NCBI RefSeq assembly: GCF_014217785.1
Contig: NZ_CP048814.1
Location: 992,001-1,056,000 of the forward strand
Direction: 5' to 3'
DNA length: 64,000 nucleotides
From: Rhodococcus triatomae
GTDB lineage: Bacteria > Actinomycetota > Actinomycetes > Mycobacteriales > Mycobacteriaceae
Below the pieces are notes generated by a model. That model had not been told where the DNA came from. It worked only from the letters and a program-made list of their open reading frames with translations, and did not search any database. Both the position numbers and the translations under genes were made by a program. Every line of letters begins with the position of its first letter. Position 1 is the stretch's first letter. Shown in pieces: positions 1-64,000 of this stretch.

Positions 1-542
1 GGCACGAGCACGGTGAGGAAGTCGACCGGTCGCCCCTCGGCACCGATCACCATCGCCCCGAGCAACGCCCACGACGCGTGGTCGCAGCCGGAGGAGAACT
101 GCCACTTCCCCGACAGCTCGAATCCGCCCTCAACCGGTTCGAGCCGCCCGATCGGGGCGTACGCGGAGCACACCAGCGCGTCGGGGTCCGCGCCCCACAC
201 GTCCTTCTGCGCGGCATCGGGAAACAACGCGAGATGCCACGGATGCACCCCGAGCACGGAGGCCACCCACCCGGTCGACCCACAGGCACCGGACAACTCG
301 CGGATCACCTCGTAGAACAGTCCCGGATCGCACTCCGCGCCGCCGTACCGCCGCGGCTGGAGCATTCGGAACACACCGGACTCCGTGAGCCGCCCGACGA
401 CGTCGGCAGGGAGACGACGCGACTCGTCCACCCACTCGGCCCGGGCAGCGATGTCCGGCAGGAGTTCGCGTACCGCAGCGAGTACCTCGTTGGCCACTTC
501 CGACAACACCTCCCACACCTCGCCGCACCCGGCACGGACCAC
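1..542 (-). CDS. HsaA-family flavin-dependent monooxygenase (3' end outside window)
   Basis: The reverse strand reads an acyl-CoA-dehydrogenase-fold monooxygenase of the HsaA type (3-HSA 4-hydroxylase family, which takes FMNH2 from a separate reductase). Visible family motifs include LLPDIAARAEWVDESRRLPA near the N-terminus, then GSTGWVASVLGVHPWHLALF, YAPIGR and KWQFSSGCDHASWALLGAM. The frame is open to the window edge, so the C-terminal half is missing. The start is uncertain: I use a GTG at 542, which puts the first family motif at about the usual distance from the N-terminus, but another GTG lies a few codons further in. It is divergent from the kshA-like gene. It is a paralogue of the HsaA-like gene at 3998-5176 rather than a close copy. 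Its substrate could differ from the steroid phenol. Confidence 0.8.
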   Translation of the reverse strand, partial: MVRAGCGEVWEVLSEVANEVLAAVRELLPDIAARAEWVDESRRLPADVVGRLTESGVFRMLQPRRYGGAECDPGLFYEVIRELSGACGSTGWVASVLGVHPWHLALFPDAAQKDVWGADPDALVCSAYAPIGRLEPVEGGFELSGKWQFSSGCDHASWALLGAMVIGAEGRPVDFLTVLV

Positions 543-641
543 GGTGTCCCGGCCTGTCGGAGCGACTGCGCCGACACTAGGTCGCCGCCCGGCCGCGCGG
601 TCCCACCGTCTCGCTGACCGGGAGAAACCGCGTCGGCTCCG

Positions 642-658
642 GTCCCGCCCAGCGGGAC
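642..658. promoter_or_regulatory. Inverted repeat in divergent promoter region, possible operator
   Basis: GTCCCGC-CCA-GCGGGAC is a perfect 7-bp inverted repeat with a 3-nt spacer. It lies between the divergent HsaA-like gene and the kshA-like gene, 29 bp upstream of the likely kshA -10 element. That position suits an operator for a local regulator such as the IclR protein encoded at 9006-9893. No binding evidence is visible, and in GC-rich DNA short palindromes of this kind also occur by chance. Confidence 0.3.
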
Positions 659-686
659 GCCCGGTACCGACCCCACACCCCTCCCC

Positions 687-692
687 TAGCGT
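687..692 (+). promoter_or_regulatory. Possible -10 element for kshA-like gene
   Basis: TAGCGT fits the actinobacterial TAnnnT -10 consensus. It is followed 38 bp later by a GGAGAGGA ribosome-binding site (731-738) and the GTG start at 748. No clear -35 element can be seen. Confidence 0.35.
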
Positions 693-747
693 CCGGACCG
701 ACCGGCGTCGTGGGGACGGCGCACCTGTACGGAGAGGACGGACACCA

Positions 748-1905
748 GTGACCAGAGCGGAAACCGACACGATCCGCGAGATCGAAACCGGCAGCGCACC
801 TGCTCGTTTCGCTCGTGGCTGGCATTGCCTCGGCCTGTCCGAGGACTTCCGGGACGGGCAGCCGCACTCCCTCCAGGCATTCGGCACGAAGCTCGTCGTG
901 TTCGCCGACTCGGCGGGCGAGCTGGCCGTCCTCGACGCCTACTGCCGACACATGGGAGGAGACCTGAGCAGAGGCTCGGTCAAAGGTGACTCCGTCGCCT
1001 GTCCCTTCCACGACTGGCGATGGGGGGCGAACGGCCGGTGTACCGCGATTCCCTACGCACGCCGTGTCCCCCCACTCGCCCGCACCCGCGCCTGGCACAC
1101 TCTCGACCAGGACGGAATGCTCTTCGTGTGGAACGACCCGGAGGGCAACCCTCCTCCCGCGGACGTGACGATTCCCAGGATCGAAGGCGCACTGAGCGAC
1201 GAGTGGACGGACTGGGTCTGGTATCGGACGACCGTCGGCACCAACTGCCGCGAAGTGGTCGACAACGTCGTCGACATGGCCCACTTCTTCTACGTGCACT
1301 ACTCGTTCCCGACCTACTTCAAGAACGTCTTCGAAGGCCACGTCGCCAGCCAGTTCATGCGGGGCGAGGCCCGCGAGGACATGCGCCCCCACGCCACCGG
1401 ACAGCCGAGGATGCTCGGGAGCAGTTCCGACGCAACCTACTTCGGACCCTCGTTCATGGTCGACGACCTGACCTACCGCTACGAGGGTTACGACGTCGAG
1501 TCCATCCTGATCAACTGTCACTACCCGGTCAGCGCGACCGAGTTCGTGCTCCAGTACGGGATCATCGTCAAGAAGTCGCCGCAACTGGACTCCGACACCG
1601 CCGCCGCGACCGCCGCGGGCTTCGGCACCTTCATCGCCAAGGGATTCGAGCAGGACATCGAGATCTGGAAGAACAAGACCCGCATCGAGAACCCGCTGCT
1701 GTGCGAGGAGGACGGCCCCGTCTACCAGCTGCGGCGGTGGTACGAGCAGTTCTACGTCGACGTCGCCGACGTCACCCCGGAGATGACCGATCGGTTCGAG
1801 TTCGAACTGGACACCACCCGGCCGGTGGAGTCGTGGAAGAAGGAGATGCAGGCGAACCTCGCGCGCAAGAAGGCCGAAGCCGATGCAGCCGCTGCAGTGC
1901 ACTGA
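748..1905 (+). CDS. kshA: KshA-type Rieske non-heme iron oxygenase (3-ketosteroid 9-alpha-hydroxylase family)
   Basis: This 385-aa protein is the terminal oxygenase of a two-component Rieske system. Family members hydroxylate C9 of 3-ketosteroids, which with delta-1 dehydrogenation opens ring B. The Rieske [2Fe-2S] motif is C66-x-H68...C85-PF-H88. The mononuclear iron site is seen as N173, H179 and H184 (NVVDMAHFFYVHYSFP) with D303 in FEQDIEIW, the same arrangement as KshA. The GTG start at 748 is preceded by GGAGAGGA at good spacing. The reductase KshB is not in the window. Rhodococci carry several KshA paralogues with different side-chain preferences, so the exact steroid (or other) substrate cannot be read from sequence. 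Confidence 0.85.
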   Translation: MTRAETDTIREIETGSAPARFARGWHCLGLSEDFRDGQPHSLQAFGTKLVVFADSAGELAVLDAYCRHMGGDLSRGSVKGDSVACPFHDWRWGANGRCTAIPYARRVPPLARTRAWHTLDQDGMLFVWNDPEGNPPPADVTIPRIEGALSDEWTDWVWYRTTVGTNCREVVDNVVDMAHFFYVHYSFPTYFKNVFEGHVASQFMRGEAREDMRPHATGQPRMLGSSSDATYFGPSFMVDDLTYRYEGYDVESILINCHYPVSATEFVLQYGIIVKKSPQLDSDTAAATAAGFGTFIAKGFEQDIEIWKNKTRIENPLLCEEDGPVYQLRRWYEQFYVDVADVTPEMTDRFEFELDTTRPVESWKKEMQANLARKKAEADAAAAVH

Positions 1906-2146
1906 GTGCGGAGCGCTGGTCGGCGTCGAGAAGTTCAGCTGGGAGCACACGTCGGTGCAGTGGAACGCTGCTGCCCGCGCACGATGCCAGGTCCTCGGCG
2001 CCGGAGATCCGGGCCGGGACGGCCGCCCCGGTGCGCCCCGGCGTGCCTGCCCCGCCCTGTCCGACAGCGTCACCGCCGCAGCGGAATCCGGTGCCGTACC
2101 CGTCCACGACGATCGGCCGGTTCCCACGCCGATCGTCGTCCCCTGA
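1883..2146 (+). CDS. Small Cys-containing protein next to kshA
   Basis: This 87-aa protein starts at an ATG inside the last codons of the kshA-like gene (23-bp overlap), so it is probably translationally coupled. The N-terminal third has CTECG and a conserved-looking stretch GVEKFSWEHTSVQW; two further cysteines occur at about residues 35 and 60. The C-terminal half is Pro/Ala/Gly-rich and looks disordered. I do not recognise a named family. Its position suggests a metal-binding accessory factor of the oxygenase, which is inference. Coding support comes from the overlap, the codon bias and the absence of another candidate in the gap before the SDR gene. Confidence 0.6.
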   Translation: MQPLQCTECGALVGVEKFSWEHTSVQWNAAARARCQVLGAGDPGRDGRPGAPRRACPALSDSVTAAAESGAVPVHDDRPVPTPIVVP

Positions 2147-2163
2147 GCGAACGGAATCACTCC

Positions 2164-2955
2164 ATGATCGACCCACAGATCTACGGCCCCTGGGCCGTCG
2201 TCGCCGGCGGCTCGGAAGGCGTCGGCGCGGCCTTCACCGACGAGCTGGCACGTGCCGGAATCCATCTGGTGCTCGTCGCCAGGAAATCGGGCCCGCTCGA
2301 GGACACCGCGGCGAAGGCCCGAGCCCACGGAGTACAGGTACGCACCCTCGCCCTGGACCTGCTCGATCCGGACGCACTCGCACGGATCCGGACGCTCACC
2401 GACGACGTCGAGGTCGGACTTCTCATCTTCAATGCCGGGGCGAACAGCTACGGGCACGAGTTCGTCACCGGCGACATGGACCGCTTCCGCGACGTCCTCG
2501 AACTCAACGTGGTCAAGCAGCTCGAGCTCTCGCACCACTTCGGCGCTCTCATGCGGACGCGCGGGCGCGGGGGCATCGTGCTGCTCGGTTCGTTGTCCGG
2601 CTACATGGGCGCGGAGGATCAGAGCATCTACTCCGGCGCCAAGGCGTTCAGCCGGATCTTCGCCGAGAGCCTGTGGCTCGAACTGGATCCGTACGGCGTG
2701 CACGTCGTCGAACTGGTCCTCGGTGTGACCAGGACTCCGGCGATGGTGCGCGCCGGCCTGAACTTCGACATCCCCGGTATGAACGTCGCGGAACCGGAGG
2801 ACGTCGCCCGTGAGGGCCTCGAGCATCTCGCGGACGGACCCGTGTGGGTGGCGGGCGGCAACTACGACGCCGCACAGAAGCGCAACGCCTTTCCCCGCGC
2901 GCCCATGGTGCGCGCGGCGGCGCGGTCGATGCGCGCCCTCCTCGGCAGACGCTGA
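2164..2955 (+). CDS. Short-chain dehydrogenase/reductase
   Basis: This 263-aa classical SDR probably oxidises or reduces a steroid-type hydroxyl or keto group, given its place after the kshA-like gene. The Rossmann glycine motif is VAGGSEGVGAAF near residue 13, with Ala in place of the usual Thr. NAG (FNAGANS), the active-site Ser (GSLSGYMG) and YxxxK (SIYSGAK) are all present. The ATG start lies 17 bp after the small Cys-containing gene, and a perfect terminator palindrome follows at 2972-3022. No residue visible here defines the substrate. Confidence 0.8.
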   Translation: MIDPQIYGPWAVVAGGSEGVGAAFTDELARAGIHLVLVARKSGPLEDTAAKARAHGVQVRTLALDLLDPDALARIRTLTDDVEVGLLIFNAGANSYGHEFVTGDMDRFRDVLELNVVKQLELSHHFGALMRTRGRGGIVLLGSLSGYMGAEDQSIYSGAKAFSRIFAESLWLELDPYGVHVVELVLGVTRTPAMVRAGLNFDIPGMNVAEPEDVAREGLEHLADGPVWVAGGNYDAAQKRNAFPRAPMVRAAARSMRALLGRR

Positions 2956-2971
2956 CACCCCCCTCCCCCTC

Positions 2972-3022
2972 GGGTGAAAGGACCCTTCGACCGATCTGAT
3001 CGGTCGAAGGGTCCTTTCACCC
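2972..3022. terminator. Perfect 24-bp palindrome, bidirectional terminator
   Basis: Two perfectly complementary 24-bp arms (2972-2995 and 2999-3022) flank a 3-nt loop CTG, between the convergent ends of the SDR and the hsaC-like gene. The arms begin GGGTGAAAGGACCCTTCGAC. Because it is symmetric it can terminate transcription from both sides. A diverged relative of the same element follows pth at 54124-54180. Confidence 0.8.
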
Positions 3023-3038
3023 ATCCGGGAGGCCGACG

Positions 3039-3962
3039 TCAGGGGGACGGCGGGGCGAAGGCCGCCAGCGGCTCCGAATCGGACCAGTCGTGGCCCCAAT
3101 AGCTGTCCGCGGTGATTTCCTCTGCCGTGTAGAAGGTCTCGTCGACGAGCATCCCCTCGGTGCCGAACTCGAGATCCCAGCCGCCCGGCGCGCGGACGTA
3201 GAACGAGACCATCTTGTCGTTGGTGTGCCGTCCGAGAGTCGACGAGATCGAGAAGCCCAGCTTCCCCAGCCGATCGAGGGCCTGGCCGACCGCGTCGAGC
3301 GAATCCACCTCCGTCATCAGGTGCACCATCCCCGGTGCCTCCGTCGGCGGCGCGGGACACAGGGCGAGCGAGTGGTGCCGCTGGTTGACGCCCATGAACC
3401 GGACGCGGCGCGCGGGCCCGGGAGCATCGGGATCACCGATCCGGATCGAACCGCGGGGGAGGAAGCCGAGCACCTCGGTGTAGAACCGGTAGGCCTCCTC
3501 GAACTGCGGGGTCGGCAACACGACGTGTCCGAGACCCTGCGCGCCGGTGACGAAGCGGCCCCCGAACGGTGTCACGACCGGGCTGTGGTCGAGCACCGGG
3601 CCGAAGAACACCTCGACGCGGGTGCCGGACGGGTCGTCGAACGCGATCACCTGCTCCGCGTCGCGATAGCGTGCCTCCTCCTCGGACAGCACGTCCACCG
3701 ACACTCCGGCCTTCTCCACCGACTCCTGCACCCGCGCCAGTGCGAACTGATCCCGCACCTCCCAGCCCACCGCGAGCGCCTTGTCCGTGTCCCCCGGCAG
3801 GACCGCCAGACGGGCGCGGCGCTCGTCGACACGGGCGTACAGGCCGTCCGGCTCCGGGCCCGAGCCGACGGCCATGCCCAGCCCGTCGACGAGCAGCTCG
3901 CGCCAGCGAGCCACGTCTCGCGTACGGATTCGGAGATAGCCGAGTCCTCGAATGTCCGTCAT
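3039..3962 (-). CDS. hsaC: HsaC-type extradiol dioxygenase (iron-dependent)
   Basis: This 307-aa vicinal-oxygen-chelate dioxygenase has two glyoxalase-fold domains. HsaC cleaves the catechol 3,4-DHSA between its hydroxyl-bearing and neighbouring carbons. The C-terminal domain carries the iron ligands H146 (GLGHVVLP), H214 (MVHLMTEVD) and E265 (WDLEFGTEG), and the second-shell H245 and Y255 are present. The SLGRH-like, SFY and WGHDW signatures follow the HsaC pattern along the whole protein. I start at the ATG at 3962, which has AGGAGG upstream; an in-frame codon nine residues earlier is less likely. It is the last gene of the leftward iclR-hsaD-E-G-F-A-C array. Confidence 0.87.
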   Translation of the reverse strand: MTDIRGLGYLRIRTRDVARWRELLVDGLGMAVGSGPEPDGLYARVDERRARLAVLPGDTDKALAVGWEVRDQFALARVQESVEKAGVSVDVLSEEEARYRDAEQVIAFDDPSGTRVEVFFGPVLDHSPVVTPFGGRFVTGAQGLGHVVLPTPQFEEAYRFYTEVLGFLPRGSIRIGDPDAPGPARRVRFMGVNQRHHSLALCPAPPTEAPGMVHLMTEVDSLDAVGQALDRLGKLGFSISSTLGRHTNDKMVSFYVRAPGGWDLEFGTEGMLVDETFYTAEEITADSYWGHDWSDSEPLAAFAPPSP

Positions 3963-3997
3963 GGTCGACGGTCCTCCTCTCGGATCCATCGGTCCGC

Positions 3998-5176
3998 TCA
4001 GATCATCGAGCGGTGCACGCCCTGCGGCTCACCGCCCAGCTGTGTCAGCGCGGACGCGTGGAAGATGGAGCCGGGCACGTGGATCGCGTGCTGCAGGCCG
4101 GCGTGCGCATCCCGCCAGAACCGCTGCAACGGCGTGCTCAGCTGCAGGGCACCGCCCCCGGAACGCGCGAAGATCTCGTCGACGGCGCGCACGGCGCGCC
4201 ACGCCGCGGCGGTCTGGGTGCGACGGCCGACGGCACGCTGTTCGAAGGTGACCTCCTGCCCCTTCTCCGTCATGTCCCAGAATCGGTCCACGGTCTCGAG
4301 GATCGCGGCCCGCGACGCGGCGATCTCGGCGGCAGCCTCGCCGATCGCGAACAACACGTACGGATCGTCCTTGATGGGCGTGCCGTACACGGTGACCCGC
4401 TCGCGCTGGGCCGCGATGTTCGCCGCGAGAGCGCCCTCGGCACAACCGATCAGAGAGGACGTGATACCCAGCGGGAAGATGCAGGAGAACGGGAAGTTGT
4501 ACAGGGTCTCGGTCCGGCCGGCTTCCTTGGGGGCGCGGCCGTCCATCACCTTGTCCGCCGAGAGCGTGCGGTGCGTCGGAATGAACGCGTCCTTCACGAT
4601 CAGGTCCTTGCTCCCGGTTCCGCGCAGACCGACGACGTTCCAGCTCTCCTGGTCGATGTCGTAGTCGGAGCGCGGCAGCAGGACGTGCATCGCCTGCGGC
4701 GGCATCAGCGGCTTGCCGTCGTCGCCACCGAGCGCGGCACCGATCATGATCCACCCGCAGTGGTCGGTTCCGGACGAGAACGACCACCGGCCGTTGAGGA
4801 TGTAGCCGCCGTCGACGGGGCGCGCGACGCCCATCGGCGCATAGGGCGAGGCCATCCACATCTCGGGATCCTCGCCCCAGACGTCCTGCTGTGCCTGCGG
4901 ATCGAAGAAGGCGAGCTCCCACGGGTGGACGCCGACGATGCCGCTGACCCATCCGGTCGCGCCGTCGAGTGAGGCGATCCGCATGACCGTTTCGGCGAAC
5001 TCTCGCGGGTGTGCCTCCTGTCCGCCGAACTCCTTCGGCTGGAACATGCGGATGACACCGGAATCACGCAGCCGCTTGGCAGACGTGTCCGACAGGCGCA
5101 TCAACCGGTCGCCCTCGGTGCCCTCCGCACGGAGCTCGTCCGCATACTGTTCGATCCTGTCCAGAACCTTGCCCAT
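3998..5176 (-). CDS. hsaA: HsaA-type flavin-dependent monooxygenase
   Basis: This 392-aa acyl-CoA-dehydrogenase-fold oxygenase is of the type that hydroxylates the phenolic 3-HSA to the catechol used by HsaC, taking reduced flavin from HsaB. Visible features are FQPKEFGGQEAHP, GATGWVSGIVGVHPWELAFF, YAPMGVARPVDGG, WSFSSGTDHCGW, GLRGTGSKDLIVKDAF and the C-terminal RFWRDAHAG. The ATG at 5176 follows an AGGAGC site. It lies 35 bp upstream of hsaC and 44 bp downstream of hsaF. No flavin reductase is encoded nearby. The partial gene at 1-542 is a second member of the same family, so which of the two is the true HsaA is not certain. Confidence 0.82.
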   Translation of the reverse strand: MGKVLDRIEQYADELRAEGTEGDRLMRLSDTSAKRLRDSGVIRMFQPKEFGGQEAHPREFAETVMRIASLDGATGWVSGIVGVHPWELAFFDPQAQQDVWGEDPEMWMASPYAPMGVARPVDGGYILNGRWSFSSGTDHCGWIMIGAALGGDDGKPLMPPQAMHVLLPRSDYDIDQESWNVVGLRGTGSKDLIVKDAFIPTHRTLSADKVMDGRAPKEAGRTETLYNFPFSCIFPLGITSSLIGCAEGALAANIAAQRERVTVYGTPIKDDPYVLFAIGEAAAEIAASRAAILETVDRFWDMTEKGQEVTFEQRAVGRRTQTAAAWRAVRAVDEIFARSGGGALQLSTPLQRFWRDAHAGLQHAIHVPGSIFHASALTQLGGEPQGVHRSMI

Positions 5177-5220
5177 GGTCTTCTCGCTCCTGTGGTGAAT
5201 CGGGTACCCGGCGGATTCGC

Positions 5221-6264
5221 CTAGGCAGACTGTGCGGCGGCCGGGACCCCACCGGCCAGACCGATGGCGATCTCGATGAGCTGGTCCTCCTGCCCACCGA
5301 CGAGTTTCCGGCGGCCGGCCTCGCGGAGGATCTCGGCACCGGACACTCCGTAGCGGCGTGCATGACCGTCGGCGTGCTTGAGGAAACTCGAGTAGACGCC
5401 GGCGTAGCCCATCATCAGTGACATCCGGTCGAGCAGGCACTCGCCGTCCATCACCGGTCGAACCACGTCCTCGGCGGCGTCGACGATCTTCAGAGTGTCC
5501 ACTCCCGTTCGGATTCCCAGCTTTTCGGCGACGGCGACGAATGCCTCGACCGGGGTGTTGCCGGCGCCCGCACCGAAACGACGGGTGGAGCCGTCGATCT
5601 GGAGCGCGCCGGCCTGCACGGCGATGACCGAGTTGGCCACGCCCAGGCCGAGATTCTCGTGACCGTGGAACCCCACCTGGGCGTCGTCTCCGAGTTCGGC
5701 GACGAGCGCCGACACCCGGTCGCCCACGGCGTTCATGATCAGGGCTCCGGCCGAGTCGACGATGTAGACGCACTGGCAGCCGGCGTCCGCCATGATCCGC
5801 GCCTGTCGCGCGAGTACCTCGGGCGGCTGGCTGTGCGACATCATCAGGAATCCGACTGTGTCGAGGCCGAGTTCGCGAGCCAGACCGAAATGCTGCACCG
5901 AGATGTCGGCCTCGGTGCAGTGGGTCGCGATCCGGCAGATGCTCGCGCCGTTGTCGGCGGCCTCCCGGATGTCGGACTGGACGCCGAGCCCGGGCAACAT
6001 CAGAAAGGCGATCTTCGCCTGCTTCGCCGCGGCGACGGCCGCGGAGATCAGTTCCTGTTCGGGGGTGTGGCTGAATCCGTAATTGAACGACGAGCCGCCG
6101 AGCCCGTCGCCGTGTGTCACCTCGATCACGGGCACACCCGCGGCGTCGAGCGCGGTGACGATGGCGGTGACGTCGTCGACGGTGAACTGGTGGCGCTTGG
6201 CGTGCGACCCGTCACGGAGTGAGGAATCGGTGATCCGGATGTCGAGTTCGGCGCTGAAAGGCAT
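5221..6264 (-). CDS. hsaF: 4-hydroxy-2-oxoacid aldolase, HsaF type
   Basis: This 347-aa class II aldolase of the DmpG/HsaF family splits 4-hydroxy-2-oxo acids into pyruvate and an aldehyde. R17, D18 and H21 of [12 protein letters not shown], and the metal ligands H200 and H202 of [11 protein letters not shown], are all present. A C-terminal communication domain ends in [11 protein letters not shown]. Length is normal. The gene is 33 bp downstream of the acetaldehyde dehydrogenase gene, which fits the known channelling complex in which the aldehyde passes directly between the two enzymes. Confidence 0.9.
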
Positions 6265-6297
6265 GGTATGTCCTAGGGAGAGATATGGAGTCGGAAC

Positions 6298-7221
6298 TCA
6301 GACGGAGGACGTCGCGTCGGCGGTCCTGGCAGCGAGGATCTGCTCGGCGAAGCTCTCGCCCACCCTGGTGGCCGCGGCCGTCATGATGTCGAGGTTGCCC
6401 GAATACGGCGGCAGGAAATCCCCTGCACCCTCGACCTCGAGGAAGATCGCGACCCGGGCGAGCCCACCGCTGATCGGGGTCGGAACGTCGTACTGCGGTT
6501 CCGCACGCAGCCGGTATCCGGGGACGTATTGCCGAACGGTGTCGGCGACCTCGTGGACCGAGGCGGTGATCGCTGCCCGGTCCGCATCGGCGGGAATCGA
6601 GCAGAACACGGTGTCCTTCATCAGCATCGGCGGCTCGGCCGGGTTGAGGATGATGATCGCCTTGCCGCGGCGAGCGCCGCCGATCGTCTCGATTCCCCGG
6701 CTCGTGGTGATGGTGAACTCGTCGATGTTGGCCCGGGTTCCCGGCCCCGCGGACGGCGAGGCGACACTGGCCACGATCTCCGCGTAGGCCACCTCCACCA
6801 CCCGCGACACGGCGTACACCATCGGAATGGTGGCCTGTCCGCCACAGGTGATGAGGTTGACGTTCGCCGCATCGAGGTGTTCACCCATGTTGACGGCGGG
6901 GACCACGGCGGGCCCGAGAGCCGCGGGCGTGAGGTCGATCGCCTGGATGCCCAACTCGCGGTACCTCGGCGCGTTCGCGCGATGGACGTAGGCGGACGTC
7001 GCCTCGAACACCAGATCCGGCAACTCGCCCTGCGAGAGGAGCCAGTCCACACCCTCGGCGCTGGCGATCATTCCCTGGTCTGCGGCCCGCTTCAGACCCT
7101 CACTGGCCGGATCGACGCCGATCATCCAACGCGGCTCGACGATGTCCGAACGCAACAGCTTGTACATCAGGTCGGTACCGATGTTCCCGGACCCGACGAT
7201 GGCGGCGGTGGCTTTGCTCAC
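6298..7221 (-). CDS. hsaG: Acylating acetaldehyde/propionaldehyde dehydrogenase, HsaG type
   Basis: This 307-aa partner of the aldolase converts the released aldehyde plus CoA and NAD+ to acyl-CoA. The NAD-binding GSGNIGTD motif is at residues 10-17 and the nucleophile is C126 ([11 protein letters not shown]). The C-terminal half has the usual [13 protein letters not shown] and [20 protein letters not shown] segments. I chose the GTG at 7221 because AGGAACT lies just upstream and the product then begins right at the Rossmann strand. A TTG eight codons earlier overlaps the end of hsaE and is less likely. Confidence 0.9.
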
Positions 7222-7231
7222 TGGAAGTTCC

Positions 7232-8059
7232 TCACTTGAATTCAACTGTCACGGAGCCGATGTCACTGAAATCGGCGCGGAACACGTCTCCGGGCCTGGC
7301 GTCGATCGCGCGCGTGCACGAACCGGGAAGGATCACGTGCCCGGCCTCGAGCCGGACCCCGAAACTCGCGACCTTGCGGGCGAGCCACGCGACCGCCCGC
7401 GTCGGATCGCCGAGCACCGCCGACGCGTCACCGCGCGCGATCTCCTCGTCGCCGCCGCTCGTCTGCTTCCACAGCACCGCCGACACCGCTCCGATGTCCA
7501 CCTTCGAGGGCTCGACACGCCCTCGGCCGAGGGTGATCCCCGCCGACGAGGCGTTGTCCGCGATGGTGTCGGCGAGGCCGATCCGCCAGTCCTCGATCCG
7601 GCTGTCGATCAGTTCGATCGACGGCACGATGTACTCGGTGGCGTCGAGGACGTCTCGCTCGGTGCAGCCCTCACCCGGCAGAGTCGCGCCGAGAACGTAC
7701 CCGATCTCGACCTCGATCCGCGGCAGACAGAATCGGGAGGTGTCGATCGGCGTCCCCTCGGGGTAGACCATCGTGTCCAGCAGATGGCCGTAGTCCGGCT
7801 CGTCGACTCCCATCATCTTCTGCATGACCTCGGAGGAGAGCCCGACCTTGTGGCCGTAGACCCGCTCGCCTGCCTCGAGTCGACGACGAATGTTGATCAG
7901 CTGGATCTCGTAGGCATCGACGACGTCGATGCCGGGGAAGGTCTCACCGAGCGGGGCGACGGCCACACGGCTGCGCTCGGCCTCCCGCAGCAGCCGGGCG
8001 GCTTCCGCCCTGTGTGCATCGGTGAGACTGCCGGTGCCGGAGTGACCGTCAGCGCTCAT
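7232..8059 (-). CDS. hsaE: 2-hydroxypenta-2,4-dienoate hydratase family (HsaE type)
   Basis: This 275-aa enzyme adds water to a 2-hydroxy-2,4-dienoate to give the 4-hydroxy-2-oxo acid used by HsaF. Divalent-metal ligands are seen as E116 and E118 in [12 protein letters not shown]. The family segments [21 protein letters not shown] and [14 protein letters not shown] are present. Its start overlaps the end of hsaD by 11 bp, and hsaG follows after 10 bp, so the three genes are surely cotranscribed. Confidence 0.9.
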
Positions 8060-8933
8060 CGAATTCCTTCCGCAGCAGGAACGCGAGCACGGCGGATTCG
8101 AATGCCGTCTTCTGCTCGATCATCGCCCAGTGCCCGCAGTTGGGGAACACGTGCAGTTCGGCTCCGGGGATCAGACGCATCGGGATGATCGCCATGTCCA
8201 TCGGGCTGACCCGGTCGTCGCGGCCCCAGGTGAGCAGGGTCGGCGCCGTCACCTTGTGCAACTGCGCCCAGTACGGAACGGCATCCGCAGCGGTGGCGGC
8301 CTGCGCCGCGGCGGCCATCGCGGCCTTGCTGTACATCCGCCGCGCGCTGTCGAGGGTCTCCGGATCGGTGGCCTGCTGCCAGCGCTCCTCGATGAGTTCC
8401 TCGGTCACCATCGCCGGATCGAACACCATCGAGTGCAGCCATTCGATCAGCCGTTCCCGGGTGGGGTTCTCGGTGAACTCCATGAGGAGTTTGATGCCCT
8501 CACCCGGGCCGGGGCTGAACAGATTTCGGCCGATGCCGCCGATCGTGACGAGCTTGTTCACCCGCGCGGGGTGGTTGATCGCCAAGTTGGTGGCGACGAT
8601 TCCACCCATCGAGTTGCCGATCACCGCCACGTCGTCGAGTCCGAGCCCGTCGAGAAACCGGACCACCGCGTCCTGAGCCGTGAGCATCGGGTGTCCGCCG
8701 AAGTCGTCGCTCACGCCGAAGCCGGGGAACTCCAGGATCAACGTCCGGAAGTGCTCCGCGAAGAAGCCGAGATTTCCACGGAAGTTCCGCCATCCGGTGA
8801 CCCCGGGTCCGGATCCGTGCAGCAGCAGGAGCGGCGGACCGTCACCGGCCTCGTGGTACCGGAGCACTCCGAGATCGGTGTGCAACTCCTCGAGTGTGCC
8901 GTCGTGGCTCGTGTCGATCGTCATGTCGATCAC
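8049..8933 (-). CDS. hsaD: Meta-cleavage-product C-C hydrolase, HsaD type
   Basis: This 294-aa alpha/beta hydrolase cleaves the C-C bond of the ring-opened catechol (4,9-DSHA in steroid breakdown) to a dienoate and a larger acid. The nucleophile elbow is GNSMGG with S108. D240 (WGRDDRV) and H268 (NCGHWAM) complete the triad, and the oxyanion segment HGSGPGVTGWRNF is intact. The start is uncertain: a GTG at 8933 or an ATG three codons later at 8924, neither with a strong ribosome-binding site. The gene follows iclR by 72 bp in the same direction. Confidence 0.88.
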   Translation of the reverse strand: MIDMTIDTSHDGTLEELHTDLGVLRYHEAGDGPPLLLLHGSGPGVTGWRNFRGNLGFFAEHFRTLILEFPGFGVSDDFGGHPMLTAQDAVVRFLDGLGLDDVAVIGNSMGGIVATNLAINHPARVNKLVTIGGIGRNLFSPGPGEGIKLLMEFTENPTRERLIEWLHSMVFDPAMVTEELIEERWQQATDPETLDSARRMYSKAAMAAAAQAATAADAVPYWAQLHKVTAPTLLTWGRDDRVSPMDMAIIPMRLIPGAELHVFPNCGHWAMIEQKTAFESAVLAFLLRKEFDER

Positions 8934-9005
8934 GTTGCCAGCGGCGCCCGTACCTGCACATACGCGCTCCCACCCAGCGAGACGTCGTGTTCGACGTGCC
9001 GGCCC

Positions 9006-9893
9006 TCAGAGCCATTGACCGGCCGGCACCGACAGGAGACGGTCGAGCGCCTGTGGCGACCAGGAACTTTCGGGAACCTGCGCCTGACGCCGGCCGCGGC
9101 GGGGAGCGCCGAGCTCGGGATAGAGCGTGCGGGACACCTCGCGGGCGGCATCGACGACCAGTGGGGCGACCCGTTCGAGTGCCGCGGTGCGCGCGTCCCC
9201 GCACAGCGAGATCCCGGCGACCGGGCCGTCGTGCCCGCGAACCGCAGCCCCGACGCACGCGACGCCCCGCATCGCCTCGCCACGTTCGAAGGCGAGGCCC
9301 CGCCTGCGCCGGATCCGATTGAGTTCCTGATGCAACGTGGTGAGGTCGCCGATCGTTCGGTCGGTGGTTCTGGTCAGGCGTGGCCCGTACAGCGCATCGA
9401 CTCGTTCCGGATCCACCCACGCGAGCATCGCCTTGCCTGCCGCGGTGGAGTAGGCGGGCACCCGGCCGCCCACCCGAGAGGTGAGGGTCGCGGCGAGCCG
9501 GCCACCGAGCTTGTCCAGATAGACCCCTTCGCCGCCGTCGAGCACGCTCAGGTGCACCACCATGCCGGTCTGCATGTGCAGCTCGTGCAGCAGAGGTGCC
9601 GCCGCGGCACGGATCTGTCCCTGACCGTTGTCGCCGCCGCCCATTCCCAGGGCGCGCCTGCCGAGGCAGTATCCGAACGACGCATGGTCCACCCATCCGA
9701 CACGGACGAGCTGGTCCAGGATGCGGTGCACCGTCGAGCGCGGCAGCCCCGAACGGCATGCGACCTCCTCGAGAGTGAGACGCGATGCCCGCCCCTCGAA
9801 CGCGTCGAGGATCAACGTCATCCGCTCCACCATCGATGCCGGTACGGCCTGCTTGGCCGAGGTTGCGGGGATATCCACGTCGACGACGGTCAT
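9006..9893 (-). CDS. IclR-family transcriptional regulator
   Basis: This 295-aa regulator has an N-terminal winged helix (about residues 20-90; recognition region LEEVACRSGLPRSTVHRIL at 41-59) and a C-terminal effector-binding GAF-like domain with the IclR pattern PAYSTAAGKAMLAW and RRRGLAFERGE. I start at the ATG at 9893, just downstream of GGAGGT; an ATG four codons earlier is possible. It heads the leftward hsa array and faces a divergent catabolic operon, so it probably controls one or both. The effector, presumably a pathway intermediate, cannot be told from sequence. Classical steroid control in actinomycetes uses TetR-type KstR proteins, so an IclR regulator here is somewhat unusual. 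Confidence 0.85.
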   Translation of the reverse strand: MTVVDVDIPATSAKQAVPASMVERMTLILDAFEGRASRLTLEEVACRSGLPRSTVHRILDQLVRVGWVDHASFGYCLGRRALGMGGGDNGQGQIRAAAAPLLHELHMQTGMVVHLSVLDGGEGVYLDKLGGRLAATLTSRVGGRVPAYSTAAGKAMLAWVDPERVDALYGPRLTRTTDRTIGDLTTLHQELNRIRRRRGLAFERGEAMRGVACVGAAVRGHDGPVAGISLCGDARTAALERVAPLVVDAAREVSRTLYPELGAPRRGRRQAQVPESSWSPQALDRLLSVPAGQWL

Positions 9894-10127
9894 CGGTACC
9901 TCCATGTGCGCTGGTCACAGCCCCGGATTCGGTCAAAATTGAAATGAATTCTTAAATTAGCAGACTCGCGACCCGGTTGTGAAGTGGACTACATTCCTGC
10001 CCCGACGCGTGCTGCGCCACAGAAGGCCCTGTTCCGGTCACCGGGACGAGCCCCCGAACGGGCACGGGTGTGACGGCTAGAACTGGACAGAGCGGCGAAC
10101 CGGCCACAGCGTCGGCAGAGGAGGCAC
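9894..10127. promoter_or_regulatory. Divergent promoter region between iclR and the luciferase-like gene
   Basis: This is a 234-bp gene-free stretch. A markedly AT-rich patch at about 9935-9960 (AAATTGAAATGAATTCTTAA) contrasts with the GC-rich surroundings and is the likely core promoter/operator zone. I could not build a convincing symmetric operator in it. No -10 box clearly assigned to the rightward operon is visible. Confidence 0.45.
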
Positions 10128-11030
10128 ATGCGCATCGGAATCGCCTCACCCGTGGTGATCGCGCCTCCCGGCGCACCGCGCTGGGAGCAGCACGCCGGGA
10201 TCGCCGAACTCGAACGGGTGGCCGCGACCGCGGACGAACTGGGGTTCCACCACCTCACCTGCAGCGAGCACGTCGCGGTGCCGACCGACATCGCGTCCGA
10301 GCGTGGCGGGACCTATTGGGACCCCCTGTCGACGCTCTCCTATCTGGCGGCCCGCACGCGAACGATCCGGCTGGCCACCCTCGTCCTCGTCCTCGGATAC
10401 CACCACCCCCTCGAGCTGGCGAAGCGCTACGGAACACTCGACCGGCTCTCCGCCGGCCGGGTGGTCCTGGGCCTCGGCGTCGGCTCACTGCGTGCCGAAT
10501 TCGAGATTCTCGGTGCACCGTTCGAGGATCGGGGCACCCGCGCGGACGACGCGATCGCCGCACTTCGCGCGGCACTGTCGTGTCCGGACCCGCGCTACCA
10601 CGGCAGGTTCCACGACTTCGCGGACGTCGTCGTGCGCCCGCACGCCGTCCAACCACGGGTACCGCTGTGGATCGGTGGAAGGACCCGTCGATCACTGCGC
10701 CGGGCCATCGCGCTGGGTGACGGGTGGGTGCCGTTCGGGCTCGACCTGCCCGCGCTCGGACACCTGCTCGGCACCCACGATCTGCCGGACGGATTCACCG
10801 TGGTCCTGCCCGCCACCGTCGACCCCGTCGCCGATCGCGACCGGGCCCGGCGCGCACTCGTCGCCCGCCGCGACGTCGGCTGCTCGATCGTCAATGTCTC
10901 GATCCTCGCCCGGGACTGCGCGCACTACTGCGATCAACTCGCCGCGCTGCGCGAGATCGGCGACGACCTCGGCGTCGAATTCGATCCCGCCCCACATTCC
11001 GTATCACCGACCGGAGGAAAGACGCCATGA
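10128..11030 (+). CDS. Luciferase-like (LLM) F420-dependent oxidoreductase family protein
   Basis: This 300-aa TIM-barrel protein has the luciferase-like monooxygenase/F420 reductase pattern: SEHVAVP early, a DPLSTLSYLAARTRTIRLAT core, LELAKRYGTLDRLSAGRVVLGLGVGS, and a C-terminal VPLWIGGRTRRSLRRAIALGDGWVPF. The family uses F420H2 or FMNH2, and sequence alone does not separate the two with certainty. It opens the rightward catabolic unit divergent from iclR, and its stop overlaps the start of the SnoaL-like gene (ATGA). A redox step on a steroid or related ring compound is inferred from context only. Confidence 0.75.
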   Translation: MRIGIASPVVIAPPGAPRWEQHAGIAELERVAATADELGFHHLTCSEHVAVPTDIASERGGTYWDPLSTLSYLAARTRTIRLATLVLVLGYHHPLELAKRYGTLDRLSAGRVVLGLGVGSLRAEFEILGAPFEDRGTRADDAIAALRAALSCPDPRYHGRFHDFADVVVRPHAVQPRVPLWIGGRTRRSLRRAIALGDGWVPFGLDLPALGHLLGTHDLPDGFTVVLPATVDPVADRDRARRALVARRDVGCSIVNVSILARDCAHYCDQLAALREIGDDLGVEFDPAPHSVSPTGGKTP

Positions 11031-11524
11031 CCACCACCGACACCGACACCGACACCCTCGTCCGCCGGCTCGCCGATCGCGTCGGCGTCCTCGAGGACAA
11101 GCTCGCCATCCTCGAATTGATGACCGCGTACGGGCCCGCCGTCGACAGCGGGTCCGCCGAGGCGGTGGCCCGGCTGTGGACCGAGGACGGCATCTACGAC
11201 GTGGACACCGGTGTGATGAACGGGCACGCGGAAATCCTCGCCATGGTGCGTTCGGATGCGCACCGGGGATGGATCGACGGAGGCTGTGGCCACGTCCTCG
11301 AGCCAGGTCACATCCGGGTCGACGGGGACCGGGCCGTGGCGACCTGCAAGTCGCAGTTGATCGTTCGCGACGACGACGGCGACGGCTTCCGCGTACTGCG
11401 CGTAACGGCGAACCGCTGGGAACTGGCGAAGGCGGACGGCGAATGGAAGGTGACTCGCCGCACCGGTCGCGTACTCGACGGACGACCGGAGGCACGGGCC
11501 CTGCTCGCGGCCGGCGTCTCCTGA
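11027..11524 (+). CDS. SnoaL/NTF2-like family protein
   Basis: This 165-aa protein of the nuclear-transport-factor-2-like fold resembles the polyketide-cyclase/steroid-isomerase-type SnoaL_4 group: KLAILELMTAYGPAVDSG, LWTEDGIYD, GHAEILAMV, then RVTANRWELAKADGEWKVTRR. A GGAGGA site precedes the ATG and the start overlaps the upstream stop by 4 bp. Members act as isomerases, dehydratases, small hydroxylase partners or ligand-binding proteins. Its operon suggests it handles the same substrate as the neighbouring SDR and luciferase-like enzymes. The specific reaction is unknown. Confidence 0.7.
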   Translation: MTTTDTDTDTLVRRLADRVGVLEDKLAILELMTAYGPAVDSGSAEAVARLWTEDGIYDVDTGVMNGHAEILAMVRSDAHRGWIDGGCGHVLEPGHIRVDGDRAVATCKSQLIVRDDDGDGFRVLRVTANRWELAKADGEWKVTRRTGRVLDGRPEARALLAAGVS

Positions 11525-11572
11525 CCGGGCCCGTCCAGCAGCGGCGGATGCGGAGGCGAGGGTGAGACGCCG

Positions 11573-13027
11573 ATGACGCTCGACATCTCCCGCCGCTACG
11601 CGGCGGCCACCGCGGGGCGCCCGGACCGTCCCGGCCTGGTGGTCGCGGTCCTCGGGTTCTGTGGCGTGGTGGTGGCGCTCATGCAGACGCTCATCGTGCC
11701 CCTGGTCCCGATCCTCCCCCAGATCCTGGGAACGTCCGCGGCGAACGCCTCCTGGGCGGTGACCGCGACGCTGCTCGCCGGTGCCGTCGTCACTCCGATC
11801 GCCGGGCGCCTGGGCGACATGTACGGCAAGCGGCTGATTCTCGTCGCCAGCCTCGTCTCACTCACCGCCGGATCCCTGGTGTGCGCGGTGTCCTCCACGC
11901 TCGCGCCGGTCGTCGCCGGTCGCGTCCTGCAGGGCGCGGCGATGGGCGCGATCGCGCTGGGGATCTCGATCATGCGGGACGAACTGCCTCCCGACAGGGT
12001 CGGTTCGGCGATCGCGATCATGAGCGCGACGATGGGTATCGGCGGCGCGGTCGGCATTCCGGTGGCCGCGACGATCGCCGAGAAGGCGGACTGGCACGCG
12101 CTGTTCTGGGCGTCGGCGGGCCTCGGCGTCACCGCCCTCGTGGCGGTGCTCCTGGTCGTGCCCGAGTCGCCGGTCACCACTCCGGCCCGGTTCGACCATC
12201 TGGGCGCGCTCGGCATGGCGGTGGGGCTCCTGGCGCTACTCCTGCCGATCACCAAGGGCGGCGACTGGGGATGGACCAGCCCGGCGACGATCGGCTCGCT
12301 CGCCGGATCCGTGGTCGTCTTCGGGGTCTGGGGCAGATACCAACTGCGTCGTTCGGCACCGCTGGTCGACCTCCGGGTCTCGGCGCGACCCCAGGTGTTG
12401 TTCACGAACCTCGCCTCGATCTCGGTGGGGTTCGCCATGTTCGGAATGTCCCTCGTCCCCACCCAGATCCTCATGGCACCGGCGGAGGGCGGGCACGGAC
12501 CCGGGCTGTCGATGATCGGTGCGGGCCTGGTTCTGGCCCCCTCCGGTCTCGTCATGTTCGCCTTCTCCCCGATCTCGGCGGCGATCAGCGCCCGGTACGG
12601 AGCCCGCACCACCCTCGCTGTGGGAGCGGCGGTGCTCGGTTCGGGCTACCTCGTCCTGCTCGCGATGCGGACGCACGTCTGGCAGATCCTCCTGGCCACC
12701 ATGATCATCGGCGCCGGGATCGGGCTCGCGTTCGCCGCGATGCCGGCCCTGGTGATGGGAGCAGTGCCGGTGAGCGAGACCGCGGCGGCGAACGGCCTCA
12801 ATTCGCTCATGCGTGCAGTGGGGACCTCGTCGTCGGCAGCCGTGATCGGCGTCGTGCTCGCACATCTCACCGTCGATCTCGGCGATCGCACCATTCCGTC
12901 GTCGACGGGCTTCACCGTGGCGATCTCGCTCACGATCGCCGCGGCCGCCGTGACGATGCTGTTCACCCTGTTCATTCCCCGGCATCCGCCTCGCCCGGAT
13001 CGCACCCCGACCTCGTCCGGTGAGTGA
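11573..13027 (+). CDS. MFS transporter, DHA2-type (drug:H+ antiporter)
   Basis: This 484-aa membrane protein has about 14 hydrophobic segments. Family motif A appears as GRLGDMYGKRLILV near residue 78, and motif C-like glycine/proline residues occur in GIGGAVGIPVAATIAE. The architecture matches 14-TM DHA2 exporters. It lies 48 bp after the SnoaL-like gene inside a catabolic operon, so it may export a toxic intermediate or import the growth substrate; this family is usually an exporter. The C-terminus is short, cytoplasmic and Pro-rich. Confidence 0.8.
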   Translation: MTLDISRRYAAATAGRPDRPGLVVAVLGFCGVVVALMQTLIVPLVPILPQILGTSAANASWAVTATLLAGAVVTPIAGRLGDMYGKRLILVASLVSLTAGSLVCAVSSTLAPVVAGRVLQGAAMGAIALGISIMRDELPPDRVGSAIAIMSATMGIGGAVGIPVAATIAEKADWHALFWASAGLGVTALVAVLLVVPESPVTTPARFDHLGALGMAVGLLALLLPITKGGDWGWTSPATIGSLAGSVVVFGVWGRYQLRRSAPLVDLRVSARPQVLFTNLASISVGFAMFGMSLVPTQILMAPAEGGHGPGLSMIGAGLVLAPSGLVMFAFSPISAAISARYGARTTLAVGAAVLGSGYLVLLAMRTHVWQILLATMIIGAGIGLAFAAMPALVMGAVPVSETAAANGLNSLMRAVGTSSSAAVIGVVLAHLTVDLGDRTIPSSTGFTVAISLTIAAAAVTMLFTLFIPRHPPRPDRTPTSSGE

Positions 13028-13059
13028 GACGTCGGCAGTCCGACTCGCACCAGCCGGGT

Positions 13060-13104
13060 ATCACTGAAATCAATATCAGAAACCGGCAATCGGTAATCAG
13101 TGAT
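13060..13104. promoter_or_regulatory. Inverted repeat upstream of SDR gene, possible operator
   Basis: ATCACTGA (13060-13067) and its complement TCAGTGAT (13097-13104) form an 8-bp inverted repeat 29 bp apart. They lie in a relatively AT-rich island that also holds short echoes such as ATCGGTAATCAGTGATCGG. It is 37 bp upstream of the SDR start at 13141 and interrupts an otherwise tightly packed operon. An internal promoter or operator is plausible but unproven. Confidence 0.35.
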
Positions 13105-13140
13105 CGGCATCCGGTAACGGACGGGAACGGGAGACACGAC

Positions 13141-14064
13141 ATGACGCAGACCTCCAGCCTCGAGGGACGGACCGCGGTGGTCACCGGCGGCGGCGCCGGT
13201 CTGGGGCGGGCCGAGGCGTTGGCCCTCGCATCGGCGGGCGCAGCGGTGGTGGTGAACGACATGGGCGACGCCGCGCATGCGGTGGCCGAGGAGATCACCG
13301 CCTCGGGCGGCCAGGCCGTCGCCGTCACCGGGGACGTCTCGGAGTGGTCGCTCGGTGCGCGCCTGGTCGACGAGGCGGTCCGCCGGTACGGCTCGTTCGA
13401 CATCCTGGTCAACAACGCGGGAATCCTGCGGGACAAGATGATCTTCAACCTGTCCGAATCGGATTGGGACGACGTGATCCGGGTGCACCTCAAGGGCCAT
13501 GCGGCCACGTCCCGCGCCGCTGCGGTGCACTGGCGCGCCGCGAGCAAGGAGGCCGCGGGCCCCGTGTACGGACGCGTGATCAACACCTCGTCCGAAGCGT
13601 TCCTGTTCGGATCCGCCGGACAACCGAACTACTCGGCGGCCAAGGCAGGCATCACCGCCCTCACTCTCTCCACGGCCCAGGGCCTGTCCCGATACGGTGT
13701 GCGCGCCAACGCCATCTGCCCGCGTGCCCGCACCGCGATGACCGAATCCACGTTCGGGGACGGAGGCGAATACGACGGTCTCGACCCACTGGCGCCCGAG
13801 CGCGTGGCGACGCTGGTGCAGTACCTGGCTTCTCCCGCATCGGACGAGATCACCGGACAGGTGTTCGTGGTCTACGGCAAGATGGTCGCGTTGATGCAGG
13901 CCCCCCAGGTCGAGAATCGGTTCGATGCAGCAGGTTCCGAGTTCACCGTCGAGGAGCTCGCCGCCGATCTCGGCGCGTACTTCACCGGCCGCGGCCCGTA
14001 CGAGACGTACGCGGCGTACGGGGTCGCCGCGCTCGAGAAGCCGGCCCTGGCCGTCGACGCCTGA
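13141..14064 (+). CDS. SDR, 3-hydroxyacyl-CoA dehydrogenase/17-beta-HSD type
   Basis: This 307-aa SDR resembles the dehydrogenase domain of multifunctional enzyme type 2. It has VVTGGGAGLGRAEALALASAG, NNAGILRDKMIFNLSESDW, the active-site Ser in NTSSEAFLFG and YSAAKAG, then a C-terminal extension (after about residue 240) that is longer than in a simple SDR. The likely reaction is NAD-dependent oxidation of a beta-hydroxyacyl-CoA or a steroid hydroxyl. The ATG at 13141 is used; an in-frame GTG at 13024 would overlap the transporter gene and span the inverted repeat, so I reject it. Confidence 0.75.
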   Translation: MTQTSSLEGRTAVVTGGGAGLGRAEALALASAGAAVVVNDMGDAAHAVAEEITASGGQAVAVTGDVSEWSLGARLVDEAVRRYGSFDILVNNAGILRDKMIFNLSESDWDDVIRVHLKGHAATSRAAAVHWRAASKEAAGPVYGRVINTSSEAFLFGSAGQPNYSAAKAGITALTLSTAQGLSRYGVRANAICPRARTAMTESTFGDGGEYDGLDPLAPERVATLVQYLASPASDEITGQVFVVYGKMVALMQAPQVENRFDAAGSEFTVEELAADLGAYFTGRGPYETYAAYGVAALEKPALAVDA

Positions 14065-14066
14065 CC

Positions 14067-14825
14067 GTGAGCACACACGCGATGAGGCTGCAGGACAAGG
14101 TCGCGATCGTCACCGGCGGCGCAGGCGGGATCGGGCGTGCGATCGCACGCGCATTCGTCGCCGAGGGCGCACGCGTGCTGATCGTCGACATCGACGACAC
14201 CCGCGGCCGGGAGCTGGCGGACGAACTGGGTGACAGCGTCCGATTCCTCTCGGCGGATCTGACAGCAACCCACTCCGCCGACGCCATTCGCGATGCCGCC
14301 GTGGCGGCATTCGGTCGGATCGACATCCTGGTCAACAACGCCCACGCCTCCACACAGGCACCCCTGGTCGAGCACACCCAGGAGATGTTCGACCTGTCGT
14401 TCGGCACCGGTTTCTATCCCACGGTCCATCTCATGCAGGCCTGCTACGAGCAGTTGAAGGCAACGGGCGGGTCGGTGGTCAACTTCGCCTCCGGCTCCGG
14501 GCTGACCGGCATGCCGACCCAGTCCTCCTATGCGGCAGCCAAGGAAGCGATCCGTGGGGTCAGCCGGGTCGCGGCCAACGAGTGGGCCCCGGACGGGATC
14601 CGGGTCAACGTCCTGTGCCCGTTCGCCGCCACCGAGGGTGTGGTCGCCTGGCGAGAGCGTTTCCCCGAGGCGGCAGCGGCCAGCACCGCCAAGGTCCCGC
14701 TCGGCCGGATCGGCGACCCGGAGACCGACATCGCCCCCGTCGTCGTGTTCCTCGCCGGCGACGACTCGAGGTACATGACCGGCCAGACCCTGATGGCAGA
14801 CGGCGGCTCCATCACGCTGCGGTGA
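14067..14825 (+). CDS. Short-chain dehydrogenase/reductase
   Basis: This roughly 252-aa classical SDR has IVTGGAGGIGRAIARAFV, NNAH in place of NNAG, ASGSGLTGMPTQSSYAAAKEA (Ser and YxxxK) and the C-terminal MTGQTLMADGGSI typical of FabG-like enzymes. It starts 2 bp after the previous stop (GTG at 14067) or five codons later (ATG at 14082); neither has a clear ribosome-binding site, so translational coupling is likely. The substrate is unknown, and from context it belongs to the same pathway as the preceding SDR. Confidence 0.75.
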   Translation: MSTHAMRLQDKVAIVTGGAGGIGRAIARAFVAEGARVLIVDIDDTRGRELADELGDSVRFLSADLTATHSADAIRDAAVAAFGRIDILVNNAHASTQAPLVEHTQEMFDLSFGTGFYPTVHLMQACYEQLKATGGSVVNFASGSGLTGMPTQSSYAAAKEAIRGVSRVAANEWAPDGIRVNVLCPFAATEGVVAWRERFPEAAAASTAKVPLGRIGDPETDIAPVVVFLAGDDSRYMTGQTLMADGGSITLR

Positions 14826-14907
14826 CATCCACCGCACGAGACGGGCCGACGCCACTCCTTCGGGCCGCCCAGACCTCCGACCTCTTCCGATCCACGAGAG
14901 CCCACAG

Positions 14908-16050
14908 ATGACACGACAGGATTCACCTCTTTTCCGCCCCTTGACGATTCGATCGGTCCGGCTGTCGAACCGCATCGTCATGTCCCCGATGACCCGGTCG
15001 CACTCCCCTGGCGGCGTGCCCGGCCGGGACGTGGCCGCGTACTACCGACGCCGCGCCGAGGGCGGGACCGGCCTGATCGTCACCGAGGGAGTCGCGATCG
15101 ATCACCCGTCGGCCGTCGACAATCCGCGGGTGCCGCGGATATACGGCGACGACGCGGTCGAAGGATGGGCTCACGTCGTCGACGAGGTGCACCGTGCGGG
15201 CGGGCGGATCGTGCCGCAACTGTGGCACGTCGGGCCCCTGTGGGGCGCGATGAGCCCGGTCGATCCTGCGATCCGGCCGATGCGGCCCTCCGGCGTGTGG
15301 GGTGAGCCCGGCGCCACGTCGTACCCGGACGAGTACGTCTCCCGCGCTCTCGAACCGACCGCTCCCATGACCGAGGACGACATCGCCGAGGTCGTCGACG
15401 CCTATGCCGAGGCGGCCCGAGTCGCTGCCGAGATCGGCTTCGACGGAGTCGCCGTCCACGGCGGACACGGTTATCTCCTCGACTCGTTCCTGTGGTCGGG
15501 CACCAACCGGCGCGACGACCGATGGGGTGGCGACCTGGAGAGGCGCAGCAGATTTCCCGCCGCCGTCGTCGCCGCGATCCGCTCCGCGATCGGGACCGAA
15601 CCTCCGGTGTTCTATCGCTTCTCGCAGCACAAGCAGCAGAACTACACCGCCCGGATCGCCGATACGCCGGAGGAACTCGGCGTCCTGCTGGGCGCCCTCG
15701 TCGATGCCGGGGTCGACGTGCTCGACGCCAGCATCCGCCGTTTCGACGTCCCGGCGTTCGAGGGCAGCGAACTCGGCCTCGCCGGGTGGGCGAAGAAGAC
15801 GACCGGCGCGCTGACCGGGGCCGTCGGAAGTGTCGGCATCGGAAAGTCGCTGCGAGAGAGCAGGCTCGACGGGTCCGCACCGACGCTGGACAACATCGCC
15901 GAACTCGAACGGCGGATGTCCGCGGGCGAGTTCGACCTCGTCTCCATCGGAAGGCTGCATCTGGCCGATCCGGCCCTGGCCACCCGGCTGCTCCGGGGCG
16001 ATCCGCTCCCCCGGTTCGACCGAGCCGTGCACGAGGGCCGGCTGACCTGA
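14908..16050 (+). CDS. Old Yellow Enzyme family NADH:flavin oxidoreductase
   Basis: This 380-aa FMN-dependent TIM-barrel protein fits ene-reductases and the 2,4-dienoyl-CoA-reductase-like group. Visible signatures are NRIVMSPMTRSHSPGGVP, IVPQLWHVG (FMN pocket), FDGVAVHGGHGYLLDSFLW (substrate-binding His and Tyr region) and LVSIGRLHLADP near the C-terminus. It lacks the Cys-rich iron-sulfur cluster region of full-length dienoyl-CoA reductases, so it is a single-domain OYE. It is the last gene of the rightward unit, probably reducing an activated C=C bond. Confidence 0.8.
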   Translation: MTRQDSPLFRPLTIRSVRLSNRIVMSPMTRSHSPGGVPGRDVAAYYRRRAEGGTGLIVTEGVAIDHPSAVDNPRVPRIYGDDAVEGWAHVVDEVHRAGGRIVPQLWHVGPLWGAMSPVDPAIRPMRPSGVWGEPGATSYPDEYVSRALEPTAPMTEDDIAEVVDAYAEAARVAAEIGFDGVAVHGGHGYLLDSFLWSGTNRRDDRWGGDLERRSRFPAAVVAAIRSAIGTEPPVFYRFSQHKQQNYTARIADTPEELGVLLGALVDAGVDVLDASIRRFDVPAFEGSELGLAGWAKKTTGALTGAVGSVGIGKSLRESRLDGSAPTLDNIAELERRMSAGEFDLVSIGRLHLADPALATRLLRGDPLPRFDRAVHEGRLT

Positions 16051-16090
16051 CAGACCGGCCTACACCACCGACCGGCACCTGCTGCGTCGC

Positions 16091-16096
16091 TATGGT
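16091..16096 (+). promoter_or_regulatory. -10 element placed for leaderless transcription
   Basis: TATGGT (16091-16096) ends 6 nt before the ATG at 16103. In actinobacteria a -10 box in this position puts the transcription start at, or a base or two before, the A of the start codon, giving a leaderless mRNA. No ribosome-binding site is visible, which agrees. Confidence 0.5.
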
Positions 16097-16102
16097 GTTC
16101 CC

Positions 16103-17101
16103 ATGTCTTCTTTCACCGCATGGCTGGCCCGCGACGACGACGGCACTGTCGAGTTCGCACCCCGAACGCTCCAGGACACGGATCTGCCGGAGGGTGCGGT
16201 CACCGTTCGGGTCGAGTACTCGAGCGTGAACTTCAAGGACGCCCTCGCGGTCACCCCGCGCGGCGGGGTGGTGCGCGAGTACCCGATCGTCCCGGGAATC
16301 GACCTCGCGGGCGAGGTCGTTGGCTCGGAGGATCCGTCCGTCGCCGTCGGAGACAAGGTGCTGGCACACGGCTACGAGATCGGTACCGGCCGACACGGTG
16401 GCTACGCGGAACTCGCCCGGGTTCCTGCCGAGTGGGTGGTGCCACTCACGGGGCTCGAGACCCGCGAGGCCGCAGCGATCGGAACCGCCGGGTTCACCGC
16501 GGCGATGAGCATACAGGCGCTGCAGGAGCGGGGACTGACGCCCGAGTCCGGCCCGGTCCTGGTGACGGGCGCGAGCGGCGGCGTCGGCAGCGTCGCCGTC
16601 GATCTGCTGGCCGCGGCGGGATTCGAGGTGGTGGCATCGACGGGGAAGGAGGCAGCCCACGATCTGCTCACGGCGATCGGAGCCACCTCGGTGATCGGAC
16701 GGCTGCCGGAGGACCCGGAGGCGAAGATCAGGCCGCTCGGCAAGGCCGAATGGGCGGGCGTCGTCGACTGCGTGGGCGGCAAGACCCTCGCCTACGCGCT
16801 GAGCACCACCCGGTACGGCGGCGCCGTCGCGGCGAGCGGGCTCACCGGTGGCGCCGCGCTGTCCACCACCGTCATGCCGTTCATCCTGCGTGGAGTGGCT
16901 CTGCTCGGTATCGACTCCGTGCAGCTGCCGATCGCCGCGCGACGCAGTCTGTGGCAGCGGCTCGGGTCCGATCTCCGCCCGCGCCACCTGGACCGGGTGA
17001 CCACCGAGGTACCCGTCCGCGATGTCACGGCCGTGCTCGACGAGATCCGTGAGGGCCGGCACACCGGCCGTGCGGTCGTCCGCGTCGCCGGCGGATTCTG
17101 A
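16103..17101 (+). CDS. Zinc-free MDR, acryloyl-CoA reductase/quinone reductase type (AcuI/YhdH)
   Basis: This 332-aa medium-chain reductase has the AcuI/YhdH pattern: VEYSSVNFKDALAVTPRGGVVREYP, PGIDLAGEVV, GAGYEIG-like HGYEIGTGRHGGYAE, the NADPH-binding VTGASGGVGSVAVDLLA (about residues 150-166) and RYGGAVAASGLTGG. Family members reduce acryloyl-CoA to propionyl-CoA with NADPH. The usual catalytic zinc ligands are absent, as expected for the family. It has its own promoter and appears monocistronic. Propionyl-CoA metabolism would connect with steroid breakdown, but this is only context. Confidence 0.8.
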   Translation: MSSFTAWLARDDDGTVEFAPRTLQDTDLPEGAVTVRVEYSSVNFKDALAVTPRGGVVREYPIVPGIDLAGEVVGSEDPSVAVGDKVLAHGYEIGTGRHGGYAELARVPAEWVVPLTGLETREAAAIGTAGFTAAMSIQALQERGLTPESGPVLVTGASGGVGSVAVDLLAAAGFEVVASTGKEAAHDLLTAIGATSVIGRLPEDPEAKIRPLGKAEWAGVVDCVGGKTLAYALSTTRYGGAVAASGLTGGAALSTTVMPFILRGVALLGIDSVQLPIAARRSLWQRLGSDLRPRHLDRVTTEVPVRDVTAVLDEIREGRHTGRAVVRVAGGF

Positions 17102-17154
17102 GCAGTTCACCGAATCCGTTGCCGCCGACGTCGGCGCAGCGGTTCACTGGGGTG

Positions 17155-17502
17155 ATGACGGATGTTCCCGGCATCGACCCTTCCATCCCACCGAGCGGTA
17201 CCGGGTGCGTGGAGTGTCTGGCCAGGCACGGCTGGTGGCTGCACCTGCGCCGATGTGCTCAGTGCGGGCACATCGGATGCTGCGACAACTCGCCCGGACG
17301 GCACGGCACCGCGCACCACGACTCCACCGGACACCCGATCATCACCAGCTTCGAGCCGGGTGAGAACTGGTTCTACAACTATCGGGACGGACAGTTCTAC
17401 GAGGGCCCGCACCTCGCCCCGCCGGAATCCCGTCCGGCCGATCAACCGGTGCCCGGCCCGGCAGGCAACGTTCCTGCGGACTGGCAGCGGTTGCTGAGCT
17501 GA
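17155..17502 (+). CDS. UBP-type zinc-finger protein
   Basis: This 115-aa protein has a Cys/His array of the ubiquitin-hydrolase-type (ZnF-UBP) finger: CVECLARHGWWLHLRRCAQCGHIGCCDNSPGRHGTAHHD, written in pieces as CVEC, CAQC, CC, H and HH at roughly residues 18-57. In bacteria this finger is found as short stand-alone proteins of unknown function that may bind protein C-termini. The end of the protein is Pro-rich. I start at the ATG at 17155; a TTG 12 codons earlier gives a longer product without added motifs. It ends 11 bp before an F420-type gene. Confidence 0.75.
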   Translation: MTDVPGIDPSIPPSGTGCVECLARHGWWLHLRRCAQCGHIGCCDNSPGRHGTAHHDSTGHPIITSFEPGENWFYNYRDGQFYEGPHLAPPESRPADQPVPGPAGNVPADWQRLLS

Positions 17503-17513
17503 TCGGGGATGCC

Positions 17514-18482
17514 ATGGCACTGAGACTCGGGTACAAACTGCTCGCGGAGGCGTACGGGCCGAAGGAGATCGTCGCCCAGGCGGTCGCCGCCGAGGCCGCC
17601 GGTTTCGATTTCGTCGAGGTCAGCGACCACTACCATCCCTGGCTCTACTCACACGGACACTCCGGGTTCGTCTGGTCGATGCTCGCTGCGATCGCCGTCC
17701 GCACCGAACAGCTCGAGCTCGCCACCGGCGTCACCTGCCCGACGACGCGGATCCATCCCGCGATCGTCGCCCAGGCGGCGGCCACCACCGCGATTCTCGC
17801 GGACGGTCGGTTCACCCTGGGCGTCGGTTCCGGCGAGCGGCTCAACGAGCACGTCGTCGGGGGCGGCTGGCCGTCGGCGGACATCCGACACGAACAGCTC
17901 ACCGAGGCCCTCGAGATCATTCGCCGGCTGTGGTCCGGCGGCTACCACTCGTATCGCGGACGGCACCTGGCCCTCGACGACGCGCGGGTCTTCGACCTCC
18001 CGGAGACTCCCCCGCAGATCGTCGTCGCGGCGGGTGGGGCGCGGGCCGCGACCCTCGCCGCCGACCACGGCGACGGCCTGTTCGCGACCGAGCCCCGCTC
18101 CGAACTGGTCGAGGCGTACCGGCAGTCGGGCGGTTCCGGGCCCCGGTACGGCGAGGTGCCGCTGGCCTGGGCGCCGGACGAGGACACCGCCGTCGCCTCG
18201 GCGCACGAGAAGTTCCGCTTCGGCGTGCTCGGCTGGAAGGTGCAGGCAGAGCTGCCGAACCCGATCAACTTCGAGGCCGCGGCCTCATGGGTGCGTCCCG
18301 AGGACATGCGCGAGGCCTTCGCCTGCGGACCCGACGTCGACCGTCACGTCGAGGTCGCCCGCGGCTTCGTCGACGCGGGGTTCGACCATCTCGCGCTCAT
18401 CAACGCCGGCCCGGACGTGGACGGGTTCTTCACTTTCTTCACCGAGGAACTCCGCCCCCGGCTCACCGAGTTGGACGTGTGA
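17514..18482 (+). CDS. FGD-like F420-dependent oxidoreductase
   Basis: This 322-aa luciferase-like protein follows the F420-dependent glucose-6-phosphate dehydrogenase (FGD) pattern closely: LRLGYKLLAEAYGPKEIVAQ, VEVSDHYHPWLYSHGHSGF, GTSV-like ATGVTCPTTRIHPAIVAQA, LGVGSGERLNEHVVGGGWP and VVAAGGARAATLAADHGDG. The substitutions in the sugar-phosphate region leave open whether glucose-6-phosphate is the substrate; other members of this family oxidise different hydroxyls. It is encoded directly after the UBP finger gene and probably shares its transcript. Confidence 0.75.
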   Translation: MALRLGYKLLAEAYGPKEIVAQAVAAEAAGFDFVEVSDHYHPWLYSHGHSGFVWSMLAAIAVRTEQLELATGVTCPTTRIHPAIVAQAAATTAILADGRFTLGVGSGERLNEHVVGGGWPSADIRHEQLTEALEIIRRLWSGGYHSYRGRHLALDDARVFDLPETPPQIVVAAGGARAATLAADHGDGLFATEPRSELVEAYRQSGGSGPRYGEVPLAWAPDEDTAVASAHEKFRFGVLGWKVQAELPNPINFEAAASWVRPEDMREAFACGPDVDRHVEVARGFVDAGFDHLALINAGPDVDGFFTFFTEELRPRLTELDV

Positions 18483-18576
18483 CGGATCTCCAAGCAGGCC
18501 GGACCGATTCACCGGACCTGTCGCCGCACCGTCGGTAGGGTCGGTGATACGGCTTGTCTACCTCAGGAGCGAACCG

Positions 18577-19692
18577 ATGCTGCACAACGACGTACCCGGC
18601 ACCGACGACATCACGGCCCTCGCCACCACCGTGGGCCCCACGTGCATCTCGATCTACACCCCCACCGAGCGCGCGACGTCCAACGCGTCGGAGAAGAACC
18701 ACACGGGCTTCGCCAACCAGGTGCGTGAAGCCCTCGAGCACGTGAGCGACAAGCACGAGCGCGCCGCGTTCGAGGAGCAGTTCGCCGGCCTGCTCGAGGA
18801 CGAGGAGTACTGGCGCTACCAGTCGCGCACCCTCGCCGTCTTCGCGACCACCGAACGGCTGCGCACGTTCCGGCTGCCGAACCGTCTGCTCGAGCGCACT
18901 TCGGTGGGTGATCGCTTCTTCGTCAAACCACTGCTGCGTGCCGTGACCTTCCCGCAATCCGCGTTCGTCCTCGCTCTCGCCGAGGGGTCGGTACGCGTGG
19001 TGGAGGTCTCCGCCGAGCCACCGGCGCAGGAGGTGAAGATCACCGGGCTGCCCACCAGCACAGCAAGTTTCGCGGACGATTCGCCCCAGTCCTACCGAGC
19101 CCGGCTCGGCGGAGTGCAGGATGTCGGCAAGAAGACGCGGGTCGCAGAGTACGCCCGCGCGATCGACCATCAGCTGAGGTCCCTCCTCGGTGCCCGCGGC
19201 GTCCCGCTGATCCTGGCATCGGCCGAGCCGACGTCGTCGATCTATCGATCGGTCAACAGCTACACCGGGCTGCTCGACGAGGGCATCGACGGCAATCCGG
19301 AGCACACCTCGGACGACGAACTGGCCTCGCGGTCACGGGAGGTGCTCGACAACTTCTACAAGCTGCAGGTCGCCGACCTCGCCGAGCAGTTCGATTCCCG
19401 GACCTCCGAGGGCCGTACCCAGACCGACCTGTCGGACCTCGCCAAGTCCGCGACCTTCGGTGCGATCGACACGCTGTTCGTCGACATCGACGCGGTCGTC
19501 CCGGGATCGATCGACCCGGACGACGGCACCGTGAGCTTCGGTGACGAAGGCGGCGACGTCTACGGCGTCGTCGACGAGATCGCCCGGCGCACACTGCTGT
19601 CGAGCGGACGCGTCCTCGCCCTACGCGCCGAGGAGGTGCCGGGCGGCGGTGCCGCCGCCGCGATCCTGCGGTACGCGCCCACCGGCGGATAA
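18577..19692 (+). CDS. baeRF3-like protein (release-factor-fold family)
   Basis: This 371-aa soluble protein resembles the bacterial archaeo-eukaryotic release factor family, group 3. It opens with TTVGPTCISIYTPTERATSN, has FRLPNRLLERTSVGDRFFVKPLL and FVLALAEGSVRVVEVS in the middle, and ends with the eRF1-domain-3-like segment FGAIDTLFVDIDAVVPGSID. Such proteins are predicted to act on ribosomes or peptidyl-tRNA, but no clear GGQ hydrolysis motif is visible here. The ATG at 18577 follows AGGAGC. The function is unproven and the family assignment comes from pattern recognition. Confidence 0.6.
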   Translation: MLHNDVPGTDDITALATTVGPTCISIYTPTERATSNASEKNHTGFANQVREALEHVSDKHERAAFEEQFAGLLEDEEYWRYQSRTLAVFATTERLRTFRLPNRLLERTSVGDRFFVKPLLRAVTFPQSAFVLALAEGSVRVVEVSAEPPAQEVKITGLPTSTASFADDSPQSYRARLGGVQDVGKKTRVAEYARAIDHQLRSLLGARGVPLILASAEPTSSIYRSVNSYTGLLDEGIDGNPEHTSDDELASRSREVLDNFYKLQVADLAEQFDSRTSEGRTQTDLSDLAKSATFGAIDTLFVDIDAVVPGSIDPDDGTVSFGDEGGDVYGVVDEIARRTLLSSGRVLALRAEEVPGGGAAAAILRYAPTGG

Positions 19693-19701
19693 GAATCGAA
19701 T

Positions 19702-19738
19702 CGATCCCGGCCTCAGGCACTGCCCGGGGCCGGGATCG
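19702..19738 (+). terminator. Hairpin terminator after the baeRF3-like gene
   Basis: Perfect 11-bp arms CGATCCCGGCC (19702-19712) and GGCCGGGATCG (19728-19738) enclose a 15-nt loop, 10 bp after the TAA stop. No U-tract follows, which is common in actinobacteria. Confidence 0.6.
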
Positions 19739-19742
19739 CCGC

Positions 19743-19748
19743 TATATT
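19743..19748 (+). promoter_or_regulatory. -10 element for a leaderless small gene
   Basis: TATATT ends 7 nt before the GTG at 19756, so transcription would begin at or next to the start codon. The match to the consensus is very good and stands out in this GC-rich sequence. Confidence 0.5.
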
Positions 19749-19755
19749 GGGGTTC

Positions 19756-19959
19756 GTGTCGTCCGAACGTTCGCTTCTGGCCCGAGCCGCCGACCGCGTC
19801 AACGTGGTTGCGGTGGCGCTGCGCTCCGCCCCGCTGGTCGGGAGCCTGATCCGGCGGAACGTCACCGTCGACCTCGACGACACGCCCCGCTCCGGGCACG
19901 CCGTCGCCCACCGTGGCGATCGTGGTACCACCGTGAAGGTCTGGCTGGACAGGCCTTGA
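19756..19959 (+). CDS. Small protein of unknown function
   Basis: This 67-aa basic protein begins SSERSLLARAADRVNVVAVA and contains LRSAPLVGSLIRRNVTVDLD. It has no signal peptide, membrane helix or cysteine cluster. The GTG start sits 7 nt after an excellent -10 box and has no ribosome-binding site, which suggests leaderless expression. The promoter and the third-position GC bias are the main support that it is a real gene. No family is recognised. Confidence 0.5.
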   Translation: MSSERSLLARAADRVNVVAVALRSAPLVGSLIRRNVTVDLDDTPRSGHAVAHRGDRGTTVKVWLDRP

Positions 19960-20066
19960 TATCGCTCGTCTGAGGCGTCGATGTCGCCGCATCAGGCGAA
20001 TCCGCGCACGCTGCAGCCACTTGCGTGGGATGCTCCCTGCGCGGATCGTCCGCGGGGTGCGCGGAT

Positions 20067-20459
20067 TCAGTGCGGCGTGAGGAAGAGGTGACAGCCTTCG
20101 CTGGGCCACTGCACGAACTCGTAGCCGGCCAGTTCCGTCTGCACGGTGTCCGCGACCCAGACCACGGCCTCGTCGTAGCCGGCGTCCAGCATCAGACCGT
20201 CGCGACGCATGAAGCCGCCGAGACCTCGGACCCCGTCCCATCCGATCGCCACGAGGTACTCGTCGTCGACGGCGAACTTCCATGCCAATCGGTCCAGATT
20301 CACGTCCCGCCCGGCCCGTAGGCACCGAAGGTCGCGGGCAACGGCATCGAGAGCATGCGCCCATGCCTGCGGCAGGTCGAACTCGGGATTGTCCGGTGCC
20401 CCGGCACCACCGAACATCGGCAGACGCCAGACCAGACTGTCCTCGCGTCGCGGATCCAT
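20067..20459 (-). CDS. Protein of unknown function
   Basis: This 130-aa soluble acidic protein begins at an ATG (20459) with MDPRREDSLVWRLPMFGGAG. It contains DLPQAWAHALDAVARDLRCLRAG, FAVDDEYLVAIGWDGVRGLGGFMRRDG and a C-terminal EGCHLFLTPH. It is Trp- and Leu-rich and has no transmembrane segment. The open frame continues upstream into the tRNA gene, so the internal ATG is the sensible start. I do not recognise the family. It lies just downstream of tRNA-Leu and in the same direction. Confidence 0.55.
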   Translation of the reverse strand: MDPRREDSLVWRLPMFGGAGAPDNPEFDLPQAWAHALDAVARDLRCLRAGRDVNLDRLAWKFAVDDEYLVAIGWDGVRGLGGFMRRDGLMLDAGYDEAVVWVADTVQTELAGYEFVQWPSEGCHLFLTPH

Positions 20460-20522
20460 GGCCACATGGCGACCGTTCTGTCGGATGGGGGCTTTCGGCA
20501 GGCACGGAGTTCGTGGCAGTAG

Positions 20523-20596
20523 TGCCCCCAGTCGGACTCGAACCGACACTGAATGGATTTTAAGTCCACTGCCTCTGCCAATTGGGCTATAGGGGC
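20523..20596 (-). tRNA. tRNA-Leu (anticodon TAA), 74 nt, short variable loop
   Basis: A full cloverleaf can be folded. Acceptor GCCCCTA pairs with TGGGGGC, with discriminator A and no encoded CCA. The anticodon arm GTGGA-CTTAAAA-TCCAT gives anticodon TAA, and the T arm is GTCGG-TTCGAGT-CCGAC. The variable region is only 5 nt (TCAGT), so this is a class I shape, whereas leucine tRNAs normally have a long variable arm. UUA is very rare in this GC-rich genome. Confidence 0.9.
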
Positions 20597-20609
20597 TGCC
20601 GAAACAACG

Positions 20610-21554
20610 TTAGACGATGGACAGCGCGATGCCGTCGAGGATGTCGTGCTCGCTGACGACGAGTTCGGTGATGCCGGCTCGCTGCTCGAACGCGTCGGCG
20701 AGCACTTCGGTGACGACGGCGCCGCCGCCGATGACATCGACCCGTCCCGGGTGCATGGGCCCGAACTCGGCACGGCGGGCACGGGGCATCGCGATCAGCT
20801 CGTCGCACACGGAACGCAACTGCGGCAACGATACTCGCGAAAGGTGCACCCTCTCCGGGTCGTACTCGGGAAGGTCCTGCGCGATGGCGGACAAGGTCGT
20901 CATCGTGCCGGCGACACCGACCCAGGTGCGCGCCCGCTCCACGGGCACGCGCGCGAATGCCTCCGCCAGCCGCTCTGCAGCGAAAGACCGTGCGGCCGAG
21001 ACCTCGTCCCGGGTGGGAGGGTCGCCCGGCAGGCAACGTTCGGTGACGCGCACACAGCCGATGTCCGCAGAGAACGCCGCCGACACACCGGCGCTGTCCC
21101 CGAGCACCACCTCGGTGGAGCCGCCGCCCAGATCGACGACGACGAACGGCCCCTCCGCGGGATCGAGATCACCGACGGCACCGGCGAACGACAGGCGTGC
21201 CTCCTCGTCGCCGGAAATCACCTCGGCCTCGGCACCGGCGATCACGGCGCCCAGCACCTCGCGGGTCATCGAGAAGAAGTCCTCGCGGTTCGCGGCATCG
21301 CGGGTGGCCGACGTCGCCACCATCCGCACCGCGCTCGCACCGGTCGACGCAATCACCGCGGCGTACTCGGTGAGCGCGATCCGGGTCCGCTCGATCGCCT
21401 CGGGCGCGAGCGAGCCCGTCGCGTCCACGCCCTGCCCGAGCCGCACCACCCGCATCTCCCGGTGCACATCGTGCAGTGTGCCCGTGTCGTCGATGTCCGC
21501 GACGAGCAGGCGGATCGAGTTGGTCCCACAATCGACGGCGGCGACGCGAGTCAC
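20610..21554 (-). CDS. ppx: Ppx/GppA-family exopolyphosphatase
   Basis: This 314-aa actin-like-fold phosphatase hydrolyses polyphosphate and/or pppGpp. The phosphate-binding motifs are AAVDCGTNSIRLLVAD at the N-terminus and VVVDLGGGSTEVVLG near residue 140; MVATSATRDAANREDF and the C-terminal VIGGGAVVTEVL are also present. It has the short two-domain form seen in mycobacteria, without the extra C-terminal domains of the E. coli protein. The GTG start at 21554 overlaps the DUF501 stop (GTGA), so the genes are coupled. Confidence 0.9.
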   Translation of the reverse strand: MTRVAAVDCGTNSIRLLVADIDDTGTLHDVHREMRVVRLGQGVDATGSLAPEAIERTRIALTEYAAVIASTGASAVRMVATSATRDAANREDFFSMTREVLGAVIAGAEAEVISGDEEARLSFAGAVGDLDPAEGPFVVVDLGGGSTEVVLGDSAGVSAAFSADIGCVRVTERCLPGDPPTRDEVSAARSFAAERLAEAFARVPVERARTWVGVAGTMTTLSAIAQDLPEYDPERVHLSRVSLPQLRSVCDELIAMPRARRAEFGPMHPGRVDVIGGGAVVTEVLADAFEQRAGITELVVSEHDILDGIALSIV

Positions 21555-22087
21555 TGCTCGTCCTGTTCGTCGATGCCCGGCCAGTCCGCGGGAACCGCAG
21601 TGCCACGCAGCTTTCCACCGTCCGCCCGGGCCGCGAGAGCCACCGACTCGTCGCCGAGCGGGTTGACGCCGGGCCCCTTCGCCAACGAGTGAGCCATCAG
21701 CACGTGCAGGCACTTGACCCGCTCCGGCATGCCGCCACCCGTGAAGTCGGTACCCAACGACTCGATCGCGTCCCGCTCGGCCAGGTACGACTCGTGCGCC
21801 GCGCGGTACCCGCGGGCCAGATCCTCGTCGTGCTGCAGCCGTTCGGTCATCTCCCGCATGACGCCGGCCGACTCCTGCCGGCTCGCCTCGGCGGTGAGCC
21901 GCGGGTCGGTGAGGTAGTACAACGTCGGAAAGGGTGTCCCGTCCGGCAGTTTCGGCGCGGTCTTGACCACGGCGGGCCGCCCGTCCGGGGTGCGGTAGGC
22001 GATCTCGAGGACACCGCGCGGCTCGCGGCCGAGCTGCTCGGCGACCGCGACGAGGTCTTCGGGGGTGGGCGTGGGTTGATCGGTCAC
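21551..22087 (-). CDS. DUF501 family protein
   Basis: This 178-aa protein belongs to the conserved actinobacterial DUF501 family, found between the ftsB-like and ppx genes in mycobacteria too. Visible pieces are LGREPRGVLEIAYRTPDG, TPFPTLYYLTDPRLTAEASRQES, ESAGVMREMTERLQ and TGGGMPERVKCLHVLMAHSLAKG. There is no known activity. The GTG start at 22087 overlaps the ftsB stop and the stop overlaps the ppx start, both by 4 bp, so ftsB-DUF501-ppx is one translational unit. Confidence 0.85.
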   Translation of the reverse strand: MTDQPTPTPEDLVAVAEQLGREPRGVLEIAYRTPDGRPAVVKTAPKLPDGTPFPTLYYLTDPRLTAEASRQESAGVMREMTERLQHDEDLARGYRAAHESYLAERDAIESLGTDFTGGGMPERVKCLHVLMAHSLAKGPGVNPLGDESVALAARADGGKLRGTAVPADWPGIDEQDEQ

Positions 22088-22755
22088 CCGGTCGGTTCTC
22101 CTGGTTCTTCTTCCATCACCGGCATCCGCGGCGGCGGGGGTTCCTCGGTGTCGAGGGCGTCCGGCTCGGACACCGTCTTCCACAGGTCCGAATACCACGG
22201 CCCGGTGAGGGTGTCGTCGACACTCTCGTGCTTCTCCGGCTCCTGATAGTCGCCGGGAAGCTGCACCTGGAACGGAGTGTCCCCGGGCTTGACGAATCGG
22301 AGCCGTTTACGGGCCTGGGCCTCGATGTAGGCGGGGTCGGAGTACTGCTCCTCGAGGATCTGCAGTGCCGCGATGTCCTGCTCGAGCTGGACTCGCTCGG
22401 CGTCCAGACGGTCGGCCTCCGCACGCTGGGTGAGGTAGGTGCGCAGCGGCACCGCCAGGGTCAGCGCGAGCGCGAGCACCACCATCGCGAGGATCAAGGC
22501 CCTCCCCGTGGAGAGCCCGAAGATGGTGTGCTCGGCACGGTTGGACGTCTTCGGGGTGCGCGGACGGCCACCGGGACGGACGTTCTTGCTCTCCGACGCC
22601 GACGCGCCCGCGCGTGGCCCGGCGCCACCGCCACCGCGGCTGGGCCGCCGCGCGGACGGAGCCGAATCCGGTTTGCGCCGACCGCGCTCGCTGCGCGCGG
22701 AGCCGCGGCCGCCCGAGGAACCCCCGGACGACCGCGGCTTACGGCGCTCAGCCAC
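22084..22755 (-). CDS. ftsB: FtsB/DivIC-type septum formation initiator with long N-terminal tail
   Basis: This 223-aa bitopic membrane protein of the divisome has a very basic, Ser/Gly/Arg-rich cytoplasmic tail (about residues 1-80), a transmembrane helix at about 85-104 (LILAMVVLALALTLAVPL), a coiled coil at about 112-140 (AEADRLDAERVQLEQDIAAL) and an extracellular part with YSDPAYIEAQARKRLRFVKPGD, which is the FtsB signature. In division it links FtsL and FtsQ. The GTG start at 22755 lies 13 bp after the eno stop, so it is probably cotranscribed with eno. Confidence 0.85.
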   Translation of the reverse strand: MAERRKPRSSGGSSGGRGSARSERGRRKPDSAPSARRPSRGGGGAGPRAGASASESKNVRPGGRPRTPKTSNRAEHTIFGLSTGRALILAMVVLALALTLAVPLRTYLTQRAEADRLDAERVQLEQDIAALQILEEQYSDPAYIEAQARKRLRFVKPGDTPFQVQLPGDYQEPEKHESVDDTLTGPWYSDLWKTVSEPDALDTEEPPPPRMPVMEEEPGEPTG

Positions 22756-22768
22756 TGACGAAGGCCCG

Positions 22769-24109
<1,341 letters not shown>

Positions 24110-24203
24110 TTAACGCACCGACCACGGGGATCGTGCTGCCTGACAGCCTAACGGCAGGGGAAACTCCGCGGCGGTCGGCGCGCCCGCTATCGCGGCCACT
24201 CGG

Positions 24204-24938
24204 TCACGGACGCACTCCGACGGAGTAGGCCGCCGCCCGGTCCCGCACCAACCGCAGGTAGTCGCCGGACAGGTTGTAGGCCATGAGCGCGGTGTACCAG
24301 CCGTCGGGAGTGCGCAGGTCACCGCCGCGAGCACACAGATAGCGCGCCGCGCTGAGTGCGGCGTCGTCGATGTTGTCCGGGTCGGCGACACCGTCCCCGT
24401 TGGCGTCGACGCCCCACCGGACCCACGTCTCGGGGATGAACTGCATCGGGCCGATCGCCCGGTCGAACTCGGGGTCGCCGTCGAGTCGTCCGCCGTCGGT
24501 GTCGGGAATCTCCGCCACCCCCGGTCCCCCGTCGAGCGGAATGCCGCGGATCGGTGGCTCGACCTGCCCGGTCGGGCCGACGACGGCGCCCGCATGGGTG
24601 CCGTGACCGCTCTCCACACTGCCGATCCCCGCCAGCGTCGTCCACGCGATACCGCACTCGGGCCGGCTCTGCGCGAGCACCGCCGCCGCGTGGCCGTACG
24701 CCTCGAGTGCCGTCTGCCCGATTCCGGTCGCGTCGGACAGCCCGGCCGCCCAGCCGGCGAGCAGGTCCGCGGTCCGTCCCGGCCCGTTGACGTCGATGAA
24801 CGGCAACGGAGCCCCCGGCGGCGGAGGTACATCCTCGGGGATCTCCGGGCGGGGCGTCGGGCTGCCGCACGCCGCCACCAGGCAGGCTGCCGCCGCGAGA
24901 ACCACGAGCAGACGAGTAGGAGTCACTCCATCCATCAT
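24204..24938 (-). CDS. Lipoprotein lytic murein transglycosylase
   Basis: This 244-aa exported peptidoglycan-cleaving enzyme has a signal peptide ending in the lipobox LVAAC (TRLLVVLAAAACLVAACGS), so it should be a lipoprotein. A Pro-rich linker precedes the catalytic domain, which has TTLAGIGSVESGHGTHAGAV with the catalytic Glu, then IGPMQFIPETWVRWGVDANG and ALMAYNLSGDYLRLV. This is the MltB-like/SLT pattern. The place next to eno matches mycobacterial lpqU. The ATG at 24938 is chosen; a GTG four codons later also fits. Confidence 0.85.
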   Translation of the reverse strand: MMDGVTPTRLLVVLAAAACLVAACGSPTPRPEIPEDVPPPPGAPLPFIDVNGPGRTADLLAGWAAGLSDATGIGQTALEAYGHAAAVLAQSRPECGIAWTTLAGIGSVESGHGTHAGAVVGPTGQVEPPIRGIPLDGGPGVAEIPDTDGGRLDGDPEFDRAIGPMQFIPETWVRWGVDANGDGVADPDNIDDAALSAARYLCARGGDLRTPDGWYTALMAYNLSGDYLRLVRDRAAAYSVGVRP

Positions 24939-25087
24939 CCAGATGACCTGTGGATGCGCGCACGATCGAGCCATTCGAGCAGGTTGCATGGTGCGCGCAT
25001 GGTCGGCAGCCTGCGCGGATTTCGGGTTATCCACAGCCTGCCGCCGGAGCGGTTCCATCCCATGCTCGGTCGGGGCAGGCTCGAAAC

Positions 25088-26011
25088 GTGGATCATCTTC
25101 CCGAAGGCATCATCGGCCGTGGCGACGCGATCGCACGCGGATTCACCGACCGCGAACTGCGAGCCGCGCGGACCCACGGAGAACTGGTGTGCCTGCGCCG
25201 CGGCCACTACCTACGTGCCGCCGACCATCGAGAACTCGATGAGATCGGTCGCCATCGGGTCCTTGCCCGAGCCACGTGGGAGTCGTCCACCAACACGGTG
25301 GTGAGCCACGTTTCCGCCGCGGCATTTCACGGCGTGGACCTGTGGAACGTACCGCTCGACACTGTGCACCTCACCGTCGACCGACGAGGCGGTGGCCGCA
25401 GGCACCCCACTCGCCACGTCCACGCCACACCGATCCGTGAAAACGAGATCGTGCACATCGACGGCGTCGCCGTCACGTCGATCGAGCGGACCATCGTCGA
25501 CCTCGCTCGCACCCTCCCGTTCGAGGAGGCCACCGTGATCGGCGACAGCGCGTTGCGCCTGGAACTCACCGACCGGTCCCGAATACAGGACACGCTGAAA
25601 CATGCGCGCAGTCGGACGGGGGTGCACCGTGCGGCACGCACCCTCCAGTTCCTTGACGGACTCAGCGAGAGCGTGGGCGAATCCCGCAGCCGCGTCGCGC
25701 TCGACCGAATGGGGTATCCCGCTCCACGCTTGCAGGTCCCGATCGTGGGTACGGACAGCCACGTCGTTGCTCGTGTCGACTTCCTCTGGGAGGAAGAACA
25801 CGTCATCGGCGAGTTCGACGGCATGGCGAAGTACTCGATGTCTCCCGGGATCAGCGAACAGGAAGCGTTCAGGCGCGAGAAGCTACGTGAAGACGAACTC
25901 CGCGCGCTGGGATTCATCGTCGCCCGCTGGACCTGGGGGCATCTCGCCACTCCCGACACCATCCGGACGCGCCTCGGATACGCCTTCGCCGCTGCGCGAG
26001 GATCCGCGTAG
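25088..26011 (+). CDS. AbiEi-like protein with C-terminal PD-(D/E)XK-like domain
   Basis: This 307-aa protein has two parts. The N-terminal segment (about 1-110) has a winged-helix-like GFTDRELRAARTHGELVCLRRGHYL and HVSAAAFHGVDLWN, as in AbiEi antitoxin-type proteins that are abundant in actinobacteria. The C-terminal part contains VARVDFLW...EHVIGEFDGMAKY, a D-x(n)-E-x-D/K arrangement typical of DUF559/PD-(D/E)XK nuclease folds. No AbiEii nucleotidyltransferase gene lies beside it, so it is an orphan rather than a full type IV toxin-antitoxin pair. It interrupts the core transglycosylase-mazG order. The start is a GTG at 25088 without a strong ribosome-binding site. Confidence 0.65.
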   Translation: MDHLPEGIIGRGDAIARGFTDRELRAARTHGELVCLRRGHYLRAADHRELDEIGRHRVLARATWESSTNTVVSHVSAAAFHGVDLWNVPLDTVHLTVDRRGGGRRHPTRHVHATPIRENEIVHIDGVAVTSIERTIVDLARTLPFEEATVIGDSALRLELTDRSRIQDTLKHARSRTGVHRAARTLQFLDGLSESVGESRSRVALDRMGYPAPRLQVPIVGTDSHVVARVDFLWEEEHVIGEFDGMAKYSMSPGISEQEAFRREKLREDELRALGFIVARWTWGHLATPDTIRTRLGYAFAAARGSA

Positions 26012-26069
26012 GTTGCGTCACCCTCGCGGGGGCTACAACGTGCGCGGATGCTCGCAGGGTTCGCGAAAC

Positions 26070-26918
26070 CTACTCCCAGAACCGGCGCCAGTCGTCGCCG
26101 GTCAGCGGCGCGACGCCTTCGGCTCGAGCGCGGTCCTCGGCGGCCCGCAACCGCACGATGAACGTGTCGATGTCCGCACGCAGGGCGTTCTGCGCGGCCT
26201 CGACCTCGTCGGCGCCGGTGGCGAGGGCCTCCGGCACCAGATCCGACGGCAGCCCCGCCTCGAGTGCCCGTCCGATCACCTTCGACGCCAGCGAGATCGG
26301 CGGCTGGCTCATCGCGACGCCGTCGACGACGGACTGTCGAGCCTTCTCCGCCGCCTTGCGGATCTCCCACGCGCGTTCCTGCTCCGCGATGTCGATGGGG
26401 CCGACGACGTCGTCGGCGAGATGCGGACTGCGATGCACCAGCTTGGCCACGAGACCTGCGGCGACGTCGTCCACGTCGAATCCGCCGGAGGCGGAGGCGA
26501 TGCGGGAGTGGAACAGTACCTGCAGCAGCAGGTCACCGAGCTCCTCGCGAAGATGTTCGCCGCTGCCGTCCTCGATGGCGTCGAGCACCTCGTAGGTTTC
26601 CTCCACCAGGTAGTGGGAGAGGCTGCGATGGGTCTGGGTGACCTCCCAGCCGCCGTAGCTCCACAGCCGGTCCATCACCTCGGCCGCTTCGATCAGGTTG
26701 TCTCCGGGTAGTTTCGGCGCCGCGATCACCCGGCCGTCGTACTCACTCGCCAGATCGGCAGACGCGGTGACGAGCACCTCCGAGTCCGGGTTCTCGGCCA
26801 GCAGTTCCCGCGTCTGCGCCGGCACGTCGGAGGCGAACCGCACTCCCCCGGCCAGCAACCCGACGGCCTCGAGCGGTACCGACGTCGGGCGCAGCGGGTC
26901 GAGGAGGACGACCGTCAT
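26070..26918 (-). CDS. mazG: MazG nucleotide pyrophosphohydrolase
   Basis: This 282-aa housekeeping enzyme hydrolyses (d)NTPs to monophosphates and pyrophosphate. The all-alpha NTP-PPase motif is [14 protein letters not shown] followed by [16 protein letters not shown], giving the EExx(12-28)ExxD metal site at about residues 105-130. An N-terminal 85-residue extension with [15 protein letters not shown] is typical of mycobacterial MazG. The ATG start overlaps the mfd stop by 4 bp. Confidence 0.9.
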
Positions 26919-29900
26919 CGCATCCCCATCGACACCGCACCCGCGGCTTTGCCGTCGAGGGCGAGAATCAGGTCGGCGATGTACTGCAGCAGTTCGACAT
27001 CCCGCAACCGATCCGCCCCGATGCCACCCGACCCGCCCCGGGGCACCGGCAGCTGCACCATCCCGGTGGTGGCCCGGTACTGGGCGCTCGGGTAGATCCG
27101 CTTGAGCCGCAACTGCTTCGAATCGGGCAGTGGCATCGGCGAGATCTTGATCTGGGTGCCGACCACGGCGATCTCCTCGAGCCCGTACTCCCGGGCGAGC
27201 AGCCGCAGCTTCGCGACCGACACCAGACGCGCGACCTCCTCCGGCAGCGGACCGTACCGGTCGACCAGCTCGTCCACGACGGCACCGATCGACTCGTCGT
27301 CCGACGCGGCGGCGAGCTTGCGGTATCCCTCGAGCCGGAGCCGGTCGCTGGTGACGTAGTCCGGCGGGATGTGCGCGTCGACGGGCAGGTCGATACGGAC
27401 CTCCTTCGGGGCCTCCTCGGTGGTGATCGGCCTACCGTCGGCGGCGGCCCGGTACGCCTCGACGGCCTCGCCGACCAGCCGGACGTACAGGTCGAAACCG
27501 ACGCCCGCGACATGGCCGGACTGCTCGGCGCCCAGCACGTTTCCGGCGCCCCGGATCTCGAGGTCCTTCATCGCCACCGCCATGCCGGCGCCGAGGTCGG
27601 AGTTCTGCGAGATGGTGGCCAACCGGTCGTACGCGGTCTCGGTGAGCGGCTTCTCCGGCGGGTACAGGAAGTAGGCGTACCCGCGTTCCCGGCTGCGGCC
27701 GACGCGTCCGCGCAGCTGGTGCAGCTGTGACAGGCCCAGTGCGTCGGCGCGTTCGACGATCAGGGTGTTGGCGTTGGAGATGTCGAGGCCGGTCTCGACG
27801 ATGGTGGTGCACACCAGCACGTCGAACTCGCGTTCCCAGAACCCCTGCACCGTCTTCTCGAGCCGGTCCTCGTTCATCTGCCCGTGCGCGACGACCACCC
27901 GCGCCTCCGGGACCAGGTCACGAATCCTCTTGGCAGCCTTGTCGATCGAGCTGACCCGGTTGTGAACGTAGAACACCTGGCCGTCGCGTAGCAACTCGCG
28001 CCGGATCGCGGCAGCCACCTGCTTGTCCGCGTAGGAACCCACGTAGGTGAGGATCGGGTGCCGCTCCTCCGGCGGGGTGAGGATCGTCGACATCTCCCGG
28101 ATGCCCGCCATGCTCATCTCCAGCGTGCGCGGGATCGGCGTCGCCGACATGGTGAGGACGTCGACGTGCGTGCGCAGGGCCTTGATGTGTTCCTTGTGCT
28201 CGACACCGAAGCGCTGCTCCTCGTCGACGATGACCAGCCCGAGGTCCTTCCAGCGCACGCCCGTCTGCAGCAACCGGTGGGTACCGACGACGATGTCGAT
28301 CTCGCCGTCGGCCATGCCCTCGATGATCTGCCGCGAATCGGCGGGGTCGGTGAACCGGGAGAGGCCCCCGACGGTGACCGGGAAGCTCGCCATCCGCTCG
28401 GTGAACGTCTGCAGATGTTGTTGCGCCAGCAGCGTCGTCGGCACCAGGACGGCAACCTGCTTGCCGTCCTGCACCGCCTTGAACGCCGCCCGCACGGCGA
28501 TCTCGGTCTTGCCGTATCCGACGTCACCGATGACGACGCGGTCCATCGGAACCGGCTTCTCCATGTCGCCCTTGACCTCGGAGATGACCGTCAGCTGGTC
28601 CTGCGTCTCCTGGAACGGGAACGCGTCCTCCATCTCCTTCTGCCACGGGGTGTCCGAGCCGAACGCATGACCGGGAGCGGCCTGGCGGGCGGCGTACAGC
28701 TGCACCAGCTCACCGGCGATCTCCCGAACCGCCTTGCGGGCCTTGCGTTTCGTGTTGGCCCAATCCGAGCCCCCGAGCTTGCTCAATGCCGGCAACTCGC
28801 CACCGACGTAGCGGGAGAGCTGATCGAGGGACTCCATCGGCACGAACAACCGGTCACCCGGATGACCACGCTTGCTCGGGGCGTACTCGATCACGAGGTA
28901 CTCGCGCCTGGCGCCGCCCACGGTGCGCTCGACCATCTCCACGAACCGGCCGATGCCGTGCTGGTCGTGCACCACCATGTCCCCCGCGGTGAGGGCCAGC
29001 GGATCCACCTGGTTGCGCCGCTTGGCGGGCAGCCGCCTGCCGTCGCCGGCCTGGGCGACGCGGTTGCCGGTCAGGTCCGCCTCGGCGACGACGACGAGCC
29101 CCGGCACCGAGGCGTCGCCGGGAAGCACCAGTCCCTCGTGCAACGAGCCGCACAGGACGGCGACCTGCCCACGCGGTGGCTGCGTACCCGGCTCGACCCT
29201 GGCCGCGGGCACCTCGGCGTCCTGCAGGCGTTCGAGAGCACGCTGCGCGGTACCGGCACCGGCGACGACGACAGCCGCACGGCCACCCGTGCTCACGTGC
29301 GCGCGCAGGCTCACGAACAACTCGGACAGGAGCTCGTCCGACCCGCGTACCTGTGGTGCCGCCGTGACGGGCAGCTCCATCTCCTCGCCGCTGCCCGATG
29401 CCAGTGGGCTGACGGTCCACCAGGGCCGCCCCGAGGCCTCGGCACTGTCCCGGACCTGCCGCAGCGAGCGGTAGGCGGAGGCCGCCAGATCGATGCCGTC
29501 GCCACCCAGTGCGGCCGCGTCGATGGGTGCGTCCGCACCGATCGAGGCCGCGGTCCAGGAGGCCTCCAGGAACTCCTGGCCGGTACGCATCAGGTCCGCC
29601 GCCCGGGTGCGCACCTTCTCCGGGTCGCACACCAACACGTGGGTCTGCGCGGGCAGCACGTCGGTGAGCAGCTGCAACTCCCCCGAGCGCAGGATCGGCA
29701 GTAGCGCCTCCATGCCCTCGACCGGGATACCGCCGGCCATCTTGTCGAGCATCTCCACCAGGGCGGCGTCGGCCGGATTGTCCTTCGCCAGCTGCGCGGC
29801 CCGGTCCCGGACGTCCTCGGTGAGCATCAGCTCCCGGCACGGTGTCGCGAGGACCGTCTCAACCTCGATTTCGGGGATCGACCGCTGGTCGGCGACGGAG

Positions 29901-30562
29901 AACGACCGGATCTCGGTGATCTCGTCGCCCCAGAACTCCACCCGCACCGGATGGTCCGCCGTCGGCGGGAAGACGTCGAGGATGCCGCCGCGTACCGCGA
30001 ACTCGCCGCGTTTGCCCACCATGTCGGCACGGGTGTACGCCATCTCGACGAGGCGCGTGATCAGGCGCTCGAAATCGTGCTCGACACCGGCGCGCAACAC
30101 CACCGGTTCGATCTCGCCCAGACCCGGCGCCATCGGCTGCACGAGGGAACGGACCGTGGTGACGATCACCTGCAGCGGCGGCCCGTAGAGCCGGTCGTCC
30201 GGCCGGGCGATACGACGGAGCACCTCCAGCCGTCGGCCCACGGTGTCCGCGCTGGGCGAGAGCCGCTCGTGCGGGAGCGTCTCCCAGGACGGGAACTGGG
30301 CGACTCCGTCGCCGATCATCTCCCGCAGTTCGATCGCGAGGTCGTCGGCCTCACGGCCGGTCGCGGTCACCACCAGCAGCTGCGTCCGCTCGGCGACGGC
30401 GGACGCGACGAACGGCCGCACCGCGGCGGGCGCGACGATGTCGAGCGAGGCCTGCCCGACCGCGTCGCGGACCCGGGTCAGGGCCGGGTCGGCGAGGGCC
30501 GCCGCCGCAAGACCTGCGAGCGGTGTTCCCGGTGACGACGTGGACGTGGCGGACGAGGACAC
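26915..30562 (-). CDS. mfd: Transcription-repair coupling factor Mfd
   Basis: This 1215-aa SF2 translocase removes RNA polymerase stalled at lesions and recruits UvrA. In order: UvrB-like N-terminal region ([24 protein letters not shown]), RNA-polymerase-interacting module ([17 protein letters not shown]), Walker [17 protein letters not shown], the DEEQ box ([15 protein letters not shown]), [17 protein letters not shown], motif V/VI ([19 protein letters not shown] and [17 protein letters not shown]) and the C-terminal TRCF domain. The GTG at 30562 is selected because TGAGGAG lies 6-7 nt upstream; GTC/GTA codons further out are not starts. Confidence 0.97.
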
Positions 30563-30713
30563 GACTGACTCCTCAGATACGGCAGTACGGATGACGGCGG
30601 TACGGACTACGGCGGTGACGGACGGCGACCGGGGACGGTGGCGCGGGACTCGCCCACAACCGGACACAGCCTAGTCGCCACCACCGTCAACCCCACCACC
30701 GTCGCCACCGGAT

Positions 30714-31370
30714 TCAGTCGTCACCGAGTTCCGGGTTCGCCTCGAGGTTGGTCAGCCCGTTCCAGCAGAGATTGACGAGGTGGGCGGCCACGACCTCCTT
30801 CGACGGAGTGCGCTCGTCGAGCCACCAGGTGGCGGTCGTGGACACCATCCCGACCAGGGCCTGGGCGTACATGGTGGCGAGACCGGGGTCGAATCCGCGC
30901 TTGGAGAAATCCGCGGCGAGCAGGTGCGCGACCTGGCTGATGGCCTCGTTGAGCAGGCTCGAATACGTGCCGTCCGGCGCGGCCACCGGGGAATCCCGGA
31001 CCAGGATCCGGAACCCGTCGGTGTGCTCCTCGACGTAGGAGAGCAGCGCCAGCGCCACCCGCTCGACCCGCACGCGGGACCGATTCTTGGTCAGCGCGTT
31101 GGTGACCATCTCGAGCAGCCGGGACATCTCCCGATCGACGACGACCGCGTAGAGCCCTTCCTTGCCGCCGAAGTGCTCGTAGACGACGGGCTTGGACACG
31201 CTCGCACGCTGCGCGATCTCCTCGATCGACGCCGCCTCGTAGCCGCGCTCGGCGAACAGGGTCCGGGCGATCTGGATCAACTGCTCGCGACGCTGGGTAC
31301 CCGTCATCCGCGTGCGCGCGGGCCGGGTCTGCACCGCGGGCCGGGCCAACTGCTCCTCCGGTGACACCAC
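30714..31370 (-). CDS. TetR-family transcriptional regulator
   Basis: This 218-aa repressor-type protein has an N-terminal HTH: RREQLIQIARTLFAERGYEAASIEEIAQRASVSKPVVYEHFGGKEGLYAVV, split here at about residues 22-70. The C-terminal all-helical domain would bind a small ligand. It corresponds in position to the TetR gene between mfd and glmU of mycobacteria. The start is one of two adjacent GTG codons (31370 or 31367) after AAGGAG. Target genes are unknown. Confidence 0.85.
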   Translation of the reverse strand: MVSPEEQLARPAVQTRPARTRMTGTQRREQLIQIARTLFAERGYEAASIEEIAQRASVSKPVVYEHFGGKEGLYAVVVDREMSRLLEMVTNALTKNRSRVRVERVALALLSYVEEHTDGFRILVRDSPVAAPDGTYSSLLNEAISQVAHLLAADFSKRGFDPGLATMYAQALVGMVSTTATWWLDERTPSKEVVAAHLVNLCWNGLTNLEANPELGDD

Positions 31371-31551
31371 CGTGACTGCCGCTCCTTCCGCGACGCTGCG
31401 AGCGGACCTGCCGGGTCCGCGAGTTTCCGCAGGTCGCCACCAGCCTATCGGGCGGACGCGCCGGATTCCGCGAAGCGGTTCGACGGGCGGCGGGTCGGCG
31501 TGCGAGTATTTCTCTCGCGCAACCGGGCGTGAGGGCCCGAGAGCGTGGCAA

Positions 31552-31622
31552 TCCGCCGTAGTGTAATGGCAGCACCTCTGATTTTGGTTCAGATAGTTCA
31601 GGTTCGAGTCCTGGCGGCGGAG
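31552..31622 (+). tRNA. tRNA-Gln (anticodon TTG)
   Basis: The cloverleaf is complete: acceptor TCCGCCG pairs with CGGCGGA, the anticodon arm is TCTGA-TTTTGGT-TCAGA giving TTG, and the T arm is CAGG-TTCGAGT-CCTG. The discriminator is G and CCA is not encoded. It lies 39 bp upstream of glmU. Confidence 0.95.
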
Positions 31623-31661
31623 CTGAGAGCAGCACCTCGAGATCGACGCAAAGGGAGCTTC

Positions 31662-33149
31662 ATGCCAGTGCAGACCGCCGTGGTCGTCCTCGCCGCCGGA
31701 GCCGGGACACGAATGCGGTCGAAGACCCCCAAAGTGCTGCATCCGCTCGGCGGACGCACGATGCTCGCGCACGCCCTGCACGCCGCAGCCTCGCTGGACC
31801 CGGCACACCTGATCGCCGTCGTCGGTCACGACCGTGCCCGGGTCGGTGCCGCCGTCGAAGAGGTCGCCGGTGCGCTGGGGCGCTCCGTCGACGTCGCGGT
31901 CCAGGAGGAACAGAACGGCACCGGCCACGCCGTGGGCTGCGGGCTCGAAGCGCTTCCCGCCGACTTCACCGGCACCGTCCTCGTCACCGCCGCAGACGTC
32001 CCGCTGCTCGACGGCGACACGCTCACCGCGCTGATCGACGAGCACACCGCCGAGCCGGCCGCCGCCGTCACCGTGCTCACCTCGACCGCCCCGGACCCGA
32101 CCGGCTACGGACGCATCCTGCGGACCACCGACGGTGAGGTCAACGCGATCGTCGAGGAAGCCGACGCCACCGACTCGCAGCGGTCGATCACCGAGGTCAA
32201 CTCGGGCGTCTACGCCTTCGACGCGGTGACGCTGCGCGCCGCGTTGTCCGAACTCAGCGCCGACAACGCGCAGGGCGAGCTCTACCTCACCGACGTCATC
32301 GCGATCGCCCGTCGGGCGGGGCGCCGGGTCCGCGCCCGGCACATCGAGGACGCGGTGCTGGTCGCCGGGGCGAACGACCGGGTTCAGCTCGCCACCCTCG
32401 CCGGCGAGCTGAACCGCCGGATCCTGGAGAAGTGGATGCGTGCGGGTGTGACCGTCGTCGACCCGTCCAGTACCTGGATCGACGTCGACGTCACCCTCGG
32501 CCAGGACGTCACCCTGCATCCCGGCACGCAACTGCACGGGCGCACCGTGATCGGCGAGGACGCCCGGATCGGGCCGGACACCACGCTCACCGACGTCGTC
32601 GTCGGCCACGGCGCGTCGGTGGTGCGGACCCAGGGCAGCGAGTCGTCGATCGGCGCGGAGGCCTCGGTCGGCCCCTTCTCCTATCTGCGCCCGGGCACGG
32701 TGCTGGGGGCGCACGGCAAGATCGGCACCTATGTGGAGACCAAGAACGCGGAGATCGGTGCGCACTCGAAGGTGCCGCATCTCACGTACGTGGGTGACGC
32801 CACCATCGGCGACCACAGCAACATCGGCGCCTCGAGCGTCTTCGTCAACTACGACGGCGTGAACAAGTCACGCACCGTTGTGGGTTCACACGTCCGGACC
32901 GGCTCCGACACCATGTTCGTGGCCCCGGTCCGGGTCGGTGACGGCGCATACACCGGCGCCGGCACCGTGTTGCGTTTCGACGTCCCCCCGGGGGCGCTCG
33001 CCGTCTCCGGCGGCAAGCAGCGCAATATTGAAGGATGGGTGCAGCGAAACCGTCCGGGCACACCGGCGGCTGAGGCAGCATCGAATGCACGAGCATCCGG
33101 CCCGGATGCAGATCCCCATGAAGAACAAAAGGATGGCAACCAGCAGTGA
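31662..33149 (+). CDS. glmU: Bifunctional UDP-GlcNAc pyrophosphorylase/glucosamine-1-phosphate acetyltransferase
   Basis: This 495-aa enzyme makes UDP-GlcNAc for peptidoglycan and arabinogalactan linker. The N-terminal uridylyltransferase domain has [20 protein letters not shown] (about 8-27), [11 protein letters not shown] and [12 protein letters not shown]. The C-terminal left-handed beta helix has hexapeptide repeats, with [36 protein letters not shown] and a Ala/Asp-rich tail. The ATG at 31662 follows AAGGGAG. Its stop overlaps the prs start by 4 bp (GTGA). Confidence 0.97.
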
Positions 33150-34126
33150 CCGCGAACTGGATCGACAACCAGAAGAACCTCATGCTCTTCGCAGGTCGCG
33201 CCCATCCGGAGCTGGCTGAGCAGGTGGCGAAGGAACTCGACGTGCGGATCACCCCGCAGACCGCGCGGGACTTCGCGAACGGCGAGACCTTCGTCCGTTT
33301 CGAGGAGTCGGTGCGCGGCTGCGACGCCTTCGTGCTGCAGAGCCACCCCGCCCCGCTCAACGAGTGGGTGATGGAACAGCTCATCATGATCGACGCGCTC
33401 AAGCGCGGATCCGCCAAGCGCATCACGGCGATCCTCCCGTTCTACCCGTACGCCCGTCAGGACAAGAAGCACCGTGGCCGCGAGCCCATCTCGGCCCGGC
33501 TCATCGCGGACCTGCTCAAGACGGCGGGCGCGGACCGGATCATCACGGTCGACCTGCACACCGACCAGATCCAGGGCTTCTTCGACGGCCCGGTCGACCA
33601 CATGCACGCGCAGGGCCAGCTCGCCGAGTACATCCGCGAGCACTACGGCACCGAGAATATCGCCGTCGTCTCCCCCGACTCGGGTCGCGTCCGCGTCGCC
33701 GAGAAGTGGGCGGACACCCTCGGTGGCGCCCCGCTGGCGTTCATCCACAAGACCCGCGACCCGCTGGTGCCCAACCAGGTCAAGTCCAACCGCGTCGTCG
33801 GCGATGTCGAGGGCCGAACCTGCATCCTCATCGACGACATGATCGACACCGGCGGCACCATCGCCGGCGCCGTGAAGATCCTGAAGGAGGCCGGGGCCGG
33901 CGACGTCATCATCGCGGCAACCCACGGCGTCCTCTCGGATCCGGCCCGCGACCGCCTCGCCGAGTGCGGTGCCCGCGAGGTCATCGTCACCAACACGCTG
34001 CCGATCGACGACTCGAAGCAGTTCCCGACGCTGACGGTGCTCTCGATCGCGCCGCTGCTCGCACGCACCATCAAGGAAGTGTTCGAGAACGGTTCCGTCA
34101 CCTCGCTGTTCAACGGCAACGCCTGA
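33146..34126 (+). CDS. prs: Ribose-phosphate pyrophosphokinase
   Basis: This 326-aa enzyme makes PRPP from ribose-5-phosphate and ATP. Motifs are the ATP/flexible loop [20 protein letters not shown] (101-120), [12 protein letters not shown] (135-146) and the PRPP-binding [14 protein letters not shown] (226-239). The product feeds nucleotides, His, Trp and, in mycolata, decaprenylphosphoryl-arabinose. The GTG start overlaps the glmU stop, and a strong terminator follows. It is separated from rplY by 18.7 kb here. Confidence 0.97.
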
Positions 34127-34129
34127 GCC

Positions 34130-34171
34130 GATGCGGGACGGGGCGCGACGCTGCGCGCTCCGTCCCGCATC
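34130..34171 (+). terminator. Terminator after prs
   Basis: An 18-bp stem (34130-34147 with 34154-34171, one G-U pair) and a 6-nt loop ACGCTG start 4 bp after the prs stop codon. There is no U-tract. The stem is strong and well placed to end the glmU-prs transcript. Confidence 0.75.
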
Positions 34172-34186
34172 TGCTTCGATGGACCC

Positions 34187-34828
34187 ATGAGCGCGTTCAC
34201 GGGCATCCCGGTCGCCGCACTCGACTTCTACGAGGACCTCGAGGCGGACAACAGCAAGAGCTTCTGGGCGGCGCACCGGTCCGTCTACGACGACGCGGTA
34301 CGGGCTCCGATGACGGCACTGCTCGCGGAGTTGGAGCCGGAGTTCGGCGACGGCAAGCTGTTCCGCCCCCACCGCGACGTGCGCTTCGCCAAGGACAAGT
34401 CTCCCTACAAGACCCACCAGGGTCTGTTCGTGGAATCGTATTCGGGCGCCGGGTACTACGCGCAGATCGATGCCGCCGGGCTACTCGTTGCCGGCGGCTT
34501 CTACGCGTCGACCCCTGCGCAACTCGCGCGGTATCGAGCCGCGGTGGACGACGAGCGGCGCGGACGGCAGCTCGCCCGCATCGTCGGCAGGGTGCGCTCG
34601 ACGGGCTTCGAGATCGGCGGCGACCGACTGAAGACGCGGCCCCGCGGGGTGGCCGACGACCATCCCCGGCTGGATCTGCTCCGCCATCGATCGCTCACCG
34701 CGAGCATCCGCCACGTCTCCCCGGACTGGCTCGCGACGCCCGAGGCCGCGACGCAGATCCGTCGGTCGTGGCGCGCGATGCGCCCCCTCGTGGAGTGGCT
34801 CACCACTGCGGTGGACTCCACTGAATGA
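34187..34828 (+). CDS. DUF2461 family protein
   Basis: This 213-aa protein follows the DUF2461 pattern: GIPVAALDFYEDLEADNSKSFW, FRPHRDVRFAKDKSPYKTH, SYSGAGYYAQIDAAGLLVAGGFY and the C-terminal HVSPDWLATPEAATQI. It is widespread in bacteria, soluble, and of unknown function. It begins with ATG 15 bp after the prs terminator. Confidence 0.85.
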   Translation: MSAFTGIPVAALDFYEDLEADNSKSFWAAHRSVYDDAVRAPMTALLAELEPEFGDGKLFRPHRDVRFAKDKSPYKTHQGLFVESYSGAGYYAQIDAAGLLVAGGFYASTPAQLARYRAAVDDERRGRQLARIVGRVRSTGFEIGGDRLKTRPRGVADDHPRLDLLRHRSLTASIRHVSPDWLATPEAATQIRRSWRAMRPLVEWLTTAVDSTE

Positions 34829-34969
34829 GACCTACCGGTACGTCAAACGCCGTGTAGCACAAGACTTTGCACCGTACATCCCCCGATGCCGATGATCTGC
34901 GTCACGTGGTTGCGGAAGAAATTACCCCGGTGTGAGGCGCCGAATTCGCGTCCCTTACTGTGGCTGCTC

Positions 34970-35662
34970 GTGATCGACGCGCACACGCTTCCCGGTTCCA
35001 CTGACATCGATACCATCCGCAACATCCGCCGTTGGACTCCCGGAGCCTGTGTGTGGTGCGGGAACGACGACTCCGTGGAGATGTACCGGAACGAACCGCG
35101 CTGCGCGACCTGCCGGACTCACGAGGAAGTCATCGACGAGGCCCGCAAGTTCCTCGGGATGTACGGCCTTCGCCCCCTCGGCGGCACCCTGCAGTCCGAG
35201 GACGACGAGGAGTACGAGCACCGCCTCGGCGCCCGCGATGCGCGCCGGGCGCTCAACGAGATTCGGCTCACGGAGCTCCCCGACCCCGCCGCCGTGCGCA
35301 AGGCTCTGCGGCCGCGTGCCGCCGGTGTCGTCGAACACCGCGACAGCGGAGTCTCCGCGGGCGCAGGCGTCGCAGCCCCCACGCCGCCGCCCGCTGCCGC
35401 GACGAGCCGCCCGAAGGCTGCGCGCCCCTCGACCCCCGCTCCGTCGCCGGTCCGCACCGACGCCGTCGACGTCGCCGCTCTCGAGGCGCGGGTAACCGGC
35501 CTGCTCGATCAGATGGGTGCCATCGACGCCCAGATCGCCCTCGTCGGCGACGCTTCCGGACTGGCGGCCAAGGCCCGCCTGAAGAATCTCGAGAACCAGA
35601 AGGCCACGATTCTGCGCACGCTCGCCGCGCTCGAGAAGGCCCGGATCGCCGCCTCCCGCTGA
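34970..35662 (+). CDS. Zinc-ribbon protein with C-terminal coiled coil, unknown function
   Basis: This roughly 230-aa protein has an N-terminal zinc ribbon, CVWC...CATC (about residues 27-48, around GNDDSVEMYRNEPR), followed by HEEVIDEARKFLGMYGLRPL. A Pro/Ala-rich linker (about 130-165) follows, and a helical C-terminus (ALEARVTGLLDQMGAIDAQI, then KNLENQKATILRTLAALEKA) predicted to form a coiled coil. A TACTGT box ends 8 nt before the GTG at 34970, so the mRNA may be nearly leaderless. An ATG 28 codons earlier is in frame but the extension looks non-coding. No family is recognised. Confidence 0.6.
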   Translation: MIDAHTLPGSTDIDTIRNIRRWTPGACVWCGNDDSVEMYRNEPRCATCRTHEEVIDEARKFLGMYGLRPLGGTLQSEDDEEYEHRLGARDARRALNEIRLTELPDPAAVRKALRPRAAGVVEHRDSGVSAGAGVAAPTPPPAAATSRPKAARPSTPAPSPVRTDAVDVAALEARVTGLLDQMGAIDAQIALVGDASGLAAKARLKNLENQKATILRTLAALEKARIAASR

Positions 35663-35678
35663 CGGCGATCCGGCCCCC

Positions 35679-37166
35679 TCAGATCACACGGTCTCGCGTG
35701 CGCTCCTCCGCACGCCTCTCCCAGAACGTCGCGTTTCGGATGCCGAGCGCGACAGGGTCGAACTGCGGGTCCAGGCCCGCTCGCTTCTGCCGCTCGTAGT
35801 CACGCAGAGCCAGAAGCGCGGGCTTCTGCAGAATGAAGATCGCAATGATGTTCAGCCACGCCATCACACCGACTCCGATGTCACCGAGTGTCCACGCGAC
35901 ACCGGCCGTCGACACCGCCCCGTAGGCGACCGCGACAAGGAAGAACAGCTGCAGGAACCGGGTGGCGACCGGAAGGACGCCGGGCCGACTCACGTCGCGC
36001 AGCAGGTAGTTGATGTTGGTCTCCGCCATGTAGTAGTAGGCGACCACGGTGGTGAAGGCGAAGAACGTGAGCGAGATCGCGATGAAGCTGGCGCCCGCTC
36101 CCGACCAGAGTGTGTCGAATGCCGCCTGCGCGAACGCCGGGCCGGCTTCGACCTGTGCGCCGGCGAACCCGTCGTGAAGGACTTCGCCGTCGCTGCCACC
36201 CCCGCCCCACACCTTGTACATGCCGGTCGAGAGGATGAGGAACGCGGTGGCGGAGCACACGAAGAGGGTGTCGATGTAGACGGAGAACGCCTGGACCAGA
36301 CCCTGTTTGGCAGGATGCGACACCTCGGCGGCCGCCGCCGCGTGCGGGCCGGTGCCCTGCCCGGCCTCGTTGCTGTAGATCCCGCGTTTGACACCCCATT
36401 CGATCGCCAGGCCCACGACCGCACCGAAGCCTGCATCCAGGCCCCAGGCACTGGACAGGATCAACCGCAGGACGTCCGGGATCGCGGAGGCGTTGACCAG
36501 GACCACGACGAGCGCGAGCCCGATGTAGACGACCGCCATGAACGGGACGACGACGCCCGCGAACGCCGCGATCCGCTTGACCCCGCCGACCACGATGAAG
36601 GACAGCGCGATCACGACCGCGATGGCGACACTCCACTCGGGAAGCCCCCACGCGGTGTTCATCGACGCGGCGATGCCGTTGGCCTGGATGCCGGGCAGCA
36701 GCACCCCGGTCGCCACGACCGTGACGGCGGCGAACAACAGCGCGTACCAGCGCTGGCCCATGCACTTCTCGATGTAGTAGGCCGGGCCTCCCCGATAGTG
36801 GCCCTGGTGGTCCTTCTCCTTGAACATCTGGCCGAGGGTGCTCTCCACGAACGACGTCGACGCCCCGAGGAACGCGACCATCCACATCCAGAAGACCGCG
36901 CCCGGGCCGCCGAAGGCGATCGCCGTGGCCACGCCCGCGATGTTGCCGGTGCCGACGCGTCCCGCCAGCGACATCGACAGCGCCTGGAACGACGAGACAC
37001 CGGCGTCGGACTTTCCCGGATGGAACATCAGCCGCACCATGTCGCCGACGGCGCGGAGCTGGACGACGCGGGTGCGGATGGTGAAGTACAGGCCTGCCGC
37101 GAGACAGAGGTAGACGAGTGCGGGACTCCACACCCAGCTGTTGATCGTTTCGAGCACGTCGGTCAC
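35679..37166 (-). CDS. Sodium:alanine/glycine symporter (AlsT/AGCS family)
   Basis: This 495-aa membrane protein has about 11 transmembrane helices. AGCS signatures are SSFQALSMSLAGRVGTGNIAGVATAI near residue 60-85, GGPAYYIEKCMG, and the conserved EWGVKRGIYSNEAGQGTGPHAAAAA near residue 260-285 that contributes to amino acid and sodium binding. It should import small neutral amino acids with Na+. The GTG start at 37166 is divergent from the cyclase gene with a 233-bp gap. Confidence 0.9.
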   Translation of the reverse strand: MTDVLETINSWVWSPALVYLCLAAGLYFTIRTRVVQLRAVGDMVRLMFHPGKSDAGVSSFQALSMSLAGRVGTGNIAGVATAIAFGGPGAVFWMWMVAFLGASTSFVESTLGQMFKEKDHQGHYRGGPAYYIEKCMGQRWYALLFAAVTVVATGVLLPGIQANGIAASMNTAWGLPEWSVAIAVVIALSFIVVGGVKRIAAFAGVVVPFMAVVYIGLALVVVLVNASAIPDVLRLILSSAWGLDAGFGAVVGLAIEWGVKRGIYSNEAGQGTGPHAAAAAEVSHPAKQGLVQAFSVYIDTLFVCSATAFLILSTGMYKVWGGGGSDGEVLHDGFAGAQVEAGPAFAQAAFDTLWSGAGASFIAISLTFFAFTTVVAYYYMAETNINYLLRDVSRPGVLPVATRFLQLFFLVAVAYGAVSTAGVAWTLGDIGVGVMAWLNIIAIFILQKPALLALRDYERQKRAGLDPQFDPVALGIRNATFWERRAEERTRDRVI

Positions 37167-37327
37167 GGTGCGGGTTCCCCGTTTCTCGTTCTGGACATCC
37201 CTGGTGAGGAATGCCGCCGCGTGGTCGCGACCGGGAAACGATACGACCGTCTTGTTACCGCGAGGTATCCGGGTGCTCCGAGTGCGCGCCGGGGCCGGTT
37301 TCGCCGCAGGTTTTCGACGATTCGCCT

Positions 37328-37333
37328 ACATTG
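37328..37333 (+). promoter_or_regulatory. Possible -10 element for the cyclase gene
   Basis: TACATT lies 66 bp upstream of the ATG at 37400, with a CTCGGAGGA ribosome-binding site in between (37382-37390). It is the best TAnnnT match in the intergenic region. Confidence 0.35.
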
Positions 37334-37399
37334 AGGCGCGCGGCTCGGCGCTGTGGCGGGGCGTGACAGCGGACAACCAGAGGCTCGGAGGAACCGTCC

Positions 37400-38275
37400 A
37401 TGTGCTCACCCCACCTCATGCACCACGTGTACGAGGCGTTCGGACGGCGGCGACTGAGCAGGCGATCGGTACTCGGAGCCGTCGGCGCCGCCGCGCTCGG
37501 CGCGACGATGCTGCCCGCGATGGCCACCCGTGCCGCGGCCGCACCGGGTGACGGCCGCTCGATCGTGGATCTCTCGCACGTCCTGTCCCCGAGCTTTCCG
37601 GTGTGGCCGGGAAGTCGCCCGTTCGAGATGCGCACACTCTCGTCGATCTCCGGCGGGACCGGCTCGCTCGGATCGATCGGCATCCCCACCGGGGTCTTCT
37701 ACACGGCCGAACTGCGGCTCGAAGAGCACACGGGCACCCACGTCGATGCCCCCGCGCATGCCGATGCCGGCGGGGTCACCGTCGAGAGGATCCCGCCCGA
37801 GGACCTGGTGGCGCCGCTCGTCGTCGTCGACATAGCCGCGAAAGCCCACGCCGACAACGACGCGCTGCTCACGCGGCAGGACGTCCAGGAGTGGGAAGCC
37901 GCGCACGGGGAGATCCCGCGCCGGGCGCTGGTCGCGATGCACTCGGGCTGGCAGGCCCGGCTCGGACAGCCCGGCGCGTTCACCAATCAGGACCGGCTCG
38001 GGGTGCAGCACACACCGGGCTTCGACGCCGAAGCGGTGGAGTACCTGATTCGCGAGCGCGACATCGTGGCCCTCGGGTCGGACACGCTCAGCATCGATGC
38101 CGGCAACAGCACCGACTACGGAGCGCACCTCGCGGCGCTGGGTGCCGGGCGCTACGCCGTCGAGGTGCTCGCGAACCTCGACCGGCTCCCTCCCGTCGGC
38201 GCCTCCGTCGTCGTCGGTGCGCCGACCCATGCGGGCGGGTCCGGTGGGCCTGCCCGGGTGCTGGCGTTCGTGTAG
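37400..38275 (+). CDS. Tat-exported cyclase family (kynurenine-formamidase-like) hydrolase
   Basis: This 291-aa protein has a twin-arginine signal: GRRRLSRRSVLGAVGAAALG followed by ATMLPAMATRAAAA, with cleavage expected near residue 48. The mature part is a metal-dependent cyclase/kynurenine formamidase fold with the metal-binding HTGTHVDAPAH (about residues 111-121), RALVAMHSGWQ and the C-terminal IDAGNSTDYGAH. Family members hydrolyse N-formylkynurenine, cyclic amides or esters. An extracytoplasmic member is less usual. It has an SD sequence (GGAGGA) and probably its own promoter. Confidence 0.8.
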   Translation: MCSPHLMHHVYEAFGRRRLSRRSVLGAVGAAALGATMLPAMATRAAAAPGDGRSIVDLSHVLSPSFPVWPGSRPFEMRTLSSISGGTGSLGSIGIPTGVFYTAELRLEEHTGTHVDAPAHADAGGVTVERIPPEDLVAPLVVVDIAAKAHADNDALLTRQDVQEWEAAHGEIPRRALVAMHSGWQARLGQPGAFTNQDRLGVQHTPGFDAEAVEYLIRERDIVALGSDTLSIDAGNSTDYGAHLAALGAGRYAVEVLANLDRLPPVGASVVVGAPTHAGGSGGPARVLAFV

Positions 38276-38297
38276 TCGCCGACCCGGCCCCTGCTGG

Positions 38298-38303
38298 TAT
38301 GGT
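38298..38303 (+). promoter_or_regulatory. -10 element for the small helical protein/DUF3558 operon
   Basis: TATGGT lies 63 bp upstream of the ATG at 38366 and ahead of a GGAGGGA ribosome-binding site. It probably drives the 38366 gene and the overlapping lipoprotein gene. Confidence 0.4.
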
Positions 38304-38365
38304 GCGCGCCGGGGAGTTCGGCCGACGTGCAGCGGCCGTCAGCCGTACAGGGAGGGAGCACAACC

Positions 38366-38782
38366 ATGAGCGGAAGCGACGCACCCGCGCCGGGGAGCTG
38401 GCAGGCATTTTCCGCCGCAGCCATCGGCAGCGGCCAACTCAGCCTCGACCCGGACAAGATGCGCGAGTGCATCAACTACTGCAACGACTACGTTGAAGAC
38501 CTCCAACAGTTGCAGAACCGAGCAAGCCGCGAGCTGTACTACGAAACCCTCGGAATCGGTGAAGCAGACATCGAGACCTCGAGGCTGATCGTGCAGAAAT
38601 TCCAGCACAAGGCCCGCGGGGGCGGCCAAATCGCCGACGAGAGCTCCGCCGTCGGCTACCTCCAAGCGCACATCGACTACGCGCTCGATCTTCGCGATTC
38701 GCTCCAGGCAGTACTCGACGCCTACCTCACCACCGATGCCCAGTCCGCCGACGGCTACCACTCGATCGGAACCAACCAGTGA
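38366..38782 (+). CDS. Small helical protein coupled to a DUF3558 lipoprotein
   Basis: This 138-aa protein without a signal peptide is predicted to be mostly alpha-helical (DPDKMRECINYCNDYVEDLQ, YLQAHIDYALDLRDSLQAVL). Its size and two-helix look recall ESX/WXG100-type partners, but no WxG motif is present and export is not shown. Two cysteines flank the first helix. The start has GGAGGGA upstream; the stop overlaps the lipoprotein start (GTGA). This gene pair recurs in rhodococci as I remember it, but its function is unknown. Its final nine codons reappear as a relic ahead of the second lipoprotein copy. Confidence 0.6.
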   Translation: MSGSDAPAPGSWQAFSAAAIGSGQLSLDPDKMRECINYCNDYVEDLQQLQNRASRELYYETLGIGEADIETSRLIVQKFQHKARGGGQIADESSAVGYLQAHIDYALDLRDSLQAVLDAYLTTDAQSADGYHSIGTNQ

Positions 38783-39336
38783 CCCACCCCCGCACCCTCG
38801 CCGCCGTCGGCGCACTCGGCCTCCTCACCGTCACGACACTCACCGCCTGCGGCAGCGACACCGACTCGCCCACCGCCACAACCACCAGCGCGGCACCGAT
38901 CCCGATCACCTACCACCCCTGCGACGACCTCTCCTTCGACGCACTCGAAGAAGTGGGCTTCTCCGTGAGAAGCCCCGACCGCACCGACCGCCAGAACCCG
39001 ATCTCCCACGAATGCACCTTCGCCCACCGCAACCCCGGCTACGGCGCCACCTTCGCCGCGATGGGCAAGACCTTCGACGACGTCGTCGCCGACGAACGCC
39101 TCGACGAACACACACGCATCCAGATCAACGGCCGCGACGTATCCATCGCCGACTTCACCGTCGGCTCCGACTGCCTCGCCACCATGGACATCGAACCCGG
39201 CGTCCTCCAACTCTCCGTCACCTACTCCCCCACCGCCAATCGCCCCGACGAATCCGTGACCACCATCGAACAGGCCTGCAGCGAAGCCGAACGCATCCTC
39301 ACCGCACTCGCACCCCACCTCCCCGACCGGCTCTAG
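38753..39336 (+). repeat. Tandem duplication unit, copy 1
   Basis: This segment, from the last codons of the helical-protein gene through the first DUF3558 gene, is repeated at 39452-40029 with an offset of 699 bp that falls to 693 bp by the end. The copies share long identical stretches, including the whole N-terminal-domain segment TYHPCDDLSFDAL and the C-terminal ALAPHLPDRL. Confidence 0.85.
38779..39336 (+). CDS. DUF3558-family lipoprotein, copy 1
   Basis: This 185-aa secreted lipoprotein has a signal peptide with lipobox LTAC (GLLTVTTLTACGSD), a Thr/Ser/Ala-rich spacer, then a DUF3558 domain with TYHPCDDLSF, SHECTFAHRNPGYGATFAAMG, SIADFTVGSDCLATM and EQACSEAERIL. Four cysteines in the mature part suggest two disulfides. 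The GTG start overlaps the upstream stop. DUF3558 proteins are cell-envelope lipoproteins of actinobacteria with unknown roles. Confidence 0.85.
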   Translation: MTHPRTLAAVGALGLLTVTTLTACGSDTDSPTATTTSAAPIPITYHPCDDLSFDALEEVGFSVRSPDRTDRQNPISHECTFAHRNPGYGATFAAMGKTFDDVVADERLDEHTRIQINGRDVSIADFTVGSDCLATMDIEPGVLQLSVTYSPTANRPDESVTTIEQACSEAERILTALAPHLPDRL

Positions 39337-39365
39337 CCCGCACGAACACCGACGGCGCCCCGAAG

Positions 39366-39429
39366 CCGCGGACATACTGCACACCGCGCCCTCGAACCTT
39401 CGAGAGCACGGTGCACACAACGTCCGCGG
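39366..39429 (+). terminator. Long nested hairpin between lipoprotein copies
   Basis: Outer arms CCGCGGAC (39366-39373) and GTCCGCGG (39422-39429) enclose a second imperfect hairpin (TGCAC at 39378 to GTGCA at 39415) with the core CTCGAA-CC-TTCGAG. It begins 30 bp after the stop of copy 1. It probably terminates the first transcript. It may alternatively be a relic of the element that made the duplication. Confidence 0.55.
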
Positions 39430-39451
39430 ATCGCGAACCTACGACCTCAGC

Positions 39452-39481
39452 GGCTACCACTCGATCGGAATCAACCAGTGA
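39452..39481 (+). pseudogene. Relic of the helical-protein gene 3' end
   Basis: The nine codons GYHSIGINQ plus stop reproduce the C-terminus GYHSIGTNQ of the protein encoded at 38366-38782, with no reading frame upstream that belongs to it. It is the left edge of the second duplication unit and shows that the copy was made from the operon by a segmental duplication. Confidence 0.75.
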
Positions 39482-40029
39482 CCCACTCGCGCTCCATCGC
39501 CGTCTTCGGCGCACTCGGCTTCCTCACCGCGGCCACAATCACATCCTGCAGCGGAGACGACGCGACACCTCCGACCGCCACCAGCGCGGCACCGATCCCG
39601 ATCACCTACCACCCCTGCGACGACCTCTCCTTCGACGCACTCGCACAGGTCGGGTTCGACCTCGAGCACGACCGCACCGACCGACCGAACCCGATCTCAC
39701 ACGAGTGCACCTTCGCCCACATCCACCCCGGCTACGGTGCCACCTTCGCCGCGATGGGTAAGACCTTCGACGACGTCGTGGCCGACGAGCGCCTCGAAGA
39801 AAAGAAGCGCATCCAGATCAACGGACGTGACGTGTCCATCGCCGACTTCACCGTCGGCTCCAACTGCTTCGCCTCCATGGACATCGAACCCGGCGTCTTC
39901 CAGTTCTCCGTCACCTACTCCCCCACTGCCAATCGCCCCGACGAATCCGTGACCACCATCGAGCAGGCCTGCGGCGAAGCCGAACGCGTCCTCACCGCAC
40001 TCGCGCCCCACCTCCCCGACCGACTCTGA
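39478..40029 (+). CDS. DUF3558-family lipoprotein, copy 2
   Basis: This 183-aa paralogue of the preceding lipoprotein has the lipobox ITSC (ATITSCSGDD), then the same TYHPCDDLSFDAL, SHECTFAHIHPGYGATFAAMG and SIADFTVGSNCFASM pattern and an identical C-terminus ALAPHLPDRL. Differences cluster in the signal peptide, the spacer and residues 60-70 and 105-115. The cysteines are conserved. The upstream partner gene is not duplicated, only its last nine codons, so this copy needs its own promoter or readthrough past the hairpin. Confidence 0.85.
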   Translation: MTHSRSIAVFGALGFLTAATITSCSGDDATPPTATSAAPIPITYHPCDDLSFDALAQVGFDLEHDRTDRPNPISHECTFAHIHPGYGATFAAMGKTFDDVVADERLEEKKRIQINGRDVSIADFTVGSNCFASMDIEPGVFQFSVTYSPTANRPDESVTTIEQACGEAERVLTALAPHLPDRL

Positions 40030-40076
40030 TCCACCGACGGCAGCCGCATGTCTCGGCAACCGCGCCGGGCGGGTCG

Positions 40077-41282
40077 TCACCCCTGAGGCACCACCCGCAG
40101 GACCTGGTCGGTGTCGCCGTTGTCGGTGGTGATCAACAGCGACCCGTCCGGTGCCGGGGTCACCGACCGGATGCGGCCGAACTCGTTCTTCAACCCGTCC
40201 GCCCGGGCCACGGTGGTCTGACCGTCCTCGGACAGGCGCAGGAACAGCAACTGCCTGCTCTTCTGGCCGCCGATCACCAGTGCACCGTCCCAGTCGCCCC
40301 ACTGGTCTCCGGTGACGAACGTTCCGCTCGCGGTCGCCAGTGTCGGTGATCCACTGCTCCACACGGCACCGATCGCGCCGGGGACGCGGATCGGATCGGT
40401 CATCGGTACCGACTCGTCGTAGATCCCGGGAATCCGGTCCGGCCGGTACCCGTAGTTGCCGCCCGGAACCAGGAGATTGACCTCGTCGTCGACGTTGGTG
40501 CCCTGCTCGATTCCGTACAGCCGCCCGGTCCCCGGCTGCACCGCCAGCCCCTGCACGTTGCGGTGCCCGAGGGAGTACACGACACTCGCCGGGTCGGGGT
40601 TGCCCGCCGCGGGCGTTCCGTCGGGATTGACGTGTAACACCTTGCCGCCCAGGGACGCTGGGTCCTGCGGTGCCAGCGGCTGCGCCGCGTCACCGGTGCC
40701 GACGAACAGTGAACCGTCCTCGGACACGAGGATCCGGCAGCCGCCGTGACGACCGTTGCTCACCGGCATGCCCGACACCACCGTGTCGCCCTTGGTGAGC
40801 TGCGTCCACCCCGAGTCCACGGTCCAGGACACCACCCGTACGTCCGTCACGCCGCCACCCTGGAACCCCTGGCACGTGTAGAGAGTGCGCGACGACGAGA
40901 AGTCGCGGGCGAGGGCGATGCCCATCAGCCCGGTCTCCGACTGCGCGAACAGGTCGGTGAGGTCCGCGGCCACCGGGCCCGTGGAGCCGTCGGCCCGGCG
41001 CACCACGAAGCCACCCGATCGCTGGCCCGTGAGAATCGCCCCGTCCGGCGCCTGCACGACATCCCAGGGATGATCGAGCCCTTCGAGTACCGGCGTCGCC
41101 ACCAGTGCGGGAAGTGGCTCGACGGGCGGCTGCTCACCACCGTCGAGGCTGCCGGTGCCCAGACTCCCGGTACCGAGGCTGCCGGTGTCGATCGGAATCG
41201 GTTCCGCACAGGCCTGGGCGGACGACAGTCCGAGCGCGGCCACCGCCGCAACGACGACGGACACGAGATGGGTTCGACGCAC
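40077..41282 (-). CDS. Secreted PQQ-type sugar dehydrogenase-like beta-propeller protein
   Basis: This roughly 401-aa protein has a signal peptide (LVSVVVAAVAALGLSSAQACA), a short repeat spacer of GTGSL units (TGSLGTGSLGTGSLDGG), and a six-bladed propeller of the soluble glucose/aldose dehydrogenase (GDH/sorbosone dehydrogenase) family. Blade motifs include LDHPWDVVQAPDGAILTGQR, ETGLMGIALARDF, YSLGHRNVQGLAVQPGTGRL, DDEVNLLVPGGNYGYR and the C-terminal FGRIRSVTPAPDGSLLITTD. I use a GTG at 41282 with GAGGAG upstream. It is 75 bp downstream of egtD on the same strand. Confidence 0.8.
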   Translation of the reverse strand: MRRTHLVSVVVAAVAALGLSSAQACAEPIPIDTGSLGTGSLGTGSLDGGEQPPVEPLPALVATPVLEGLDHPWDVVQAPDGAILTGQRSGGFVVRRADGSTGPVAADLTDLFAQSETGLMGIALARDFSSSRTLYTCQGFQGGGVTDVRVVSWTVDSGWTQLTKGDTVVSGMPVSNGRHGGCRILVSEDGSLFVGTGDAAQPLAPQDPASLGGKVLHVNPDGTPAAGNPDPASVVYSLGHRNVQGLAVQPGTGRLYGIEQGTNVDDEVNLLVPGGNYGYRPDRIPGIYDESVPMTDPIRVPGAIGAVWSSGSPTLATASGTFVTGDQWGDWDGALVIGGQKSRQLLFLRLSEDGQTTVARADGLKNEFGRIRSVTPAPDGSLLITTDNGDTDQVLRVVPQG

Positions 41283-41356
41283 TTCACACACTCCTCGGAG
41301 ATACGGGATTCGAGAACACGTACACGGTCAGTTCTTTCAGGTCGGCGGCACTCGGG

Positions 41357-42328
41357 TCAGCGACGGGCGGCGCAGATGAGGGCGAATCGATCCTCCTCGT
41401 CGGTCCAGGTCCGGTCGACGACGAATCCCGCACGATCGAGTTCGTCACGGATGCCGGGAACCGTGAACTTGGCGGAGATCTCGGTACGGATCTGTTCACC
41501 GGCCCCGAAACGGACCGTGAGCCCGAGGTCGGCCACCTCCACGGTCACCTCGCGCTCGGCTTCGAGCCGCATCTCGATCCACTCGTTCTCCGCATCCCAC
41601 AGCGCCACGTGCCGGAAGTTCTCGACCGGGAAGTTCGCTCCCAGTCGGTTGTTCAGTACCCGGAGCACGTTGCGGTTGAACTCCGCGGTGACCCCCGCGG
41701 CGTCGTCGTAGGCGGGAACGAGGACCCCGGGGTCGGTGACCAGACCGACCCCCAGCAACAGGTGTTCGCCCGGATGGAGCACATCGGCGATACCGGCGAG
41801 GAACTCGGCCCGTTCGGCAGGCACGAGATTACCGAGTGTGCCGCCGAGAAAGACGATCATGCGTCGATCGCCGGCCGGAAGGTGGTGCAGGGAATCGGTG
41901 AAGTCGCTGACAACGCCGTGCACTTCCACGCCGGGGTACTCGGCACTGATCTGGGTCGCGGCGCCCTCGAGCGCGGTGATCGAGACGTCCTGGGGTACGT
42001 ACGTGCGTACGGTGCCGGCCCGGGTCGCCGCGTCGAGAAGCAGCCTGGTCTTCTCCGACGATCCCGAGCCCAGCTCCACGATGACCGACGGCGTTGCCGT
42101 TTCGATGATCTCGTCCGAGAACTGTTGCAGCAATGCACGTTCGGTCCTGGTCGGGTAGTACTCGGGCAACCGGGTGATCTCCTCGAACAGTTCGCTGCCC
42201 CGCGCATCGTAGAACCACTTGGGGGCGAGCCATTTCGGGTCCGATGTCAGACCGACACGCACGTCCTCGCGAAGCGATTCCAGCAGCTGGTCCGGCCGGA
42301 GGTGGATCTCCAGCGTCGGCGTTCTCAT
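41357..42328 (-). CDS. egtD: L-histidine N-alpha-methyltransferase EgtD
   Basis: This 323-aa SAM-dependent enzyme trimethylates histidine to hercynine, the first committed step of ergothioneine synthesis. Motifs: KWFYDARGSELFEEITRLPEYYPTRTE at the N-terminus, SAM-binding IVELGSGSSEKTRLLLDA, MIVFLGGTLGNLVPAE and the C-terminal ENFRHVALWDAENEWIEMRL. The ATG start overlaps the egtC stop (ATGA). It is the last egt gene of the array. Confidence 0.95.
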   Translation of the reverse strand: MRTPTLEIHLRPDQLLESLREDVRVGLTSDPKWLAPKWFYDARGSELFEEITRLPEYYPTRTERALLQQFSDEIIETATPSVIVELGSGSSEKTRLLLDAATRAGTVRTYVPQDVSITALEGAATQISAEYPGVEVHGVVSDFTDSLHHLPAGDRRMIVFLGGTLGNLVPAERAEFLAGIADVLHPGEHLLLGVGLVTDPGVLVPAYDDAAGVTAEFNRNVLRVLNNRLGANFPVENFRHVALWDAENEWIEMRLEAEREVTVEVADLGLTVRFGAGEQIRTEISAKFTVPGIRDELDRAGFVVDRTWTDEEDRFALICAARR

Positions 42329-43071
42329 GGGTCTCCCATCTCGAGCGGGGTGAGGATCAGATGACCGGGACGCGCACCGACCAGATGCCGGTCCGGTACC
42401 GGCTGCCACCCGTCGGAGTCGTCGAGGGGTTCGGAGGCGATCAGCGCCGACGTGTCGTCGACACGCGCGTACAGTGCGTGGTCCCAGGCGGTGGCCCAGA
42501 GTTCGTCCCCGCCGGACAGCAGCAGATTGAGCCGCGAGCCGGGCGCCTCCCGCGCCACGGTCGTCACCAACGCGGTCACCGCGGCTTCCGGCGTCTGGAC
42601 GCCGAGTGCGTGCCGCAGCAGTTGCCAGAGCGTGGCGGAGTCGGTCGGTGATTCGAGCCGGAGCAGATCGGCAACCGGAAGCTCCGAGGCGAGCGGAGCC
42701 AGCGTGTCGGGCCATCCGCGCACCACCCCGTTGTGACTGAATGCCCAGCCGTCCCCGACGAACGGCGCGGTCGCGCTGCGCTCGACGGGCATGCCCTCGG
42801 TGGCCGAACGCACGGCCGCGACGATCGACCCGCTCGCGACATCGGCGAGTACCTCCGGCACGGCCGGATCGGACCAGAGGGGTTGGGCGCTGCGGTACCG
42901 CGACCACCGGCCGGACGACCGCCAGGCCACCCCGAAGCCGTCGGCGTTGATCGTTCCCCCACCGCGCATCTCCTTCGGTGCCCAGGACTGACGTACCAGC
43001 GAGTGGGTTCCGGCACCGAGCATCTCGCCCACGGACACGGGTGGGCCCACATAGCCGAGATGACGGCACAT
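42325..43071 (-). CDS. egtC: Gamma-glutamyl-hercynylcysteine S-oxide hydrolase EgtC
   Basis: This 248-aa class II glutamine-amidotransferase-type amidase removes the gamma-glutamyl group from the EgtB product. Cys2 (MCRHLGYVG) becomes the N-terminal nucleophile after Met removal. GGGTINADGFGVAWR, FSHNGVVRGWPD and WATAWDHALYARV are typical. It overlaps egtB at its start and egtD at its end, so translation is coupled. Confidence 0.95.
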   Translation of the reverse strand: MCRHLGYVGPPVSVGEMLGAGTHSLVRQSWAPKEMRGGGTINADGFGVAWRSSGRWSRYRSAQPLWSDPAVPEVLADVASGSIVAAVRSATEGMPVERSATAPFVGDGWAFSHNGVVRGWPDTLAPLASELPVADLLRLESPTDSATLWQLLRHALGVQTPEAAVTALVTTVAREAPGSRLNLLLSGGDELWATAWDHALYARVDDTSALIASEPLDDSDGWQPVPDRHLVGARPGHLILTPLEMGDP

Positions 43072-44375
43072 CAGGCCTGCTCGCCCTGCACGTCACGGGC
43101 ACATCGGAAGCCGGAGAAGATCTGTCGCCGGATCGGATGATCCCAGTTCCGGAAGGTGCCGCGGCAGGCCACCGCGTCCGTTCCGAACGAGCCGCCGCGG
43201 AGCACCTTGTAGTCGCCGCCGAAGAACACGTCCGAGTACTCCCGATACGGAAAGGCCGAGAAGCCCGGATACGGCAGGAAATCCGAGGAAGTCCATTCCC
43301 ACACGTCGCCGATCAGCTGGTGCACTCCCAGACCGGACGCGCCGGCCGGGTACGCGCCGGCCACCGCCGGCCCCAGGTGACGCTGCCCGAGATTGGCGCG
43401 GGTGTCGTCCGGATCCTCGTCGCCCCACGGGTACCGCCGCGAGCGACCGCTCCGCGGATCCCAGCGCGCAGCCTTCTCCCACTCCGATTCGGTCGGGAGC
43501 CGTTTCCCGGCCCACCGGGCGAACGCCTCGGCTTCGAAGTACGACACGTGTACCACCGGCTCACGCAAACGCACCGGCTCCATCGTTCCGAAACGGCGCC
43601 GCCACCAAGATTTTCCGTCCCATTCCCAGAACTGCGGCGCCGCCAGCTCGGCCTCGCGCCGATGCGACCATCCTCGCTCGCTCCACAGCTCCCGCCGCTC
43701 GTAGCCGCCGTCGTCCATGAAGGCCAGATACCGCTCGTTGGTAACCGGGAAGGTGTCGATCCCGAAGGACGGGACGTCGACGGCATGGGCTGGACGCTCG
43801 TTGTCGAGCGCCCAGGGCTCCACCGACGTCCCCATCACGAACTCACCGCCGGGGACGACGACCTCCGTATCGATTTCGGGGGTTCCGCCGAGGTCCGGCG
43901 TCTCGGGCGCCACGAGAACCGCATCGCCGGAACGCAACTGATGGGTCGCCAGCATGGTCTCGTCGTGCTGCTGTTCGTGTTGGGCGATCATCCCGAAGGC
44001 GAAGCCGTTCTCGGCGAGTGGGCTGCCCGCGAGGGGATGCCCGTCGAGGACGTCCCACACCTTCTCGCGCACCGTCCGTACGTATGCACGGGCCTGCGCA
44101 GGGTCCATCAGGGGCAGCTGCGGCCGCGTCGAACGCGGATGCTCGAACGCGTCGTACAGCGCGTCGATGTCGACACGTACCGGTTCGCGGCCGCCCACGT
44201 CACGCACCAGCCACAGCTCTTCCTGGTTGCCGATGTGCGCGAGATCCCAGACCAGCGGACTCATCAGTGGCGAGTGCTGAGCGACGAGGTCGCCGTCGTC
44301 CACGCTGTCGGTGAGCAGTCGGCTGCGTTCGCGGGCGCGGGTGAGCACGCTCTCGATCAGTGCACGAGTGACCAT
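43071..44375 (-). CDS. egtB: Hercynine oxygenase EgtB
   Basis: This 434-aa non-heme iron sulfoxide synthase joins gamma-glutamylcysteine to hercynine. The N-terminal DinB-like domain supplies the three-His iron site: H47 (LAHIGNQEELW), H133 and H137 (AQHEQQHDETM). The C-terminal formylglycine-generating-enzyme-like domain has VPGGEFVMGTS, RLPTESEWEKAARWD, DVWEWTSSDF, VLRGGSFGTD and FSGFRCARD. The ATG shares one base with the egtA stop (TGATG). Confidence 0.95.
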   Translation of the reverse strand: MVTRALIESVLTRARERSRLLTDSVDDGDLVAQHSPLMSPLVWDLAHIGNQEELWLVRDVGGREPVRVDIDALYDAFEHPRSTRPQLPLMDPAQARAYVRTVREKVWDVLDGHPLAGSPLAENGFAFGMIAQHEQQHDETMLATHQLRSGDAVLVAPETPDLGGTPEIDTEVVVPGGEFVMGTSVEPWALDNERPAHAVDVPSFGIDTFPVTNERYLAFMDDGGYERRELWSERGWSHRREAELAAPQFWEWDGKSWWRRRFGTMEPVRLREPVVHVSYFEAEAFARWAGKRLPTESEWEKAARWDPRSGRSRRYPWGDEDPDDTRANLGQRHLGPAVAGAYPAGASGLGVHQLIGDVWEWTSSDFLPYPGFSAFPYREYSDVFFGGDYKVLRGGSFGTDAVACRGTFRNWDHPIRRQIFSGFRCARDVQGEQA

Positions 44376-45607
44376 CAGTCGCCCTCGCCCGGCGCCAGCC
44401 CGCGGCAGCATCTCGCGGCGGCGTCGTCGAGCAGCCGCACGAACTCCGGGTCCGGCGAGTACGACGCGGCGAGTGACAGCAGAGCCGTTGCCGCCGAGCG
44501 TAATTCGAGATCGGCGAGACCGAACTCGGCGGCGTCGGTCCATCGCCCGGCAGTGGTACGCGCGGCGTCCCACGCCTCGACCATCGCTCCCGGGCCGGAC
44601 AGCAGCGCCTCGAATGCCGCGAGCGGAACCTGCCACAGGGCGTCCGGCTGGGCGTCGAGGTAGCGCACCTCCAGATGGCCGGTGGCACGCACCGGAGGAA
44701 ACAGCGTGCTGAGGTGATAGTCGAGATCGGCTTGTGTGGGTCCCCGACCGATCACGGAGTCCAGCCCACCGTCGATCCAGTCCCCGAACGAGGCTCCGTA
44801 GGGAGCCTGCCAGTCCTCGGTGCCGTCGCACCGCACGCACAGCAGTGGGACGTCGAGGGCCCACCGCGGATAGTCGCGGCTGTGCGCGGTGCCGCAGGTC
44901 CGTGCCGTGTCGAGTTCGAGCCAGGTACGCATCCGCTGAGATACCCAGTTCCCCTTGGGTATTCCGTCCAGCGACGGCGAGCAGGCGAATGCCGCGATCA
45001 TGGCGGGGCCGACCGCATGGAGCAGCGCCCACCTCCGCTGCACCGCGTCCGCGTCGGCTCCGGCGTCGACGCTCACCTGCGTCGCCGCAGTACTGCACAT
45101 CATGAGCTTGCCGTACGGGCCGATCCGCTCGAACCGGCCCTCCATGGCGCGATACCGGGGCGCCTCGAGACTGCGCTCCGCTGGTCGGCGCGAGTCCGCG
45201 GCCTCCGCCCGCAGTCGGATCCCGCGGGAGCCGAGCAGATCGGAGAGCGTGCGATGGTCCTCGACCAGGTCGTCGCACAGCTCCCTGGCCGAATTGCAGG
45301 GCTCACTGGACAGCTCGATCTGCCCACCCGGTTCGATCGTGACCCGGCTGCCGCCGGGCAGCGGTTCCGCGGGCGACCAGGGGTCGATCACGGGAGGCGC
45401 GTGCCGGCCGAGCGCGGCGGCCACGGCCGCGAGATCGGGCCGCTCGCCCCCGGGACACTCGGTGAGCCATTCGAGTTCCGCCCCGATCAGCCGTGGAGGT
45501 CCCAGCTTGAAGCAGACGCCGCCGACATATGCCTCCGCCGCGGGGCGCGACGTCACCCGCGGGCTCTCGACGGACGGACTCTCGACGGATGTGGTTGCCG
45601 TAGCCAT
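44375..45607 (-). CDS. egtA: Glutamate-cysteine ligase EgtA
   Basis: This 410-aa GCS2-type ligase makes gamma-glutamylcysteine for EgtB. Visible motifs are IGAELEWLTE, VTIEPGGQIELSSEP, YGKLMMCSTAATQVSVDAG, PKGNWVSQRMRTWLELD and LEVRYLDAQPDALWQVPLAAF. It opens the egtABCD array: the ATG at 45607 has GGGGAGGT 5-6 nt upstream. Confidence 0.93.
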   Translation of the reverse strand: MATATTSVESPSVESPRVTSRPAAEAYVGGVCFKLGPPRLIGAELEWLTECPGGERPDLAAVAAALGRHAPPVIDPWSPAEPLPGGSRVTIEPGGQIELSSEPCNSARELCDDLVEDHRTLSDLLGSRGIRLRAEAADSRRPAERSLEAPRYRAMEGRFERIGPYGKLMMCSTAATQVSVDAGADADAVQRRWALLHAVGPAMIAAFACSPSLDGIPKGNWVSQRMRTWLELDTARTCGTAHSRDYPRWALDVPLLCVRCDGTEDWQAPYGASFGDWIDGGLDSVIGRGPTQADLDYHLSTLFPPVRATGHLEVRYLDAQPDALWQVPLAAFEALLSGPGAMVEAWDAARTTAGRWTDAAEFGLADLELRSAATALLSLAASYSPDPEFVRLLDDAAARCCRGLAPGEGD

Positions 45608-45870
45608 ATCGACCTCCCCGGTCGGTGCCGCGTGGACATCGCCATCGACAGTAGAGCGCTGTGGCCGCATCCGCACAGGTACCGCGAATTCGCTCGAACA
45701 TTCCTCGAAAACAGCAGGTGAACGACACAATTCCCCACCTGGACGACCGTCTGAGTGGCGGACTGTCCCCCTTGTCCGGTAGAACAGTCATCGAGCCGGT
45801 GTGACCTGGCTCACGACACCACCGGCAGTGGCCGCCCTGCGGTTGCCGCCGACGACGGGAAAGACGACGA
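45608..45870. other. Intergenic region upstream of egtA
   Basis: This 263-bp gene-free region lies between the divergent egtA and the small 45871 gene and must carry the egt promoter. I see no strong palindrome, riboswitch-like fold or repeat in it. Confidence 0.5.
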
Positions 45871-46032
45871 ATGCCCTCATCGACGACCACCGCTCACCGC
45901 CCCTTCGGCACACCGGTCGCACGCAGTTCCATGAGTACTTCCGAGATCAAGGCCCGCATCGAGGCCATGTACGCCGCGCAGGAGCCCGCACCCGAGGCGG
46001 CGCGCGTCGGCGGCGAGCCGACCTCCCGCTGA
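45871..46032 (+). CDS. Small 53-aa protein, unknown function
   Basis: This ATG-to-TGA frame encodes MPSSTTTAHRPFGTPVARSS followed by MSTSEIKARIEAMYAAQEPA and a short charged tail. The third-position GC bias and the helix IKARIEAMYAAQ support it. An internal ATG at residue 21 could be the true start, giving 33 aa. It lies upstream of the Stealth phosphotransferase, with that gene's -10 box between them, so they are probably separate transcripts. No family is recognised. Confidence 0.35.
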   Translation: MPSSTTTAHRPFGTPVARSSMSTSEIKARIEAMYAAQEPAPEAARVGGEPTSR

Positions 46033-46111
46033 TTCCCCGGGTTGCGCTTCCCCGGGTCGAGGTGACCGCCAGGTCGACACGGCGAGGTCGGTCACCGGCG
46101 GCGAAGGGACC

Positions 46112-46117
46112 TAGACT
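46112..46117 (+). promoter_or_regulatory. -10 element for the Stealth-family gene
   Basis: TAGACT lies 36 bp upstream of a GGAAGGA ribosome-binding site (46153-46159) and 48 bp before the proposed ATC start. The combination places the transcript and translation start well upstream of the first in-frame GTG. Confidence 0.45.
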
Positions 46118-46164
46118 GTCCTTCTGATCGCCTCCCGCGCGATTCGCCACCCGGAAGGACCGCC

Positions 46165-47760
46165 ATCACTCACCCTGTCGCCACGCACGACGTCTACTTC
46201 GTACCTCCGGAGCAGGAGATCGGCGATGCCGTCGCCCTTCCCTCGGCCGCCACCCGGCACAGACTGACGGAACGCCCCGAGGTGGTGCGGTTCAAGGGCC
46301 GCTACGCGCTCGAGATCACCGCGACCACCCCGCACGAGGCGATGGTCGAGGATCTGCTGTTCGTCCGCGACGTGCTCGACGAGGCCGGGGTCGAATACCT
46401 GCTGGTGCGGGGCAACGACGAGCGTCCGGTGATCGCCGTCGACTGGGACGACCGCAAGACACTGCGCACCGCTCTGGTGGCCGCGTGCGAGAACACGCCC
46501 TTCTATTCCAAGACGGTGGACGCTGCGCGCGGGCCGGCGGCGCTCGTCGCGGACGGCTCGTTGGCCAGTACCTCGAAGGCGCGAATCTTCCGGCTGTTCC
46601 GCCCCCGCGTCCAACCGAGCAGTGGGTTGAACTACGGGGCGTCGACGGGAGTGCAGATCGAGCTGTGGTCGATCGGTGAGGACGAGATCGTGCTCCCCGT
46701 CGAGAACTCGCTGACCCGCCGCACCGTACGCGCCGAGGAAGCCGTCCGGGGCACCGTGCAGCGTTTCGGACGGACCTGGCCGACCATCGAGAACATGTTC
46801 GCCGATCATGCGTCGGACATCAATTTCGACATCGACCTGGTGTTCTCGTGGGTGGACGGTTCGTCCGAGGAATGGCGGGCGCAGCGGGCCGAGCGAATGC
46901 GGAGCCATGTGGTCGGCGAGGGCGACGACTCGGAGGCGCGGTTCCGGCAGATCGACGAACTCAAGTATGCCCTGCGCTCGGTCCACATGTACGCGCCGTG
47001 GATCCGGCGCATCTTCGTCGCCACCGACTCGGCACGTCCGGCCTGGCTGGCCGACGACCCGCGCGTCACGTTCGTGCCCAGCGAGGAGTTCTTCGCCGAT
47101 CCGTCGGTGCTGCCCACCCACAATTCGCAAGCCGTCGAATGCCAGCTGCACCACATCCCCGGCTTGGCCGAGCACTTCCTCTACTCCAACGACGACATGT
47201 TCTTCGGCCGTCCGGTGGGCCCGCAGATGTTCTTCTCCCCCGGCGGAATCAGCATGTTCATCGAGGCGACCACACGAATCGGGCTGGGCCACAACGACGA
47301 CGAGCGCAGCGGCTTCGAGAACGCCGCCCGGGTGAATCGACGGCTGCTCCAGGATCGCTTCGGGATGATGACCACCCGCCACCTCGAGCACGCCGCCACC
47401 CCGCTCCGCAAGAGCGTGATGGCCGAGATGGAGCGGGAGTTTCCCGAGGAGTTCGCCGCCACGGCGTCGAGCACCTTCCGGTCCAGTTCCGACATCTCCG
47501 TCACCAACTCTCTGTACCACTACTACGCATTGTTCAGCGGGAGGGCCGTGGCACAGAAGTCGGCGCGGGTGAAGTACGTGGATACCACCGTCGCTTCGGG
47601 ACTCGACGCCATGAACAGGCTCCTCGCGAAGCGGTCGATGGACTTCTTCTGCCTCAACGACGGCAGCGCACCCGAGATCGATCTCGAACTGCGCACGGCG
47701 AAGGTGACCGAATTCCTCGACGCCTACTTCCCGATACCGGCGCCCTGGGAAGCTGCCTGA
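46165..47760 (+). CDS. Stealth-family exopolysaccharide phosphotransferase
   Basis: This roughly 531-aa cytoplasmic enzyme transfers hexose-1-phosphate from a nucleotide sugar to a polysaccharide, forming a phosphodiester polymer. Conserved regions CR1-CR4 are seen: [36 protein letters not shown] with [23 protein letters not shown], and [15 protein letters not shown]. The best start is an unusual ATC at 46165, giving (M)[15 protein letters not shown]; a GGAAGGA site lies at the right spacing and the extra 39 codons have normal codon bias. The next usable start is GTG at 46279/46282. The 3' end overlaps the convergent phosphoesterase gene by 37 bp. Confidence 0.85.
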
Positions 47761-48680
47761 CGCCCCTCCCACAGCGCGCTCACGTCCGCCTCGCCGGCAC
47801 CGGGGATGCGCACGTGCGCCGCGGCGAGCCGGCGGGCCGTCTCCTCGGGGTCGACGTACTCCCCGACCGTGTCGTAGGTGCCCGTCGGCACCACCGAATG
47901 CACGAGCGTGTCCGGATAGACGTGCACCAGGTTGAACCCCTGGGCGCCGTCCCGACCACGGAGAGCCCCCGAGGGGACGTTGAGATCCTGGGTGTAGCAG
48001 GTGGCGGAGGCGACCGACACGGGAATGCCCGCGAATGTCGCCGTCGTCGAGTAGTGCAGGTGCCCGGCCAGGATCGCCCGCACATCGCTGCCGCGCAGAA
48101 CATCGGCGAGCCGCGCCTGATCGCGCAGTTCCACCAGCACCGCGAGATCGAGAACACACGGCACCGGCGGATGGTGGAGCGCGAGGATCGTTCCGTGCGG
48201 GGCGGCGGTCGCGAGCTGGTCTGCGAGCCACTCCAATTGCCGATCACTGATCTCGCCGTGGTGATGCCCGGGAACGGTGGAGTCGAGTGTGACGATCCGT
48301 AGCCCGTCGACGTCGTGCACCCGGTCGATCGGGTCCGCAGACGGCTCCTGATCGAGCAGCTGCGTCCGGAAATGGGCTCGATCGTCGTGATTGCCCATCG
48401 CCCAGATCACCTGGGCACCGAGCGCCGTCGCCACCGGTTCCACGATCGCCCGCAACTTCGCGTAGGCACCGGGTTCGCCCTTGTCCGTGAGGTCCCCGGT
48501 GAAGACCAGCGCATCGGGGCGCGCATGGGAGGCCGCGACCTCGGTGAAGATCTGACGCAACCTGGCCTCGCTGTCGACGACCCCGTACAGGGGATCCGGT
48601 CCGGCCATCAGATGGGTGTCACTCAGATGCAGCACGAAGTGACTCGGACGTGGATACTCGGCCGTCCGTCTGCCGCTCAT
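47724..48680 (-). CDS. Metallophosphoesterase, class III cyclic-nucleotide phosphodiesterase-like
   Basis: This 318-aa calcineurin-like dinuclear metal enzyme has D21 and H23 (LSDTHL), D63 (TGDLTDKG), N97-H98-D99 (GNHDD), H169 (ALHHPP) and H207, H209 (GHLHY), which is the full metal set. It resembles Rv0805/CpdA-type phosphodiesterases, which hydrolyse cAMP slowly and other phosphodiesters. A C-terminal tail of about 70 residues follows the core. Its 3' end overlaps the Stealth gene on the other strand. Confidence 0.87.
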
Positions 48681-48822
48681 CGGTCTCTCGCTTCCGCTCG
48701 CCCCGACGGGCAGGTGCCCGGGTGGACGCCTACTGGGTGTCCACCCTAGCCACGCCGACCGGACCGGCCACGGCGGACTCGCGGACGGGCGGTGAACACC
48801 CGGCCAACTCGTCCGTCACGAG

Positions 48823-49467
48823 TCAGCTCGGCGCGACGCCGGTCTCGATCCAGATGACGCGGCGACCGATCTCCACGGTGTGGTCGCAGAATCGCTCGTA
48901 GAACCGTCCGAGCAGGGTGAGGTCGACGGCGGCCTGGACCCCGTACCGCCACTCTTCCGACTGCGCGGTGGCCAACAGCTCCGCATGGAGTTCGTCCATC
49001 GCCTCGTCCCCGTGCAGAAGCGCCTCGGCGCGCTCGGGGTCGAGCTGACGCAGGGTCTCCACACTCTCCGCCGCCTGCCGGTCCGCCACCTCACCCATAC
49101 GAGTGAAGAGATCGCGCACCACCTCGGGCACCACATGGTCCGGATGTCGCAGCCGAGTGATCTTCGCGACGTGTACCGCCAGCCCGCCCATCCGCTGCAC
49201 GTCCGCCACCACCCGCAGGCCCCCGACCACGAACCGCAGGTCGTACGCGACGGGCGATTGCAGCGCCAACAGCGAAAAGGCCGAACGCTCCCATTCGGCC
49301 GCTGCCCGATCCAGTTCGTCGGTGGACCCGATCGCGCGTTCCGCCGCTGCCAGACTCACGTCGAGGAGCGCTTCGGTCGCATCCGACATCGCCGTCTCAC
49401 TCGCGGCGCACATCTGCGCGAGTTCTCCGGAAAGCCGCTCCATGTTCTCGTCCAGGCGAGTACGCAT
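48823..49467 (-). CDS. phoU: PhoU-family phosphate signalling regulator
   Basis: This 214-aa all-helical protein has two PhoU repeats. Features are MRTRLDENMERLSGELAQM, LQSPVAYDLRFVVGGLRVVADVQRMG (metal-binding E/D region) and LTLLGRFYERFCDHTVEIGRRV. PhoU links the Pst phosphate transporter to a sensor kinase and represses the Pho regulon. No pst genes or two-component genes are nearby, so this is an orphan copy, as with mycobacterial PhoY proteins. The ATG at 49467 is used. Confidence 0.87.
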   Translation of the reverse strand: MRTRLDENMERLSGELAQMCAASETAMSDATEALLDVSLAAAERAIGSTDELDRAAAEWERSAFSLLALQSPVAYDLRFVVGGLRVVADVQRMGGLAVHVAKITRLRHPDHVVPEVVRDLFTRMGEVADRQAAESVETLRQLDPERAEALLHGDEAMDELHAELLATAQSEEWRYGVQAAVDLTLLGRFYERFCDHTVEIGRRVIWIETGVAPS

Positions 49468-49584
49468 CTTGACACTGTAGTTGTCCGGAAGTCCGGAATG
49501 CCGAGGCGACACCGATACCGGTGGTGTGCATTAGCGTGGATACCGATGCACCCGGCAGGTGCGGCTCTCGTATGAGGAGACGTG

Positions 49585-49830
49585 ATGAACCATCAGGAGA
49601 TTCTCGACCACATCCAGGCCCTCGTCGGCGAGGAACACGAACTCCGCTCCGACGTCCAGTCCGGCAAGCTCTCACCCGACGAGGAGAAAGCCCGGCTGAA
49701 GCAGGTCGAAGAAGCACTGGATCAGTGCTGGGATCTGCTGCGCCAGCGCAACGCCCGCAAGAATGCCGGGCAGGACCCGGACGACGCGCAGGTGCGTCCG
49801 GCCTCCGAGGTGGAGGGCTACCTGCAGTGA
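49585..49830 (+). CDS. DUF2630 family protein
   Basis: This 81-aa charged helical protein has the typical DUF2630 look: ILDHIQALVGEEHELR, KARLKQVEEALDQCWDLLRQRNARKN, and a short tail with ASEVEGYLQ. Members are small actinobacterial proteins without a known role. The ATG at 49585 follows TGAGGAGA; an adjacent GTG is possible. It lies 13 bp upstream of the PLP enzyme gene. Confidence 0.8.
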   Translation: MNHQEILDHIQALVGEEHELRSDVQSGKLSPDEEKARLKQVEEALDQCWDLLRQRNARKNAGQDPDDAQVRPASEVEGYLQ

Positions 49831-49843
49831 TCGTGGGGTACCG

Positions 49844-51028
49844 ATGACGGCACCGGGAATCGACCTCGAACGGGTTCGGCGCGACACCCCCGGATGCCGG
49901 GAACGCGTGTTCCTCGACAGCGCCGGGTCCTCCCTGCCGCCCACACCGGTACTCGAAGCCATGGTCGCTCATCTGCACCGGGAGGCCCGGGTCGGCGGCT
50001 ACGTGGCTGCGGCCGAGCGCGCCGACGACCTGTCCGGTCTCAAGGTGTCGCTGGCCCGCCTCGTCGCCGCGGACGCGGCATCGATCGCACTCTGCGACAG
50101 CGCGACCCGCGCCTGGAACGACTTCTTCCAGGCGGTCCCGCTCGCTGCCGGCGATCGGGTGCTCGTCACGGAGGTCGAGTACGCCGGCAACGCGATCGCC
50201 GTGCTCCAGCGTGCCCGTGCCGTCGGGGCGTCGGTGGATGTCGTCCCGAGCGACGATCACGGCCGGATCGATCTCGACGCGCTCGATCGGATGCTGGACG
50301 AGCGCGTTCGCCTCGTGTCCCTCGTGCACGTCCCCACCAACGGCGGGCTGGTCAACCCGGTGCGGGAGGTGGCCGACCTGGCCCACGAGCACGGCGCGCT
50401 GGTGCTGCTCGATGCCTGCCAGTCGGTGGGCCAGCTCGCGCTCGACGTCGTCGAGTTGCACGTCGATGCCCTCTCCGCCACCGGCCGCAAGTGGCTGCGG
50501 GGACCGCGCGGAACCGGCTTCCTCTACGTCCGCCCCGATCTGCAGATCGAGCCGGCCGAACTGGACCTGCACAGCGCGGAATGGACGGCACCGGACAGCT
50601 ATCGGATCGCCGGCGACGCCTCCCGGTTCGAGTTCTGGGAGGCGGACGTCGCGGCCCGGCTCGGCCTCGGGGCGGCCGTCGACTATCTCCTCGAACTCGG
50701 CGTGGACGAGGTCGAGCGGGCCGTCCGGGCCGGCGCCGACAGGGTGCGCGCCGACCTCTCCGACATCCCCGGCGTATCCGTGCGCGACCTCGGTGAACAA
50801 CGTTGCGGGATAGTGTCGTTCACGGTGGACGGGTTTGATCCTACGGAGGTTCGCGATGCCCTCGCCGCGCGCGACGTCGTCGTCACGGTCAGTGCCCGCA
50901 CCTCGACGCTTCTCGACATGAGCGCGCGGGGCCTCGACGCCGTCGTCCGCGCCTCTCCGCACTACTTCTGCTCCGACGAGGACCTGGACGTGTTCGTCGG
51001 TGCGGTCCGCGAGATCGCCGGCCGGTAG
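49844..51028 (+). CDS. Class V aminotransferase-fold PLP enzyme, EgtE-like
   Basis: This 394-aa PLP-dependent enzyme of the aminotransferase-V fold carries the PLP-binding Lys in SATGRKWLRGPRGTGFLYV, with HEHGALVLLDACQSVGQLAL upstream of it. The N-terminus LDSAGSSLPPTPVLEAMVAH and REARVGGYVAAAERADDL resembles EgtE, the C-S lyase that releases ergothioneine from hercynylcysteine sulfoxide. The egtABCD array at 41-45.6 kb lacks egtE, so this gene is a reasonable candidate. Isopenicillin-epimerase-type or cysteine-desulfurase-like roles are alternatives. Confidence 0.7.
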   Translation: MTAPGIDLERVRRDTPGCRERVFLDSAGSSLPPTPVLEAMVAHLHREARVGGYVAAAERADDLSGLKVSLARLVAADAASIALCDSATRAWNDFFQAVPLAAGDRVLVTEVEYAGNAIAVLQRARAVGASVDVVPSDDHGRIDLDALDRMLDERVRLVSLVHVPTNGGLVNPVREVADLAHEHGALVLLDACQSVGQLALDVVELHVDALSATGRKWLRGPRGTGFLYVRPDLQIEPAELDLHSAEWTAPDSYRIAGDASRFEFWEADVAARLGLGAAVDYLLELGVDEVERAVRAGADRVRADLSDIPGVSVRDLGEQRCGIVSFTVDGFDPTEVRDALAARDVVVTVSARTSTLLDMSARGLDAVVRASPHYFCSDEDLDVFVGAVREIAGR

Positions 51029-51142
51029 GAGCGCGGCGCCGACCTTGTCTCCCGGTGACCGGAACGTTCGGCTCCGTGCGTCGCGCAGCGGGCTACTGTC
51101 CGACGTTACCCACGTCACACCCGCGCGAGAGGATCCGCACCG

Positions 51143-52621
51143 ATGACCGACCCCGTATCCGTCCGCCCCAGGCCCGCCTCCGACATCACCGAATGGGACC
51201 TCGACGCCGACGTGGTGATCGCCGGATACGGCATCGCGGGCGTCACCGCCGCGATCGAGGCGGCCCGCGAAGGCGCCGACGTACTGGTCCTCGAACGCAC
51301 CGGCGGGTGGGGCGGTGCCGCAGCACTGGCGGGCGGTTTCGTCTACCTCGGTGGCGGAACCCCGCTCCAGAAGGCATGCGGATTCGACGACTCGGCCGAG
51401 AACATGAAGGCGTTCATGACCGCCGCTCTCGGCCCGGGCGTCGACGAGGCCAAGATCGCCGACTACTGCGAGCACAGTGTCGCGCACTACCACTGGCTGG
51501 TCGACTGCGGCGTGACGTTCAAGGAGAGCTTCTGGGGTGAACCGGGCTGGGAGCCCCCGTTCGACGACGGCCTCATGTACTCCGGCGGCGAGAACTCCGC
51601 ACCGTTCCACACCGTCGCCACGCCCGCACCACGCGGCCACGTCCCGCAGATGTCGGACAAGCGAACCGGCGAGAAGGGCGGTGGGTACATGCTCATGGAG
51701 CCGCTCGTCCACACCGCCGAGAAACTCGGCGTCCGAGCGGAATACGACATGCGGGTGGAGACCCTGGTGACCGACGCCGACGGCCGGGTCGTCGGCGTGA
51801 TCACCAGACGCTACGGCCGCGAGCTGGCGATCCGGGCCCGCCGGGGCGTCGTGCTGGCGATGGGCAGCTTCGCCTACAACCAACAGATGGTCGAGGCCTT
51901 CGCGCCCCGTCTGATCGGCCGTCCCGGTGCCTCGATCGAGGAGCACGACGGTCGCGCCATCCTCATGGGTCAGGCACTCGGTGCCGCCGTCGCACACATG
52001 GACGCCACCGAGGTCGCGTTCGTCGCCGACCCACAGCACCTGGTCCGGGGCATCCTCGTCAACGGGCGTGGCCAGCGCTACGTCCCGGAGGACACCTACC
52101 CCGGCCGGATCGGGCAACTCACGCTGCTGCAGAACGACAACGAGGCGTATCTGATCATCGACGAGCAGGCATACGAGGCCGGGGCCGCGGCCACGTCCGC
52201 CACGCCGTTCATGCAGCAGTTGCAGCCCAAGTGGGTGGCCGAGACCGTCGACGAACTCGAAGCGGAGATGGGCCTGCCCACCGGCGCCCTGGTATCGACC
52301 GTCGAGGTCTACAACCGGCACGCCGCCGAGGGCAGCGATCCACTGCTCGGCAAGAAGCCCGAATGGGTGACGCCGATCGGCACCCCCGTCGCCGCCCTCG
52401 ACCTGCGTGGGCACACCATGGGATTCACGCTGGGCGGCCTGCGCACCACGCTCGACTCGGAGGTCCTGCACGTCAGTGGGGCACCCATCCCCGGGCTGTA
52501 CGCCGCGGGGCGCTGCACCTCCGGCGTCTGCGCCTGGGGCTATGCGAGCGGAACGTCGCTCGGGGACGGCAGCTTCTACGGCAGGCGCGCCGGGATCGCC
52601 GCGGCGAGGAACCCCGCTTAG
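51143..52621 (+). CDS. FAD-dependent dehydrogenase, KstD/fumarate-reductase flavoprotein type
   Basis: This 492-aa flavoprotein has the FAD dinucleotide-binding DADVVIAGYGIAGVTAAIEA at about residues 21-40, TGGWGGAAALAGGFVYLGGG, and the C-terminal GLYAAGRCTSGVCAWGYASG. The family includes 3-ketosteroid-delta-1-dehydrogenase and fumarate-reductase-like proteins. The KstD active-site Tyr/Ser set cannot be assigned with confidence, so steroid dehydrogenation is only one possibility. It is monocistronic and lies 40 kb from the steroid cluster. Confidence 0.75.
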   Translation: MTDPVSVRPRPASDITEWDLDADVVIAGYGIAGVTAAIEAAREGADVLVLERTGGWGGAAALAGGFVYLGGGTPLQKACGFDDSAENMKAFMTAALGPGVDEAKIADYCEHSVAHYHWLVDCGVTFKESFWGEPGWEPPFDDGLMYSGGENSAPFHTVATPAPRGHVPQMSDKRTGEKGGGYMLMEPLVHTAEKLGVRAEYDMRVETLVTDADGRVVGVITRRYGRELAIRARRGVVLAMGSFAYNQQMVEAFAPRLIGRPGASIEEHDGRAILMGQALGAAVAHMDATEVAFVADPQHLVRGILVNGRGQRYVPEDTYPGRIGQLTLLQNDNEAYLIIDEQAYEAGAAATSATPFMQQLQPKWVAETVDELEAEMGLPTGALVSTVEVYNRHAAEGSDPLLGKKPEWVTPIGTPVAALDLRGHTMGFTLGGLRTTLDSEVLHVSGAPIPGLYAAGRCTSGVCAWGYASGTSLGDGSFYGRRAGIAAARNPA

Positions 52622-52820
52622 CTTCCGGGCACGGTGTCGGGTAGAGTCGTACAAGTTGTCTCGGCGAGGGTGCACCGCGAAGTTCCACAGCTGGTTCACC
52701 GTGATCGACGCGACCACGGCTCTGCTCGAGCGTTCTCGCTCCTGGCCGTGCGCGCCCGTCACCTCGTCGACGGCATGACGCCAGCCAGTAACCACCGTGA
52801 ATCGTAGGAGCCGTTCCACC

Positions 52821-53438
52821 ATGTCTGACCAAAACCGCCTCGTAGCCGCCGTGCGCACCGAGTTCGGCAAGGGCGCTGCCCGCCGTGCCCGCCGCGACGG
52901 CAACGTCCCCGCCGTTCTCTACGGTCACGGCTCCGACCCGCAGCACCTGAACCTGCCCTCGCGCGAGTTCGCCGCAGTGCTGCGTGCGCACGGCACCAAC
53001 GCCATCCTCACCCTGGACGTCGAGGGCAAGGAGCAGATCGCTCTCACCAAGTCGGTCGTCGTCCACCCCATCCGCAACTTCATCGAGCACGCCGACCTGC
53101 TCGTGGTGAAGAAGGGCGAGAAGGTCACCGTCGACGTGCCCGTCACGGTGACCGGCGAGCCCGCCGCGGGCACCCTGGTCACCCAGGAGTCGGACACCCT
53201 CTCGCTCGAGGCCGATGCCCTGGCCATCCCCGAGTCGATCGAGGTGTCGATCGAAGGCGTCGAGGCCGGGACGCAGATCCTCGCCGGCGGCATCGACCTG
53301 CCCAAGGGCTCGACGCTGCAGGGTGACCCGGAGGCGCTGATCGTCAACATCGTCGAGGCGCCCACCGCGTCCGATATGGAGGAGCCCGCCGAGGGCGAGG
53401 CCGCCGCGGAGCCCGCCGAGGGCGACACCGAGGCCTGA
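52821..53438 (+). CDS. rplY: 50S ribosomal protein L25/general stress protein Ctc
   Basis: This 205-aa protein has the N-terminal 5S rRNA-binding domain ([26 protein letters not shown]) and the Ctc-type C-terminal beta domain ([37 protein letters not shown]), ending in a very acidic Ala/Glu tail. The ATG at 52821 follows TAGGAG. Order rplY-pth matches mycobacteria. Confidence 0.95.
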
Positions 53439-53460
53439 CCTACCTCACACGAGTGGTGAC

Positions 53461-53498
53461 GAGCGGCGCGTTCTCCCTTCGGGGAGAGCGCGCCGCTC
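53461..53498 (+). terminator. 17-bp hairpin with UUCG loop between rplY and pth
   Basis: Arms 53461-53477 and 53482-53498 pair along 17 bp with a single G-U, closed by a UUCG tetraloop, an exceptionally stable fold. The pth start is only 12 nt downstream, so it may act as a partial terminator that lowers pth expression, or as an mRNA-stabilising element, rather than a full stop. Confidence 0.75.
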
Positions 53499-53510
53499 GC
53501 GTGAAAGGAC

Positions 53511-54089
53511 ATGTCGGTGGCTGAAGACACCGTGTTGGTCGTCGGGCTGGGCAACCCGGGGCCGCAGTACGAGACGACACGGCACAACGTCGGGTTCCTG
53601 GTGGCCGACGTTCTCGCCGATCGGATGGGCGCCCGGTTCGGCGCCCACAAGAAGAGCGGCTCGGAGATCGTGCAGGGCCGTCTCGCGGGCCGTCCGGTGA
53701 TCCTCGGCAAACCGCGCTCGTACATGAACCTGTCCGGCCGGGCCGTCGCCGGCCTGGCGCGGTTCTTCTCGGTGCCGACCGAGAGCATCGTCGTCGTGCA
53801 CGACGAACTCGACCTGGACTTCGGCACCATCCGGCTCAAGTCCGGCGGCGGCGAAGGCGGCCACAACGGCCTGCGCTCGATCTCGCAGGCCCTCGGCACC
53901 AAGGACTACCTGCGCACCCGCATCGGCATCGGCCGTCCGCCGGGCCGGATGGACCCGGCGTCCTACGTGCTCAAGCCGTTCTCGTCCGTCGAACGCAAGG
54001 ATCTCGGCGTGACCTGTGAGGAGGCGGCCGACGCCGTCGAACTTCTCCTGCAGTACGGCCTCGAGGCAGCACAGAACCGCCTGCACTGA
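53511..54089 (+). CDS. pth: Peptidyl-tRNA hydrolase
   Basis: This 192-aa enzyme recycles tRNA from stalled peptidyl-tRNA. The active-site motifs are [19 protein letters not shown] with N15 and the catalytic H25, [21 protein letters not shown] and [13 protein letters not shown]. The ATG at 53511 is preceded by AAAGGA; an alternative GTG two codons later is possible. Confidence 0.95.
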
Positions 54090-54123
54090 CCGCCTCTCCT
54101 GATCCTGCCCCTGCCCCTGATCC

Positions 54124-54180
54124 CCTGGGTGAAAGTGCCCTTCGCCTCGTCAGACCGGTCGAATGGTCCCTTCACCCAGG
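54124..54180. terminator. Imperfect palindrome related to the 2972 element
   Basis: CCTGGGTGAAAGTGCCCTTC at the left and a matching complement GGTCCCTTCACCCAGG at the right enclose a short central region. It lies between the convergent ends of pth and the fatty-acyl-AMP ligase gene. The GGGTGAAAG...CTTTCACCC type arms are shared with 2972-3022, so this is a second, diverged copy of the same bidirectional terminator family. Confidence 0.7.
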
Positions 54181-54200
54181 GGCGATGAGGGGGCAGGGGG

Positions 54201-54231
54201 TGAGGGGGTGAGGGGGTGAGGGGGTGAGGGG
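54201..54231. repeat. G-rich 8-bp tandem repeat
   Basis: TGAGGGGG is repeated three times, with a fourth truncated copy (TGAGGGG), 21 bp before the 3' end of the fatty-acyl-AMP ligase gene. It is a microsatellite-like tract with clear G-quadruplex potential on the + strand. Confidence 0.8.
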
Positions 54232-54252
54232 TGGAGGCGCGGGCGGGTTGGA

Positions 54253-55887
54253 TCAGCCGCCGACGAGGGACGCCGAGTTGGCGCGGCGGAGCTTGCCGGA
54301 CGACGTCTTCGGGATCGATCCGGGGCCCAGGACCGCGACGGTGCGGGGCCGCACACCCACTTCGGAGAACACCGCGTGCACGACCTCGCGCTCGATCCGC
54401 TTGACCTCGTCGGGATCCTGGTGGTCGTTGGTCTCCACCGCGACGGCGAAGCTCTCGCGCTTCTGGCCGGCGTCCAGGCGGACCGCGACGGCGTTGCCGG
54501 GACGCACTCCCGCAACCGTGCCGGCGGCCCGTTCGATGTCGGTCGGGTAGATGTTGCGGCCGCCCATGATGATGACGTCCTTGACTCGGCCGCACACCAC
54601 CACCAGGCCCTCCTCGGTGAAGTACCCGACGTCGCCGGTGTCGAGCCAGCCGTTCTCGTCCTGCGCCGACCGGGGGCCGTCCAACGTGATGTACCCGGGG
54701 GTCACGGCCGGGCCCCGAACATGGATGACGCCGACGCCCCGCGCCGGCAACTCGTCCCCGTCCTCGTCGACGACGCGCCCCTCGAGGTCGTCGACCAGCT
54801 TGCCGAGTGTCGCCAGCGGCCGGGCGTTCGGCTTGTTCGACGCCACCGCGCGATTCATCGCCTCGAGGAAGTCCGGGTCGACCCGGTCGAGCACCTGTCC
54901 CTGGTCGGGATCGGGAATCGACACCGCGAGCGTGGTCTCCGCCATGCCGTACACGGGCGCCAACGCCGACGGCTCGAGCCCGAAACGAGCACCGGCCTCC
55001 GCGAGCGCCTCCATCGTGTCGGGGTCGACCGGTTCCGCGCCGTTCCACATGTAGCGCATGGTCCGCAGATCCACGGCGCCGTCCTCGGCCTGGCGCAGGC
55101 GCCGCGCGAGCAGCGAATACGCGAAGTTCGGCGCCGCGGTGACGGTGCCGCGGTACCTGCCGATCAGCTCCGCCCACAGCAGCGGCGAACGCAGGAAGTC
55201 CATCGGCGTGATGCTCACGACCTCCGCACCCACCTGCATCGGAACGCTGAGGAACCCGACCATGCCCATGTCGTGGAACAGCGGCAGCCAGCTGATCATC
55301 ACGTCGTCCTCGAGCGAGAACTTGATGCGGTTGATCATCGCGTAGGCGTTGACGTAGAAGTTCTCGTGCGTGATCTGGACGGCCTTCGGCGACCCGGTGG
55401 AGCCGGACGTCAACTGCTGCAGCGCGATGTCCGACTCCGAGGTGGGCAGTGGCTCGGTGTCCGGGCCCTCCTGCAGCTCCTCGATGGTGAGCACCGAGAT
55501 CCCCCGCTGCTCGAGCAGCGGTTTCGCCGCGTCGAAGGGCGCGCCGAGGACGACGGCCTTCGCCGAGATCATGGCGATGACGGTCTCGGTGTCCTCGGCC
55601 CACACCTGGAGGTCGGTACGCGGGGTCGGCTGGTGCAGCATCGTCACCGACGATCCGCGCATCCAGGTGGCCTGACACGACGGGGCGATGTCGACCGGCT
55701 GCCCGGCCAGCACACCGACGGCGTCGCCGTGGCCCACGCCGGCCGCAGCCAGCGCGCCCGCCATCCGTCGGGCCTGCCGATGGATGTCACCCCAGGACTG
55801 GCGCAGCGGCGTGTCCGGCTCCCCCGTGACCAGGCCACGCCGGCAATCGACGGCGGTCGCGTACATCTCGTCGGTGAACTTGCTCAT
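54253..55887 (-). CDS. Fatty-acyl-AMP ligase (FadD/FAAL family)
   Basis: This 544-aa adenylate-forming enzyme activates a fatty acid as acyl-AMP for transfer to CoA or a carrier. Core motifs: [21 protein letters not shown] (P-loop), [49 protein letters not shown] and the C-terminal [10 protein letters not shown] with the catalytic Lys. The order next to pth matches the pks16-type gene of mycobacteria. The ATG at 55887 has AGAGGAGG upstream. No polyketide synthase is next to it. Confidence 0.85.
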
Positions 55888-56123
55888 CGGTTCCTCCTCT
55901 GCAGTCCCGGGGTGCGAGAACGCGATGAGGCGCACCTCCGGCGCCCCGACGGCCTACCAGGTTCATAGCGGAGGACCGGCCCCGTGTTACCCACGTCGCC
56001 CGGTCCGCGCACCACCGCACCCACCCGAGTACCCTGTGAATCGGCGTCTCACCCCGCGTGGCCGGTCGGCCCCGGGCTTTCCCGGACGACCCGCACCCGC
56101 GCACCCGCTCGAAAGGTTCCCCG

Positions 56124-57809
56124 TTGACTACCGCGCCCGATTCGGCCGACCTCACCACCGCCGACGGGCAGGACCGGGCACCGAACCGGACAGTCGCCGG
56201 GGAGGCAGGACGGCGGCGTACGTTCGCCGTCATCTCGCACCCGGACGCCGGCAAGTCCACTCTCACCGAGGCTCTGGCGCTGCACGCCAAGGTGATCTCG
56301 GAGGCCGGTGCCGTACACGGCAAGGCCGGGCGCAAGTCCACCGTCTCGGACTGGATGGAGATGGAGAAGGCTCGCGGCATCTCGGTCAGTTCCACCGCGT
56401 TGCAGTTCAACTACCGGTCCACCGAGGCAGGCGAGTCCGCGGACGACGCGGTCAACGTCGTCAACCTGGTCGACACCCCCGGTCACTCCGACTTCTCCGA
56501 GGACACCTACCGGGTCCTCACCGCCGTCGACGCCGCGGTGATGCTCATCGACGCCGCCAAGGGTCTCGAGCCGCAGACGCTGAAACTGTTCCAGGTGTGC
56601 CGTCACCGTGGGATTCCGGTGATCACCGTGATCAACAAGTGGGACCGCCCCGGCCGCACCCCGCTCGAGCTCCTCGACGAGATCGGTGAGCGCATCGGGC
56701 TGACCCCCACCCCGTTGTACTGGCCCGTCGGGATTGCCGGCGACTTCCGCGGTCTCCTGCGCCGCGGCGAGGACGGACAGGCCCGCGAGTACGTCCGCTT
56801 CACCCGCACCGCGGGCGGCGCGAAGATCGCGCCCGAGGAGATCCTGGACCCCGATACGGCTCTCGAGCGCGAAGGCGACGAATGGGCGACAGCCGCCGAG
56901 GAGAGCGAGTTGCTCTCGGCGACCGGTCAGGACCACGACCAGGAACTGTTCCTCGCGGGCCAGACGTCGCCGGTGATCTTCGCGTCGGCGATGCTCAACT
57001 TCGGTGTCCGCCAGATCCTCGACACGCTCGTCGCCCTGGCACCGCCCCCGCAGGGCCGCACCGCGAACGACGACACGGTTCGCGAGGTCACCGATCCGTT
57101 CTCCGCCGTCGTCTTCAAGGTGCAGGCGGGCATGGACACGGCACACCGTGACCGGCTCGCGTTCATGCGCATCGTCTCGGGCGTGTTCGAGCGGGGCATG
57201 GTCGTCACGCACGCACAGACGGGAAAGCCGTTCGCCACCAAGTACGCGCTGACGGTGTTCGGCCGGGAGCGCTCCACCGTGGAGAACGCGTACCCGGGCG
57301 ACGTCGTCGGCCTGGTCAACGCGAACGCCCTCGCCCCCGGGCACACCCTCTACGTGGACAAGAAGGTGCAGTTCCCGCCGATCCCCTCGTTCGCGCCGGA
57401 GCACTTCTCCATCCTGCGTGCCGAGAGCGCGGGCAAGTACAAGCAGTTCCGCCGCGCCGTCGACCAGCTCGACTCCGAGGGCGTCGTCCAGATCCTGCGC
57501 AACGACATCCGCGGCGACGCCTCTCCCGTCATGGCTGCCGTCGGCCCGATGCAGTTCGAGGTCGTCGCGGCCCGCATGAAGGCGGAGTTCAACGTCGAAG
57601 CCCGGATGGAGCCGCTGCCGTACACCCTCGCCCGGCGCACCGACGCCGCATCGGTCGACGAGCTGAACCGCCAACGCGGCGTCGAGGTGTTCACCCGCTC
57701 CGACGGCGTCCTGCTCGCTCTGGTCAGCGACAAGTGGCGCCTGCAGTACATCCAGAAGGAGCTCCCGTCGCTCACGCTCGAGCCACTGGTGGCGGCCGGC
57801 GACGAGTAG
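56124..57809 (+). CDS. prfC: Peptide chain release factor 3
   Basis: This 561-aa GTPase promotes recycling of RF1/RF2 after termination. The G1 motif is ISHPDAGKST (38-46), then DTPGHSDFSEDTYR (G3) and INKWDRPGR (G4), followed by an EF-Tu-like domain 2 and the RF3 C-terminal domain (KYKQFRRAVDQLDSEGVVQ, GPMQFEVVAARM). The TTG at 56124 is used because GAAAGG lies 8 nt upstream; a GTG at 56058 would add 22 residues with no ribosome-binding site. Confidence 0.9.
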   Translation: MTTAPDSADLTTADGQDRAPNRTVAGEAGRRRTFAVISHPDAGKSTLTEALALHAKVISEAGAVHGKAGRKSTVSDWMEMEKARGISVSSTALQFNYRSTEAGESADDAVNVVNLVDTPGHSDFSEDTYRVLTAVDAAVMLIDAAKGLEPQTLKLFQVCRHRGIPVITVINKWDRPGRTPLELLDEIGERIGLTPTPLYWPVGIAGDFRGLLRRGEDGQAREYVRFTRTAGGAKIAPEEILDPDTALEREGDEWATAAEESELLSATGQDHDQELFLAGQTSPVIFASAMLNFGVRQILDTLVALAPPPQGRTANDDTVREVTDPFSAVVFKVQAGMDTAHRDRLAFMRIVSGVFERGMVVTHAQTGKPFATKYALTVFGRERSTVENAYPGDVVGLVNANALAPGHTLYVDKKVQFPPIPSFAPEHFSILRAESAGKYKQFRRAVDQLDSEGVVQILRNDIRGDASPVMAAVGPMQFEVVAARMKAEFNVEARMEPLPYTLARRTDAASVDELNRQRGVEVFTRSDGVLLALVSDKWRLQYIQKELPSLTLEPLVAAGDE

Positions 57810-57923
57810 CGGATCCGGGTTCGGCGATGCGGAACTGTTACCCGGCGCACCCATGCTGATAGTTTCATCGGGCGAATCCGAACCGAGTTCGGCCGAAACT
57901 GTGTGACAAAGGGGAGCGAGACG

Positions 57924-58436
57924 ATGGAGAACGGGATGCCGAGCAACGGCCAGTCGACCACGGGGAACCCCGGCAACGGACTCACCGGCACCGGGGGCGC
58001 CGGTACCGCCGCCGGCGCGCAGGCATTCACCTTCCCCCTGCCCGGCAACTCCTCCGCCGCATCGACCACACCTGCCTCGACCACATCCGGGTCCCACACC
58101 GCGCCCGCCACCGAGGAATCGCCCTCGAGCTCCGCGACGTTCGCCTCGGAGCACAGCCGCGATCTCGAAGCCCGCGGACGGACGATCATGCGCCGCGACG
58201 CCATGGGAGTCGCGGGCGTGCGCACCGCGGGGCGCCTCGCCCACGCCGAACTGGTGGCCGAGCATCTCGCCTCCGGACGCAACCGTCCCGTCGATCCGTT
58301 CAGCGACAACGACGAGATGCTCGAGATGCTCGGGGACTACCTCGAGGCAGCAGGGTTCGAGCGCCCCGAGATCCACGCGAAGCTCGGCGGGCAGTCCATC
58401 GTCGTGGACCTGCGCTCACCCGCCCGCCGTTCCTGA
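57924..58436 (+). CDS. Protein of unknown function with low-complexity N-terminus
   Basis: This 170-aa protein has a Gly/Ser/Thr/Pro-rich N-terminal half without a signal peptide, then a helical charged region EHSRDLEARGRTIMRRDAMG, HAELVAEHLASGR and a C-terminal DNDEMLEMLGDYLEAAGFER ending with GGQSIVVDLRSPAR. The ATG at 57924 follows AGGGGAG; a GTG seven codons earlier is possible. No known family is recognised. The 3' neighbour is convergent. Confidence 0.55.
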   Translation: MENGMPSNGQSTTGNPGNGLTGTGGAGTAAGAQAFTFPLPGNSSAASTTPASTTSGSHTAPATEESPSSSATFASEHSRDLEARGRTIMRRDAMGVAGVRTAGRLAHAELVAEHLASGRNRPVDPFSDNDEMLEMLGDYLEAAGFERPEIHAKLGGQSIVVDLRSPARRS

Positions 58437-58476
58437 CCCGGTCCGTGTCGTCCCTGCGCCGTCCCGACCGAGGGGC

Positions 58477-59226
58477 TCACGGCCACAACTGATCCACCGT
58501 CCAGCCGGAGGCTGCGCGGGCATACCGGTGACGCAGGTGCCTGCGGCCCGGGTCCGCCTGCCAGAATTCGACCGTGTCCGGGACGAGGCACCATGCTCGC
58601 CACGTCTCGGACACGAAATCCGGTTCCCCGTCGATCCGGTCCACGGCCGCCGCCACCAGCCGGTCGTACTCCTCCGGGTCGGCGAGCACCTCACTCTGCC
58701 GGCTCACCGTCGCCACGGCGCGGGCGGTCACCGACCGCTCCAGGAAATCGCGTGCGGACACCCCTTCCCCACCGTTCTCGACCACCCCGCGTACCCGTAC
58801 CTGACGACCCGCCTCACGCCAGTAGAAGGTGAGAGCCGCCCTCGGATCCCGTTCCAGCTCCACACCTTTCGGTGACCGGGTATCGCCGGAGAACCAGAAC
58901 CCACGATCCGTGACGTCCTTGAGCAACAGGAACCTGGCGTCCGGCGCACCCGCCTCGTCGACAGTGGACAGGGTGGCGGCGTGCGGCTCGACCACCCCGG
59001 CCTCCACCGCGTCCGTCAGCCAGTCGAGGAACAGCGCCGTGGGAGTGTCGCGCACCTCGAGCGCACCGGCTGCGCCGGTGACCGTATCGAGCGCACCGGC
59101 TGCGCCGGTGACCGTATCGAGCGCACCGGCTGCGCCGGTGACGGACGCAATGGCGCGGATCCACGCCCGCGTATCGTGAAACTCTGTCCGCTCGGGATGC
59201 CCACCCGTAGTTCGTGATTCGCTCAT
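58477..59226 (-). CDS. Pyridoxamine 5'-phosphate oxidase family protein (PdxH-like)
   Basis: This 249-aa FMN-binding split-barrel protein has PdxH-like motifs: PTALFLDWLTDAVEAGVVEP, MTLSTVDEAG-like AATLSTVDEAGAPDARFLLLKD, GFWFSGDTRSPKGVELERDP, ALTFYWREAGRQVRVRG and the C-terminal FWQADPGRRHLRHRY. The N-terminus carries a run of three VTGAAGALDT-type units from a 30-bp tandem repeat (59057-59142), absent from typical PdxH. It may act on pyridoxal phosphate or on another substrate of this large family. Confidence 0.75.
   Translation of the reverse strand: MSESRTTGGHPERTEFHDTRAWIRAIASVTGAAGALDTVTGAAGALDTVTGAAGALEVRDTPTALFLDWLTDAVEAGVVEPHAATLSTVDEAGAPDARFLLLKDVTDRGFWFSGDTRSPKGVELERDPRAALTFYWREAGRQVRVRGVVENGGEGVSARDFLERSVTARAVATVSRQSEVLADPEEYDRLVAAAVDRIDGEPDFVSETWRAWCLVPDTVEFWQADPGRRHLRHRYARAASGWTVDQLWP
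59057..59142. repeat. 30-bp in-frame tandem repeat
   Basis: Three near-perfect copies of a 30-bp unit starting TCGAGCGCACCGGCTGCGCC lie inside the PdxH-like gene (59057-59086, 59087-59116 and a 26-bp third copy). A multiple of three keeps the frame, adding ten residues (VTGAAGALDT) per copy. Confidence 0.95.
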
Positions 59227-59235
59227 CGGACCAGA

Positions 59236-59712
59236 CTAGGCGGACGCCGGCGGTTCCAGCATGTCCCACTTGTTGAACGCCAGACGAAAACTGGGAATGT
59301 CCGACAGCGCAATGGCCGATTCCCACGTCCGCTCGAACGACGTGTACGCGATACGCCAGCGCCCGGCGTCGTCGCGAACGTACCGGTCGTGGTAGTACGC
59401 CGAGCCGCGCAGCAGCAGTCCGTCCTCGGGAACGATCGTGGTGTCCGCCAGGAACCACACGCCCGTCGCGGTGTCACCATCCATCTCGATCTCCGGCTGG
59501 CAGCACTGATGCTCGGTGATCACGTGCGTGCCGAGCGTGTTCTCGAGAAAGGACACGAACGAGTCACGAGTGTCGAATCTGAGGTACTCGCCGTATATCG
59601 CCGTCGCCTCCGGGATCATCGTCTCGGTGAACTCGGGCCAGGACTTGGTGTCGAGAGTCCGCGCGAAACGGTGCTTGAGCTGGTGGATCTCCCGGATCGC
59701 ATCGTGATCCAT
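59236..59712 (-). CDS. SnoaL-like/NTF2-fold protein
   Basis: This 158-aa protein has the NTF2-like pattern: DHDAIREIHQLKHRFARTLDTKSW, FTETMIPEATAIYGEY, HQCCQPEIEMDGDTATGVWF and GSAYYHDRYVRDDAGRWRIA. The group resembles the SnoaL_4 proteins that act as isomerases or dehydratases. AGGAGG lies 8 nt before the ATG at 59712. It lies next to the PdxH-like gene (9 bp apart, same strand) and may be cotranscribed with it. Confidence 0.75.
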   Translation of the reverse strand: MDHDAIREIHQLKHRFARTLDTKSWPEFTETMIPEATAIYGEYLRFDTRDSFVSFLENTLGTHVITEHQCCQPEIEMDGDTATGVWFLADTTIVPEDGLLLRGSAYYHDRYVRDDAGRWRIAYTSFERTWESAIALSDIPSFRLAFNKWDMLEPPASA

Positions 59713-59829
59713 GTGGTCCGCCTCCTGTACACGCCCGAGCAAGCCGTGGTTACAGGTTAGTCGGAACCCCCCGTGACGTTGCGGTGAATGGATGCGTACC
59801 GCGGCAACCGAACCTCGACTGCGGTGTAC

Positions 59830-61062
59830 TCAGGCTCCACCGCGGCCCGCAAGCCGCGTCGCGGTGCTCTGAACATTGCGGTCGATCCATGCGCGGGCAG
59901 TTTCAGGGAAGAGGTCCCTGGACGCACCAGCCCATGCTTCGAGGAAGCCCTCGATCGTTTCGTCCACCACGTCCAGCACGTCCGCGTTCTCAACCTGCAA
60001 CAATCGTTGCATCCTATCGAACTGCGGACGACCGATACGCTCCTGATTCTTCGTACCGCCGAACTTCAGCCCGAGGTCATCGGGCCGATCGCTCGGGTAG
60101 TAGCCCGCAGTGGAGACGACGTCATACGCTGGTGACAACTGTGCGCGGCGCCCGTCACGATAGATCAGCGACCAGTTCTTCAGATGCGCATCACCGTTTC
60201 CGATAAGCACATTGAAAGTAAGCCGTCGCACGAATTCGCGAAGCGATGCGCTGTCTTCGTTGCGGTATACCAGACCACCAACCGTCTCGAATGAACCGGA
60301 ATACTTGTCGACCGGGTAGAAGTTTCGCACCTGTGCGAGATCCTCGATGTGCACTCGACCTCCGTCAGCCAGCCTGTCGAATCGCGCGACGGCGTACGCA
60401 CGCTCCTCCTGCCCAGGCCACATCACGTCGGGTACGTCTGGCAGTTCGTCTCGATGCAGCAGCTCGATCCGCGGACACTCGATCCCGACCTCACGTGCCA
60501 GGGACATACTCGCGAACTCGTTCGACGGCACCTCCGGGTGCACCGCGTCCGGAAACTTCACGATCCAGTCCCCCAGCTCGGTTCTCGCCGGAATGCTGAG
60601 CCGGTCACCGCGACGCAGCATCGAGAACTTCAGCCCGACGCCTGCGAGCGAGAACTTCCAGGGTGACGTGCCCTCCGGAGGCTCCGAGGCTCGCGCCGAC
60701 AGATCGTCGAACGCGTCGACCGGAACATCGTGCTCGTCGCCCGCAACCACTTCAACGGCGCCCGGCAGATCGTGCCCGATCTGCAAGAGCAGTTGCAGTT
60801 CGCGCTGTGCGGGCACACCGCGGTCCCGGGCAATCCACTCGCGAAGTGGCCCCTCGGGGAGCAGATTCGAGAACCACCTGGGGAGGTTCAACGACGCCTG
60901 TGGCGACTGCCTCGGATTGTCCTCGAACCACAATCCGAGCACGTGGCGCTGCGGGTTGTCCCAATAGTCGTCGTCGAACACGAAGCGTGCGACGTCGCCG
61001 CGCTGGAGGATCCTCCCGACTCTTCGGCCACCGAGCCGAACCGTGTGCGCAGCCTGGATCAC
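59830..61062 (-). CDS. HipA-family Ser/Thr kinase-like protein, coupled to DUF262
   Basis: This 410-aa protein has the HipA N-terminal domain (LGLWFEDNPRQSPQ, RWFSNLLPEGPLREWIARDR), the Gly-rich loop AGVGLKFSMLRRGDRLSIPA (about 140-159), the catalytic GNGDAHLKNWSLIY with D291 and N296, and the metal-binding D313 in SPAYDVVS. HipA kinases phosphorylate aminoacyl-tRNA synthetases and cause growth arrest. No HTH antitoxin HipB is encoded on either side; instead a DUF262 gene lies immediately upstream with a GTGA overlap. GC is visibly lower than in the core genes, which suggests transfer. Confidence 0.85.
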   Translation of the reverse strand: MIQAAHTVRLGGRRVGRILQRGDVARFVFDDDYWDNPQRHVLGLWFEDNPRQSPQASLNLPRWFSNLLPEGPLREWIARDRGVPAQRELQLLLQIGHDLPGAVEVVAGDEHDVPVDAFDDLSARASEPPEGTSPWKFSLAGVGLKFSMLRRGDRLSIPARTELGDWIVKFPDAVHPEVPSNEFASMSLAREVGIECPRIELLHRDELPDVPDVMWPGQEERAYAVARFDRLADGGRVHIEDLAQVRNFYPVDKYSGSFETVGGLVYRNEDSASLREFVRRLTFNVLIGNGDAHLKNWSLIYRDGRRAQLSPAYDVVSTAGYYPSDRPDDLGLKFGGTKNQERIGRPQFDRMQRLLQVENADVLDVVDETIEGFLEAWAGASRDLFPETARAWIDRNVQSTATRLAGRGGA

Positions 61063-62720
61063 GGTGTATCCGCCACGCTCTCCAGAACGATGTCTTCCTC
61101 GTCTACGACATCGTCGAAATCGAACTCAGTCAGCGGAGGGGTCATCTCCAGGTGCATTCCGGTCTTCTCCGAGAGAAACTGTTCGACCTGCTGTTCGAGC
61201 AGTGCACGACGGAGCGCGAGAAACGTCTCGTTGCTTCCCTGCCGAACAGCTTTGTTCGTATCCTCGTTCAGGAGGTGGGACCGCCAATGCTCGGGCTTCA
61301 GTCTCTCGAAGAACTCGGCCCTGTCGACAACTGCGAGCACACGATTGGCGGCGTTCGAAGCTGGTGTCCTCGGGAGTAACTCGAGCACAACATCGCGCGG
61401 CGACGTCTCGGACTCGAGAGTTCCGGCAAGCTCGCCGTGTGTGAGCGGCACGCCGGTTGCCGGATTGATCGGCGCCAATGCCCACAACGCGCCGACGATG
61501 ATCTTGCCTGCCGAGTTGTTGGTCCGGAACGAGTCGAGGTTGGGCGACGGGATGCTCTCGATGCCCGTCGTCGCGTGAAGCAGCCGTTGGACACTGCCGT
61601 TCTCGTCGTCCGGTTGCACGAGATGAGCAAGCGTCCGAATATTCGCCGTCGAGCCCGTGTAGCCGAGAGGCGCCGCGAGCGCTGTCGAACGCCACACCCA
61701 CCGCGATAGCAGTTCGAGATTGCGAGGTGCAGGTGAAGAAAAGTGCGCGAAGAACCGTGCGAGAACCAGAAGGTGGAACCTGAAAGGTACGAACGCGCTG
61801 TGCGGGATTCCGGCGCTCTGCTGTAAGAACTTCGCCACGCGGAAGAGAGCATCTTCGCCACGCCGGTAGGCGTCCTCGCGATTGTCGGCAGCGAATGTCA
61901 CCGCGGCCTCGCGGTCGCCGCTGAACTCGGTGCGGATGTCCCGGGTCAAATCAGGGTGCCGAATGACGAGAATCGCTTGGTAGATGGTCTGATCCGGCAG
62001 AAGACCGAACTCTGCCCGTCTGTCGAGACGATCAGCAATCGCCGACATGGACAGCTCGGCTCCGGACCCGTCAGCGGCACCGTGAATGGCATCGAAGATC
62101 TCCGATCCTCGGAGGCGCTTACCGGCCGAGTTGATCCGATCGAAGATCTCGCGCAGAAGCCGTTCGTCGCCCTCGTCGATGACGGCGGCAGGAACCTCGA
62201 CGTCTCTCAACAGCCCCGTCACCCGTTGAATATCCTCCGCAAACTCCGCCGCGTCGGGATTCTTCTGAAGCCAGGCGAACGCCCGGCCGAGGTCGAAGAG
62301 ATCGGGCAGAGGGATTGCCAGCGAATCCCGCACGTCACGACTTAGGGCGAACTTCCGCTTCGCGAGCACGTAGGAAATCGCGAATCTCTCGTCATCGGAC
62401 GCCACCGGATCGACTGCATTGACCAGGCTGGTGATCCGCTGCTGACCGTCGATGACCCACAGTGCATCCGATCTCGCCGCGGCGTCGACCTCGATCGCTC
62501 CGATCGTCAGCAGGCCGGCGGGTGCGTCTCGACGCCAGAGGAGTGTGCCACCGAACGGGTAGCCACGGAGAATGCTGTCGAAGAGCGCCAGGACATCACT
62601 CGCCGCCCACCGAAACGAGCGTTGGAACTCGGGGATCCTCACCTGCCCGGAACGCACCAAGGACACGAGATCCTGAATCCGGAACTTTTCGTTACGTGAC
62701 CTGGTGGTGCTTTCAGTCAT
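61059..62720 (-). CDS. DUF262 (GmrSD-type N-terminal domain) protein
   Basis: This 553-aa protein has the DUF262 pattern: KFRIQDLVSLVRSGQVRIPEFQRSFRWAASDV (about 12-43, written in pieces RIPEFQRSFRW) and the DGQQRITSL motif at 91-99 typical of the ParB-like nuclease/NTPase core of GmrSD-type restriction enzymes. The long C-terminal part has no DUF1524 HNH domain that I can see (no clear H...N...H set). GAGAGGA precedes the ATG at 62720 by 6 nt. Its stop overlaps the HipA start. The two proteins probably act together. Confidence 0.8.
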   Translation of the reverse strand: MTESTTRSRNEKFRIQDLVSLVRSGQVRIPEFQRSFRWAASDVLALFDSILRGYPFGGTLLWRRDAPAGLLTIGAIEVDAAARSDALWVIDGQQRITSLVNAVDPVASDDERFAISYVLAKRKFALSRDVRDSLAIPLPDLFDLGRAFAWLQKNPDAAEFAEDIQRVTGLLRDVEVPAAVIDEGDERLLREIFDRINSAGKRLRGSEIFDAIHGAADGSGAELSMSAIADRLDRRAEFGLLPDQTIYQAILVIRHPDLTRDIRTEFSGDREAAVTFAADNREDAYRRGEDALFRVAKFLQQSAGIPHSAFVPFRFHLLVLARFFAHFSSPAPRNLELLSRWVWRSTALAAPLGYTGSTANIRTLAHLVQPDDENGSVQRLLHATTGIESIPSPNLDSFRTNNSAGKIIVGALWALAPINPATGVPLTHGELAGTLESETSPRDVVLELLPRTPASNAANRVLAVVDRAEFFERLKPEHWRSHLLNEDTNKAVRQGSNETFLALRRALLEQQVEQFLSEKTGMHLEMTPPLTEFDFDDVVDEEDIVLESVADTP

Positions 62721-62831
62721 AGCAAATCCTCTCGCATACAGGCCATTATGGCATCTGTCACTCACATTTCCGGCTGCGCGGAAACCGCAAGAGACCTCCT
62801 GCGACAGCATCCACGAAGGTGACGTATCCGA

Positions 62832-64000
62832 TCACTCGAGCTCTGCGGCGAGCTCCATCCAGCGTTCCTCCGTCGACTCCTTCTCCGCGACGACGCTCTT
62901 GAGTTCGCCGTCGAGGCGTTGCAGCCGCTCGGGATCGGTCGCCGCCTCGGCCAGGCTCGCGTGCAGAGCGGTCTCCCGCTGGTCGAGCTTCGCGACGGCA
63001 CGTTCGAGGCGTGCCAGTTCCTTGCGCGCAGCTCGGTCGGCCGCCCCGTCCCGCACCGATTTCGTGGCGGAGCCGGCGGCCTGCGATGCCACGGACGGTG
63101 CCGCACTCGCCCCGGCTGCGGCGCGACGGCGCAGATACTCCTCGATCCCACCGGGGAGGTTGGTGAGCCGCCCGTCTCCGAACAGAGCCCAGGTCGAGTC
63201 CGCGATCCTCTCGATCAGGTACCGGTCGTGGCTGATCACCACCAGGGTCCCGGCCCACCCGTCGAGCAGATCCTCCAGTTGCTGGAGAGTGTCGATGTCG
63301 AGGTCGTTGGTCGGCTCGTCGAGCAGCAGCACGTTCGGTTCCGCCATCAACACCCGGGTGAGTTGCAGACGACGGCGCTCACCACCGGACAGGTCGCCCA
63401 CCGGAGTTCTCTGCCGAGCGGGCGTGAACCCGAGCCGCTCGGCCAGTTGCCCTGCCGACATCTCCTTGTCCCCCAGAGTGATCCGCTCGGCCACGTCCTT
63501 GACGGCATCGAGCACACGCATGTCGGTCGGCAGATCGTCCAACTCCTGACGGAGCCATCCGATGTGGACGGTCTGGCCCTGGATACGGCGACCGGCGACA
63601 GGTGAGGTGGCACCGGCCAGTGCCCGCAACAGCGTCGTCTTGCCCGAACCGTTGACGCCGACCAGGCCCACCCGTTCACCCGGACCCAGACGCCAGGTCA
63701 GATCGTCGACCAGAACACGCCCGTCCGGCGTCTCCAACCGCGCGTCCTCGAGCTCGACGACCACCCGGCCCAGACGGCGCTGAGCGAACGCCGCCAACTG
63801 GACGGAATCGCGCGGTGCGGGAACATCGGCGATCAGGGCCTCCGCGGCCTCGACCCGGTATCGCGGCTTGGACGTCCGGGCCTGCGGACCTCGACGCAGC
63901 CACGCGAGCTCCTTGCGAGCCAGGTTCCTCCGGCGTTCCTCCGACGCGTCGGCCTGCCGGGAGCGCTCGGCCCGGGCGAAGATCCAGTCGTTGTAGCCAC
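62832..64000 (-). CDS. ABC-F family ATPase (5' end outside window)
   Basis: The reverse strand gives the C-terminal part of a duplicated-ABC protein without transmembrane segments. An interdomain linker (ARKELAWLRRGPQARTSKPR) leads into the second ATPase: Walker A GLVGVNGSGKTTLLRALAG, signature LSGGERRRLQL, Walker B VLLLDEPTNDLDI and the H-loop VISHDRYL. A coiled C-terminal region follows (LARLERAVAKLDQRETALHA), as in Uup-type proteins. ABC-F proteins act on the ribosome. The frame is open to the window edge, so the first ATPase domain is missing. Confidence 0.85.
   Translation of the reverse strand, partial: GYNDWIFARAERSRQADASEERRRNLARKELAWLRRGPQARTSKPRYRVEAAEALIADVPAPRDSVQLAAFAQRRLGRVVVELEDARLETPDGRVLVDDLTWRLGPGERVGLVGVNGSGKTTLLRALAGATSPVAGRRIQGQTVHIGWLRQELDDLPTDMRVLDAVKDVAERITLGDKEMSAGQLAERLGFTPARQRTPVGDLSGGERRRLQLTRVLMAEPNVLLLDEPTNDLDIDTLQQLEDLLDGWAGTLVVISHDRYLIERIADSTWALFGDGRLTNLPGGIEEYLRRRAAAGASAAPSVASQAAGSATKSVRDGAADRAARKELARLERAVAKLDQRETALHASLAEAATDPERLQRLDGELKSVVAEKESTEERWMELAAELE

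Follow-up and report, generated by a model that had tools for sequence, protein, structure and literature searches.

Classical HipA has its role in persistence, and the accessible text of a phylogeny of 1,239 Hip kinases sets out ten gene organisations, none of them with DUF262 (PMC8262856). HipAD (DS-6) defends against phage, and its kinase is required for this, according to the available part of its description (PMC13092281). Other proteins with a DUF262 domain are likewise reported to act in defence in the accessible sections of a separate study (PMC10952713). For systems that carry DUF262 without DUF1524, the passages available name a predicted OLD nuclease as the partner in Menshen and an ATPase together with a PIN/BECR RNase as the partners in ptuXYZ (PMC10952713, PMC11980606). 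Full-text literature searches returned no description of a DUF262-HipA pair; subscription journals, bioRxiv and supplements lay largely outside their scope, and they do not establish that the pair has never been published.

The window, a stretch of 64,000 nucleotides of Rhodococcus triatomae (contig NZ_CP048814.1, positions 992,001 to 1,056,000), holds such a pair (Table 1). The initial annotation, made from the letters of this stretch, had placed a DUF262 gene and a hipA gene here in one operon, and both open reading frames are found where it put them. The GTGA overlap that it described is real. Because the stop of the DUF262 gene and the start of hipA overlap in this way, translational coupling of the two genes is suggested by the sequence, and relatives often have a start codon that lies a few bases before the DUF262 gene ends. 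A lower GC content had also been claimed from 60-base samples (about 57% against about 75%); its direction holds, with a smaller gap of 62.2% for the pair against 68.5% for the whole window. The flanking SnoaL-like gene and ATPase gene, the latter matching ABC_tran in Pfam and presumably of the ABC-F type, adjoin each other without the pair in three congeners (L095, L119 and L121). In the alignment with L095, homology of the flanks ends near 59797 and restarts near 62806, and the limits of the cassette move by up to ~50 bases when L119 and L121 are used instead. With the limits given in Table 1, the cassette therefore consists of the two genes plus their leader and little else: DUF262 and hipA were inserted as a two-gene unit. 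No sigma-70-type promoter and no terminator was found within 59600-62900. Autoregulation through an upstream inverted repeat was considered and set aside, as no repeat stands clearly above shuffled sequences in the window or in nine relatives.

Table 1. Features of the DUF262-hipA locus, in window positions.
Feature	Position	Strand	Description
hipA	59830-61062	(-)	410 aa, GTG start; HipA-family Ser/Thr kinase with HipS-like N-terminal subdomain and HipA_C kinase core
DUF262/GmrSD_N gene	61059-62720	(-)	553 aa; ATG at 62720, stop at 61059
GTGA overlap	61059-61062	(-)	DUF262 stop codon and hipA start codon, read from the sequence
Inserted cassette, ~3.0 kb	59798-62805	no strand	Delimited by empty sites in L095, L119 and L121
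Putative promoter/leader of the cassette	62721-62805	(-)	
SnoaL-like gene	59236-59742		Borders the cassette at the hipA side
ABC-F-type ATPase gene (presumed)	62832 onwards		Borders the cassette at the DUF262 side

The pairing is conserved across genomes. A DUF262 profile scan, with one genome per species, yielded relatives of which the best 80 of 250 were taken; they come from Actinomycetota, Chromatiaceae, Methylococcaceae, Thiosymbion, Leptolyngbya and Paraliomyxa, and the pair itself spans the phyla Actinomycetota, Pseudomonadota, Cyanobacteriota and Myxococcota. Once two loci cut by contig ends are removed, 78 of these 80 are assessable, and a HipA gene or its remains lies directly downstream of DUF262 in 74 of them. 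HipA forms one frame of 900 nt or longer in 69/78 loci of the same best 80 of 250 (L041, counted here, lacks the catalytic core). A second sample of 394 genomes of the class, searched with thresholds of E<=2e-87 for DUF262 and E<=1e-40 for HipA, contains 19 matches to each, all in the same 18 genomes, and the two genes are adjacent in 18/19 pairs. Rarity of the pair elsewhere, which the initial annotation had named as a ground for giving up its proposal, is thus not what the genomes show. The exception is G219, where DUF262 lies at a contig end with a frameshift near residue 420 and HipA is open on another contig, with no trace of DUF262 in the ~350 bases before it. Because the genes sit on different contigs, with a shifted frame and no such trace, this locus is either rearranged or misassembled, and no clear case of a lone HipA from the clade of the pair was found. 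In the class sample, none of the 11 weaker DUF262 matches adjoins a HipA, and none of 47 other full-length HipAs has a DUF262 neighbour, a set that leaves out eight weak partial HipA_C matches (E 5e-29 to 3e-11). In L252, a weaker DUF262 match, a weak HipA-like match lies one gene away.

Chance neighbours are ruled out by the adjacency in 74/78 loci and the coincidence of both genes in the same 18 genomes of the class sample. The evolutionary distances of DUF262 and HipA also correlate (r=0.87, n=68 loci), and 0/2000 permutations reach a value as high. By this comparison of sequences the two appear to have evolved together, with shared host descent explaining part of the correlation. Clustering of the 1059 called ORFs around the 80 loci gives two widely shared clusters, in 79 and 71 loci; the next covers 12/80 loci, and ten scanned representatives are metabolic, transport or acetyltransferase genes. 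A third operon gene was rejected accordingly, DUF262 and hipA being the only genes widely shared around the 80 loci, and no natural DUF262-HipA fusion occurs among the ORFs of these best 80 of 250.

The kinase is intact. It matches Couple_hipA (PF13657; 4.4e-20, 72.5 bits against a gathering cut-off of 22.5) and HipA_C (PF07804; 3.2e-45, 154.8 bits against 30.5), and its predicted model (pLDDT 88) has E. coli HipA as its best Foldseek matches with a TM of ~0.7, at 23% sequence identity. Residues S138, D291 and D314 of the window HipA align with S150, D309 and D332 of E. coli HipA, the E. coli numbers having been counted by hand along the alignment, and the equivalents of S150, K181, D309, N314 and D332 are present in 37/37 aligned HipAs of the pair. 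The statement that all kinase motifs are in place is therefore borne out, and the catalytic residues (catalytic Asp, Mg-binding Asp, ATP Lys and Gly-loop Ser) are complete in the alignment. In a tree with E. coli HipA and HipH, the HipAs of the pair, including that of G219, form one clade (38 against 48 others; SH-aLRT 99), the same clade that an earlier HipA tree gives.

No HipB-like ORF was found beside this clade. Among 138 small ORFs beside the pair at 66 loci, a selection of 182 and all on the strand of the pair, none has a helix-turn-helix (HTH) match in Pfam, whereas at 46 loci of other HipAs the small upstream ORFs match HTH_3 in 36/95 cases. The genome has only one other HipA_C match (G000:C1:3991413), and an XRE-like ORF, read by eye, lies upstream of it. 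As this second HipA has its own XRE-like ORF, a distant hipB, which had been raised as the possible true partner, is probably not needed for the window HipA. The substitution of a DUF262 partner for HipB, first noticed at this single locus, proves to be the usual state of the pair clade as judged from sequence.

The DUF262 protein has GmrSD_N (PF03235) as its only Pfam match (6.7e-26, 92.1 bits), and DGQQR, correctly reported from the letters alone, occupies residues 91-95 and is invariant in 57/57 aligned rows. Its predicted model (pLDDT 88) matches BrxU and SspE, and the N-terminal half matches the nucleotide-binding folds of ParB and sulfiredoxin (Srx). Besides BrxU, SspE and DndI, the other VIA matches of the model are single ParB/Srx domains or low-scoring helical arrangements. 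The initial annotation had seen no DUF1524 half. This stands insofar as Pfam gives no match there and the HNH site is lost, and fails insofar as the region is degenerate rather than absent: in an hhalign comparison built from 39 of 63 family rows, the C-terminal half is homologous to the helical and DUF1524 region of GmrSD-type proteins (probability 99.1, E 5e-19). The HNH site itself is dismantled: its second His occurs in 9/10 nuclease-type DUF262s and in 0/63 family rows, and 63/63 rows show a gap in place of the central N block; an adjoining HipA was observed for 29 of these 63 rows, and the other 34 are database proteins known as proteins alone. The family forms one clade (42 rows, SH-aLRT 100). 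The protein is more than half of a restriction enzyme, its C-terminal half being a DUF1524 region of the GmrSD/BrxU/SspE type with the HNH site taken apart. That half is conserved in its own right, with R504 invariant and S481 nearly so, which would suit a protein that cuts nucleic acid through a site other than HNH and uses HipA as a modulator or second effector. We regard such cutting as very improbable, given that none of the 63 family rows retains the second His of the HNH site or the central N block, and that Pfam shows no other nuclease domain.

The pair is an accessory, mobile module, because it is absent from the congeners, leaves empty sites and is carried by plasmids. No full-length or close DUF262 relative occurs in any of 27 congeners (best match E 3e-7, partial). 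Among 72,556 plasmid records, the same pair is found on two Azospirillum plasmids, one of them conjugative, where the genes are annotated as a DUF262 domain-containing protein and a HipA family toxin. Phage carriage was considered and rejected: viral contigs gave no relative, and a phage record has one partial place, 25% identical. This distribution bears on the idea of a growth-state or stress regulator, in which HipA would phosphorylate a host target in starvation or DNA damage, the DUF262 protein would relay a nucleotide signal and any defence would be incidental. The ParB- and sulfiredoxin-like N-terminal half could serve such a relay, and the link of classical HipA to persistence points the same way (PMC8262856, in its accessible text). 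The sporadic occurrence in 18/394 genomes and the lack of a full-length or close DUF262 in all 27 congeners speak against it, and insertion as a cassette and carriage on plasmids would be less fitting for a core regulator than for an accessory module, making this reading quite improbable.

A second rival is plain toxin-antitoxin addiction, in which the DUF262 protein would be a non-HTH antitoxin of HipA within a selfish or stabilising cassette that has no role in defence. The compact two-gene insert and the plasmids that also carry it fit this well, and so does the pattern of decay. With an open DUF262 frame, HipA is missing or broken in 9/78 loci of the best 80 of 250 relatives: no trace of it remains in L009, L022, L062 and L063, and it is broken in L027, L036, L041, L049 and L057. 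Both genes are broken in L074. HipA is thus lost more often than DUF262, as expected if HipA is a costly toxin, in a count biased by the use of DUF262 as bait in this larger search. In the HipA-based search, 3/19 HipAs are interrupted (G229, G324 and G098), and G219 is the opposite case. The four loci with no trace of HipA indicate that the DUF262 protein can persist alone.

The surroundings of the pair bear on the same question. Location in defence islands, which the initial annotation had put forward for checking, is not supported so far: the 118 immediate neighbours include 30 PADLOC families against 29 for 118 random genes, a comparison that counts families rather than members and covers immediate neighbours only. 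Because there is no excess of defence genes beside the pair and DUF262 stands alone at four loci, plain addiction is a serious, if rather unlikely, rival. Against it, the restriction-type partner conserves its nucleotide site and, at 553 aa, far exceeds the size that a pure inhibitor would require, and the accessible sections of PMC10952713 place other DUF262-domain proteins in defence. We found no model in PADLOC 2.0.0 that fits the pair. HipA matches PDC-M03A weakly, and the nearest model to the DUF262 protein is PDC-M55C (2.2e-46). Membership of PDC-M55 was rejected, the match of 156.7 bits comparing with 757-889 bits for four true PDC-M55C proteins that were scanned, with different neighbours and a separate branch of the tree.

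We consider it probable that the pair joins a restriction-type sensor to an effector that has changed from a nuclease to a HipA kinase, forming a toxin-antitoxin or abortive-infection system. On this proposal the DUF262 protein would be a former Type IV restriction protein of the GmrSD/BrxU/SspE type, which has kept its ParB/Srx sensor with DGQQR and lost its HNH site, and the HipA kinase would replace the nuclease as effector. While the cell is at rest, the DUF262 protein would bind HipA and restrain it, acting as antitoxin as HipB does in other systems, with the dead DUF1524 half as the proposed dock for the kinase. The trigger would probably be foreign or modified DNA, or else a nucleotide change in phage infection. 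Nucleotide binding or hydrolysis may then alter the shape of the DUF262 protein, as described for SspE, and the change would free or activate HipA: an SspE-like switch with another output. Once active, HipA, if toxic, would stop growth by phosphorylating a translation factor, for which an aminoacyl-tRNA synthetase is the likeliest candidate, in keeping with abortive infection.

By analogy, and more tentatively, the pair may stand for a distinct immune class, whose sensor, of the Type IV restriction type, has stopped cutting DNA and sets off a HipA kinase that blocks translation. In SspE, nucleotide hydrolysis by DUF262 activates the nuclease; in the pair it would set free a kinase that the dead HNH domain restrains, and foreign or modified DNA would be answered by protein phosphorylation and dormancy instead of DNA cleavage. 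To our knowledge, the natural switch that turns HipA on is an open question. If the proposal is true, HipA gains a defined upstream signal, DUF262 systems gain a kinase-based branch, and two well-known families, the persistence kinases of the HipA type and Type IV restriction, are joined in one module by a restriction-type protein that keeps its sensor and exchanges its effector. Sharp predictions for point mutants follow from the intact kinase and the dead HNH site.

The pair resembles E. coli hipBA in the fold and size of HipA, in its N-terminal subdomain, in the residues S150, K181, D309, N314 and D332, and in gene order, the kinase gene coming second and overlapping the first. It differs in its partner, a 553-aa DUF262 protein in place of a small HTH protein such as HipB, and in a kinase that belongs to a separate clade. 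With HipAD it shares a HipA-related kinase whose partner is not HipB; the partner in HipAD is DUF3037/DUF1829, as given in the accessible part of the source (PMC13092281), whereas that of the pair matches only PF03235 in Pfam. The DUF262 domain with DGQQR is common to the pair and the GmrSD family. Unlike GmrSD, BrxU and SspE, the DUF262 protein of the pair has lost the HNH site of DUF1524, and its gene has a HipA gene or its remains directly downstream in 74/78 loci (best 80 of 250). As in Menshen, Dazbog, PD-T4-2 and ptuXYZ, which have DUF262 without DUF1524, the DUF262 protein is encoded together with partner genes, but the available text on these systems names no HipA kinase among their partners (PMC10952713, PMC11980606). 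The HNH site of PDC-M55C is degenerate too (0/5); in L256 and L258, the latter assigned by similarity only, PDC-M55C comes after an AAA_15 ATPase gene and a gene for ~320 aa, in contrast to the pair. Judged from its sequence, the pair is best described as a HipA toxin-type system with a restriction-type partner, which is neither hipBA, as it has no HipB, nor a GmrSD enzyme, as it has no HNH site.

Disrupted pairs and solitary genes both occur within the HipA-linked family of DUF262 proteins. At one locus (L041), an internal deletion in HipA takes out the catalytic core (profile positions 181-325) while the DUF262 frame remains open. In genome G219 of the class sample (loci L246 and L208; the DUF262 contig was also fetched as L077), DUF262 is frameshifted near residue 420, at the contig end, and an open HipA frame lies on a different contig, with no DUF262 trace preceding it there. 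Four further loci carry a family DUF262 gene alone and no HipA trace; at L062, a Mutator-type transposase lies ~330 bases downstream.

The DUF262 gene is found near the same two genes in L027, L051, and L063, which come from two species of Actinoalloteichus plus an uncultured actinobacterium, possibly reflecting an insertion site common to all three. In L063, one of these two genes is pheS by Pfam, and the other, an 849-aa neighbor, is probably pheT. A DUF262-HipA pair is also carried on a conjugative Azospirillum plasmid (L282), where a recombinase gene adjoins it and conjugation genes lie close by.

The only other HipA_C match in the R. triatomae genome (L231) has an XRE-like helix-turn-helix ORF upstream and looks like an ordinary hipBA module. 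Within the window, a ten-residue repeat of the VTGAAGALDT type occurs three times in frame near the N-terminus of a pyridoxamine-oxidase-like gene.

Coordinates of the genes and loci discussed
Feature	Sequence	Position
Pyridoxamine-oxidase-like gene	window	58477-59226
Second HipA_C match	G000:C1	3991413-3992039
DUF262-HipA plasmid locus (L282)	NZ_CP032326.1	307082-318581
HipA with internal deletion	L041	9600-11800
Lone DUF262 genes	L009, L022, L063	near 8001-9650
Lone DUF262 gene	L062	2185-3816
PDC-M55C-type DUF262 locus	L256	4953-8925
PDC-M55C-type DUF262 locus	L258	2808-6703

In the PDC-M55C-type loci L256 and L258, an AAA_15 ATPase gene and a ~320-aa gene lacking a Pfam match precede the DUF262 gene. 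The second HNH histidine is kept in none of five PDC-M55C-type DUF262 proteins, so the site is degenerate there as well, and a quick tree does not place them as sister to the HipA-linked family. Loss of the DUF262 nuclease site may therefore have occurred on more than one occasion.
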